DNA from: Nitrososphaerales archaeon
Lineage (GTDB): Archaea; Thermoproteota; Nitrososphaeria; Conexivisphaerales; Conexivisphaeraceae
DNA length: 41,931 bases
Direction of reading: 5' to 3'
Assembly (NCBI GenBank): GCA_023256385.1
Contig: JAGDXL010000019.1
Span: forward strand, 1 to 41,931
The notes beneath the pieces were generated by a model that did not search any database, was not told where the DNA came from, and was given only the letters and a program-made list of their open reading frames with translations. Positions 1 to 41,931 of this stretch are shown here, piece by piece (position 1 is the stretch's first letter; the number at the start of each line of letters is the position of its first letter). The position numbers were made by a program, and so were the translations under genes.

Positions 1-55
1 TCAATGCGCCCGCCTCGTAAGCGGGAGACCGCGGGTTCAAATCCCGCCCGGGGCT
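1..55 (+). tRNA. tRNA-Thr(CGU), 5' part outside window
   Basis: The anticodon arm is complete: stem CCCGC/GCGGG with 7-nt loop CTCGTAA, giving anticodon CGT for ACG (Thr) codons. The T arm is GCGGG-TTCAAAT-CCCGC, followed by acceptor strand CCGGGGC and discriminator T. The acceptor 5' strand and most of the D arm lie before the window. CCA is not encoded, so the CCA enzyme in this window would add it. No intron is seen in the visible part. Confidence 0.85.
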
Positions 56-101
56 CTCCTCATGCGTTTCGCAAATATATTGGTAGATTGCCCTCACGGG
101 C

Positions 102-2135
102 ATGGGCAACCCCCTGAGATCATTCCTAGACCCAGCGTCAATATCGGTGGTCGGCCCGTCCCCAAAGGGCAACATAGGCACCGCCATACTGGAGAATTTG
201 CTCGATATGAAGTCGCGCGGCAGACTCAGGTCGGAGGTACACGCCGTGAACCCGATGTATGATAGCTGTCTCGGCGTACCGTGCGAAGCTGATCTTCCGG
301 CATCCGAGTTGCTCATAGTGGCGGTACCCCCATCCCTCTCTGTAGATTATCTGCGGAAGGCGGCCTCCATCGGCTACGCCGCTGCAATTGTGGTCTCCGG
401 CGGTTTCGAGGAGATAGGCGGCCCGTCGTTGAAGGGGCTACTGCCGGAGCTGGGCGGAATGAGGGTGCTCGGGCCCAACACCCTCGGCGTGGTCGATCCC
501 TACACGGGGGTCTTCGCCATATTTCTGCCCAGGAGGAAGAACGGCGCTGAGAACATACCAGAACCCAGGGCCGGCAACGTGGTACTGGTAGCACAGAGCG
601 GTGGCCTCAGCGCATCTCTCTATGACTACCTGAATTCCTCGGGTCCCGGGATCAGGGCGCTCGTATCGGTGGGGAATGCGGTTGACGTGGACATAACGGA
701 GTCCGTGGAGTACTTCGCCGATGATCCTAGGACGGCCGTGATCCTCCTGTACGTGGAGAGGGCATCTGAGGGAAGGGCTCTGCTGGACGCGATGAAGCGC
801 GCCAGGGACAATGGAAAGAGAGTCGTCGTCCTGATGGGCGGCACCACGTCGTCCGGCAGACGCGCTACCAGCTCCCACACAGCATCTATACTCTCATCAG
901 CACATGTGTCGGGGGAGGCATTTCGGCAGGCTGGCGCATACGTCGCTAAGGACCTCGAGGATGCGCTGGATGCAGCGAAGGTAGCATCTATGATAAATGG
1001 AGATCCGAGCGACAGCGTTGCAGTCCTGACGAACTCCGGGGGCGCGGGCGTGTTGGCGACCGATGCGCTCAGCTCACTGGGATTCAATCTACCGGATCTA
1101 TCATCGGATCCCCGGCTCAGCTCGCTGCGCGCCTCCGGGATTCTATCGCAACTCTCCTCAGTGGCCAATCCGGTGGACGTGACGGGATCCGCGTCTGACC
1201 GCGAGTTCATCGCCGCATACAGCGCCTTGATGGACGCACCTGTCGGTGGGATCGTATTGATTCCCACGCACTATCCACCTGGGATGACGGAGGATCTGCC
1301 GCGCGCGTTGGCCTCGCTATCCAGGAAACCCACGGTGGTGGTGGAGGTCGGCGATTCCGAGCTGTCCAGGCGCACGAGGTCGCTCTACGACTCACTCGGC
1401 CTTCCATCATATCCGAGTCCCGAGAGGGCATCCCGGGCGCTTCATGTAGCTAGGTGGTTCGCCAGGAATCTCGGCACGTGGACCGTAAACAGATCCGCGC
1501 ACGGTGGATTGCACATACGCGGCGGCCTGTGGCCAGACCTAGTGGACGCGCTATCGATAGCGGGGTTCGACATTCCAGAGTGGTCTTGGTTGGAATCGCC
1601 CGACGAATGGCCACCGAGTAATTATCCAGCGGTTTTGAAGGTGTATGCGCAGTCAATATCGCACAAGACGGAGGCCGGCGCAGTAATAGTAGGAATACGC
1701 GACGCGCATGAGATGGAGGAGGCCATGCGCAGGCTGGCACCTATAGCTAAAGCCGCGTCTGGTAGGATATATGCCCAGAGAATGGTTCGCGGGGTTGAGA
1801 TGAGGGTTGGCCTGGTCAGAGATCACGACTTTGGCTGCGTGGTCGACGTTGGCCTGGGAGGCGTATTGACGGAGATACTGGGGGATCATTCCACGAGGGT
1901 GGCGCCGGTGACATCCGAGGAGGCGTTTTCTATGATATCGGAGCTCAGGCTGAGGCCTCTTCTAGAGGGATATAGGGGGATGCCTCGGGTGGATACGGGA
2001 AGGCTATCCTCCGCGATCTCAAAGTTCAGCGACGTCGCATGTTCTGAGGGGGTAGTGGAGCTCGAGGTGAATCCATTGATCGTGGACGGCCCCAAGCTCT
2101 ATGCCGTTGATGCGAGGGCTGTATTGTCCGCATGA
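102..2135 (+). CDS. ADP-forming acetyl/acyl-CoA synthetase, fused alpha-beta subunits
   Basis: NDP-forming acyl-CoA synthetase that converts acyl-CoA, ADP and Pi into free acid, ATP and CoA; in archaea it is a main route for ATP from acetyl-CoA or other acyl-CoAs. Order: CoA-binding Rossmann domain (about residues 1-130), ligase-CoA flavodoxin-like domain (about 155-290) with the phospho-histidine in SSHTAS (H259), then an ATP-grasp domain (about 460-677) with SHKTEAGAV. The 677-aa length fits a one-chain alpha-beta fusion. An AAATATAT box at 73-80 lies about 25 nt before the ATG, which points to a leaderless mRNA. The neighbouring propionate genes make an acyl-CoA substrate plausible, but acetate versus propionate cannot be decided from sequence alone. 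Confidence 0.92.
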   Translation: MGNPLRSFLDPASISVVGPSPKGNIGTAILENLLDMKSRGRLRSEVHAVNPMYDSCLGVPCEADLPASELLIVAVPPSLSVDYLRKAASIGYAAAIVVSGGFEEIGGPSLKGLLPELGGMRVLGPNTLGVVDPYTGVFAIFLPRRKNGAENIPEPRAGNVVLVAQSGGLSASLYDYLNSSGPGIRALVSVGNAVDVDITESVEYFADDPRTAVILLYVERASEGRALLDAMKRARDNGKRVVVLMGGTTSSGRRATSSHTASILSSAHVSGEAFRQAGAYVAKDLEDALDAAKVASMINGDPSDSVAVLTNSGGAGVLATDALSSLGFNLPDLSSDPRLSSLRASGILSQLSSVANPVDVTGSASDREFIAAYSALMDAPVGGIVLIPTHYPPGMTEDLPRALASLSRKPTVVVEVGDSELSRRTRSLYDSLGLPSYPSPERASRALHVARWFARNLGTWTVNRSAHGGLHIRGGLWPDLVDALSIAGFDIPEWSWLESPDEWPPSNYPAVLKVYAQSISHKTEAGAVIVGIRDAHEMEEAMRRLAPIAKAASGRIYAQRMVRGVEMRVGLVRDHDFGCVVDVGLGGVLTEILGDHSTRVAPVTSEEAFSMISELRLRPLLEGYRGMPRVDTGRLSSAISKFSDVACSEGVVELEVNPLIVDGPKLYAVDARAVLSA

Positions 2136-2145
2136 GCGTGGGCCC

Positions 2146-2255
2146 TTGACGACCGTGGCGCGCGTGAAGCCACGCCCCTCCCCTCATTGCCCCCTGGGAC
2201 GGCAAGGTGGAGTCATGGGCGGGAAGCTCCTGGGCTTCAGCCGAGGAGAGCCTGC
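2146..2255 (+). mobile_element. Degenerate IS605/tnpB-derived remnant, copy 1
   Basis: The shortest of three related copies in this window. It starts with TTGACGACCGTGGCGCG, similar to the tnpB-like start of copies 2 and 3, and then, after a large deletion, has the shared 3' block beginning GGCAAGGTGG and running through GGGAAGCTCC and GGCTTCAGCC to GAGGAG. The hairpin CTCC..GGC-TTCA-GCC..GGAG is Watson-Crick paired in its inner stem here, while copy 3 has a G-U pair, so the fold is kept. The TATA box seen before the other copies is absent because the element abuts the end of the acyl-CoA synthetase gene. It sits just upstream of the citrate synthase promoter. Confidence 0.5.
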
Positions 2256-2267
2256 TAAACCAAAGAA

Positions 2268-2277
2268 TTATAAATAT
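2268..2277 (+). promoter_or_regulatory. TATA box of citrate synthase
   Basis: TTATAAATAT lies about 23-26 nt before the two adjacent start ATGs (2295 and 2298), so transcription should begin at or next to the start codon. Confidence 0.75.
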
Positions 2278-2294
2278 CCTTTGTTAACATAGAA

Positions 2295-3443
2295 ATGATG
2301 GAGAAGATAAGCAGGGGTCTTGAGGATGTTGACATCAAATGGACCAAGCTTACTACCATAGACGGCGAGAAGGGAATCCTCAGGTACTCCGGTTACAGCG
2401 TGGAAGACCTCGTGAACGGAGGCGCATCAGCTGAGGAGATACAATATCTATTCCTAAACGGCGAATTGCCGCGGGAACAGGAACTCCGCGATTTCTCGTC
2501 CAAGGTGGAGCGCGGGTATCGCGTTCCTGCGCACGTGTTATCCGCCATCTCCAATCTTCCCAGATCATCTGATGCAGTCGCCCTCCAGATGGGCGCATTC
2601 GCGGCGCTGGCGGCCTCGGAGCGCTTCAAGTGGGATAAGACGACCGACAGGGATGTGGCCGCGTCCACCATAGGCAACATGCTCACGATAACCGCCAACG
2701 CGTATCGTCACGTGGAGGGCATGCCGTTCACGGAACCGGATCCGCGCGGTGGTTACGCCAAGGCGTTCCTAAGGGCGGCGCTTGGCAGGGAGCCCACGGA
2801 CGAGGAGTCGAAGGCCATGAACGCGGCACTCATACTTTACATGGATCACGAGGTTCCGGCCTCCACGACCGCGGGGCTGGTCGTGGTGTCGACGCTGTCC
2901 GATATGTACTCGGGCGTGACGGGTGCGCTCGCGGCGCTCAAGGGTCCGCTTCATGGAGGTGCAGCGGAGGCAGCCATAGCGCAGTTCGCTGAGATAGGCT
3001 CCGAGGACTCGGTGGAGAAATGGTTCCAGGAGAACATCCTGTCCGGCAGGAGGAGGTTGATGGGGTTCGGCCATAGGGTCTACCGGACTTATGATCCCAG
3101 GGCGAGGATATTCAAGGGATTCGCCGAGCGTTTGGCTCCAAGAAACCCGGAGGCGTATAAGTACTACCGTATAGCATTGAAACTCGAGGAGCTGGGGATC
3201 GCGCAGTTCGGATCTAAAGGCATATATCCAAACACGGACTTCTGGTCCGGGATAGTCTACATGTCCATAGGATTCCCCCTGAAGAACAACATATACACAG
3301 CGCTCTTTGCTTTGTCCAGGATAACCGGGTGGCTGGCGCACTTCATAGAGTACGTCGAGGAGCAGCATCGCCTGATAAGGCCCAGGGCGGTCTATATCGG
3401 TCCGGGCGAGAGGAGATTTATACCCCTGAGTGGTCGCTCATAG
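2295..3443 (+). CDS. gltA: Citrate synthase / 2-methylcitrate synthase
   Basis: Type II-fold citrate synthase of the short archaeal/Gram-positive kind (382 aa). It condenses acetyl-CoA, and possibly propionyl-CoA, with oxaloacetate. The catalytic residues are visible: His in GPLHGGA, His in GFGHRVY and Asp in NTDFWSG. The leaderless promoter supports the start at 2295 or 2298. The gene meets the prpD-prpB operon tail to tail, with stop codons overlapping by 6 nt. This context suggests it serves the 2-methylcitrate cycle; the same enzyme may also serve the TCA cycle, because thermophile homologues often use both substrates. Substrate preference is inference. Confidence 0.93.
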   Translation: MMEKISRGLEDVDIKWTKLTTIDGEKGILRYSGYSVEDLVNGGASAEEIQYLFLNGELPREQELRDFSSKVERGYRVPAHVLSAISNLPRSSDAVALQMGAFAALAASERFKWDKTTDRDVAASTIGNMLTITANAYRHVEGMPFTEPDPRGGYAKAFLRAALGREPTDEESKAMNAALILYMDHEVPASTTAGLVVVSTLSDMYSGVTGALAALKGPLHGGAAEAAIAQFAEIGSEDSVEKWFQENILSGRRRLMGFGHRVYRTYDPRARIFKGFAERLAPRNPEAYKYYRIALKLEELGIAQFGSKGIYPNTDFWSGIVYMSIGFPLKNNIYTALFALSRITGWLAHFIEYVEEQHRLIRPRAVYIGPGERRFIPLSGRS

Positions 3444-4283
3444 TCCGATCCTGCGCGTAGCCTCCCTCGCTATTTCCGCGTCAAGTTCCTCGTATCTATG
3501 ATAGTGTATGACCTCGTACTGGTCCTTTCTGGTCATCAATTTATCCAGGAAGTCCTCCTGGGTCCCCCTTTCCATGAGATGCGCATACGCGTCAGCGGCA
3601 GCCCGCGCCGCCGCCCTGAAAGCCGTGACCGGAAATATCACAATTCTGTAACCCATATTACGGAACTCATCCGCGCTAATGTAGGGAGTCTTGCCGAATT
3701 CCGTCATGTTAGCCAGCAGCGGGTACTTTATCCTATTGGCGGCCTCGGCGAACTCCTCCCGACTGAGCAATGCCTCCGGGAATATTATATCCGCTCCAAC
3801 TTTCCCATAGAGGTTTGCCCTCTCAACGGCCTCCTCCAGGCCCATAACGCCCCGAGCATCGGTTCTGGCTACTATGAGCGCCTTCCTCCTCGCTTTGAGC
3901 GCAGCCACTATCTTCTCAACCATCTCATCCCTGGAGACTACGTCCTTGCCCTCCAGATGTCCGCACCTCTTCGGCATCCTCTGGTCCTCTATCTGCACGG
4001 CGCTGGCCCCTGCCTCCTCGAGCACCTGCACCGTGCGGTAAACGTTGAGCGCCTCCCCGAATCCGGTGTCCGCGTCGACTATTATGGGAAGATCCGTCAC
4101 GCGCCTAATCCTCCTGAGGGCCTCTGCCACCTCGTCCAACGTTATCAGTCCCAGGTCCGGAAGCCCCATGGACGATGTCAGCGCTGCACCAGAAAGATAC
4201 AGCGCATTGAACCCGGCCCTCTCAGCCAGCAGTGCAGAGAAGGGGTCCCAGACGCCCGGGGCTACCGTGAAGCGACCCAGCAG
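3438..4283 (-). CDS. prpB: 2-methylisocitrate lyase (isocitrate lyase family), probable CTG start
   Basis: Cleaves 2-methylisocitrate to pyruvate and succinate. Visible family motifs are VDADTGFGE and the catalytic cysteine in KRCGHLEG. The ORF-track start (ATG at 4169) would cut off the first conserved strand and helix: the frame continues upstream with FTVAPGVWDPFSALLAERAGF, typical of this family. The frame is open back to a stop at 4311, but no ATG, GTG or TTG occurs in that stretch. A CTG at 4281-4283, just after GGGAGAGG and 10 nt after the prpD stop, is the best-placed start and gives 281 aa. An alternative is a sequencing error or frameshift at the prpD-prpB junction. Second gene of a prpD-prpB operon. 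Confidence 0.85.
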   Translation of the reverse strand: MLGRFTVAPGVWDPFSALLAERAGFNALYLSGAALTSSMGLPDLGLITLDEVAEALRRIRRVTDLPIIVDADTGFGEALNVYRTVQVLEEAGASAVQIEDQRMPKRCGHLEGKDVVSRDEMVEKIVAALKARRKALIVARTDARGVMGLEEAVERANLYGKVGADIIFPEALLSREEFAEAANRIKYPLLANMTEFGKTPYISADEFRNMGYRIVIFPVTAFRAAARAAADAYAHLMERGTQEDFLDKLMTRKDQYEVIHYHRYEELDAEIAREATRRIGL

Positions 4284-4293
4284 TTCCTCTCCC

Positions 4294-5586
4294 TCAGACG
4301 ACGAGATCCCTCACCCCGAGGTTCCTCGCGCTCAATGCCGCATTGATGGAGTCATCGCGAAGTCCGAGATCCCTCGCCTTCTTCACCAACTCAGCATCAC
4401 TCATCGGCCGGTCGGCGTGTCCCCTCGGGAGCTCCAAGTACGATTCATATGTTCCTCTTTCCGTCTTGACCCTTATCCTCACCGGGAGCTTTTTCGGATA
4501 CATTGACGTGAACTCCTCCTTCTCCACGACCTTCACCTTGGACATGACGCGTCTCACAGTCGGATCCCCTATCAGATCGTAGGAGTCCAACCAGAACCTG
4601 CGCTTTACTAGTGCGACGGATACCATGAAGGGCAGACTGTGGTCCGCGGTTTCCCGATTCTCCGGGGCCCATTTGCTGGGGTCGTCCGCCAGTATCGTCT
4701 TGGCGGCCTCGTACGTCTCAACGATCACCTCCTCCACCTCTCCTTCGAGGTCCATGGATAGCGCCGCCTCTATAGCCGCCTGCGCGTGGTACTCTGCGGG
4801 ATACTCCTTAATGTGCGTCCTCAATATCCCACGAGGCTCTCCCAGATCCTTGAAGGCTTCCTCATCAACATCCTTCAACACCACATTGACAAGCCCCATC
4901 CTGCCCGAGAAGGGAAGTGCCGGACCTGTGACCCCCTCCTTGGCCAGTATGGCCGCGAACGTCGCATTACGCGAGGCATCCGCGGCTGCTCCCGCCTTCC
5001 ACATGGAGAGGGCGCCGCTCCGAGTCTCCCTCAGTGCCACGTTTGGCACCAGTGACAGTGAAATAGCGTTCTTCGTCCTTACGCGGTCCAGCCCCATCAA
5101 CTTTGAGATAGCGGCCGCCTCCGCGACTCCCAAGAACAACACATGATCGAACCCCCTGGCCCTGAGGGACGAGTAGTCGCATAGTCTGACGCCGATCTCA
5201 TATCCAACCGCGGCCGCCTCCACGAGCCTCCTGCCGGTCGATCCCATCGCGGCCCCCACAGCCAGTAGCCCGCCTAGCATATCGCTAGGATGGAGCGGCT
5301 CTCTCGATAGGTATGTGTCATTGAAGTCAAGATACCTGATAAGAAACGTGTTGTAGAACGCCGCGTAGTCGGGGGAGAACGCGCCGCCATCGACCGTCCT
5401 GTAGTCTCCCCTGAGGTATGAGCCCACAGCCCTGAGCGTGCCGGCCGCCGTTGCGCGCGAGGAATACGCTGCGTTGGCCAGCGCGTCCGCTATCCTCCGC
5501 TCTACCTCGTGTACTACCTCGTGGGACAGCTTCTCGTACTCCACTTCCTGCACGTAGTCCGCAATTAGATCCGAGATCTCCTCCAT
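4294..5586 (-). CDS. prpD: 2-methylcitrate dehydratase, MmgE/PrpD family
   Basis: A 430-aa MmgE/PrpD protein that would dehydrate 2-methylcitrate in the propionate-oxidising 2-methylcitrate cycle. Family-like segments are the N-terminal helical half (with DFNDTYL and HPSDMLGGLLAVG) and the C-terminal half with the EYPAEYHAQAAIEAAL stretch. It is the first gene of a two-gene operon with prpB directly downstream. The TATA box at 5611-5620 is about 29 nt from the ATG, so the mRNA is leaderless. A separate aconitase-type isomerase for the cycle is not in the window. Family assignment is strong; the exact substrate rests on the prpB and citrate synthase neighbours. Confidence 0.88.
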   Translation of the reverse strand: MEEISDLIADYVQEVEYEKLSHEVVHEVERRIADALANAAYSSRATAAGTLRAVGSYLRGDYRTVDGGAFSPDYAAFYNTFLIRYLDFNDTYLSREPLHPSDMLGGLLAVGAAMGSTGRRLVEAAAVGYEIGVRLCDYSSLRARGFDHVLFLGVAEAAAISKLMGLDRVRTKNAISLSLVPNVALRETRSGALSMWKAGAAADASRNATFAAILAKEGVTGPALPFSGRMGLVNVVLKDVDEEAFKDLGEPRGILRTHIKEYPAEYHAQAAIEAALSMDLEGEVEEVIVETYEAAKTILADDPSKWAPENRETADHSLPFMVSVALVKRRFWLDSYDLIGDPTVRRVMSKVKVVEKEEFTSMYPKKLPVRIRVKTERGTYESYLELPRGHADRPMSDAELVKKARDLGLRDDSINAALSARNLGVRDLVV

Positions 5587-5610
5587 TTGAGTTCACTAAC
5601 ACGTTGGCCG

Positions 5611-5620
5611 AATATAAGCA
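5611..5620 (-). promoter_or_regulatory. TATA box of prpD-prpB
   Basis: On the minus strand this reads TGCTTATATT, centred about 29 nt upstream of the prpD ATG. Confidence 0.65.
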
Positions 5621-5730
5621 AATGGGGCGCGATGCGCGGCCGTGCCCCGTATACATATGATTACAGTATATTAGAAGTATTAAGTAAGCGGGAAAACCAT
5701 CAGGAAGCTAACGTGCGACCTCTCCCAAAG

Positions 5731-5956
5731 CTTTATAAAAGATTGTGAGTGCGTGGCATTGATGTCGACCGTGAGGCGCAGGTTTCATATATGCGCGGAT
5801 TGCGCGGCGCATATGCTCTACAGCACCCCGCGGTCGGCGCTCAGGACGGGAGCCATCCCCGATATCTATGGAGCTCCACCCCCTTTAGCTCCAAAGAGGC
5901 GGCAAGGCGGGGCAATTAGCTGGGAAGCTCCGGGGCCTTCAGCTGAGAAGTAGCTC
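5731..5956 (+). mobile_element. IS605/tnpB-derived remnant with promoter, copy 2
   Basis: Starts with a TATA box (CTTTATAAAA, 5731-5740). About 25 nt later comes TTGATGTCGACCGTG, which reads (L/M)(M)STVRRRF in frame and resembles the first residues of TnpB proteins. The rest of tnpB is missing. A 3' block starting GGCAAGGCGGGG and ending GGGAAGCTCC..GGCCTTCAGC..TAGCTC has the form of an IS200/IS605 right end, where omega RNA is encoded. The short ORF of the track (5753-5953) covers it. The 3' hairpin is weaker here than in copy 3. The surrounding 5587-5986 stretch holds only the prpD promoter, this element and the approach to tRNA-Pro. Confidence 0.55.
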
Positions 5957-5986
5957 CAACCTCCCGTCCTACGCTGTCTTCACTCA

Positions 5987-6060
5987 GGGGCTGTGGGCTA
6001 GCCTGGTAGGCTGCCGGCCTTGGGCGCCGGCGGTCGCCGGTTCAAATCCGGCCAGCCCCA
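5987..6060 (+). tRNA. tRNA-Pro(UGG)
   Basis: A 74-nt cloverleaf: acceptor GGGGCTG/CAGCCCC with discriminator A, anticodon stem CCGGC/GCCGG with 7-nt loop CTTGGGC (anticodon TGG), and T arm GCCGG-TTCAAAT-CCGGC. No intron and no encoded CCA. Confidence 0.95.
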
Positions 6061-6161
6061 TCACGAGCAATCTGCGGCCGCCCAGCCCTTACCCCCCATG
6101 TCAAATATATTTAAACTGCACTCAACAATATTTAATTAATGGGACGCACCAGCGCAGCGGG

Positions 6162-7916
6162 TTGTCCGAGGGGCAGTTCAGGCGCGCCATCGGCATATTC
6201 TCCGTGATCTCGTCGCCGAGCAGGCTGGAGATACTGAGGCAGCTGAACTCAAGGGGTCCCATGGGCTACTCAGAGCTGAAGTCCAGTACCGGATTTCGGG
6301 CAAAGAAGGAGTCAGGGAAGTTCGCTTATCATCTGAGGAAGCTTCTGAGGCAGGGCCTGATACAGCACAATAGGGTCGATAAGAAGTACGGCATAACTCC
6401 GCTGGGCAGGCTCGTCCTGAACGCCGCGCGGGAAATAGATGAGCGCGCACTCCTCCATGTCGAGCAGGTAATGATAAGGACTACGCATGAGACACTGGAG
6501 CCCTTCAGCTCCAATCGGTTGATGCAGAGCCTCGTGAAGGAGGCCGGAATGTCCAGGGATGCTGCCCAGAAGATAGCCTCGGAAATAGAGCACCTAGTGA
6601 TGGGGCGCGAAGGTCTCTACCTGACGACGCCCATGATAAGGGGAATGGCTTCCTACTTGCTCCTCGTGGACGGCAAGGACGATGAGAGCACTAGGCTGGC
6701 GAAGTTAGGCATATCCAACTGGGACCTCGAGCTAATGTTGTCCTCATCGCCAGGAGTTCAGAGCGTCATACGCGAGGCCGGATTCCGCGCGCTGCGCGAG
6801 CGCGAACTCTTCTCCTCATATCCCAAGGACGTGGTCGACGCCCACATGGAGGGTGAGCTCAACATAAGGGACATCGGCACCTCGACGCTCGCACCTGACA
6901 GCGTATCTATACCACTGGACCGCTCCGCACAACTCGAGGATCTACTATCGCTGGCGCTCTCCACCAGAGTGGAGCTATCCATCGTAGCGCGCGAGGACCA
7001 TGATCCATCGGAACTCCGCCGTCTCCTGTTGAACGTTGAATCCGCCCTCAGGGCATATGGATGGCCCGTCCTTCTCAACACAGTCCTTCTCAACGAGGAC
7101 CTTGTGAAGGCGACCGATGGGCTGAGAGGCGCCGAGGGCTCCCGGCTCTCGTTCACCCTCGCATTTCCCGGTTCGCCGAGGGCGGCTGCGGCCCTCGCCT
7201 CCCGCGGCTTGGCGGTGTCCACCTCCACTACCGGCGCGCTCAGGTCGTTCCTCGGGGCTCCCGTCGATCCCGAGCTGCCGTTGATATCTATAGTCGGCGC
7301 ATCGGTAAACATGCCTAGGCTGGCGTACGAGACCCAGGGAGATGAGGCATACTTCAGCGCGAGGCTCCTACAGGTGGTGGAGAAGGCGTCGTCGGCGCTC
7401 GAGCACCGGATGAAGAATCTACCGAGATCATTTAACGGCAATAGGATAATGTCCGGTGCCAAAGTATTTGGGTTCGTCAACCTGATAGGGTACTCCGAGT
7501 CACCGCCCGCCGTGAAGCTGGGCCCGAGCCTTATACGGCTGGTGGAGGGCACAGGAGTTCTCGCCGCGCTCATGTACGATCATAGATCGGCCCAGAGACT
7601 GCGTCGCCTGGACGCGGAGCGCATGCCGCCCTCCGAGCTGCCGCACATCGCTGGATGGATACCGGATGGTTACACCAGCGGATATTACGCGCCGCCCTCC
7701 GAGCGCTCGCAGACCCAAGTACCGCTCACCTCGGCATATGCCAACATCGTGCAGTCCCACGAGCTCACAAATACTGTTGACGAGCATACATCAGTAGTTC
7801 CAACGTTAAAGGTGTGCAGGGCATGCGGGTCGCTGAATCCTCCGGGAGCCACGGCCTGTTCTAGGTGCGGATCCTCCGCGCTTGCACCGCTGTATAATGG
7901 CGTGCTAATTTCATGA
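6162..7916 (+). CDS. Winged-helix regulator fused to ATP-cone and NrdD-like domain
   Basis: A 584-aa fusion. Residues 1-95 form an ArsR-like winged helix (SPSRLEILRQL, then KFAYHLRKLLRQGLI). About 97-175 resemble the nucleotide-binding ATP-cone of ribonucleotide reductases (IRTTHETLEPF..LMQSLVKEAGM). The following about 360 residues look like anaerobic reductase NrdD, including VVDAHMEGELNIRDIG. The C-terminus is a zinc ribbon (CRACG..CSRCG), and the protein ends soon after it, without the glycyl-radical segment a working NrdD needs. It is therefore probably a DNA-binding nucleotide sensor derived from NrdD, not a reductase. The TTG start is supported by an AATATTTAATTAAT box (6127-6140) centred about 28 nt upstream; ATG 6139 is out of frame. 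It converges with nac, overlapping by 6 nt. Confidence 0.75.
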   Translation: MSEGQFRRAIGIFSVISSPSRLEILRQLNSRGPMGYSELKSSTGFRAKKESGKFAYHLRKLLRQGLIQHNRVDKKYGITPLGRLVLNAAREIDERALLHVEQVMIRTTHETLEPFSSNRLMQSLVKEAGMSRDAAQKIASEIEHLVMGREGLYLTTPMIRGMASYLLLVDGKDDESTRLAKLGISNWDLELMLSSSPGVQSVIREAGFRALRERELFSSYPKDVVDAHMEGELNIRDIGTSTLAPDSVSIPLDRSAQLEDLLSLALSTRVELSIVAREDHDPSELRRLLLNVESALRAYGWPVLLNTVLLNEDLVKATDGLRGAEGSRLSFTLAFPGSPRAAAALASRGLAVSTSTTGALRSFLGAPVDPELPLISIVGASVNMPRLAYETQGDEAYFSARLLQVVEKASSALEHRMKNLPRSFNGNRIMSGAKVFGFVNLIGYSESPPAVKLGPSLIRLVEGTGVLAALMYDHRSAQRLRRLDAERMPPSELPHIAGWIPDGYTSGYYAPPSERSQTQVPLTSAYANIVQSHELTNTVDEHTSVVPTLKVCRACGSLNPPGATACSRCGSSALAPLYNGVLIS

Positions 7917-8258
7917 CTGCTGCTGTAGCTTAAGTATGGCGGCTGCCAGATCCCCGCCCGCCTCTACCAGCGCCTGTATAGCTTGGTCGCGCGTCGCTCC
8001 AGTCTGCTCCATCACGAGCTTCACGTCCTCCTCGGAGAGCGTAACTTCCTCCTCTCCCTCGGTCACTTCCTCCTTTCCCATCACGTTGTAGATCGCTACA
8101 TCCTTCTCCTTGGTCCTCAACTTGTACACGGTGGGATCCTTGACGCGTATCGTCCTTCCGCCCTCCATCTGCATAATGACTTCCTTGACGCCCTCTATCT
8201 CCTCCACGTTTAGGCCCATCTTCTCCATCATCCTGCGGGCCTGTCTATTGGAAATCAA
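7911..8258 (-). CDS. nac: Archaeal nascent polypeptide-associated complex protein
   Basis: Homodimeric archaeal NAC, a ribosome-associated chaperone at the nascent-chain exit. It has an N-terminal helix (NRQARRMMEKMGL), the NAC domain (about residues 15-75) and a C-terminal UBA domain (TGATRDQAIQALVEAGGDLAAAILKLQ). The track ORF starts at 8312, but a TATA-like CTATAAC at 8284-8290 lies inside that extension. The TTG at 8258 is about 29 nt from it and matches the usual family N-terminus, giving 115 aa. GTG 8270 is the alternative. Confidence 0.9.
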   Translation of the reverse strand: MISNRQARRMMEKMGLNVEEIEGVKEVIMQMEGGRTIRVKDPTVYKLRTKEKDVAIYNVMGKEEVTEGEEEVTLSEEDVKLVMEQTGATRDQAIQALVEAGGDLAAAILKLQQQS

Positions 8259-8355
8259 CGCACACCTCACGGATTCCCGGTTCCTATAACCGTATCGGAA
8301 GTCAACCCGCACGTTCGCGCAAAGATATCACAACCGGAATCGCGTCAAACGCGCA

Positions 8356-9096
8356 TTACCATCGGATTCCCAGCTCCTCCAAGACTGCCTGATAGGAACG
8401 ATCGTCCATCTCCTCCTTGTATTTCTTGAGCGCCTGCACGAGCGACCTATCTGGTATCCTGCCAATCATGCGCGCTATCGCGCTCGCGAGCGATGTTACG
8501 TTTGCCGGCCTTCTCGAGGCACTTGCCGACCCGAAGTCCAGTATCTCCGGGCCTTCAGATGTCACGAGGACGTGATCGCCAGGGTTATGCAGCTCTCCAT
8601 GGTCTATATGCGCAGCGTCGAGCGCCCGTGCCTTATCCAGCGCGAGCGAAAGCGTGCGCTTGGACCTGTCCACCCCAACCTCTCCGTTCCTCAGAAATGT
8701 CGCCAGCGGCATTCCTATCAGCAACTCCATCAATAGAATATCTTCATCCCATCCCACAAGCTCAGGGCCCACGCCGGCTAGGTTAGCCGCGCGCAGCATC
8801 GCACCCTCGAATTTCAGGTCGATGACCGGCGCATCGACGCGCCTCACCTTGGCGGCGGCCAGTTCTCCCCGGACGTTGCACATGAGCACTATTGACGACT
8901 TGCCCTTCCCTAGGACCCTAAAACCGTCGATGATAGTTTCTCCCTCATCCGCGATGGCGTCCACGCCTAGCGCCTCCAGCTCCCTAGCCGCGCGCAGTGC
9001 GGCGGCGCGATCTCCAGTGGGATATGCCAGGAGCTCCGGCGCCTCCTCGGCTATCTCCCACGGATCATGCCAGCTGACGCCCGTATGCAAGCCCAC
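8356..9096 (-). CDS. Predicted archaeal Ser/Thr protein kinase, COG2112 type
   Basis: A small atypical kinase. A glycine-rich loop (LGKGKSS) is followed by the ATP-binding lysine in AAKVRR, a catalytic-loop-like segment HGELHNPGDHV, and the DFG motif in ILDFGSAS. The usual catalytic Asp of the HxD motif appears as Glu (HGEL). It follows cca and overlaps its end. The start is uncertain: ATG 9120, GTG 9096 and TTG 9090 are all in frame; the GTG is chosen to limit the overlap to 32 nt and fit family length. The track start at 9234 lies deep within cca and is unlikely. The target is unknown. Confidence 0.75.
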   Translation of the reverse strand: MGLHTGVSWHDPWEIAEEAPELLAYPTGDRAAALRAARELEALGVDAIADEGETIIDGFRVLGKGKSSIVLMCNVRGELAAAKVRRVDAPVIDLKFEGAMLRAANLAGVGPELVGWDEDILLMELLIGMPLATFLRNGEVGVDRSKRTLSLALDKARALDAAHIDHGELHNPGDHVLVTSEGPEILDFGSASASRRPANVTSLASAIARMIGRIPDRSLVQALKKYKEEMDDRSYQAVLEELGIRW

Positions 9097-10426
9097 TGAG
9101 GCTCTTCCGCGCGGATTCATCCCCGTGCAACGCCTCCATTCCCTGCAGTATACGCGCCGAGCGCAGCACGCCCTCAAGTCCCCTGGAAGCTCCGGCGATT
9201 CTGACTGGATCCCTAATTGCCGCGCGGAGCTCATCGAAGGCGCTTCTTTCCTCGGCGATCAGCGTAGAGAACATGCGGCCGTTCTCATCTATCCATACTG
9301 GCCCCTTATCCTTGGATGCGTCTAGGAACTGCCTCCGCGCCTCTGCCATCATGATATGTGGTCCCCTCCTGAGCTCCACGCGGCAGCACCTGAGGCTGTC
9401 CAGCAGGAGCGAGACGGCGATAGTCCTATCGTCTTCGCCGGCTGCATACGCGAGCACTTCGAACCCCCTGGACCCCAGATATCTCGACAGCCCCCTGACA
9501 GTTCTCCAGAGCTCACCCCAGAGGATGTCCTCCGGCTCCGATGGCTTCTCGATGACCAGTGTGATGGAGTTCGGGGCCACGTCCTCCGGCTCCAGAGGCC
9601 TTCCAAGGGATGCCTGCCTCTCGAAGAACTCCCCGCGCGGATGCTCCAGGAATGCCTCCGAGGATGCGATGAACCTTCCAAGGCTCCAGGCGGAAACTGC
9701 TGCCCCCAGATTCCTCCTGGGATCCACCGGATCTGGCACTATTATCAATGCTCCTGCCCGTTGTTGAGGCCTGAAGTCCGCCGGAAGCGTCTCCAGCGCC
9801 AGCACCTCCCCCATTCTCCAGGAGGTGGCTGCCCTCATGAGTTCGATTAGGCCACCATACTTCAGCACCAGCACCTCCACCAGATATCCGCTGAACCCGC
9901 GCACCTTTATCTCGGCGCCGTAGACGCCTTGAGCTATCATGAACGCCTTAGCGACCCTTATCTCGTCCCTCATGGCATCCGTGAGCCTGGCCAATAGGTA
10001 CTCAGTGTGATATGGCGATCTGTCCGCCGCGCTAATCCACCGTCCGCGCTGCACTCTATAACAAGGCACGACCTCCACGTCGATGCCGTCGACCTTTCCG
10101 CTCAGGTATGGATGCTCAGCGTACTTTCTCTCCACACGCTCGGCTCCCATAATGTCGAGGGCTCTTCCGGCGACCCTCAGTCCTTCGTCCTCGAGGTTCA
10201 CTCCCGGCTGGAGAAGTACAAATACGTCTATGTCGGCATGGCCCGCTAGCCACGTGCCGTGCGCATAGGATCCTCCGAGCCTCGCCTCGCCCTCCAGTCC
10301 CAGATCGGCCAGCGCACGTGCTGCCGCGTTCAGCGCCCTGGAGGCGATCCCTCCAACTCTTTCTCTCTCCTCGGGCGAAGGCCTCAGCCTCGCCTTAACC
10401 TCCTCCACTACCTCCTCCGGCCTCAA
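9065..10426 (-). CDS. cca: CCA-adding enzyme, archaeal class I tRNA nucleotidyltransferase
   Basis: Adds CCA to tRNA 3' ends; none of the tRNA genes in this window encodes CCA. The nucleotidyltransferase signature GGSYAHGTWLAGHADIDVFV sits near residues 46-66, followed by the third carboxylate region (DGIDVEVVP), then the archaeal central and tail domains. The 453-aa length is normal. The start is TTG, overlapping the thpR end by 32 nt, with GAGGTG a short way upstream. Middle gene of a thpR-cca-kinase operon. Confidence 0.95.
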   Translation of the reverse strand: MRPEEVVEEVKARLRPSPEERERVGGIASRALNAAARALADLGLEGEARLGGSYAHGTWLAGHADIDVFVLLQPGVNLEDEGLRVAGRALDIMGAERVERKYAEHPYLSGKVDGIDVEVVPCYRVQRGRWISAADRSPYHTEYLLARLTDAMRDEIRVAKAFMIAQGVYGAEIKVRGFSGYLVEVLVLKYGGLIELMRAATSWRMGEVLALETLPADFRPQQRAGALIIVPDPVDPRRNLGAAVSAWSLGRFIASSEAFLEHPRGEFFERQASLGRPLEPEDVAPNSITLVIEKPSEPEDILWGELWRTVRGLSRYLGSRGFEVLAYAAGEDDRTIAVSLLLDSLRCCRVELRRGPHIMMAEARRQFLDASKDKGPVWIDENGRMFSTLIAEERSAFDELRAAIRDPVRIAGASRGLEGVLRSARILQGMEALHGDESARKSLSGLAYGRQLA

Positions 10427-10973
10427 CCAGTGGATACACCTCTATGTCGGTGTAGACAGGTCCGGTCCGCGACAGGATGCTCCTCTTCAACTTGAACTCC
10501 GCGACGTTCAGCCTCCCGAAGTCGTAATCGCCGTACTCCTTGAGCACGTCCATCGTGCCGTGAGACCTGCCCTTGACCCTCGCTATTGTGAGGTGCGCAG
10601 CGAATCCCTCATCCTCCCTCGGCACTATACCCCTCAATGCCCTCTCCACGCCATCCCTCAATTTTCTGAGGTCATCCTCCCCTTCCTCCACGCCGATCCA
10701 CAGCACGCGTGGATTGCTGGGTGATGGGAACGCACCCAGCCCCCTGAGCGAAGCGGTGAACGGATGGTACCTCACAGTCCTCAGGGCATCGGCTATCCTG
10801 CTGACGGCGCCCTCCTCCACCTCACCTATGAACCTGAGCGTCAGGTGCAAGTTCTCCTCCTCCACAGGCTTCACCCTGAGGTTTGTCTCGAGCGCGTTCC
10901 TTATGGTCCTATAGGTCTTCAGGCCGTCGCCCTCCAACCTTACGTCCACTGCGACGAAGCACCTGACAGGCAT
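10395..10973 (-). CDS. thpR: RNA 2',3'-cyclic phosphodiesterase (2'-5' RNA ligase family)
   Basis: A 2H phosphoesterase, with HLTL at H43 and HLTI at H127 as the two catalytic motifs. The family hydrolyses 2',3'-cyclic phosphates in RNA and was originally described as a tRNA 2'-5' ligase. At 192 aa it is of usual size. It is the first gene of the thpR-cca-kinase operon, with a TATA box (10997-11004) 27 nt before the ATG. The pairing with cca suggests a role in tRNA end maturation or repair. Confidence 0.92.
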   Translation of the reverse strand: MPVRCFVAVDVRLEGDGLKTYRTIRNALETNLRVKPVEEENLHLTLRFIGEVEEGAVSRIADALRTVRYHPFTASLRGLGAFPSPSNPRVLWIGVEEGEDDLRKLRDGVERALRGIVPREDEGFAAHLTIARVKGRSHGTMDVLKEYGDYDFGRLNVAEFKLKRSILSRTGPVYTDIEVYPLVEAGGGSGGG

Positions 10974-10996
10974 CGTGTATACGCCGCGGCCCCGGG

Positions 10997-11004
10997 TTTT
11001 ATAG
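10997..11004 (-). promoter_or_regulatory. TATA box of thpR-cca operon
   Basis: CTATAAAA on the minus strand, centred 27 nt upstream of the thpR start. A divergent TATAAATAAAAT at 11026-11037 faces the UPF0200 gene. Confidence 0.7.
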
Positions 11005-11134
11005 TTCTTTACTCGACTTCTGGTGTATAAATAAAATCCATTTCAAGATGCCGCGCTCATTCATTGCCCGTCCTCTCCCCCGGGAACTCTGCCCGACCCT
11101 AAACCTAATTTGGGCGCACACAGCATCGGGCGCG

Positions 11135-11731
11135 ATGGACGGGAACGATGCGCCCCTCATTGTGGGGATAACTGGCATGCCTGGCGCCGGAAAGACCACG
11201 GCTGCTGGATATCTCTCCAGGGTCGGCTACGGCATTATATCAATGGGCGACGTGATAAGGGAGGAGGTCCGTCGTAGGGGGCTCAAGCCAGGACTGGAGA
11301 GTCAGCTGCGCGTCATGGAGCTGGTGAGGAAGGAGCATGGGCCGGCCGCGCTGGCGGTGCTCCTCGAGTCAAAGATAACCTCGATGGACGGGCGCGTCAT
11401 AGTGATAGATGGTATAAGGTCCCCCGAGGAGGTGGCGCATCTGGGAAGGCTCGGTAGCGTGAGGATACTGGCCATCCACGCCTCGCCCGCCAAGCGCTTC
11501 GAGTACCTGAGAGGTCGGGGGAGGCACGATGATCCACACACATGGGAGGAATTCCGTTCCAGGGATTCCGCGGAACTCTCGCTGAGGATAGGCGATGTGA
11601 TAGCGCTGGCGGACGGCATGATAGTCAACGAGCGCACAACTAAGGATGAGCTGGGAGGGAGCGCCGTCGATGCCGTGAGGTCCTGGGTGAACGAGCTTGA
11701 GGGCTCCGTCCGAGCAGGAAATCAGGGTTAG
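11135..11731 (+). CDS. UPF0200 family P-loop nucleotide kinase-like protein
   Basis: A P-loop NTPase of the archaeal UPF0200 family, related to adenylate and dephospho-CoA kinases. The Walker A is GMPGAGKTT, followed by an ISMGDVIREEVRRRGL segment typical of nucleotide kinases, a Walker B-like VIVIDGIRSPEE, and an RGR lid-like motif. The track start at 11048 lies only about 18 nt after the TATAAATAAAAT box and should precede the transcript; the in-frame ATG 11135 places the P-loop at the N-terminus as in the family. Its substrate is unknown. The COG1325 gene overlaps its end. Confidence 0.8.
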   Translation: MDGNDAPLIVGITGMPGAGKTTAAGYLSRVGYGIISMGDVIREEVRRRGLKPGLESQLRVMELVRKEHGPAALAVLLESKITSMDGRVIVIDGIRSPEEVAHLGRLGSVRILAIHASPAKRFEYLRGRGRHDDPHTWEEFRSRDSAELSLRIGDVIALADGMIVNERTTKDELGGSAVDAVRSWVNELEGSVRAGNQG

Positions 11732-12128
11732 AGCGGAGGCGTGGTTGAACCCGAGCGAGGACGCCTCCAAGGTCATGCGCGCGATGATGAACGTACTGGG
11801 AGGTAGAAGGGCGGGCGACGTGGTCGAGCGGGTCGAGGATCACCTGATAGTGGTGGAGGCCTCGGGCGTACAACCGCTTTTCGCCCTGCGCGATCAGGCC
11901 AGATACAGGCGCGTGATGGCCGCGCTCCGCCGGCTCTTGATGGAGAACAGGGCCGGCAACCGTACCCACGTCTACATAAATAGGCAAGCAGCATATGTGG
12001 GCCGCATATCGTTCATCGAGGACGAGGACGAATCACCGCTGGGGCCCATAGTTCTGAGGCTCGAGTCCGAGGATCTAGATTCATTGATCAATTGGCTGGT
12101 CCCTGAGAAGGAGTCCCTCAGGCGCTAG
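11697..12128 (+). CDS. COG1325 RNA-binding protein
   Basis: Archaeal RNA-binding protein of the COG1325 type, a short conserved family often encoded near exosome or tRNA genes. The 143-aa protein contains DHLIVVEASG and the conserved NRAGNRTHVYINRQAAYVG segment. The TTG start at 11697 is supported by GGTGA at 11686-11690, 6 nt upstream. It overlaps the UPF0200 gene by 35 nt and converges with rnz, sharing 48 nt of antisense coding sequence. The exact RNA target is unknown. Confidence 0.8.
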   Translation: MRAPSEQEIRVRAEAWLNPSEDASKVMRAMMNVLGGRRAGDVVERVEDHLIVVEASGVQPLFALRDQARYRRVMAALRRLLMENRAGNRTHVYINRQAAYVGRISFIEDEDESPLGPIVLRLESEDLDSLINWLVPEKESLRR

Positions 12129-13028
12129 GACGAACGTCCTGCCCTCCTTTGCCAGATGTACATTCTGGAACTCCTTCCTAGCTTCCCTCAGAAGCAGGTC
12201 CAGATCCCTGTACCTATTGCTGAAGTGCGTGAGCACTAGGTGCTTGACTCCGGCCCTCGCGGCGACCCTTCCGGCCTCCTTAGCCGTGGAGTGCATGTTC
12301 TCGAGCGCCCTGCCACGGTCGCGCGTGGAGAACGTTGCCTCATGCACGAGCAGGTCCGCGCCCCTGAACAGCTCCACGAGCCTGCGGGTTGGGCGCGTGT
12401 CGCCGGAGTAGGCTATTGAAGTCCTGACCTCCAGCGGATCCAGGACATCCTCGGGCCTCACGGTCCTTCCATCCACGTTCACGGACGCCCCCGCCTGGAG
12501 CGTCTTCCACAGCGGACCTACTGGCACTCTCAGCGCCCTCGCCCTTTCTGGATGGAATTTCCCGGGCCTCCTGAAGTCCAGTCTGTACGCGTAGTTGGGC
12601 GCAGTGTGCCGTCCCAGCGCGGTTCTCACGGTGGCGCCGCATATCTCGAGCTCAAGGCCATCCCTCACATCGTGGAAATCCAGCTCGAATGTAAGTCCAG
12701 CCCGCATGCGGTCGAGCGCCGTGACCAGGAATCCCCTGAGGCCCCGGGGGCCCATCAGGTGCACTTCCCGGGTCCTGCCGGACAGGCTCAGGCTCAACAG
12801 GAGCCCCGGGATCCCCAACACGTGGTCCCCATGCATGTGCGAGATCAAGATGCACAGCTTCCTGTTGACGTATCTCAGTCCGAGCTCCTGCATCGCGTAC
12901 TGCGTTCCCTCGCCGCAGTCCAGCATGAAATATGCGTCCTCGGATCTCACGAGCGCCGCTGGCAATCTCCTTCCGTAGCCCGGCGATGCCGAGGCGGTGC
13001 CGAGGAACGTGATCTCATACAGGCTCAG
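12081..13028 (-). CDS. rnz: tRNase Z, 3' processing endoribonuclease, CTG start
   Basis: Metallo-beta-lactamase-fold RNase that cuts the 3' trailer from tRNA precursors. Metal motif HMHGDH, plus AYSGDTRPT, HEATFS and THFSNRY segments, are visible. The track ORF begins at TTG 12965 and lacks the essential first strand. The frame continues upstream as SLYEITFLGTASASPGYGRR, the family N-terminus, with no ATG/GTG/TTG but a CTG at 13028. That CTG overlaps the stop of the preceding methyltransferase gene as CTGA, the same geometry as ATGA couplings, and GGTGA lies 7 nt upstream. The full length is then 315 aa. Confidence 0.93.
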   Translation of the reverse strand: MSLYEITFLGTASASPGYGRRLPAALVRSEDAYFMLDCGEGTQYAMQELGLRYVNRKLCILISHMHGDHVLGIPGLLLSLSLSGRTREVHLMGPRGLRGFLVTALDRMRAGLTFELDFHDVRDGLELEICGATVRTALGRHTAPNYAYRLDFRRPGKFHPERARALRVPVGPLWKTLQAGASVNVDGRTVRPEDVLDPLEVRTSIAYSGDTRPTRRLVELFRGADLLVHEATFSTRDRGRALENMHSTAKEAGRVAARAGVKHLVLTHFSNRYRDLDLLLREARKEFQNVHLAKEGRTFVLAPEGLLLRDQPIDQ

Positions 13029-14002
13029 CGCCCGGTCACCTTGTACACGAATATCTTCCTAGTGAGCGCATCGTGGACCTTGTGTAAATACGTTTCCAGG
13101 AGATTTACACCGTTCGCGGATGCCGGCTGCACGCGCTCCCTCACCATCAGCGCAGCATACCCACCGGGCTCGAGGAAATCCGGTAGCTCCTCCACAATGT
13201 GCCGTAGGAGCTCTTCCGTTGTGGAACCCATGGCGCTGCTCATCCTGCCATATGGAAGATCCGACGCCACGCAGTTGGCGCGCGAAATGGGGAGGACCCT
13301 CGCGTCACCCCTCACTATTCCTCCTAGAGATCCACGCCACTTAACGTTCTTGAGGGATCCCCGCGCCATGCGCCAGTCCAGGTCCACGCCCACCGGAAGA
13401 CATCCCACATCCTCGGCCTCCTCCAGCACCCCACCCGTGCCTGAGAATGGATCCAGCAGCACCCCGCCCATCCTCGGCCTGCTCAGATTCACCAGGGCGC
13501 GCGCCAACCTGGGCACCAGCACCGATGGGTGACGGAATGGCCTGCTGCGGACGTCCTTGAGCCGCCATTTGCCCTTATGCGGGTGAATGACCGCCACGTA
13601 CGTAGTGTCGCCCATGCGGTACGCCTTCAACACTGCACCCGGCCTCCTGACGTCCACGCGCACGCCCGCACTGATCAGCCGCTCACCGAGCAATATGGTG
13701 ACGCGCTCGTTTAGCTCACTTCCAAAGCCCTCGGCATCGGCCTTGGCAGGCACCTCAATCGAAGGTATCTCCATCGCGGCCGAATAGAGCTCGGTCGCGC
13801 GACCCCTCCACAGCAGCATTCCAGATTCCGACACGAAGCCACCCAGGCCTCCTAGGTCAACCTCCCTGGGGCATTCCAGCACGGCGACTGGGGGATTATA
13901 CTCTATGACGGCGTGGCCTCCTGCCATTGACTCACAGAGCGCCCTGGCCTCTCCAATCCCCAGATCCGGGTTATCCCCACTGAGCTTCGCGAATATCAGC
14001 AC
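13025..14002 (-). CDS. tRNA (guanine-10) N2-methyltransferase, TrmG10 type
   Basis: A 325-aa protein with an N-terminal THUMP-like half and a C-terminal Rossmann methyltransferase. The AdoMet motif is LLDPFSGTGGVLEEA, and the catalytic motif DLPYGR corresponds to the D/N-P-P-Y motif of N2-guanine methylases of the Trm11/TrmG10 group. GTG start at 14002; a weak TTAAACC-type box lies about 30 nt upstream. It is cotranscribed and translationally coupled with rnz, both acting on tRNA. Confidence 0.88.
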   Translation of the reverse strand: MLIFAKLSGDNPDLGIGEARALCESMAGGHAVIEYNPPVAVLECPREVDLGGLGGFVSESGMLLWRGRATELYSAAMEIPSIEVPAKADAEGFGSELNERVTILLGERLISAGVRVDVRRPGAVLKAYRMGDTTYVAVIHPHKGKWRLKDVRSRPFRHPSVLVPRLARALVNLSRPRMGGVLLDPFSGTGGVLEEAEDVGCLPVGVDLDWRMARGSLKNVKWRGSLGGIVRGDARVLPISRANCVASDLPYGRMSSAMGSTTEELLRHIVEELPDFLEPGGYAALMVRERVQPASANGVNLLETYLHKVHDALTRKIFVYKVTGR

Positions 14003-14133
14003 GTGAAGCGCGGATCAAGTCCGCTTGTGGTTTAACCTTTCGGGGCATCGGTCCGCGGCTTACTTTAAACAAGCGCGTTTGCATGGTGGTTCCTGGCAAA
14101 TCCTTATATTGCTTCTTAATGTCAAATGAATAT

Positions 14134-14859
14134 GTGTCATCATCATGCGATGTGTTCCCCCACATATCATATCTCACGGCCATGGGCAGGACCGTTGTAC
14201 TAGTCACGGAGATCCACGGCCAGAAGATCACGAGAAGCCTGATATCGGAGGGGGTCCTAGTGACGGGGTCAAAGGAACACCTCAGGTTCTACGACTTGGC
14301 CCTGAAGTCCGGCAAATCGGAGATCGTGGAGGGCGACCACAGGATATTGCTGGAGGTGATAGGCCCCTCGCCGGGTCTACTCGTGGTGGGTTCAGGGCCA
14401 GTGGCTGCATCCGTGGCGCGCATAGCTAGGGACGCCGGAATACCGGTCGCACATCTCTCCGAGGAGCCCTATCAATCCGAGGAAATAATGACGGCCTCGC
14501 TGGACGCATTCGACAGTGCACTCACGGAAGGAGCGTTCGTCGTGGTCGCCAACGAGGGAGGAAGTCCCTACGACGTCGACGTCGTCGAGAAGGCCCTAAG
14601 GAAGGGAGCGAAATATGTCGGTCTTATGGCGAGCGAGAGGAGGGCGCGCGAATCCATAGAGGAACTGCTCAGGAGGGGAATTCCAATGGACATCGTGCGG
14701 GGTAGGCTCCACACGCCTGCCGGGCTTGACTTGGGCGGTAGAGGCGCCGGCGAGATCTCACTCTCGATAGTTGCCGAGGTCCTCAAGGTTATGCGTGCCG
14801 GATCCGGTCGTCACCTCAGCGAATTGAAGGGGCCACTATCCGAGCGTCCACGAGAATAG
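14134..14859 (+). CDS. XdhC/CoxI family protein (molybdenum-enzyme maturation)
   Basis: Contains the XdhC C-terminal Rossmann domain: LLVVGSGPVAASVARIARDAGI as dinucleotide-type loop, then GAKYVGLMASERRA and LHTPAGLDLGGRGAGEISLSIVAEVL, the hallmark end of this family. These proteins sulfurate or insert molybdenum cofactor into xanthine- or CO-dehydrogenase-type hydroxylases; none is encoded in the window. The TATA box CTTATATT (14103-14110) predicts a transcript start near 14133, which coincides with an in-frame GTG at 14134. The track start (14083) and ATG 14119 lie upstream of that. The N-terminal XdhC part is short and diverged. 14860-15069 shows nothing. Confidence 0.78.
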   Translation: MSSSCDVFPHISYLTAMGRTVVLVTEIHGQKITRSLISEGVLVTGSKEHLRFYDLALKSGKSEIVEGDHRILLEVIGPSPGLLVVGSGPVAASVARIARDAGIPVAHLSEEPYQSEEIMTASLDAFDSALTEGAFVVVANEGGSPYDVDVVEKALRKGAKYVGLMASERRARESIEELLRRGIPMDIVRGRLHTPAGLDLGGRGAGEISLSIVAEVLKVMRAGSGRHLSELKGPLSERPRE

Positions 14860-15069
14860 CAAGAGTGTTCATCATCAGGAAGATGGTTGAATCGTTAGAT
14901 TCGTACAGGTCGCGAATATCCATTGATTGTCACAGCGCATAGAATTAAAGCAATACAATACGGTCAAAGTTCACGCCCGCGGAGATCACATCGGGTTAGG
15001 TAAGCCATTCAACGCCGTTAGATGCTGATAGCCGAAGCAGGAAATAGCTCTTTGAGGAATAAAGGGGCG

Positions 15070-15822
15070 TCAGAGAGCCAGTGCCGCGCTGGTCAATGCA
15101 CCAGCCAGCGTTATTTTCGAGTACGGATTATCCATGCTATCCGATGCCACTATGCGTTCCGGGAGGTCTGTGAGCATCTCGCTACATCCTATATGTGGTA
15201 CAGCGTAGTATGCTGCGCGCAGACGCATCAGTTTCCCCAGCTCATCACACGAGGTCACTAGGTCCCACAGGAGTACTTCTCCGTCGAGCACCTCCAGCTC
15301 ATCTAGGCGATCGCTTGGCATCACTCTGAGCTCCGCTCCTACCAGCTCCGCGAATGCCTCTGCCCTATTCTCTAACCTGGGCGGTGCAGCCACATGCATC
15401 TTCACGATCTTTCCAGAGAGCCATTTCGCTATCTCCGGATAAGCGGATACAGCCACTAGCGGTGTCCTAAGCGCGGTAACAACTTCTGGTAGTGGATCAG
15501 ACACTATCACATGATCAGCACCCATTAGATCAAGGCCGCCCGCCAAGTACTGAAGCACCCTTCCCTCAGCCTTTATACCCATGTATGGCACAGCGAGCAC
15601 AATTCTACGGGCCCTCCCCGAGATCCTCTCAGAAACCGAGATCGCGCTGTTCAGGTAGTACTCGAATGGCTCCGCCATCGGGTGCACCACAAGTGCCTCC
15701 ATGCCCTCCACGTCATCACCGCGCACAGAGTCCCATCTGTAGATCTTCGCCCTGAGCGATTCGGACAGCGCCCTGACCAGCGACGAGACATACGGTCCCT
15801 CCACGAGGACTAGATCCCTCAC
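15070..15822 (-). CDS. Diverged ribose-phosphate pyrophosphokinase-like protein
   Basis: Resembles PRPP synthase in layout (about 250 aa): VPYMGIKAEGRV sits where the enzyme has PYFGYARQD, and the end ASDSMDNPYSKITLAGALTSAAL matches the C-terminus of archaeal PRPP synthases. The PRPP-binding loop (DD-GISTGGT type) is replaced by LLWDLVTSCDEL, so catalysis in the normal way is doubtful. It may be a regulatory or repurposed paralogue like the PRPP synthase-associated proteins. GTG start with ACTTAAAAAT box (15844-15853) 27 nt upstream. Not in an operon. Confidence 0.6.
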   Translation of the reverse strand: MRDLVLVEGPYVSSLVRALSESLRAKIYRWDSVRGDDVEGMEALVVHPMAEPFEYYLNSAISVSERISGRARRIVLAVPYMGIKAEGRVLQYLAGGLDLMGADHVIVSDPLPEVVTALRTPLVAVSAYPEIAKWLSGKIVKMHVAAPPRLENRAEAFAELVGAELRVMPSDRLDELEVLDGEVLLWDLVTSCDELGKLMRLRAAYYAVPHIGCSEMLTDLPERIVASDSMDNPYSKITLAGALTSAALAL

Positions 15823-15904
15823 GACTTGGATTGAGGCTAACGTATTTTTAAGTCATGGTTTTCCGAGTCCTATCATCTTATATGTCGATTGATTATATTC
15901 TATC

Positions 15905-16336
15905 ATGAGGTCGAGGCGCGTGCATGAGATCTCCGACCCGCTCGTGCGCAGGTGGATAGAGGACGCCCGGCATGGGAGCGAGGAGACTTCGCTCCAGAAG
16001 CTCCGCACATACGGCACGTTCATGGTGCTCGCGCTCATGGGCCCCCTCATAGTCTCGTTCATCATCTGGATCATCGGGAGCGCCTTCGCCGCCGGGGGAG
16101 GAAAGGCGCCCGGGATCACGTACGGGATCTACATGATACCAGGGAACCAGAGCGGCGTCAGCTACCTATGGATAAACAGCCCGGCGAACGGCGGCGTCGC
16201 GTCCTCGCCAGCGTTCCCCACGGTCATGCTCACGATCCTGAACTCGCTCATAGTGATAATATAGATAGTGGCCGCGCTCTTCCTGGGGATAGAGCTGATC
16301 GTGTCATTCTTCAGCTACTACAGCGAGCGCCGCTGA
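15905..16336 (+). CDS. Membrane protein with in-frame amber codon
   Basis: A small protein with an N-terminal cytosolic segment and one hydrophobic helix (about residues 39-62), then a polar glycine-rich outside segment, then a second hydrophobic stretch. That second stretch is cut by TAG at 16262-16264. Reading on in the same frame gives IVAALFLGIELIVSFFSYYSERR and then TGA, completing a good membrane helix with a basic cytosolic tail. The real or ancestral protein is therefore 143 codons rather than the 119 aa of the ORF track. The TAG may be a nonsense mutation, a sequencing error, or a decoded amber. CTTATATG at 15877-15884 is about 24 nt before the ATG. No family recognised. Confidence 0.55.
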
Positions 16337-16349
16337 CAGCGATCCGTGC

Positions 16350-16406
16350 TGCATTGATGATGAGGTGCTGTCTCTCCATTATGATAGAAAAATCGGACTG
16401 AGGTGG
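16350..16406 (+). ncRNA. Possible box C/D sRNA
   Basis: In the gap between two genes, ATGATGA (16357-16363) could be box C and CTGA (16398-16401) box D, with TGATAGA (16382-16388) as an imperfect C' box. The segment before box D (9 nt) could be a guide. A clear D' box is missing and the flanking stem is weak, so this is only a candidate. Confidence 0.2.
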
Positions 16407-16419
16407 CGCGACCTTCCCG

Positions 16420-17247
16420 CTACTTGTGCCCGTGGGGGCTGCTCGTGCTCGACGTGCCGCTCACGTAGGCGACGTTGAAACTGGTCCCCTCGCTGAGGAG
16501 CCCCGAGGGAGATGCCAGGGTCTGGTTATTGGAGTTGACCATCGTTATCGACGTGGAGTTGAACGCGGACGTTCCCAGGGGCGAGTACGTGCCGTCGATT
16601 TCCGCGTAGCACGTTCCGCTCACGCTCGTGTAGTAGGGCCCGAACTCGGCGGTTCCGAAGTTCGCGAGGGTCGTCAGGCTTCCCCCTATGGCCGGTCTCT
16701 CGACTATCCACTCGGCGGAACTCCTGTCCGCGCCGGGGACCGAGGTGGCCGGGGACACGTAGGTCCACCCCTCCGTCACGTCCTTCAGGAACGTCGTGAA
16801 CGTGTTGTTGTTGGAGTTGTACTGGACCCACGCGACTATCAGGTCCCCCGGCTTGACCACGTCGTTCGATGGGGCGTAGACCGGGGAGGCCGGGTAGAAC
16901 TCGTACCATGCTGAGTAGCTGACGGAGCCGTGGGAGCTCTCCGCCAGTATCCCGGTCTGCTCGACCGTGCTGTCGTTGTAGCCGTCTATGCCGACCCAGA
17001 CCGCCACATACGTCGACGACTTGCTGGACTGGACTGTCGGGACGTAGAAGGAGGCGTTCGCCACCGTGACGGATCCCGAGCCCACGACATCCGCGTACCC
17101 GGCCCAGTTGAGCGACGTGGTGCTCCCGGCCCTCAGGGGGATGCGGGGGCCGCCGACGCCCACCGTATGCGAGCTCGCCACAGCTGGGATGGCTGCAAGA
17201 AGCGCCACCAGCACGACCACGGACGCTATCAGCCACGATCTGCGCAT
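16420..17247 (-). CDS. Secreted G1 family glutamic endopeptidase (eqolisin-like)
   Basis: Acid protease of the G1/A4 family. A signal peptide (MRRSW, then a hydrophobic helix to about residue 24, AVASS) is followed by the mature domain starting near NWAGY (47-51). The catalytic Gln is Q97 in VEQTGI and the Glu is E179 in SSAEWIVERP; the 82-residue spacing is close to the fungal enzymes. The mature part is rich in Ser/Thr/Asn and poor in charge, as in extracellular acid-stable proteins. The TATA box at 17271-17280 is about 28 nt before the ATG, so it is leaderless. Single gene. It implies peptide scavenging at low external pH. Confidence 0.9.
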   Translation of the reverse strand: MRRSWLIASVVVLVALLAAIPAVASSHTVGVGGPRIPLRAGSTTSLNWAGYADVVGSGSVTVANASFYVPTVQSSKSSTYVAVWVGIDGYNDSTVEQTGILAESSHGSVSYSAWYEFYPASPVYAPSNDVVKPGDLIVAWVQYNSNNNTFTTFLKDVTEGWTYVSPATSVPGADRSSAEWIVERPAIGGSLTTLANFGTAEFGPYYTSVSGTCYAEIDGTYSPLGTSAFNSTSITMVNSNNQTLASPSGLLSEGTSFNVAYVSGTSSTSSPHGHK

Positions 17248-17270
17248 CGAGGTCCGGTGGGATCATCATC

Positions 17271-17280
17271 CTTATAAATA
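17271..17280 (-). promoter_or_regulatory. TATA box of G1 peptidase gene
   Basis: TATTTATAAG on the minus strand, about 28 nt from the start codon. Confidence 0.7.
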
Positions 17281-17478
17281 TTTGGCTCTAGGGAGCTCAG
17301 CGCTCCACGACCTTGCCCGTATGCACCGTATTAAACGAATTATATTCAATTCAGCGTCTTCATCGCGCGATTCCCATCACGCGCAGCCCTGGCTTTCCGG
17401 CACGACGTGCACGCCCCAGCGCAGTGCGGATACAGTCGGCGGTCCCGTGGCTTATAGGTCCGGCCAGTGGTTTCCATC

Positions 17479-17721
17479 GTGGAAGCCGCCGCATTGCCGT
17501 TCATCCTGGCGCTCCTCCTCTACGTCGCGTTCTATCACCATGATCTCCCGCGCTTCCTCCACCCGGTGCGTTCCACCTCTTGGGGCCGCGCACTGGAGGC
17601 GCTCGGGATCCGCGCGATGGTGCGGGAGAAGCGGGACCTATCGCCAGTCCTAATCATAATCGGGATAGCGCTCGCTGTGGGAGCGGAGGAGCAACCACGC
17701 GAGCACGAGAAGATAGCATGA
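17479..17721 (+). CDS. Small single-span membrane protein, unknown
   Basis: About 80 aa. One N-terminal hydrophobic helix (LPFILALLLYVAFY) is followed by HHDLPRFLHP and a second weaker hydrophobic patch (LSPVLIIIGIALAVG). CTTATAGG at 17451-17458 predicts transcription start at the in-frame GTG 17479, 12 nt after the track start. No family recognised. Whether it is truly expressed is uncertain. Confidence 0.4.
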   Translation: MEAAALPFILALLLYVAFYHHDLPRFLHPVRSTSWGRALEALGIRAMVREKRDLSPVLIIIGIALAVGAEEQPREHEKIA

Positions 17722-18079
17722 GCGCGGGCCGGTATGATGAAGGGCAGCACCGTGGACCTGCTCGACCATCTCATGCGCTCCAACGCCGATCGCGCACGCG
17801 GCGCCCCCGTTCTACGTCGAGGGCCGCGCCGACATGGGGCGGCGCTGATGGCGCGCTACGGCGCCCTCCGGCTCGACGAGGACGGGCTGGGCCGGCTGGC
17901 GCGGTCGCTGGGCGCACGTGACCCCCGTAACCGCCGATCCGCTGACGCGCGAACGAACTATGTAAATACGTACGCCTATGGTGTCCCAAAAACTGTCCTC
18001 CACACATGGGTCGTCCTAGCTTAGCCCCGGAAGGTCAAGGCTAACTATTTATTTAGGCTTCAGCGGAGCCTCCACTGAT
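17722..18079 (+). other. Stretch without a convincing gene
   Basis: Several overlapping ORFs run through this very GC-rich stretch (track ORFs 17580-17921, 17734-18024 and antisense 17771-18007). None has a recognisable family or a TATA box at the right distance. The most coding-like is 17734-18024, beginning MMKGSTVDLLDHLMRSN, with DLLDHLM and DEDGLGRLARSLGA segments that could be helices; it may be a decayed gene or a lineage-specific one. The right edge holds the TATA box CTATTTATTTAG (18045-18056) of the zinc-ribbon gene. Confidence 0.3.
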
Positions 18080-18283
18080 TTGCCCGACATGACGTGTCCC
18101 GAATGCGGGGGCAGGCTCGTCTACGATCCAGTCACTGGTTACTACAGCTGTACTTCCTGTGGCCTCTCTGCCACTAGGGCGCAGCTGGCCGCTCTGAGGG
18201 AGAAGAAGAGGGACGCCGCTGTCCGCGAGAGGTCCAGACAGAGGGAGTACTTGGACTGGTGGGTCTCCAGTAAGAAGAGGTAG
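18080..18283 (+). CDS. Small zinc-ribbon protein (TFIIB-type N-terminal ribbon)
   Basis: A 67-aa protein. The zinc ribbon CPECG (C6, C9) and CTSCG (C24, C27) resembles the TFIIB/transcription-factor ribbon (LVYDPVTGYYSC), followed by a highly basic helical tail (REKKRDAAVRERSRQRE) ending WWVSSKKR. It could bind nucleic acid or the transcription machinery. The TTG at 18080 is about 29 nt from the TATA box CTATTTATTTAG, so it is a likely leaderless start; ATG 18089 is the alternative. Immediately upstream of the GPN GTPase gene. Confidence 0.7.
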   Translation: MPDMTCPECGGRLVYDPVTGYYSCTSCGLSATRAQLAALREKKRDAAVRERSRQREYLDWWVSSKKR

Positions 18284-18340
18284 ACGAGCTCCTGCACACC
18301 GCCGTCATCCCAAAGCTTTTGCGGCGGTCGTGCCATAGCG

Positions 18341-19105
18341 TTGGGCATGCACGTCGTGTTCTCGGTGGGAACGGCCGGCTCCGGTAAGAGCCTGCTCACG
18401 TCAGCCCTTAGGGAATGGTTGGAGGAGAAGGGATGGGACGTCTACACCGCCAATCTGGACCCCGGCGCCCGTAACCTACCCTATGAGCCAGATGCCGATA
18501 TCCGATCCATCATAGACATAAATGAGCTCATGGAGAAACATGGCCTGGGGCCTAATGGTGCCCTGATATTGGCGATAGATATGGCGGCTGCGAGACTGCA
18601 CGAAGTGTTGCAGGACGTAGATGAGGCTTCCCCCGACTATTTACTGGTGGATACGCCCGGGCAAATGGAGCCGTTTGTCTATCGGCCGAGCGGGCCACTC
18701 ATAGTGGAACAGTTCCCCGGCGCATCAAAGGTCATGCTGTTCCTGATGGACGGTTGGCTGGTCTCCAACCCGCTGAACTACGTGTCTATACAGTTGCTGG
18801 CCGCCTCGGTGAGGCTTCGGTTTCCGGTTCCGTTCGTGCAGTTACTCACAAAGGCGGACCTCATAGAGGATCAGGTGGATCGCGTGATGTCTTGGTCCAC
18901 AAGGCCCTCAGAACTGGAGGATGCCATCAACAGCAGCTCGGATGGCGAGGCTTATCTGATGCATCGCAGGCTTCTTTCAATGCTGGCCAGGGGAGGTTAC
19001 ATTGAGAAGCCGATTCCCGTGTCCGCTGTCACAAGGGCGGGCTTCCTATCCCTCTCATCCGCGCTCGCCAATATACTCAGCGGAGGAGAGGACCTCCAAG
19101 ATTAG
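18341..19105 (+). CDS. GPN-loop GTPase
   Basis: Dimeric GTPase of the GPN family, conserved in archaea and eukaryotes and linked in eukaryotes to RNA polymerase assembly. The P-loop is GTAGSGKS (residues 10-17), followed by LDPGARNLPYEPDADIR, the insertion GPNGAL that names the family, the switch II region LLVDTPGQMEPFVYR, and a TKAD specificity motif (QLLTKADLI). 254 aa, normal. TTG start at 18341 with a weak AAAGCTTTTG box about 26 nt upstream; ATG 18347 is the alternative. Confidence 0.92.
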   Translation: MGMHVVFSVGTAGSGKSLLTSALREWLEEKGWDVYTANLDPGARNLPYEPDADIRSIIDINELMEKHGLGPNGALILAIDMAAARLHEVLQDVDEASPDYLLVDTPGQMEPFVYRPSGPLIVEQFPGASKVMLFLMDGWLVSNPLNYVSIQLLAASVRLRFPVPFVQLLTKADLIEDQVDRVMSWSTRPSELEDAINSSSDGEAYLMHRRLLSMLARGGYIEKPIPVSAVTRAGFLSLSSALANILSGGEDLQD

Positions 19106-19130
19106 TGAAATGCGCCACATAGGAGCTAGC

Positions 19131-19568
19131 TCAGTCATCCTCGCGTGCCCGCGCTCTCTCGGCCAGTAGACTCTCCAGTTCATCCACCGTGTAAAGGAGA
19201 ACGCCATAACTTCTCGCCCTTCCCTTGGCGCCATCACTGAACGACCTGGATACCAGTATAGGGACGACCGAGAGGCCCAGCTTCTCCTCTAGGAGCCATC
19301 TCACATACTCCTCAAAGTCCTTCCTAGTCTGGCTGACGTCCGACGGCATCGCTTGATCCGTGTTCTTGCTCTGTACTATGAAGACTGTTCCCCCCTTCGA
19401 GATCACAAGATCTAGGATACGGTCGCCATACTTCCGTCTCTTCTCAACCCTCCAACCGTGTTCCTCAGCTATCCTTTCTATAAAGTCCTCGAGCTCCTTG
19501 CCCTTCTCCACGGCATTCCTCTTGGCCCTCCTGCCACCACTTCTGTCCTTATTCCGATCCCGGGCCAC
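19131..19568 (-). CDS. Small PDDEXK-like nuclease of unknown role
   Basis: A 145-aa protein with a basic N-terminus, an E-rich helix (KGKELEDFIERIAEEHGW) and a core GDRILDLVISKGGTVFIVQSKN that fits the Asp and (E/Q)xK catalytic pattern of PDDEXK nucleases such as archaeal Holliday-junction-resolvase relatives; here the acidic residue before K is Gln (QSK). The track ATG at 19589 lies under the TATA box (19591-19600) and should not be transcribed; the in-frame GTG 19568 is 27 nt from the box. Single gene; the target is unknown. Confidence 0.65.
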   Translation of the reverse strand: MARDRNKDRSGGRRAKRNAVEKGKELEDFIERIAEEHGWRVEKRRKYGDRILDLVISKGGTVFIVQSKNTDQAMPSDVSQTRKDFEEYVRWLLEEKLGLSVVPILVSRSFSDGAKGRARSYGVLLYTVDELESLLAERARAREDD

Positions 19569-19668
19569 GTGTCCGGCTATTTTGTGCATGTTATAAAGAT
19601 GTCAGGAGGTTTAGGGGAAGCAGCAAGCTCCGAACCTTAAGGGCGGGGATGTACGGACTTCCTAAAAG

Positions 19669-19868
19669 TTCTATAAAGATATGCGAGCATAACGGCATTG
19701 ACGTCGACTGTTGGGCTCAGGTTCCGCGTGTATGCCGATGAGATGGCGCGGGCACTCAGGATGGGACCGCCCGTCGTGTCCGCGGAGCTCCGCCCTCCAT
19801 CACCCGCGATATGGCAAGGTGGGGGCGATGAGCCGGGAAGCTCCGAGGCTTCAGCTGAGGAGTAGCTC
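19669..19868 (+). mobile_element. IS605/tnpB-derived remnant with promoter, copy 3 (best preserved)
   Basis: The TATA box TTCTATAAAG (19669-19678) precedes TTGACGTCGACTGTT by about 25 nt. The frame reads LTSTVGLRFRVYADEMARAL, which looks like the first strand and helix of TnpB. After an internal deletion comes the shared 3' block: GGCAAGGTGGGG, then hairpin CTCC-GA-GGC-TTCA-GCT-GA-GGAG and TAGCTC. The frame stays open to TAG inside the block, about 55 codons. A second right-end-like scrap (CCTTAAGGGCGGGGATG, 19636-19652) lies just upstream. Confidence 0.55.
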
Positions 19869-20015
19869 AAAATCATGTCATAATGGTGCATAGTGTATAC
19901 TGCTATATCGAATAGGTGAGCCACTTATCTACTGATGCCCAGGAGCATCCCGCCTAGACGACCTGCACTCGCCCGTGGGGATCGCATCGGCCCGCGCCGC
20001 ATGTAAATGTAAGAA
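19869..20015. other. Intergenic remainder, no gene seen
   Basis: Together with copy 3 this fills the 425-nt gap between the nuclease and DUF4443 genes. It holds a short inverted repeat GATGC/GCATC (19934-19949) and the region where a guide of copy 3 would lie (directly after TAGCTC). No coding frame, promoter or tRNA is evident. Confidence 0.4.
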
Positions 20016-20609
20016 TTATGCAGTGGCTGGATAGTTGTAATTTTTCGATGCGCACAATATAGAACTCGCCGCCCTCATAACGCCGTTTATGGCCAAGGAT
20101 CTGGAGCCGGCCCAAGCGATCACCACGCACGCGCCATCAGGTGGCTCAGGGTTGACCTTCACGGGATACTCGTAGCTCCAATCGGGGAACATGTATTTAC
20201 CGCCCCTCTTGACCATTATCAGCGCGCCGTCAGCGCCGCCCCTCACGGCCTCGTCCCGGTGCATAACGCCGGTGCCAAGGACGCTGCATCCATTCTTCAC
20301 TATCACGCATGCGACCTCGCCTCCATAGCGCTCCGGCAGCTCAACGTCCGCCGGCTCAAGCACGCCCGCTAGGGAATCTGCCTCCGCACTGCCCTTCGCT
20401 GTGAGGTACGCTCCCCCTCTGTCGGAGCCCGCGAGACCCGTCGATTTGAGCTTGGACAATATCGTTCTTCCGGTGGCCTCCCCGACGTCGAGGAGCTCCG
20501 CGAGCCCCTTTCTCCCTACCCTGCCCTTCCTGAGCAGCAGAAGCGCGTATGCTGACAGCGCCAGCTTGGAGTCCCCGCGCCATGAACACGGATCAGTGAG
20601 GGACGCCAC
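20016..20609 (-). CDS. DUF4443 winged-helix protein, candidate regulator of BCAA operon
   Basis: A 197-aa protein. Residues 10-75 form a winged-helix-like domain (KLALSAYALLLLRKGRVGRKGLAELLDVGEATGRTILSKLKSTGL), followed by an alpha/beta domain (ACVIVKNGCSVLGTGVMHRDEAVRGGADGALIMVKRGGKYMFPDWSYEYP) as in archaeal DUF4443 proteins. It is third in the ilvD-cimA operon, starting 25 nt after the cimA stop with GTG. Its position suggests it senses a branched-chain intermediate or amino acid, but this is inference from location. Confidence 0.72.
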   Translation of the reverse strand: MASLTDPCSWRGDSKLALSAYALLLLRKGRVGRKGLAELLDVGEATGRTILSKLKSTGLAGSDRGGAYLTAKGSAEADSLAGVLEPADVELPERYGGEVACVIVKNGCSVLGTGVMHRDEAVRGGADGALIMVKRGGKYMFPDWSYEYPVKVNPEPPDGACVVIAWAGSRSLAINGVMRAASSILCASKNYNYPATA

Positions 20610-20634
20610 GTCTGAGATCGGGCCCGCGCGCGAA

Positions 20635-22251
20635 TTAAGCTTGACGGCTGCCGCGCGCCTTCACGCGATCCACCAACAGCACGTAGTTGTAGCCGTCCAC
20701 GAGTGCTCCGAGGCTCGCCTCGACTATGTTCCTCGATAGCGAGGTGGTGGACCACCTCCGCTGTCCGTCCGAGAACTCCACATATACGCGAACCTTGGAC
20801 GCAGTGCCCTCCACGCTGTCGACGACGCTCACCTTGTAGTTCACCAGCGACACCCCTGAGAGCTCATCTGCCAGCTTGCCGACGGCGCTCCTCATGGCGC
20901 TGTCCAGTGCGTGCACAGGTCCCACGCCCCTTCCCCGACCATGTCTGACCTGGTGGCCGAACCTGACTATGACGTCCGCAATTGACTCGACTTCGCCCTC
21001 CTCCTCCCTGGAGACGTTGACGCTCCAATAGATCACGCCCAGCTGATCCGCGCTGATGCCCAAGTTCCTCATCAATATCATCCTGATCGTGGCGTCCGAG
21101 TCCTCGAGCGAGTAACCCTCCGCCTCCATCCTCTTTATCTCCTCGAGCGCCTTCCCCAGCGCCGGATCATCCTTGTCCACCTCCAATCCCAGCCTCCTCG
21201 CCTCGTTCAGCAGCGCCGCCCTGCCGGAGAGCTCGCTGATCGTTATCCTCCTATAGTTGCCCACCAGCTCCGGATCCACGTGCTCATAGCTCCTCGGCTC
21301 CTTCAACATTGCATCAATATGTATTCCTCCCTTGTGCGAGAACGCCCTGCTCCCCACGTACGGCTGGTACGGGTTCTCCTGCATGTTGAGGAGTTTGTAG
21401 ACGTGGCGCGAGAGCGCTGTCAGCCCACGGAGCTGATCCTCCCTCGGCGCATCGCTCCTGAGCGCCCTGAGTCCCATCTTCAGCACGAGCGCGGGAAGTA
21501 CCTGTATAAGGTCAGCGTTGCCGCATCTCTCACCTATTCCGTTCACGGTTCCTTGGACGTGCCGCGCGCCCTCCACGACAGCCATTATCGTGTTAGCTAC
21601 CGCGTTTCCCGAATCATTGTGCGCATGTATTCCAAGGTCCGCGTGCACCGACTTCCTAGCCTCCCGCACGATGCGCGCCACCTCGTGCGGCAGCGATCCA
21701 CCATTCGTGTCCGCCAGCACCAGCCTCTCCGCCCCGGCCTCCTCGGCGGCCCTTAGGACCTTCGTCGCGTACTCGGGATCCTCCCTGTAACCGTCGAAGA
21801 AGTGCTCGGCGTCGAATATTACGTGCAGCCCATGTGCACGGAGATAATCGATCGTGTCCCTTATCATATCCAGGTTCTCCTCGGGGCTCACTCCGAGCAC
21901 CTTCTTCACGTGCAGGGTCCAGGACTTGCCAACTATGACGGCGGTCCTCACACCTGCGCTCAGGATCGCCCCCAGGTTCTGATCCTCATCCGCCCTCACC
22001 CCCCTGCGCTTCGTCGATCCGAACGCAACGACCTCGGACCTGGAGAGGCCGAGTTCCTTCACCTTGGAGAAGTACTCCAGGTCCTTCGGGTTGGATGCCG
22101 GCCAGCCACCCTCCACGTACGATATCCCAAGCTCGTCGAGCCTCTCGGTTATGCTCAGCTTGTCCTGGAGAGTGAAGGAGACTCCGCTGGCCTGGGCTCC
22201 GTCCCTCAGCGTAGTGTCCAGGACTTCCACGTCCAGATCCAACGTCTCCAC
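20635..22251 (-). CDS. cimA: (R)-citramalate synthase
   Basis: DRE-TIM aldolase that condenses pyruvate and acetyl-CoA to citramalate, the threonine-independent entry into isoleucine synthesis. The active-site start LDTTLRDGAQASGVSFTLQDKL and the EGGWPASNPKD segment are typical of the citramalate-synthase branch rather than isopropylmalate synthase. The metal site appears in GIHAHNDSGNAVANT, and the NGIGERCGNADL motif follows. The C-terminal about 150 residues form a LeuA-dimer regulatory domain, where isoleucine inhibition would act. 538 aa. ATG start 14 nt after the ilvD stop: second gene of ilvD-cimA-DUF4443. Confidence 0.9.
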   Translation of the reverse strand: METLDLDVEVLDTTLRDGAQASGVSFTLQDKLSITERLDELGISYVEGGWPASNPKDLEYFSKVKELGLSRSEVVAFGSTKRRGVRADEDQNLGAILSAGVRTAVIVGKSWTLHVKKVLGVSPEENLDMIRDTIDYLRAHGLHVIFDAEHFFDGYREDPEYATKVLRAAEEAGAERLVLADTNGGSLPHEVARIVREARKSVHADLGIHAHNDSGNAVANTIMAVVEGARHVQGTVNGIGERCGNADLIQVLPALVLKMGLRALRSDAPREDQLRGLTALSRHVYKLLNMQENPYQPYVGSRAFSHKGGIHIDAMLKEPRSYEHVDPELVGNYRRITISELSGRAALLNEARRLGLEVDKDDPALGKALEEIKRMEAEGYSLEDSDATIRMILMRNLGISADQLGVIYWSVNVSREEEGEVESIADVIVRFGHQVRHGRGRGVGPVHALDSAMRSAVGKLADELSGVSLVNYKVSVVDSVEGTASKVRVYVEFSDGQRRWSTTSLSRNIVEASLGALVDGYNYVLLVDRVKARGSRQA

Positions 22252-22265
22252 GGCTCCATTTTCGC

Positions 22266-23954
22266 CTAATTAAGTGCTCGTGAGTATCCGTTCGGGCACC
22301 GGAGCACGGCTCCCTCATCCGCTTGGCACACGGATGACGCATACCTGGAAAGCACGCCCGTGACCTTCGCAATTTTCTCGGGGGTCCTCCAGCTCCTCCT
22401 CCTGTCCTCCAGCTCCTCCTCCGAGAGTTCGACGTCCAGCCGCCGGGATTCCACGTCTATGGAAATGACGTCCCCGTTCTTTATGAGCGCGATCGGCCCT
22501 CCCACCGCCGCCTCCGGCGCTACGTGCCCCACGCAAGGCCCCCTTGTGCCGCCCGAGAAGCGGCCGTCCGTCACCAGGGCGACCTCGGAGGAGAGGCCCA
22601 TTCCCACGATTGCCGATGTGGGCGACAGCATCTCCCTCATGCCGGGCCCACCCCTCGGCCCCTCGTAGCGTATCACGACCACGTCGCCACCGGATATTTT
22701 GCCGCCCACAATCGCGCGATACGCATCCTCCTCCGAGTCGAAGACGCGGGCAGTGCCCCTGAAGCGCATGTTCTCCTTGGGGATGGCTGCGGTCTTCAGC
22801 ACGGCTCCCCTGGGGGCGAGCGATCCCCTGAGTATCGCTATGCCGCCCTCGGCGTGCACGGGGTTCTCAGGTCCCCTTATGATGGACGTATCCTTGACCT
22901 CGGCCCCTCCCACTATCTCCCCGATGGTCCTGCCGGAGACCGTGAGGACATCCAAGTGAATGAGCTTGGATATCGATTTCATCAACGCTGGAACTCCGCC
23001 GGCGACGTGTAGATCCTCCATCATGTACGGCCCGCCCGGATATATCGGTGCGACGTGCGGCACCTTCCTGCTCATGCGGTCGAAGTCGTCCAGGCTAAGA
23101 TCTATGCCAGCTTCCCTCGATATTGCCAGCAGGTGCAGGACGGTGTTCGTGGAGCCACCGAGCGCCATGTCGACCGCTATCGCGTTCTCCAGGCTATCCC
23201 GGGACAGAAACTTGGACAGGTTAGCGCCCTGCCTGACGAGCTCAACTATCCTCTCCCCGGCCCTCCTGGCTATATCCTTCTTCTCCGCGCTGACTGCCAG
23301 CGCGGTCGCTGTGTAGGGGAGCGAAAGTCCGGCGGCCTCCGCTATCACCGCCATACTGTTCGCGGTGAAGAGCCCGCTGCAGGAACCCGGACCCGGGCAT
23401 GCCACCCTCTCCAGCTCCACGAGTTCCTCAAGCTCCATCTTTCCGGCCCTATAGCTCCCGACCGCCTCGAACACGTCGACGAGGCCCACCTTCTTTCCCC
23501 TCCAGATGCCCGCCGCCATGGGGCCGCCTGTGACGACTATCGTGGGCAGGTTCAGCCTGGCTGCCGCCAGCAGCATCCCAGGGGTTATCTTATCGCAGTT
23601 GGTTAGCAGCACCAGTCCGTCGAACTTGTGCGCGTTCACCATTATCTCTATCGAGTCCGCGATGACCTCGCGCGAGGGAAGCGAGTACTTCATGCCTGAG
23701 TGTCCCATCGCTATGCCGTCGTCCACCGCGATCGTGTTGAACTCGAATGGAACCCCTCCGCCGGCGCGCACCCCCATCTTCACGTATTCCGCGAGCCTCC
23801 TCAGGTGCACGTGTCCCGGAACCACCTCCGAGTAGCTGTTCGCTATTCCTATGAACGGCTTCCTGAAGTCGTCCTCTCCCAGGCCGGTCGCCCTTAGAAG
23901 TGATCTGTGCGGTGCCCTCTCGGGCCCCTCCTTTACCTCCGAGCTCCTGAGCAC
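22266..23954 (-). CDS. ilvD: Dihydroxy-acid dehydratase
   Basis: Fe-S dehydratase for the third common step of Ile and Val synthesis. Cluster ligand regions NCDKITPGM and CPGPGSCSG are present, along with [10 protein letters not shown] and the end-domain [21 protein letters not shown]. The track ORF runs up to 24071, antisense to the leader ORF, but the family N-terminus ([20 protein letters not shown]) starts at GTG 23954. A TTTTTATCC-type box is 24 nt upstream, giving a leaderless 562-aa product of normal length. First gene of the leftward BCAA operon, divergent from the ilv leader and ilvB. Confidence 0.95.
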
Positions 23955-23972
23955 ACCTACCGTTAAACTGTG

Positions 23973-23983
23973 AGGATAAAAAG
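23973..23983 (-). promoter_or_regulatory. TATA box of ilvD-cimA operon
   Basis: CCTTTTTATCC on the minus strand, centred 24 nt before the ilvD GTG and about 30 nt from the oppositely directed box at 24006. The close back-to-back boxes could let one regulator act on both operons. Confidence 0.6.
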
Positions 23984-24005
23984 GCCGCGGTAGATGCGCG
24001 ATACC

Positions 24006-24014
24006 CTTATTTAT
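24006..24014 (+). promoter_or_regulatory. TATA box of ilv leader/ilvBNC-leuAB operon
   Basis: CTTATTTAT, centred about 26-27 nt before position 24037. The predicted transcript would start about 7 nt before the leader ATG and about 120 nt before ilvB, an unusually long 5' leader for this window. Confidence 0.6.
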
Positions 24015-24043
24015 GAGTCGCTCACTAGGAGGCGCGATCGACA

Positions 24044-24109
24044 ATGTCGGAGCGCATGAGCGCGTCACCATCCTCGGTTGCGCTCATAGTGCTCCTCATT
24101 GTCGTGTGA
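24044..24109 (+). CDS. ilv leader peptide rich in Val, Leu and Ile (21 aa)
   Basis: A 22-codon ORF from ATG to TGA between the operon promoter and ilvB, too short for the ORF track. Its last ten residues are [10 protein letters not shown], nine of them branched-chain amino acids, in front of genes that make exactly these. The first four codons of the run (GTT GCG CTC ATA) already sample Val, Leu and Ile. Known bacterial ilv leader peptides have the same kind of composition. The upstream GGAGG (24028-24032) is 11 nt from the ATG but probably before the transcript start, so initiation may be near-leaderless. The ORF is inferred to be regulatory; the product likely has no function of its own. 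Confidence 0.7.
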
Positions 24110-24149
24110 GTGGACCCCTCTCTTAGAAAGGGGTCCTTCTAGGAGGTGA
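24065..24149 (+). promoter_or_regulatory. Candidate translational attenuator: anti-SD in leader ORF pairs with ilvB SD
   Basis: The ilvB SD core AGGAGGTGA (24141-24149) can pair over all nine bases with TCACC-A-TCCT (24065-24074), with one bulged A. The anti-SD lies in leader codons 8-11, immediately before the Val/Leu/Ile run. A ribosome stalled early in the run would cover it and free the SD; a ribosome that has passed on would let it pair and shut ilvB. The hairpin at 24112-24136 stacks inside this long-range loop. The base pairing is seen directly; the mechanism is inferred. Confidence 0.55.
24112..24136 (+). promoter_or_regulatory. Hairpin between leader stop codon and ilvB SD
   Basis: Perfect 8-bp inverted repeat GGACCCCT/AGGGGTCC with a 9-nt loop, starting 2 nt after the leader TGA and ending 4 nt before the ilvB SD. 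Only TTCT follows, so a U-tract terminator is weak. It more likely shapes the leader RNA or spaces the SD. Confidence 0.65.
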
Positions 24150-24156
24150 ATGTGAA

Positions 24157-25851
24157 TTGAACCTCATGTCCGGTTCCCGCGCCCTCATAAAGGCCCTGGA
24201 AAGGGAGGGCGTGGACGTCGTGTTCGGAATACCGGGCGGCGCAATAATGCCGGTCTACGATGAGCTGTTGAACAGTGATATACGGCACGTCCTAGCTAGA
24301 CACGAACAATCGGCCGCCCATATGGCTGACGGATATGCTAGGGCCTCTGGAAGGGTTGGCGTGTGCATGGCCACGTCCGGTCCCGGCGCGACAAACCTGG
24401 TCACGGGCGTCGCCACGGCTTACATGGACTCCACGCCGCTCGTGGCGATAACGGGTCAGGTGCCCACGTCGATGATGGCGAGGGACGCGTTCCAGGAGAT
24501 AGACGCGGTCGGAATATACACACATGTCACCAAGTACTCGTTCCAGCTGCTCAGGTCATCCGAGGTGCCTTACGTAACGAAGGCCGCCTTCTTCCTAGCT
24601 TCCACCGGTCGCACGGGCCCCGTGCACATCGACATGCCGAAGGACGTTCAGACGGGGGAGGCCGAGATGTCTTTCCCGGATCACGTAGACATAAGGGGTT
24701 ACCGGCCATACGTGCCCCCGGATCCGGCAGCAGTGGCACGGGCGCTCGACCTTCTGCTGGAGTCCGAGAGGCCCATAATACTTGCCGGCGGCGGCGTGAT
24801 AAAGTCCGGCGCCCACGACTATCTGCTGCAGCTGGCCGAGTCCGCGCTGATACCCGTGGCGACGACCCTGATGGGGAAGGGCGCGGTACCAGAGGACCAC
24901 CCGCTTTCCCTGGGCCCCGTCGGAATGCACGGAACAGTCCAGGCGAACAAGCTGGTGAACGAGGCGGACCTCGTGCTGGCGATCGGGGTGAGGTTCTCCG
25001 ACAGGACCACCATGGAGGTGAGGGGATTTGCGCCGGACGCCACAATAGTGCACTTCGACGTCGATCCGACCGAGGTGGGAAAGAACGTCAAGGCACATCA
25101 CGCCGTCACGGGCGATCTGAAGGCCAGCATTGGGCTGCTGCTTAGGATGTTCCAGGAGCGCGCCAGGACCGGGAGCTGGGGCGCCTGGCGCAGGAGGGTG
25201 GAGGAGGTGGTCTCACAGTGGCGCGACGCCGTTGTGGGCGTCAAATCGGAGTTCTCGCCGCCGCACATACTGAGGGCGATGCGCGAGATACTGCCGCCCG
25301 ATTCCATCGTGACGACCGAGGTCGGACAGAATCAGATGTGGGCTGAGCTGTACTTCAAGGTGCTGAGGCCGAGGACCTTCATAACGAGCGGCGGGCTGGG
25401 CACCATGGGCTTCGGATTCCCCGCGGCCATAGGGGCGAAGGCTGCTCGCCCAGACGTGCCGGTGGTCGACGTGGCGGGCGACGGAAGCTTCATGATGACC
25501 ATGAACTCCCTGGCAACCAGTATAGATGAGAAGCTTCCAGTAGTAGTGGTTATACTGAACAATTCATCGCTCGGCATGGTCGCGCAGTGGCAGAGGCTGT
25601 TCTACAACCGTAGATATGCCGCTACCATATTCGGGGCCAATCCGGACTTCGTGAGGCTGGCCGAGTCGTTCGGCGCCGAGGGCGTCAGGGTCTACTCCAT
25701 GGACGAGTTCCGCAACGCCTTCAGGACCGCGATCCGCAGCGATGTAACAACGGTGATAGATGTTCCAATACATCCCGAGGAGGACGTGTTTCCGTTCGTC
25801 GGTCCGGGGAGGACGCTGAACGAGATGCTATTGGGGGATGGAAGGGAATGA
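24157..25851 (+). CDS. ilvB: Acetolactate synthase, large catalytic subunit
   Basis: TPP-dependent enzyme that makes acetolactate or acetohydroxybutyrate, the first common step of Val/Leu/Ile synthesis. The catalytic Glu sits in ARHEQSAAHMADGYARASG, and the TPP/Mg motif is GDGSFMMTMN...ILNNSSLG. At 564 aa it has the normal PYR, central FAD-fold and PP domains. The TTG start at 24157 is 7 nt after the strong SD GGAGGTGA (24142-24149), the SD that the upstream leader can sequester; ATG 24166 is an alternative. An ATGTGA start-stop pair sits directly between the SD and the TTG. First structural gene of ilvB-ilvN-ilvC-leuA-leuB. Confidence 0.96.
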   Translation: MNLMSGSRALIKALEREGVDVVFGIPGGAIMPVYDELLNSDIRHVLARHEQSAAHMADGYARASGRVGVCMATSGPGATNLVTGVATAYMDSTPLVAITGQVPTSMMARDAFQEIDAVGIYTHVTKYSFQLLRSSEVPYVTKAAFFLASTGRTGPVHIDMPKDVQTGEAEMSFPDHVDIRGYRPYVPPDPAAVARALDLLLESERPIILAGGGVIKSGAHDYLLQLAESALIPVATTLMGKGAVPEDHPLSLGPVGMHGTVQANKLVNEADLVLAIGVRFSDRTTMEVRGFAPDATIVHFDVDPTEVGKNVKAHHAVTGDLKASIGLLLRMFQERARTGSWGAWRRRVEEVVSQWRDAVVGVKSEFSPPHILRAMREILPPDSIVTTEVGQNQMWAELYFKVLRPRTFITSGGLGTMGFGFPAAIGAKAARPDVPVVDVAGDGSFMMTMNSLATSIDEKLPVVVVILNNSSLGMVAQWQRLFYNRRYAATIFGANPDFVRLAESFGAEGVRVYSMDEFRNAFRTAIRSDVTTVIDVPIHPEEDVFPFVGPGRTLNEMLLGDGRE

Positions 25852-26345
25852 ATGGAGCAGAGGGGAGCTCACAGACTCCTATAATCTACTCCTTAATAGT
25901 GGAGAATAAGCCGGGCGTCCTCTTCAGGGTTGCCTCCCAGTTCCGCAGGAGGAGCTTCAACATAGAGAGTGTGGCGGTGGGCGTGACGGAGCGTCCCGAC
26001 ACATCAAGGATGATAATAACTATGCGCGGGGATCAGCAGATGGCGGAGGACTTCGCCAGGGTGCTCAGGCGCACCGTGGACGTGATAGACGTGGATCGCA
26101 TGGATCCTGGGAGGGCAGTGCAGAGGGAGCTTGCGCTGATCAGGGTGAAGCCAGGGGGCAAGGAGATAGCGGGCGGCGTCCGGGGGGAGGGCGAGCTGAA
26201 AATACTAGCCGAGTCCTCCGATGGCGCCATCATACAGGCGATCGGTCCTCCTGATTACTTGTCGTCCTTAGTGGACGCACTGGTCCGTGGGAAAGTACTT
26301 GAGGAGGTGGTCCGCACGGGCGTGGTGGCATTGGAGGTGCGGTGA
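25848..26345 (+). CDS. ilvN: Acetolactate synthase, small regulatory subunit
   Basis: Two-domain regulatory subunit of 165 aa. The N-terminal ACT domain (YSLIVENKPGVLFRVASQFRRRSFNIESVAVG) binds valine-type feedback inhibitors in the family; the C-terminal domain follows from about residue 85. It starts inside the ilvB stop as ATGA, the standard translational coupling for a 1:1 complex. Confidence 0.95.
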   Translation: MNGAEGSSQTPIIYSLIVENKPGVLFRVASQFRRRSFNIESVAVGVTERPDTSRMIITMRGDQQMAEDFARVLRRTVDVIDVDRMDPGRAVQRELALIRVKPGGKEIAGGVRGEGELKILAESSDGAIIQAIGPPDYLSSLVDALVRGKVLEEVVRTGVVALEVR

Positions 26346-26348
26346 TAG

Positions 26349-27335
26349 ATGTCCAAGATATACTACGATAATGACGTGTCCATGGAGCCCATACTCTCGA
26401 GGAAGGTGGCCGTCATAGGCTATGGAAGCCAGGGAAGGGCGCAGGCACTGAACCTGAGGGACAGCGGGGTCGAGGTGTACGTCGGCCTCAGGAGGGGAGG
26501 GCGCTCTTGGTCGCAGGCATCTCAGGACGGATTCGAGCCCCTTCCGATGGATGACGCAGTGAGGAGGGCCGACGTGGTCCAGATACTGATACCTGACCTG
26601 CAGCAGCCCTCCGTCTACTCGAGCGTCATAGGCCCCAATCTGAGGAAGGGCGCAGCGCTGGGATTTGCTCACGCGTTCAACATGCACTACGGGCTCATCC
26701 GCCCACCCGGGTGGGCGGACGTGTTCATGGTTGCGCCCAAGAGCCCCGGTCCACGCCTCAGGGATGAGTACGTGGCCGGCAGGGGGGTTCCGTCGCTGAT
26801 AGCCGTGGCTCAGGATGGATCCGGAAAGGCGAAGGACCTGGCGCTCGCCTATGCGAAGGCGATAGGCTCCACCCGTGCGGGGGTCATGGAGACCACCTTC
26901 AAGGAGGAGGTGGAGACCGACCTCTTCGGAGAACAGACCGTGCTGGTGGGCGGCGTCACCTATCTGATACTCAGGGGCTTCGAGACCCTTGTCGAGGCTG
27001 GATATCAGCCTGAGGTCGCGTACTTCGAGGTGCTGAACGAGCTGAAGCTGATAGTTGACCTCATACAGTCCGGCGGCATATCACACATGCTGGAGTCCGT
27101 ATCCGAGACGGCGCGCTACGGCGGCATGACCCGGGGTCCGCGCGTTATAGATGAGCGGGTGAGGGAGAACATGCGCGAGGTCCTCAAGGAAATACAGTCC
27201 GGCGAGTTCGCGAGGGAGTGGGCAGGCGACGTCGATAAGAGCTCCGCCGAGATGAGGCGCCTGGTGGACTCCATCAGGTCGCACCAGATAGAGAAGGTGG
27301 GCGAACAGGTTCGGCGGCTGATGAAGATCGGGTGA
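26349..27335 (+). CDS. ilvC: Ketol-acid reductoisomerase
   Basis: NADPH-dependent isomeroreductase for the second common step. The N-terminal Rossmann loop is GYGSQGRAQALNLRDSG with an RRGGRSW cofactor-specificity segment. Catalytic acidic residues are in EEVETDLFGEQTVL and in the C-terminal knotted domain (EVLNELKLIVDL). The usual VAPKGPG appears here as VAPKSPG. 328 aa. GGTGAT overlaps the ilvN stop, 3 nt before the ATG, with GGAGGTG slightly further up. Confidence 0.96.
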   Translation: MSKIYYDNDVSMEPILSRKVAVIGYGSQGRAQALNLRDSGVEVYVGLRRGGRSWSQASQDGFEPLPMDDAVRRADVVQILIPDLQQPSVYSSVIGPNLRKGAALGFAHAFNMHYGLIRPPGWADVFMVAPKSPGPRLRDEYVAGRGVPSLIAVAQDGSGKAKDLALAYAKAIGSTRAGVMETTFKEEVETDLFGEQTVLVGGVTYLILRGFETLVEAGYQPEVAYFEVLNELKLIVDLIQSGGISHMLESVSETARYGGMTRGPRVIDERVRENMREVLKEIQSGEFAREWAGDVDKSSAEMRRLVDSIRSHQIEKVGEQVRRLMKIG

Positions 27336-28912
27336 ACTCGGTGAGGAACGGGCTGGATCCGCTGTCATCAGATGGTAAGGTCTACATATTCGACACGACC
27401 CTTAGGGATGGCGAGCAGACACCCGGCGTCGCCCTCACGCCCGATGAGAAGGTGGAGATAGCCCGGCAGCTGGACAAATTGGGGGTCGATGTGATCGAGG
27501 CGGGATTTCCCGCGTCCAGCGAGGGCGAGTTCGAGGGGGTCCGCAAGGTATCCTCACTCGGCCTGAGGTCCAGGGTGGCGGCGCTCGCCAGATCCGTCAG
27601 GGGCGACGTGGACAGGGCGCTCGCCGCGGGCGTCGACAGGATCCACGTCTTCATAGCGACGTCGGACGTGCACCTTCAGTACAAGCTGAAGATGAGCAGG
27701 GAGGACGCGCTGGCCAGCGCCGTCGACGCCGTCAGCTACGCGAAGTCGCACGGCGTCGAGGTCGAGTTCTCGGCGGAGGACGCAACGAGGACGGATCCCC
27801 AGTTCCTTCGCACGGTCTTCTCCGAGGTCGCGGCAGCGGGCGCCGACGTGCTGGATATACCTGACACCGTGGGCGTGGCCACGCCGGAGAGGATCGCGGA
27901 GCTCGTGAGGCTCACCAAGGAGGCGGCGCCGGGAAAGATTATCAGTGTGCACTGCCACGATGACTTCGGGCTGGCGGTCGCCAACAGCGTCTCAGGCGTC
28001 CTCGCAGGGGCCCAGCAGTTCCACGCCACCATAAACGGGATAGGCGAGAGGGCCGGCAACGCCTCGCTCGAGGAGGCCGCACTGGTGCTGAAGTTCCTGT
28101 ACGGAAAGAGCGTCGGGATAAAGCCCGAGCTCATCTACGAGACCTCGCGCCTGGTGGCCAGGCTCACCGGAATCTATCCGCCGCCCAACAAGGCACTGGT
28201 TGGAGACAACGCCTTCGGCCACGAGTCTGGCATACACGTCCACGGGGTGCTGGAGATGCCCTCCACCTATGAGCCCATAAGCCCAGAAGTCGTCGGCCGC
28301 AGGAGGTTCTTCGTCGCCGGGAAGCACGCCGGAAGCCACGGCATAGAGGCTATGCTGAGGGAGTATGGAATCGACGTGAATGAGGAGCAGCTGCGCCAGA
28401 TAGTGCGCGAGGTGAAGCGCCTGGGCGACATGGGCAAGACGGTCACGGATGCCGACCTGCTGGCAATCGCCAGGAGCGTCCTGGGGAAGCTCCCCGCTGG
28501 GGAGGCGGCGGTCTCCCTCACGGGGCTGGTGGTCGTCACGGGAATGGGCGTCAGTCCAACCGCGTCCGTGCGCATCCGGTTGAAGGATCGCGACGTGGAC
28601 ACTTCCAGCGTCGGCGTCGGGCCCGTCGATGCGGCCCTGCGGGCAATACAATCGGTGGTCAGGGAGATAGCGGACGTCCGCCTGGTGGAATACAGGCTCG
28701 AGGCCATAACGGGCGGATCCGATGCGCTGGGGGAGGTCGTGGTCAAGGTGGAGGACGACCTCGGCAACATGGCGTCCGCGCGCTCAGTCGGCACGGACAT
28801 AGTGATGGCAAGCGTGGATGCGATGGTCGATGGAATAAATAAGATCCTCCAGAAGAGGTCGGCGGTGGCAACAGGGAATGTGCGCATACAGAATAGCGGT
28901 AATAGAGGGTGA
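27332..28912 (+). CDS. leuA: 2-isopropylmalate synthase
   Basis: DRE-TIM enzyme for the first leucine-specific step: IFDTTLRDGEQTPGVALTPDEKVEIA at the N-terminus, metal site VHCHDDFGLAVANS, then NGIGERAGNASLEE and GIHVHGVL. The C-terminal LeuA-dimer domain (about residues 395-510) is the leucine feedback site in the family. It starts with GTGA overlap on the ilvC stop; the second GTG at 27341 has GGTGA 5 nt upstream and could be the actual start. The paralogue cimA is on the opposite operon; the LeuA-type TPGVALTP start and EAGFPASS segment separate the two. Confidence 0.93.
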   Translation: MNSVRNGLDPLSSDGKVYIFDTTLRDGEQTPGVALTPDEKVEIARQLDKLGVDVIEAGFPASSEGEFEGVRKVSSLGLRSRVAALARSVRGDVDRALAAGVDRIHVFIATSDVHLQYKLKMSREDALASAVDAVSYAKSHGVEVEFSAEDATRTDPQFLRTVFSEVAAAGADVLDIPDTVGVATPERIAELVRLTKEAAPGKIISVHCHDDFGLAVANSVSGVLAGAQQFHATINGIGERAGNASLEEAALVLKFLYGKSVGIKPELIYETSRLVARLTGIYPPPNKALVGDNAFGHESGIHVHGVLEMPSTYEPISPEVVGRRRFFVAGKHAGSHGIEAMLREYGIDVNEEQLRQIVREVKRLGDMGKTVTDADLLAIARSVLGKLPAGEAAVSLTGLVVVTGMGVSPTASVRIRLKDRDVDTSSVGVGPVDAALRAIQSVVREIADVRLVEYRLEAITGGSDALGEVVVKVEDDLGNMASARSVGTDIVMASVDAMVDGINKILQKRSAVATGNVRIQNSGNRG

Positions 28913-29906
28913 CGGCATAGGTCCGGAGGTCGTGCCGGTGGCCATCTCGGTGGTCCAGCGCGCGGCCGACATCTTCGGGTTCTCGGTCGAGTTCCGCGGG
29001 TACAGGGCAGGCGACTCCGCGCTCGCCGAGCTCGGGGAGGCACTGCCGGAGGAGACGATACAGGGCGTCAGGTCCTCCGACGCGGCGATCAAGGGCCCCG
29101 TCGGCGAGACCGCGAAGGACGTCATAGTCCGCCTCAGGCAGATGTTCGATCTCTACGCAAATCTGCGCCCGGCCAAGGTCTATCCCGGGGTGAGGCCGCT
29201 GATGGACGGCGTGGACATACTGATAGTCAGGGAGAACACCGAGGATCTCTACAAGGGCTACGAGTTCGAGCTGCCGGGCTCGGCCGTCGCGCTCAAGGTC
29301 GTGACGGAGCGGGCGTCCAGGAGGATAGCTGAGTACGCGTTCAGGGAGGCCGAGAGGCGCAGGAAGCACGTGACCATAGTCCACAAGTCCAACGTGATGC
29401 CCAAGACGGATGGACTCTTCGGCCGCGTCGCGAAGGAGGTGGCGAGTTCCCATCCAGGCGTATCCTATAGGGAGATGTACGTGGACGCGGCGTCCATGGC
29501 CCTGATAAGGGATCCTCGCTCCTTCGACGTATTGCTCACGATGAACGTCTACGGGGACATACTGTCGGATGAGGCGGCCCAGGTCGTCGGGGGGCTCGGC
29601 ATGGCGCCCTCCGCCAACATAGGGGAGAAAATGGCGCTCTTCGAGCCCGTCCACGGATCCGCCCCCGACATAGCTGGAAAGGGGCTGGCCAATCCGTACG
29701 CCACTGTGCTCTCCGCCGCGATGATGCTGGACTGGCTCTCCCAGGCCAAGGGCGATCCACGGCTGGAGAAGGCATCTAAACTCGTGGAGTCCGCCGCCGT
29801 CACCGCCCTCAGGAGAGGGATAGCGACGCCCGATTTGGGTGGCAAGTATAAAACCAGCGAGGTGGGGAAGGGTCTGGAGGCGGTGATGGTTGAGCTCGGA
29901 GGATGA
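28878..29906 (+). CDS. leuB: 3-isopropylmalate dehydrogenase
   Basis: NAD-dependent beta-decarboxylating dehydrogenase, third leucine step. GDGIGPEVVP, the substrate loop YANLRPAKVYPGVRPL, IVRENTEDLYKGYEFE, the catalytic HKSNVMPKTDGLF and the metal site YVDAASMAL...NVYGDILSD are in order. NAD-type GSAPDIAGKGLANP is near the end. 342 aa. It overlaps leuA by 35 nt. LeuC/LeuD isomerase subunits are not encoded in the window. Related enzymes such as homoisocitrate or tartrate dehydrogenase are alternatives, but leuA next door decides for LeuB. Confidence 0.92.
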   Translation: MCAYRIAVIEGDGIGPEVVPVAISVVQRAADIFGFSVEFRGYRAGDSALAELGEALPEETIQGVRSSDAAIKGPVGETAKDVIVRLRQMFDLYANLRPAKVYPGVRPLMDGVDILIVRENTEDLYKGYEFELPGSAVALKVVTERASRRIAEYAFREAERRRKHVTIVHKSNVMPKTDGLFGRVAKEVASSHPGVSYREMYVDAASMALIRDPRSFDVLLTMNVYGDILSDEAAQVVGGLGMAPSANIGEKMALFEPVHGSAPDIAGKGLANPYATVLSAAMMLDWLSQAKGDPRLEKASKLVESAAVTALRRGIATPDLGGKYKTSEVGKGLEAVMVELGG

Positions 29907-30714
29907 CGAGCTCAGGAGGCTCGTTCAAGAGAGATCCGCGCTGAGGAAGCAGGTGGATGCAGCGCTCCAGAAGGTCGGGTCCCTCAAGGAGGAGCTCAAG
30001 AACGTCAGGGCGAAGCTGGACGAGGAGAACTCCAATTACGGGAAGCTGAAGAGGAGATTCGAGGAGCTCAGGGAGGTCAAGGGCTCTATAGTGGAGGAGC
30101 TCAGGGAACTGCGGGGACGGATCTCCGACCTTCGCAAGATATCCAGGGGATTGCGCGTGGAATCCGGCTCGGACACGGCGGCGAACCTCGAGAAGGAGAT
30201 AGAGAGGCTGGAGTGGGAGCTCCAGACAAAGCCAAGGGATGAGATAGACGAGCGCAGGATGGTGGAGAGCCTGGGCAGGCTGACCAAGGAGTTGCAGCTG
30301 CTCCGCAGGGCTTACGGCGTGAGGTCCGAGATGGATTCTGTGGACAAGCGCATACGTGATCTGGAGGATCGGTATGAGGAGGTGCAGATGGAGATCGACG
30401 CGGTGAAGGACGAGCTTGACAGGTCTAGGGAGAGGCTGAAGTCGCTCCTGACTGCCAAGCGGCAGCTCGTCCAGGAGCTGTCCGAGGCCGGCGAGGACTT
30501 GAGGGAGCTGAGGGACAGGCTGGTGCAGGTTGAGGCGCAGGTCAATGCCAGCAGGTTGAGGCGCAGGGAGGAGGAGCGCAGGCGCAGGGAGGACGAGGAG
30601 TCGCGCGCGATGGGCCTGAGGAGGAGCGAGGCCATGAAGAAGCTGGAGCGCAACGAGCCGCTCTCCTGGGAGGACCTGCAGGCGCTCTACGCGTCGGGCA
30701 GTGGATCCTCTTAA
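29890..30714 (+). CDS. Archaeal coiled-coil protein, COG1340-like
   Basis: A 274-aa, almost entirely charged coiled-coil protein (continuous heptad-like Leu/Glu/Arg/Lys from residue 8 to about 235) with a basic RRREEERRRREDEE stretch and a short C-terminal helix (PLSWEDLQALYASG). Such proteins are widespread in archaea; function is unknown. The TTG start overlaps leuB by 17 nt with GGTGAT just upstream, so it is cotranscribed with the leucine genes although it is probably unrelated to them. Confidence 0.75.
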   Translation: MSSEDDELRRLVQERSALRKQVDAALQKVGSLKEELKNVRAKLDEENSNYGKLKRRFEELREVKGSIVEELRELRGRISDLRKISRGLRVESGSDTAANLEKEIERLEWELQTKPRDEIDERRMVESLGRLTKELQLLRRAYGVRSEMDSVDKRIRDLEDRYEEVQMEIDAVKDELDRSRERLKSLLTAKRQLVQELSEAGEDLRELRDRLVQVEAQVNASRLRRREEERRRREDEESRAMGLRRSEAMKKLERNEPLSWEDLQALYASGSGSS

Positions 30715-30755
30715 TACGTTTAATTGCACGTGTACCCATAACCATGATGTAGGGA

Positions 30756-31877
30756 ATGGAGTCGGCCAGCGGCAAAATACTGGTCCTCAACGTGGATAGG
30801 GACGACGACCTCGGCCTGAAGGCCTCAGTGGATACTCCAATCGTGGGCAGGGATCGGTGCTTGGACGCGGCGGTCAAGCTGGCGCTGGCGGATCCCGAGG
30901 AGGCTGATGCGAACGGAATATTCGCCGCCGTCCACATGGCCGACGATCTCAAGACCCGTGGATATGATGTGGAGGTGGCGGTGCTCGCCGGCCATCATAC
31001 GAGCTCCTTCGAGGCAGATCGCAGGATAAGGAATCAGGCCGCGCAGGTCATCTCAACTGTTAAGCCGTCTGGCATAGTCTTCATATCCGACGGCGCGGAC
31101 GATGAAACCGTCATACCTATTATACAGCAGTTCGCGCCGATACTCAGCGTCCAGAGGGTTGTGATAAGGCACAGTGGCTCCATCGAGGAGAGCTACGAGG
31201 TTCTCGCCAGATATCTCAAGTTGGCGCTCGGCGACATAAGGTACTCCAGGTATGTGCTCGGCGTCCCAGGCGTACTCCTCCTGCTCCTCGGCGCCCTCGC
31301 GCTCTATCATCTGGAGGTATACGCCGGCTACGCAATACTGATACTCCTCGGCGCCGCCATGATGTACAAGGGATTCGGCGTCGACGAGGCGCTGGCGCGC
31401 GCTAGACGCTCCCCGATATTCACCCTGAGCCTGTTCACGCTCGCCGCATCAGCTATATTAGTAGCCTCTGGGATCGTGCAGGCATCGCACGTCGTGCAGT
31501 CGCTGGACCTCAGCCTGAGGCCTCCCGGTGTCAGCGTGACCCAGTACGTGGCCGGCGCCGCCATTTCGGCCGCGCTGCCTTACCTATGGGTTGCATTCAT
31601 ACTCTATCCGCTCGTCATGACGGCCTACTACGCCATCAGGAGGAGCTACAAGGCGCTGAGGAGCATCAGCGCATTCGCGGCGGCGGCCCTGCTCTACTAC
31701 CCGCTGATGGAGCTGGCCCTCTTCATCGAGAATCCCTACAGGTCGGTGTCGCTGGTGCTCGTGACCCTCTTCACAAGCCTCGCGGCGCTCTCGTTGCTGA
31801 CATACTTCATATATAGGATCCTCAGGTCACATCAGAGGGATAGATGGGAGCGGGCAAGAGGCTCTACAGGTCGGTGA
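30756..31877 (+). CDS. DUF373 family membrane protein
   Basis: A 373-aa protein with a soluble N-terminal domain (about 1-160: VLNVDRDDDLG, HMADDLKTRG, VLAGHHTSSFEADRRIRNQ, FISDGADDE) and then a membrane part with about six to seven helices from about 175. This matches archaeal DUF373. It is coupled with uppS, overlapping its start by 34 nt, a pairing that suggests a role in polyprenol or cell-envelope lipid metabolism; this is inference. TTTAATT at 30719-30725 is about 34 nt before the ATG, so a short leader of a few nucleotides is expected. Confidence 0.85.
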   Translation: MESASGKILVLNVDRDDDLGLKASVDTPIVGRDRCLDAAVKLALADPEEADANGIFAAVHMADDLKTRGYDVEVAVLAGHHTSSFEADRRIRNQAAQVISTVKPSGIVFISDGADDETVIPIIQQFAPILSVQRVVIRHSGSIEESYEVLARYLKLALGDIRYSRYVLGVPGVLLLLLGALALYHLEVYAGYAILILLGAAMMYKGFGVDEALARARRSPIFTLSLFTLAASAILVASGIVQASHVVQSLDLSLRPPGVSVTQYVAGAAISAALPYLWVAFILYPLVMTAYYAIRRSYKALRSISAFAAAALLYYPLMELALFIENPYRSVSLVLVTLFTSLAALSLLTYFIYRILRSHQRDRWERARGSTGR

Positions 31878-32650
31878 GGCTGGCTGCCTCGGCCATGGGA
31901 GCGTATCGGCTCTACGAGTGGCTCTTAGAGAGATACGTGTCCTCCGGCCCCATCCCATCGCATGTCGGGATAATACTGGACGGCAACCGCAGATGGGCTG
32001 ATGAGATGAGGATGCCCAGGTGGATGGGACATCGCTACGGCGCTGACAGGCTCGAGGAGGTCCTCCACTGGGTGCTGGACCTCGGCATAAGGACGACGAC
32101 CGTCTACGCGCTTTCGATAGAGAACATGGAGAGGAGGCCGAGGGAGGAGGTGGACAGGATACTCGAGCTCATCAAGGAGCGCTCTAAGAAGCTGGTCGTG
32201 GATCCGCTCGTCCACGAGAGGAAGGTCCGCGTGAGGCTCATAGGCGACAGGACGCGGCTGCCCGAGGACGTGCGCGCATCGCTGGAGGAGGCGGAGCGCG
32301 CCAGCGCCGGATACGACAGGTTCTTCCTCAACCTAGCGGTGGCGTACGGCGGCAGGGAGGAGATAGTGCACGTCGCCAGGGAAGTTGCCAGGATGGCCGC
32401 CTCGGGGACCATAAGGCCGGAGGACGTGGACGAGGAGCTGATATCCTCGCTCACCTACACCGGGGGCCTCCCCGATCCCGATCTGATAATAAGGACGTCC
32501 GGCGAGTCGAGGCTCAGCGGGTTCCTCCTCTGGCAGAGTGCCTACAGCGAGCTGGTATTCCTGGACGTGTACTGGCCTGAGTTCCGCCGCATAGACCTCC
32601 TGAGGGCAATCAGGACCTATCAGAACAGGTCCCGCCGCTTCGGCGGCTGA
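31844..32650 (+). CDS. uppS: (Z)-polyprenyl diphosphate synthase (UppS family)
   Basis: Cis-prenyltransferase that makes the long polyprenol carrier used for N-glycosylation in archaea. The catalytic motif HVGIILDGNRRWA is near residues 41-53, followed by the ALSIENMERRP segment and the C-terminal LIIRTSGESRLSGFLLWQSAYSEL signature. 268 aa, normal. Its last about 41 nt overlap the convergent DUF72 gene; a stable GCCGC-TTCG-GCGGC hairpin with a UUCG tetraloop sits in this overlap. Confidence 0.95.
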   Translation: MGAGKRLYRSVRLAASAMGAYRLYEWLLERYVSSGPIPSHVGIILDGNRRWADEMRMPRWMGHRYGADRLEEVLHWVLDLGIRTTTVYALSIENMERRPREEVDRILELIKERSKKLVVDPLVHERKVRVRLIGDRTRLPEDVRASLEEAERASAGYDRFFLNLAVAYGGREEIVHVAREVARMAASGTIRPEDVDEELISSLTYTGGLPDPDLIIRTSGESRLSGFLLWQSAYSELVFLDVYWPEFRRIDLLRAIRTYQNRSRRFGG

Positions 32651-33563
32651 GCGCGGCCACGAGGTCCCGCGGCTCCTCGATGCGCTCGATGCCCCTGAGG
32701 AGTTCTCCTATCGTAGGCTCACCCTCCACGCCGACCCTGAGGTATCCATATCTCTTGGATATGACCCGGGAGTCCACAGGCACGCGCAACGAGGAGAGTA
32801 TCAGCTTGGCCCTCTCCTCAGGTCCAGGAAGCGGCTGAACCCTTCCCTTCAGCGCAGACATCAGCCTGGCGGCGTCCTCAGCCATCGCCATATTGTTGAA
32901 GAACACGTACGCGTCGTGGAAGTCCTTGGCGATTTCAACTATCCTTAGCAGCTCCTCCGTCCTGTACTGGTAGTCGTAATGTGGTAGCCTCCCGTGGAGC
33001 CTGAAGTATGCAGGACCCTCCACGTGCACGGGAGGCCACGTTAGCGGATCCGTCACATGAGTGACGTCCACTGCCTCCAGTGCCTCCCTGAGCTCTTCCG
33101 CACGCCTCATCCACATGTCGCCCCTAACCTCCAGTCCTATACGAAGAGATCCGTGCCGGCCTGCGAAGAATTCACGTATCCTGCGCAGGTTATCTTCGTC
33201 CGGCTCGAATGATGGCGGCATCTGAACCACTACGTACTCGGCGCCGAGCGCGCTGGCCATAGCCTCGGTTGCCCTCCACGAATTCGCTACCTCCTCAGTT
33301 TTCCTCAACATACCATATCCGCCAGGATCTCCTTCGAGTAATTTCCCGAATTTTCTCCAGGTCGGGCTGCTGCTCGGGTGCGAAACCCCCTGAAATGCCT
33401 TCATGGTGATGTGAAATCCCTCCCCGAGGGACGACCTCCACCTGCTCAGCGTGCCCTCCCTCACTATCCTGTAGAAGGTCTCCTGGATCTCCATGGCGTT
33501 GAACCTACGCGCGTAGTCTGCGAGCGCAAGTCCGGCCCTCCCGCAGCATCCCGTTATTATCAT
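32610..33563 (-). CDS. DUF72 family TIM-barrel protein
   Basis: A DUF72 protein of 317 aa, starting MIITGCCGRAGLALADYARRF with FNAMEIQETFYR, FHITMKAFQG, VVVQMPPSF, GLEVRG and YFRLHGRLPHYDYQYRTEEL motifs of this uncharacterised family. The track start at 33713 reads through the promoter region: an AGCGTTTATC box (33590-33599 region) lies about 30 nt before ATG 33563. A divergent promoter with the neighbouring plus-strand gene is implied. Biochemical role unknown. Confidence 0.88.
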   Translation of the reverse strand: MIITGCCGRAGLALADYARRFNAMEIQETFYRIVREGTLSRWRSSLGEGFHITMKAFQGVSHPSSSPTWRKFGKLLEGDPGGYGMLRKTEEVANSWRATEAMASALGAEYVVVQMPPSFEPDEDNLRRIREFFAGRHGSLRIGLEVRGDMWMRRAEELREALEAVDVTHVTDPLTWPPVHVEGPAYFRLHGRLPHYDYQYRTEELLRIVEIAKDFHDAYVFFNNMAMAEDAARLMSALKGRVQPLPGPEERAKLILSSLRVPVDSRVISKRYGYLRVGVEGEPTIGELLRGIERIEEPRDLVAALSRRSGGTCSDRS

Positions 33564-33627
33564 ATCCGGCACCCATGGACCCGTTCCATGATAAACGCTT
33601 AATTCAGGCCTTCGCCAGACGAAGGAC

Positions 33628-34329
33628 ATGTCCGAGTTCACCCTGATGCCGGTCGAGCTGCACTCCAAAGAGGACGTTGCGAGGCTCGCCTGCGCCCTGG
33701 AGAAGATCCCCAAACCCGTGCTGGCCCTGAGGAAAGACGACGGTTACATGGTAGGATCCATCGGGGAGGAGCTGCAGGACGGATCCGTGCTCTTCTTCTA
33801 CCACGAGGAGTCGACGGTCGGGGACTATCTATGCTACCGCATTGATGGGGGGAGGGAGACCGCATACTACTCACAGGATGCCCCACCCCTTCCCACGATA
33901 TGCTCCCCAGTGATAAAATTCAAGTCATTCCCCATTAGATCGCCCTCCAGGCGCGGCGATGGCAGGGGGAAATCGCAGCTACTGCCGGTGGAGGCGGAGG
34001 ACTTGCAGAGCGTCGCCAAGATGGGCCTTTACCGTGCTGCACTGGACGAGCCACCCGGCGTCCTATACTACATTCCGTGCGGCTCGGGGATATTCGGGAG
34101 CTTCGTTAGGGCCTCAGAGGACAATGGTCCAGTACTCTTCATGTACAACGCTCATCCCGAGCCATCGTCCGGGTTCCTCAAGACGAATCCCAGCAGGATG
34201 GGCCGCGTGGAGTTCGCGTCCAGTCCCAGCGAACCGGGGTACGTTTATCTCAAGATAGTGAGGCTGAAGAACTGCCCGGACTTCCTCCATCTTCCCTCAG
34301 ATGGGCCTGATGAGTCCCCAGCCGACTAA
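33628..34329 (+). CDS. Hypothetical protein, two possibly repeated halves
   Basis: A 233-aa protein with no recognised family. It begins with a charged segment, then seems to have two similar halves of about 100 residues (GYMVGSIGEELQDGSVLFFYHEES near the N-terminus; GIFGSFVRASEDNGPVLFMYNAHPE in the second half). A soluble alpha/beta fold is likely; no signal peptide or membrane helix is seen. CTTAATTC at 33599-33606 is 26 nt before the ATG, so it is leaderless. Its end overlaps marC by 33 nt, tail to tail. Confidence 0.7.
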   Translation: MSEFTLMPVELHSKEDVARLACALEKIPKPVLALRKDDGYMVGSIGEELQDGSVLFFYHEESTVGDYLCYRIDGGRETAYYSQDAPPLPTICSPVIKFKSFPIRSPSRRGDGRGKSQLLPVEAEDLQSVAKMGLYRAALDEPPGVLYYIPCGSGIFGSFVRASEDNGPVLFMYNAHPEPSSGFLKTNPSRMGRVEFASSPSEPGYVYLKIVRLKNCPDFLHLPSDGPDESPAD

Positions 34330-34968
34330 TCCCTGATATATCAGCTGGGCCGCGAACCCCGCTATTATTATGCTGAGCAGCCTACTGAGTGCCCTTATTC
34401 CATTCTTGCCCATCAGCAGAGCTATGGATCTGGAGAACCTCATGATGATCGCGGTTAGGACCGCCACTATGACCACTGCGAGCAGCAGATCCAGCATCGA
34501 CCTAGTATCGGACATTATTATCAACGTGGCCGCAGTTCCGGGGCCGACGAGCAGCGGTGACGCGAGCGGCACAACCGCAGCCTCCTGCGGATCCAGCGAC
34601 AGCGACCTGGATCCCTCCCCCATTATGTCTACCGCGAGCACCATCAGCAGGATCCCTCCTCCCAGCATGAAGCTGTAGATGCTCACGCCGAAGAGCTGCA
34701 GGAGCAGACCACCCACAAGTGTGAAGAACATCAGGAGCACCACCATCGCCGCCACCACGGTCGTCCAGAGCCGCGTGCGCTCCTTCTGCTCCATCCCCTC
34801 CTCGAAGTACAGATAGAGCGGCAGAGCTGATATCGGATCCATGACCGCGAACAGCTGCACGCTCAATATCGCCACCTCCAACGGATCTATACCTCCTGAT
34901 ATAACGCGCAGTCCCGTCAATGCCACCCTTATCACTATGAGCGCCGCCAGGAATATTATGAGTTCCAT
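34297..34968 (-). CDS. MarC family integral membrane protein
   Basis: Six-helix membrane protein of the MarC family: VQLFAVMDPISALPLYL in the first half and PLLVGPGTAATLIIM in the second match the family repeat. Transport substrate is unknown for the family. The track start at 35079 runs back into rnhB; ATG 34968 (MELIIFLAALIVIRVALTG) gives 223 aa. Last gene of the THEP1-rnhB-marC operon. Confidence 0.85.
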   Translation of the reverse strand: MELIIFLAALIVIRVALTGLRVISGGIDPLEVAILSVQLFAVMDPISALPLYLYFEEGMEQKERTRLWTTVVAAMVVLLMFFTLVGGLLLQLFGVSIYSFMLGGGILLMVLAVDIMGEGSRSLSLDPQEAAVVPLASPLLVGPGTAATLIIMSDTRSMLDLLLAVVIVAVLTAIIMRFSRSIALLMGKNGIRALSRLLSIIIAGFAAQLIYQGLVGWGLIRPI

Positions 34969-35003
34969 GTACCTTGATCTACTGATGATTCTTTCCCGCG
35001 CGC

Positions 35004-35636
35004 TCAAGCAGGATCCACCTTCAGCGTCGACCACTCCCTCCGGACGATATATGGATAATCTCCCCAGCGAAGCCTCCATTGGTTCACGAATTCCAGGGTC
35101 CTCCTGTCGTGCGGGTAACCGGATCCAATCGAACCATAACGCGAGCTGTATTCTATGATCGCATCATCCCTTGTGACCTTGGCGATCACGCTTGCCGCCC
35201 CCACTATCACATAACTCGCGTCGGCGTGATGTCTGGCAACTATCCTCACGTGACACCCAGCGGAGCGGGCCAGATCCTCCACCAGGGCGCCGAACCTCGC
35301 CGGGCGCGGATCCGGTGCGTCCACTATTGCAACATCAGGCCTCGCGTCGCAGATCAGCTTCGCAAATGCCGCCGCCTCCAGCGAGTTCAGGTTACCTCCC
35401 CTGGCCCTCGTCGACGAGTCGACCGTCCAGTGAGGGATCAGCAGGGCGCGGACATCTGCCGACCTCGATATATCGCGGGCCACGCGCCTCCTGGTCCTCG
35501 GCGAGAGCTTCTTGGAGTCCTTGGCGCCCATCTCCAGCAGCCTCGGCTGATCCTCCGCCCTCACCGCGACCACCGCGACGGCCAGCGGCCCCAGAAGACT
35601 GCCCCTGCCCGCCTCATCCAGCCCGGCGATCCTCAT
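35004..35636 (-). CDS. rnhB: Ribonuclease HII
   Basis: Removes ribonucleotides and RNA primers from DNA. The catalytic acidic residues are in GLDEAGRGSLLGP (D7, E8), with later Asp residues in VAIVDAPDP and KVTRDD. 210 aa, normal for archaeal RNase HII. Coupled to the upstream THEP1 gene by an ATGA overlap. Confidence 0.96.
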   Translation of the reverse strand: MRIAGLDEAGRGSLLGPLAVAVVAVRAEDQPRLLEMGAKDSKKLSPRTRRRVARDISRSADVRALLIPHWTVDSSTRARGGNLNSLEAAAFAKLICDARPDVAIVDAPDPRPARFGALVEDLARSAGCHVRIVARHHADASYVIVGAASVIAKVTRDDAIIEYSSRYGSIGSGYPHDRRTLEFVNQWRLRWGDYPYIVRREWSTLKVDPA

Positions 35637-36172
35637 GGCGTGTTCCCGTACAGAATTCTGGCGACCTCATCGGCCAACCCATCCCTATTATCCTCCGTCA
35701 CCTCCACGAGCACCCCCTCCGGATGCCTCACGAATGATTTCATCAATGGGTCCTCCATGGAGCGATGTACGACCACTATTGCTCTGGCGCTGGAGTCCAG
35801 TATCCTAGACACACTTCTCCTGAAGGACGGGCTGAGCAGTTCCATCGGCCCTATCTCATCGCACAGCAAAACCTGCGCCCCCGCAAGTGCCCTCTCAACA
35901 ATCCTCGGCACAAATTCCTCAACCCCCTTAATGTTCACGTGATATTTTCCTATCCTTGGTCCCTGTCCCACGACGTCGGCTAGGACCTCGCGCGCTCCAG
36001 TCGTGAAATCTATAAGCTCAAATCCCCTCCTTACGACGCCCTCCCTCACCTCCCTGGAGTAGAATCCATCCACCACGAGCCCCTTTGACCTCAGGATTTT
36101 GGCGGCGGCCACCGCCACCGTTGTCTTGCCCACTCCGGGCCTGCCAGTCAGGGTCACGATTCTCCTCTGCAC
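35633..36172 (-). CDS. THEP1-type nucleoside triphosphatase
   Basis: P-loop NTPase of the THEP1 family, a broad-specificity NTP hydrolase. Walker A GRPGVGKTT (residues 10-18), Walker B LLCDEIGPMEL, and the DGFYSREVREG segment typical of the family are present. 179 aa. GTG start with TATA box CTTATATTC (36195-36205) 28 nt upstream. First gene of an operon with rnhB and marC. Confidence 0.92.
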   Translation of the reverse strand: MQRRIVTLTGRPGVGKTTVAVAAAKILRSKGLVVDGFYSREVREGVVRRGFELIDFTTGAREVLADVVGQGPRIGKYHVNIKGVEEFVPRIVERALAGAQVLLCDEIGPMELLSPSFRRSVSRILDSSARAIVVVHRSMEDPLMKSFVRHPEGVLVEVTEDNRDGLADEVARILYGNTP

Positions 36173-36369
36173 ATATCCTGTGAGTTTGAACCTGAATATA
36201 AGCGAAGACGCGACGGCGTCACGATTAATCCTACGTACTACGTACTTTCAACGCGTGGAGATTTACTATCACATTTTTTATAATAGAAATAGCAATTACC
36301 ATCGCAGGACTTTCACGTGCTCGAGCAGGCGAAAGGCTATAAGAGGGATGAGGGCCCACCATCTGACGC

Positions 36370-36452
36370 GCGGGGGTTGCCGAGCGGTCAAAGGCGCGAG
36401 GTTCAGGCCCTCGTCCCGCAGGGGTTCGTGGGTTCGAATCCCACCCCCCGCA
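36370..36452 (+). tRNA. tRNA-Leu(CAG)
   Basis: An 83-nt class II tRNA: acceptor GCGGGGG/CCCCCGC with discriminator A, anticodon stem CGAGG/CCTCG with 7-nt loop TTCAGGC (anticodon CAG), long variable arm, T arm GTGGG-TTCGAAT-CCCAC. A GCTATAAGA box at about 36333-36341 lies 32 nt upstream. No intron, no encoded CCA. Confidence 0.95.
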
Positions 36453-36492
36453 TCAGCGGAATGTTTTAGCGTTCTGCCGCGGTGCGGACCGC

Positions 36493-37776
36493 GTGCTGTG
36501 GAGCGACGAAGTGGTGGCCGCCGCGGAGCTGGCGGCGCTCTTGGCATTCCTCGCATCCCGCGTCAAGCATCCCAAGCTTCCGGTATGGGCTTTCATGTCG
36601 CTCCTCGCGTTCGTCAGCGTATCGCTGGGCCTGGTTCCCGTGGACGCCATAGGATCCGCGATAGACTACGACGTGGTCCTGTTCCTCATAGGGATGTTCA
36701 GCCTGGTGTCCATGGCCGAGAGCTCCGGCCTCCTCGATTACCTTGCATACCGCATGTCGTCGCTTCGGATCAGCGGACTCGCATACCTGCTCGTCCTCTC
36801 GCTGTTCTTCGGCCTCCTGTCGGCGCTCGTGGTGAACGACACGATGGCGATGATGGGCGTCCCCCTGGCGCTGTCGATCTCTGAGACCGCCGGTGTGGAT
36901 CCGGAGGCAATAGTGCTGCTGCTCGCCTTCTCCCTCACAATAGGATCTGCCTTCACCCCCATAGGGAATCCACAGAACGTCCTGATAGCGGTGGAGTCCG
37001 GCGTCAGCGCACCGCTGACGACGTTCGTGGAGTACCTCGCGGTGCCGACCGTGATCAACCTTCTGCTGCTCCCCCCTGTGATGGCCATGCTCTACCCTGG
37101 CATCAGGAAAACCGGGCGCGTCACGGTCACTAGGCCGAACGTGGACCGCAGGGATGCGACCATAGCCGCTGCAGGAATAGCGGCCGTCGTGGTCGCCCTC
37201 GTCGTCAACGATTACATGGAGCTGTCGGGGCTTCCCCACTTCCAGAACATCGGGTTCATACCGTTCGTGGTCGCCGCGGGCGCGTACTCATTCGCACGCG
37301 ACCCCAGGAAGGTCGTGCGCAGCGTCGACTGGGGTACTATAATCTTCTTCATCTCGATGTTCATAACGATGTATGGCATCTGGAGGAGCGGCCTCTTCTG
37401 GGAAATGTCGCACGCACTGATACCCTCGATGACCACCGGGCTTCCCGGGATCCTGGAGATAGGCGCGGTGTCCGTGGCGCTCAGCCAGCTCATGAGCAAC
37501 GTGCCCTTCGTGAACCTCTTCATAGACTACATGAGGCAGCTCGGCTATGGCCCTGGATCCGCTTGGGCATGGTTGACGCTCGCATATTCCTCCACCATAG
37601 CCGGCAACCTGACGTTCCTGGGGGCCGCCTCCAACATAATAATACTGGAGGGGCTCGAGTCCAGGAGAGGCCACTCGATGTCCTTCTGGAGGTTCCTGAG
37701 GGCCGGCGCCCTCGTGACCGCCATCAACTTCGCCGTCTACTCGGCGTATCTCTACCTGGTTTTCTTCGTCAGATGA
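36493..37776 (+). CDS. SLC13/ArsB-type ion transporter
   Basis: A 427-aa protein with about ten to eleven membrane helices. The two halves carry the ion-transporter-superfamily repeats: SALVVNDTMAMMGVPLAL and IGSAFTPIGNPQNVL in the first, QLMSNVPFVNLFI and IAGNLTFLGAASNIIILE in the second. These are typical of Na+/anion symporters and arsenite permeases; the substrate cannot be told. The GTG start is about 26 nt after a weak TGTTTTAGC box (36462-36470), 40 nt downstream of tRNA-Leu. It converges with the proton ATPase gene, overlapping by 8 nt. Confidence 0.88.
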   Translation: MLWSDEVVAAAELAALLAFLASRVKHPKLPVWAFMSLLAFVSVSLGLVPVDAIGSAIDYDVVLFLIGMFSLVSMAESSGLLDYLAYRMSSLRISGLAYLLVLSLFFGLLSALVVNDTMAMMGVPLALSISETAGVDPEAIVLLLAFSLTIGSAFTPIGNPQNVLIAVESGVSAPLTTFVEYLAVPTVINLLLLPPVMAMLYPGIRKTGRVTVTRPNVDRRDATIAAAGIAAVVVALVVNDYMELSGLPHFQNIGFIPFVVAAGAYSFARDPRKVVRSVDWGTIIFFISMFITMYGIWRSGLFWEMSHALIPSMTTGLPGILEIGAVSVALSQLMSNVPFVNLFIDYMRQLGYGPGSAWAWLTLAYSSTIAGNLTFLGAASNIIILEGLESRRGHSMSFWRFLRAGALVTAINFAVYSAYLYLVFFVR

Positions 37777-40192
37777 TTATCCTCTTGAATAGTTGTACCT
37801 TCAGGAAGTTGTTGGCCACTAGGAAGAGCAGAGCCGAGAAGAGCAGCGCAAATGCTATAGCCACAGGAGGCAGCGCCGGGAGCTCCGGTAGCCCGAAGTA
37901 CGTGATGGCCGCCGCTGCGGCGATGTCCGCGGACATCGCTATCAGCATCGTGCGGCTGGGCATGCTCCTCCAGAAGTTCCTGCGCTCGCGGACGTTCAGG
38001 AGCGTGAATATGTTGCTGTAGAGCAGGAACAGGAAGCCGAAGGTGGGCAGATTGGCCTGGGTGACGCCGAACCACCTGAGGCCCGCGAACGTGGCGGCGA
38101 ACGCCTCAACGATCATCGCCACTCCTATGGCGCCGGACACCTTCATGAAGTCGCCTATGTGCCAGGACACCGGCTTGCCGGACCACCATCCCACGTAGTC
38201 CGTCGCCTGCGTCAGCGTCACGAAGTCGAACATGAACAGTAGGAGCAGCATCCCCAGCGCGTTTATGACGTAGAGCCCGAATATTATCGCCGCCAGCGCC
38301 ACGAATATCACGTTCTGGAAGAGCCTGGACAACCTGCTCAGAATCCAGGTGGCCACCCTCTCGTAGACCTGCCTTCCTATCTTGACGAGGCTCACTATGT
38401 TGCTGAGGCCGGGCTTCGTGAGCACCACTGCGGCAGCTCCCTTCGCGACGTCCGTGGCGTTGCTCACCGCTATCCCCACGTCGGCCTGCCTCAGCGCCGG
38501 CGCATCGTTGACGCCGTCGCCGGTCATGCCGACCACGTGGCCCCTTCCCTGTAGCCCCCTGACCAGGGTGAACTTGTCCTCAGGATAGGCCTCGGCGAAC
38601 CCGTCTGCCTCCTCCACCATGGCGGCCGCCGCTACCGCGTCGTTCTGTGTCGCCTCCTTCACCTCTGACATCCTGATTACCTTCTCGCCCAGGCCTATCT
38701 CGGAAGCTATCGAGCGCGCGACCGCCATGTTGTCCCCGGTCAGCATCTTGACCTTGACGCCGAGCTTCCTCAGCTCCTCTATCAACTTCGGGGTGTCAGG
38801 CCTCGGGGGATCCCTTATCCCCACGAGTCCTGCCAGCTGCCAGGATCCGTTCTCCTTGTACGCGACCGCGAGGACACGCTCTCCCTTCGCAGCAAGCGGC
38901 GCCGCCATGGGCGTCGCGTCCTTTCCGTGCAGCGAGGAGATGACCTCCAGCGCCCCCTTAGCCACGGTCATCTCGCGATCCCCGCACACCACGACTGCCT
39001 CCGTCCTCCGGGTGGTCGGATCGAACGGCGTGAACGACTTCTGCTGGCACTTCGTGATATCCAGCCCGCGCCTCTTGGCCTCCGATATGAATGCCAGATC
39101 TATTGGATCCTGGTTGGCCTCCTGCGACGCCAACGCGCCGTAGAGGATCACGGTGTCCTCGTCCACCGCCGCGGGTATAACGTCCTTCACGGTCAGCTGG
39201 TTAATGGTCAGCGTTCCTGTCTTGTCTGAGACCAGCACGTCCATGGTCGCGCCTCCCTCTATTGCCTCCAGTTTAGTGACGAGCGCCCCGGAGTCCGCCA
39301 GCTGGCGGGCGCCTATCGCCATGCTGACGGAGAACATCGCGGGCAGCGCTATCGGTATCGCCGCGAGGATCAGCACCAGGAAGAGCGGCAGGTCCTCCAC
39401 CACGTTCTGCCCCCTGATGGCGCTCGTGACGCCGAGGAGCGCTATGAGCACCAGCGCCACCGCCGCCATCCACAGCGTTATCTTGTTGACGACCGCCGCC
39501 ACCCTGGGCCTCGGCTTCGCTATCTTGACGAGCTCCGTCGTCCTTCCGAAGTACGTGTTTATGCCCGTGAGCGCCACTATGCCAGTTGCCTCACCCCTCC
39601 TCACTATGCTCCCGGAGTAGACCAGATCGTTCGGCCCCTTCCTGAGGGGGAGTGACTCCCCGGTGAGCGCGGACTCATCCACCTCCACCTCCCCAGTCGC
39701 CAGCTTGACGTCCGCCGGAACGAAGTCCCCGAGCCTGATCCTGACGACGTCCCCTGGAACTAGGAGCCTGGCGGGCAGCTGCTTCCACTCGCCGTCGCGC
39801 AGGACCCTAGACTGGACCTGCAGCTTGCTCTTCAGGAGCTCGAGCGCCCTGTTGGCGTTCTCCTCGTGCATCCAGCTTATCAGTGCGTTCACGAACAGCA
39901 GTGCTATCACAACGTACAGGTCCAGGAACTTCCCCAGCACCCCGCTCATGACGGCAGCTGCCATGAGGACCCATGCGCCAGGTCCCCAGAACTTCCTCAG
40001 GAAGGACGCCAATGGGTTCCGGCGTTTCTCCGGCACATCATTCGGGCCGTAGTGCCTGAGCCTCTCCTCAGCCTCGGACGACGTGAGCCCCTTTCCGGGA
40101 TCCGTGCCGAGCTCCCGCGCCAGATCCAGCGTGCTTGCCTTGAGAACGTGGTCCTTGTCCAGCTGACGAGAGGTCCCAGCCCCCGAGCTCAT
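37769..40192 (-). CDS. P3A-type plasma-membrane proton-exporting ATPase
   Basis: P-type ATPase of about 807 aa, the usual size of P3A H+-ATPases. TGES (about 179-182 in the track ORF), phosphorylation motif SDKTGTL (D325), the nucleotide domain with MTGDGVNDAPALRQADVG, and about ten membrane helices are visible. It is related to plant/fungal proton pumps and found in acidophilic archaea, where it exports protons for pH homeostasis. The TATATATGATAT-type box (40211-40222) is 27 nt from ATG 40192, six nt inside the track start (GTG 40198). Single gene. Confidence 0.94.
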   Translation of the reverse strand: MSSGAGTSRQLDKDHVLKASTLDLARELGTDPGKGLTSSEAEERLRHYGPNDVPEKRRNPLASFLRKFWGPGAWVLMAAAVMSGVLGKFLDLYVVIALLFVNALISWMHEENANRALELLKSKLQVQSRVLRDGEWKQLPARLLVPGDVVRIRLGDFVPADVKLATGEVEVDESALTGESLPLRKGPNDLVYSGSIVRRGEATGIVALTGINTYFGRTTELVKIAKPRPRVAAVVNKITLWMAAVALVLIALLGVTSAIRGQNVVEDLPLFLVLILAAIPIALPAMFSVSMAIGARQLADSGALVTKLEAIEGGATMDVLVSDKTGTLTINQLTVKDVIPAAVDEDTVILYGALASQEANQDPIDLAFISEAKRRGLDITKCQQKSFTPFDPTTRRTEAVVVCGDREMTVAKGALEVISSLHGKDATPMAAPLAAKGERVLAVAYKENGSWQLAGLVGIRDPPRPDTPKLIEELRKLGVKVKMLTGDNMAVARSIASEIGLGEKVIRMSEVKEATQNDAVAAAAMVEEADGFAEAYPEDKFTLVRGLQGRGHVVGMTGDGVNDAPALRQADVGIAVSNATDVAKGAAAVVLTKPGLSNIVSLVKIGRQVYERVATWILSRLSRLFQNVIFVALAAIIFGLYVINALGMLLLLFMFDFVTLTQATDYVGWWSGKPVSWHIGDFMKVSGAIGVAMIVEAFAATFAGLRWFGVTQANLPTFGFLFLLYSNIFTLLNVRERRNFWRSMPSRTMLIAMSADIAAAAAITYFGLPELPALPPVAIAFALLFSALLFLVANNFLKVQLFKRIII

Positions 40193-40237
40193 GCCCACTT
40201 GTCCCGTCCCATATCATATATACGGGTTACATGTGGA

Positions 40238-40309
40238 TGGACCGGGCGGGATTCGAACCCGCGACCTCCCGCGTGCAAGGCGGGCATTCTACCGCTGAAC
40301 TACCGGCCC
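40238..40309 (-). tRNA. tRNA-Ala(UGC)
   Basis: 72 nt on the minus strand: acceptor GGGCCGG/CCGGTCC with the G3-U70 pair that marks alanine tRNAs, discriminator A, anticodon stem CCCGC/GCGGG with loop CTTGCAC (anticodon TGC), T arm GCGGG-TTCGAAT-CCCGC. The TATA box CTTATAATC (40331-40341 region) is 27 nt upstream. Confidence 0.96.
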
Positions 40310-40751
40310 GCGCACATCTACGTGGGGCGTGATTATAAGATGTTAGGAGCCCCAGGGAGCGATGAGACCCAGAACTTTTGTGGATAGGAGATTCGAGCCT
40401 CCCCTCGTGTAGGTTGTTATGAGCATAGTTAAAGATGTACGCCACGGGCTAAAATTCCACGTGTGAGCGAACGACGAGATTAATGCGCGCGATGCCTAGC
40501 TTCCTGGGCGAAAAATCGGGAGGCGCTCCTGCGACTAGGAGCGCCAACGGCATCGATACGAGGACTATCTCACGGTAGAACTCCTCAATAAGCCTCCACC
40601 GTCCGCCACCCTCCCGATGAACCTCAATCGCCCTTCACCTGTGGTAAATAGGATGGACTTCTATAATAAGTTTGAATATCGGTATCTAGGCACCCCGCGC
40701 CGGAATCACCCGTCGAGCACTGTCATTAGAATTGTTGCTTAGCTATAGTTA
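40310..40751. other. Gene-poor stretch between tRNA-Ala and AT-rich gene
   Basis: About 440 nt. It holds the tRNA-Ala promoter, a possible broken gene on the minus strand (40449-40634, separate entry), and a strong inverted repeat GGCGCTCCT/AGGAGCGCC (40522-40545) nested in a second one, CGATGCC/GGCATCG (40490-40555). On the minus strand the inner repeat is followed by TCCCGATTTTTC and could end transcripts coming from the AT-rich nuclease gene. No RNA family is recognised. Confidence 0.4.
40449..40634 (-). pseudogene. Possible small frameshifted gene
   Basis: An open minus-strand frame of 61 codons without a start codon reads like coding sequence: IEEFYREIVLVSMPLALL, then SPRKLGIARINLVVRSH, and a TAG stop. 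In the neighbouring frame a TTG (40627) with GGTGA 7 nt upstream begins RFIGRVADGGG and ends after 20 residues. A single frame change in the GGTGGCGGACGGTGG run would join the two. A TTATTATAG box lies about 39 nt before the TTG. It could be a decayed gene or a sequencing error; no family recognised. Confidence 0.25.
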
Positions 40752-41675
40752 TTACTCGACCTTCTGATACCGCCTACATGCAGACATGAGACGCGAATGC
40801 AGGCTGTATGGTAAACTTTTATATTGATCAAAATAATCCTTACCATCTCTTACTAGTAATGCGCAATGAATAGCTACTCCTCTACCATAATTAGTGGTTT
40901 CTATTCTATGTGACACCTCTAATAAATCATTTTGTATAGACCCGGAGGAGCCTTGAAGCTTCAAGTTAAGTGCGCTATTATGTTTTGACCTAGACCGGTC
41001 TATTAGGATCATAACTATTATTTTCTTATAACCTTTGACATAGTCATACATTTGTTTGAAAAGACTGCTCAGCGTACCTGGTCTATTGACCTTGACTAGT
41101 TTGAGCTCCAGTCCTAGCACGTCCCCGCTTCTCTTGCGACGCACCTCTAGATCTATCCTATGACGCGAACCACTGATCGAAGATTCGGATTTGACGTCAT
41201 AATCAGTGCTTCCAATTATAAATTGCTTCATGTACCGTTGTAAGTCGCTTTCTTTTCTAAATTTGCCTTGGATTGTTAAATTATCAAATGCGCGTGTCAG
41301 CTTATCAAATGCTTTAAATTTATCGGATTTATTCACTAGCTCTTTATGTAATTTATTTAATTCGCTATCTTTATGCTTAAATTTTATATTATTATCTTTG
41401 CTATATCCCACTATTCTCTCTTCACTTACGAATAAGCTCAGATAGTTGATCAATGTTTTCTTATCTATTTCTGATGGTTCCTCGCAAATAGTGGATGTCA
41501 TAATATCTTCTAAAGCATTCGGAGCCGCATCACCATCTATTGTGAAATTATTAAAAAATGCGAGTGCATATGAATCAATTATCTTATTAAAGGTCCTTGG
41601 ATTGGTAGACTCACGTCTTATTTTATAAATAAAATCATTTAAATCTTTCTTGCTATATTCCTGCAGAAGTTCCAT
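40752..41675 (-). CDS. AT-rich gene for a putative PDDEXK nuclease
   Basis: A 307-aa protein. The N-terminal half is Lys/Asn/Ile-rich and helical; the C-terminal half has a nuclease-like core: SRHRIDLEVRRKRSGDVLGLELKLVKV, with Asp, then ExK (ELK), and a following strand YKKIIVMILIDRSR. This resembles restriction-endonuclease-like proteins of defence or mobile elements. Codon use is strongly AT-rich, in contrast to all neighbours, pointing to recent transfer. The track start at 41768 lies upstream of the box TATATAAG (41697-41704); ATG 41675 is 25 nt from it. No methylase or partner gene is in the window. Confidence 0.7.
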   Translation of the reverse strand: MELLQEYSKKDLNDFIYKIRRESTNPRTFNKIIDSYALAFFNNFTIDGDAAPNALEDIMTSTICEEPSEIDKKTLINYLSLFVSEERIVGYSKDNNIKFKHKDSELNKLHKELVNKSDKFKAFDKLTRAFDNLTIQGKFRKESDLQRYMKQFIIGSTDYDVKSESSISGSRHRIDLEVRRKRSGDVLGLELKLVKVNRPGTLSSLFKQMYDYVKGYKKIIVMILIDRSRSKHNSALNLKLQGSSGSIQNDLLEVSHRIETTNYGRGVAIHCALLVRDGKDYFDQYKSLPYSLHSRLMSACRRYQKVE

Positions 41676-41836
41676 CTTAACAAAAATACTTCCCCATATA
41701 TAAGAGGCCCAGAGACTAGGTACGCGTAAATTGGTAATTAATTGATAGTTCGGTAGTTCTCCGCGCATCCCTATTAATATTATATTTTAACCTAAAATAA
41801 AACCATTATGCTATATAGCGGCTGTGGGACAGAATT

Positions 41837-41931
41837 CTAGTACGGGGCTAGGTGGAACAGGCTGTGCCACAGGCCTATGCAGAACAGCGCCCCCTTGATC
41901 CTGTCCTCCCTCCTCTGCGCCACTCCCCAGC
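41837..41931 (-). CDS. C-terminal end of a gene continuing past the window
   Basis: The minus-strand frame open to the window edge reads WGVAQRREDRIKGALFCIG and LWHSLFHLAPY before a TAG stop, with codon use like the neighbouring high-GC genes. The hydrophobic end with aromatic residues suggests a membrane protein. The gene starts to the right of the window; no family can be named from about 31 residues. 41676-41836 holds the promoter of the nuclease gene and nothing else recognised. Confidence 0.5.
   Translation of the reverse strand, partial: WGVAQRREDRIKGALFCIGLWHSLFHLAPY

Follow-up and report, generated by a model that had tools for sequence, protein, structure and literature searches.

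The window analysed here, i.e. the whole stretch of 41,931 nucleotides (G000:C6:1-41931), belongs to an archaeal bin of 560 kb (G000; 31 contigs, 55% complete), and at about 19.7 kb it carries on the plus strand a 276-bp internal-deletion derivative of an IS605-type element (19595..19870), as delimited by alignment with 20 or more copies and by comparison of empty and filled orthologous sites. The pentanucleotide GTTAT (19590-19594, plus strand), a variant of the insertion target described below, lies immediately 5' of it. Within the copy, a TATA-like box CTATAAAG from the tnpB promoter (19671..19678) is retained in the orthologue L080 of G001, the complete genome of a member of the same genus (1.594 Mb, single contig, 99% complete), and a tnpB-like TTG start at 19698 opens an N-terminal remnant (19698..19757) that was recognized in translations of 16 derivatives. 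The sequence then jumps to a 3' block (19749..19868), which corresponds to the last ~120 nt of a tnpB element and thus to a putative omega-RNA scaffold, here with six broken pairs, and which includes the right-end hairpin CTCC-GA-GGC-UUCA-GCU-GA-GGAG (19841..19862) that covaries with CCCCGCCC/GGGCGGGG in elements of a further genome of the genus, G002. All of these parts had been described in the earlier note for positions 19669-19868 and are indeed present; its coordinates omitted the left end and fell two bases short at the right end.

Two other copies on the same strand, which the earlier note had assigned to the same family (one ending at 5956, the other a shorter relic), do belong to it. 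Copy 2, located at 5732-5956 and as a whole element at 5682..5958 (left end approximate), is an older derivative that has undergone a further small deletion and has its orthologue at G001:108.8-109.2 kb (L123). Its perfect TATA box TTTATAAA (5732..5739) is identical in G001 and lies 255 nt before a gene for tRNA-Pro(UGG) (5987..6060, plus strand) that has no TATA box at -30, and the 30 nt between the right end of the copy and this gene (5957..5986) are a putative leader and guide. Copy 1 (2150..2248; E = 2.3e-6, 72% identity) is a right-end relic. A tRNA-Thr gene at the very beginning of the window (3..56, plus strand) is cut by the contig start, so that its upstream part is off the contig; it matches the tRNA-Thr(UGU) of G001.

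The conserved block is genuine and cannot be put down to chance. For a 34-nt right-end pattern, the window contains one match where none is expected, and the 200-bp stretch 19669-19868 has 18 further matches in the bin (best E = 2.6e-33), to which a longer query adds matches of the left end. The family has more than 10 copies in G000, likewise more than 10 in G001 (at least 12 matches), and diverged relatives in G002. The right-end pattern gave no match in IMG/VR and 10 scattered bacterial matches in GTDB contigs, which is about chance level in a collection from which records near the source genome are possibly absent; an Rfam scan at gathering score yielded tRNAs only, and other matches were at chance. 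The ends of the G000 contigs C3, C5, C16 and C28 are at or near element copies. Position 1 of the window, too, falls within a tRNA-Thr gene, and the G001 counterpart of this gene is closely preceded by a copy, so that the assembly probably lacks longer copies.

A search for a full-length tnpB gene that shares the start and the right end of the copies was successful in the complete genome (G001:1047495-1048703). The element that contains it (L071, G001:1047391-1048723) has the left end GGTTAGGGGTTTGGGGAAGCAGT, the TATA box CTTTATAAAC and the right end GGGAAGCTCCGAGGCTTTAGCTGAGGAGTAGCTCAC, and its ATG is at locus position 796. The encoded TnpB is intact with 403 aa, comprises the Pfam domains OrfB_IS605 and Cas12f1-like TNB, and matches ISDra2 TnpB at 2e-31 with three catalytic motifs kept in the alignment. 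Three full-length relatives with 58-60% identity exist in G002, and in G000 a tnpB start fragment reaches the end of contig C3, so that a full copy may be missing from this assembly. Since a full-length gene is present in the same genus, the objection foreseen in the earlier note, that the lineage might have no related full-length tnpB, does not hold. The copies are internal-deletion derivatives of a tnpB-only IS200/IS605 (IS1341-type) element.

Empty sites define the ends. For the copy on C5, the G001 site reads TTTAT^GAGTACTGCGTTGACGAG in comparison to GCTCAC^GAGTGCCCTGTTGACGAG at the filled site, and for the copy C16_1 it reads TTTAT^CGTTTCGTTT (loci L124 and L120); the site of a G001 copy at 146.5 kb (G1_146) is empty in G000 and has a variant of the motif (L118). 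Insertion thus occurs 3' of the short fixed target TTTAT without target duplication, and the right end of the element is TAGCTC plus two bases. It follows that the element at 19.7 kb spans 19595-19870 and that its candidate guide flank (19871..19890, plus strand), defined by position relative to the right end only, begins two bases further 3' than assumed previously, when it was placed right after TAGCTC. Subterminal hairpins exist at both ends, at the right by covariation and at the left by eye in the sequences. The guide-bearing flanks that were queried, all from copies other than the one at 19.7 kb, matched no long stretch elsewhere, with one contig-end join as the exception.

Expressed in coordinates of the parent, the deletion junctions are 220|1256 in group A and ~267|1262 in group B/C, with further junctions at 241|1274, 133|1146 and 230|1214, and at 434|1137 in G002. 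Internal deletions arose repeatedly, and as groups A and B are possibly interconvertible via the repeat GCGCTCAGGGC, there were at least four independent deletions and perhaps as many as six. The TTTATAAA box is absent from most copies of group A, the largest class, whereas groups B/C and the window copies have retained the TATA box; given this loss in group A, a promoter plus an omega RNA does not appear to be maintained as a unit in the family. A constant 3' block of ~125 nt was considered as proof of selection and rejected, as other classes retain 170-250 nt and the common junction is accounted for by microhomology.

Group A has spread as a derivative in the way of PATEs or MITEs, i.e. it has no transposase gene, keeps its ends and occupies several sites. 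The MITE-like, non-autonomous spread that had been suggested from the window alone is borne out by G1_146 and a second G001 copy at 1443.3 kb (G1_1443), which are 97.8% identical over 268 nt in unrelated flanks, the former being the one whose site is empty in G000. Mobility would have been conferred by a Y1 transposase acting in trans. At E 0.1, no Y1 transposase domain (Y1_Tnp, PF01797) was detected in G000, G001 and G002, of which two (G000 and G002) are incomplete, and the same search found it in three relatives of the order; the transposase may have been lost or transient.

Deletion derivatives of this kind are known. PATEs (palindrome-associated transposable elements) of Haloquadratum walsbyi are core-deleted derivatives of IS605/IS1341-type elements (PMC3119063), and like these, the copies described here are transposase-free and have lost the core, with mobilization in trans, which in our case is presumed. 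Several core deletions of PATEs leave only the ends (52 bp; PMC3119063), whereas the copies here retain the left end, ~110-250 nt at the 3' end and often also the promoter and the N-terminus; the lineage also differs, and the target here is TTTAT. In Halanaerobium hydrogeniformans, a MISC tnpB locus and a PATE-like element are described; MISC consists of the 5'-most 102 nt and the 3'-most 70 nt of the tnpB frame and therefore has the same architecture as the elements here, but it is a single copy in a bacterium, and no spread of a multi-copy derivative has been described for it (PMC7290912). The element at 19595-19870 is an ordinary member of this known kind, and its family assignment was correct.

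Some copies share short flanks, which raised the idea of RNA-guided insertion (10-17 nt common to C16_19k and C16_1, and to C21 and C28). The right end plus 12 or 17 nt is common to L004 (G000:C16:19138-19258) and L010 (C16:1-33), and to L006 (C21) and L007 (end of C28), and the flanks then diverge at microhomology (CGTTTCGTTT, CGGGC); two of these four copies, C16_1 and C28, are contig ends. RNA-guided insertion was set aside because of these contig ends and microhomology strings, and the joins resemble a rearrangement, a duplication junction or an assembly join. Another repeat was seen upstream of the 38-kb copy of G001 (L079, flank at ~37.8-37.9 kb), where the flank is a repeat present several times in G001, in one case close to a gene of another TnpB family (1309 kb).

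The fold shared by 30 distinct sequences of the 3' block consists of a hairpin GGGYGG/CCRCCC, a stem GCYYCGCC/GGYGGGGC that encloses an inner hairpin, and the right-end hairpin on a basal stem. Of the alignment cells, 86% are paired, compared to 39-49% when slid, and 62 cells show double changes versus 23.7 in shuffles; with a corrected group A alignment, 89% of the cells are paired. At the family level, the last ~110 nt are, judged by this covariation, an omega-RNA-like scaffold, and this part of the earlier proposal stands. The arrangement is like that of ISDra2, where the TnpB-associated reRNA of ~150 nt comes from the right end, the flank serves as a 16-nt guide, and the TAM is the target motif that lies 5' of the element (PMC8612924). 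ISDra2 is a complete element with tnpA and tnpB and the TAM TTGAT (PMC8612924), whereas the elements here are derivatives.

Could the derivatives be stand-alone omega RNAs, expressed from the kept tnpB promoter and taken up by a TnpB supplied in trans, which their flank would direct, with the result that the donor site would be re-cut and the derivative kept or spread? The derivatives have kept the ~110-nt scaffold, which in C10, C16 and G1_146 is paired throughout, the processed scaffold of another TnpB has ~106 nt (PMC10278001), and G001 has a full TnpB. In addition, Pyrococcus abyssi expresses comparable RNAs from own promoters, namely sRkB/sRkC from intergenic repeats akin to the 3' end of orphan OrfB (TnpB), of which two with promoters are transcribed and promoterless copies are silent (PMC3124441). 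Expression and K-turns are shown there, whereas the elements described here are known from sequence alone, and the passage on them mentions no tRNA link, unlike what is found here (PMC3124441). The pattern of change argues against the idea as an explanation of the old copies, both main window copies among them: counted as unique events, 20 changes break the structure where 17.8 are expected by chance (P = 0.82), the copy at 5.7 kb has seven broken pairs, and the G001 orthologue of the copy at 19.7 kb ends after GGCTT and has lost the right-end terminus. In young group A copies, 10 structure-breaking unique events compare with 15.3 expected (P = 0.03; scaffold alone P = 0.17), which is a weak overall signal, and the class mostly lacks the TATA box, as mentioned. 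A first retention test on group A (8 broken versus 22.1 expected) was pseudo-replicated and is superseded by this unique-event test. Stand-alone omega RNAs are thus partly supported, in that some young copies have an intact scaffold, but they are an unlikely account of the family, and a maintained stand-alone role in the window copies is unsupported. The structure thus arose in the parent lineage and is decaying in old derivatives, and in both window copies the 3' block is kept because it ends the element, not because of selection.

Decay can be followed at five G000 copies that have G001 orthologues at the same sites, both main window copies included. Identity is ~84% in the interior, 95% in the right-end hairpin and mostly 90-99% in the flanks, and the right-end ~36 nt differ at 7 of 152 positions as compared to 51 of 324 in the interior (Fisher P = 0.0003). 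Simple decay is no explanation for the lower divergence of the right-end hairpin, which is a point against the account favored below. The reading frames of the 16 translated derivatives are broken or not conserved. A conserved small protein, in which the N-terminus would be fused in frame to the C-terminal tail, has in its favor an open frame in the 19.7-kb, C10, C18 and 5.7-kb copies, but other copies have no start codon or are frame-shifted, and the C-terminal frame varies between copies; these broken frames largely rule it out and make it extremely improbable. Dead copies without any role, even beside tRNA genes that would then use unrecognized promoters, agree with the broken frames and with an interior that has diverged as much as the N-terminal remnant (~84% identity). 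We nevertheless regard such plain relics as rather unlikely, because the three weakest tRNA promoters coincide with three sense insertions, and because a perfect TATA box is kept in both species at two of them, as described in the following.

ARAGORN detected tRNA-Pro(UGG) 30 nt past copy 2, tRNA-Leu(UAG) 31 nt past the copy on C21, and tRNA-Gly(CCC) ~55 nt past the copy on C31, and the Pro, Leu and Gly tRNA genes are arranged in the same way behind the element in G001. Further copies adjoin tRNA genes in other orientations, several of them in G002. In G001, TATA boxes were scored by a simple ad hoc scheme 42-18 nt upstream of 43 of the 44 tRNA matches (the 44th was below the family cut-off). 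Leu-UAG, Pro-UGG and Thr-UGU have the lowest scores with 2.3, 2.9 and 3.9, the others reach 4.4-8.0, and the background median is 3.3. At all three, the right end of an element lies ~25-31 nt upstream in sense orientation. Exactly these tRNAs would be the three lowest-scoring of the 43 by chance in 1 of 12,341 cases, a value that is partly post hoc, as the Thr case was noticed owing to its low score; other tRNA loci were also screened for adjacent copies. Each of the three is the sole gene found for its anticodon in G001, with a few matches left anticodon-less by ARAGORN. The tRNA genes found in G001 extend from ~1.27 Mb to 0.4 Mb through the coordinate origin, with none from 0.4 to 1.27 Mb, and most G001 copies of the element are in the same part of the genome.

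The best upstream TATA box of the Pro and Leu genes is the element's own TTTATAAA, at -255/-256 (Pro) and -249/-249 (Leu) in the two species. For tRNA-Thr(UGU), no clear TATA box is left in the upstream element, which is too decayed to indicate a promoter. In relatives, the Pro (G002) and Thr (G002 and G003) genes do have a usable TATA box at around -30, and the Leu gene of G002 has a weaker, TTTTAG-like one. Judged by its position and by this comparison, copy 2 appears to have taken the place of the promoter of tRNA-Pro(UGG), an essential tRNA gene. The earlier note had not remarked on this adjacent tRNA gene without a TATA box of its own.

The target explains how this could come about. The archaeal TATA box has TTTAT as its core, and for this reason the element probably landed repeatedly inside tRNA promoters. 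Because TTTAT lies 5' of the inserted element on the same strand, an insertion into a tRNA TATA box can only be in sense orientation and leaves ~25-31 nt to the tRNA gene, which is what is observed. Such coding-strand insertions would have displaced the tRNA's own TATA box, in case of copy 2 that of Pro-UGG and in the homologous cases those of Leu-UAG and Thr-UGU, and the promoter of the element probably took over. Taken together, a family of deletion derivatives, their landing in tRNA TATA boxes and the takeover by the element promoter are the best explanation of the data, to which we assign a probability of roughly 70%. The 3' block would then be the omega-RNA scaffold of the parent, and the tRNA would most likely be transcribed through the element, either from the tnpB promoter or from the displaced host TATA box further upstream. 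Upstream of Pro and Leu, AT-rich host remnants do exist (about -320 to -334), and it is possible that these drive both genes; also then, transcription would cross the element. A promoter of an unusual type may alternatively be present near the tRNA.

With transcription through the element, the pre-tRNA would carry an omega-RNA-like leader, which RNase P would remove. A comparable case is the dicistronic tRNA-sRNA of Nanoarchaeum equitans, in which a guide-type RNA and a tRNA share one inferred precursor and are separated by tRNA processing (PMC3491384). There, a C/D box sRNA is downstream of the tRNA (PMC3491384), whereas here the omega-RNA-like leader would be upstream, with transcription deduced from the arrangement. 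While deletion derivatives are of a known kind, the link to tRNA promoters is the new part, and no reports of IS605-type elements that replace tRNA promoters were found in a limited search of open-access papers.

It may even be considered that up to three tRNA genes, each the sole one found for its anticodon in G001, use a TnpB-less element as promoter and that RNase P at the same time frees a guide for a TnpB in trans, although we hold this to be very unlikely. If true, the scaffold with its 25-31-nt tail would be the leader, the guide RNA released by RNase P would have a defined 3' end, and the supply of a tRNA would be tied to an RNA-guided system, which would lock the element in place. The intact young and the decaying copies in two genomes form a natural set for the question of whether TnpB-less copies feed a TnpB in trans. 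More generally, a transposon that targets TATA boxes could capture tRNA promoters, substitute its own, and thereby become indispensable.
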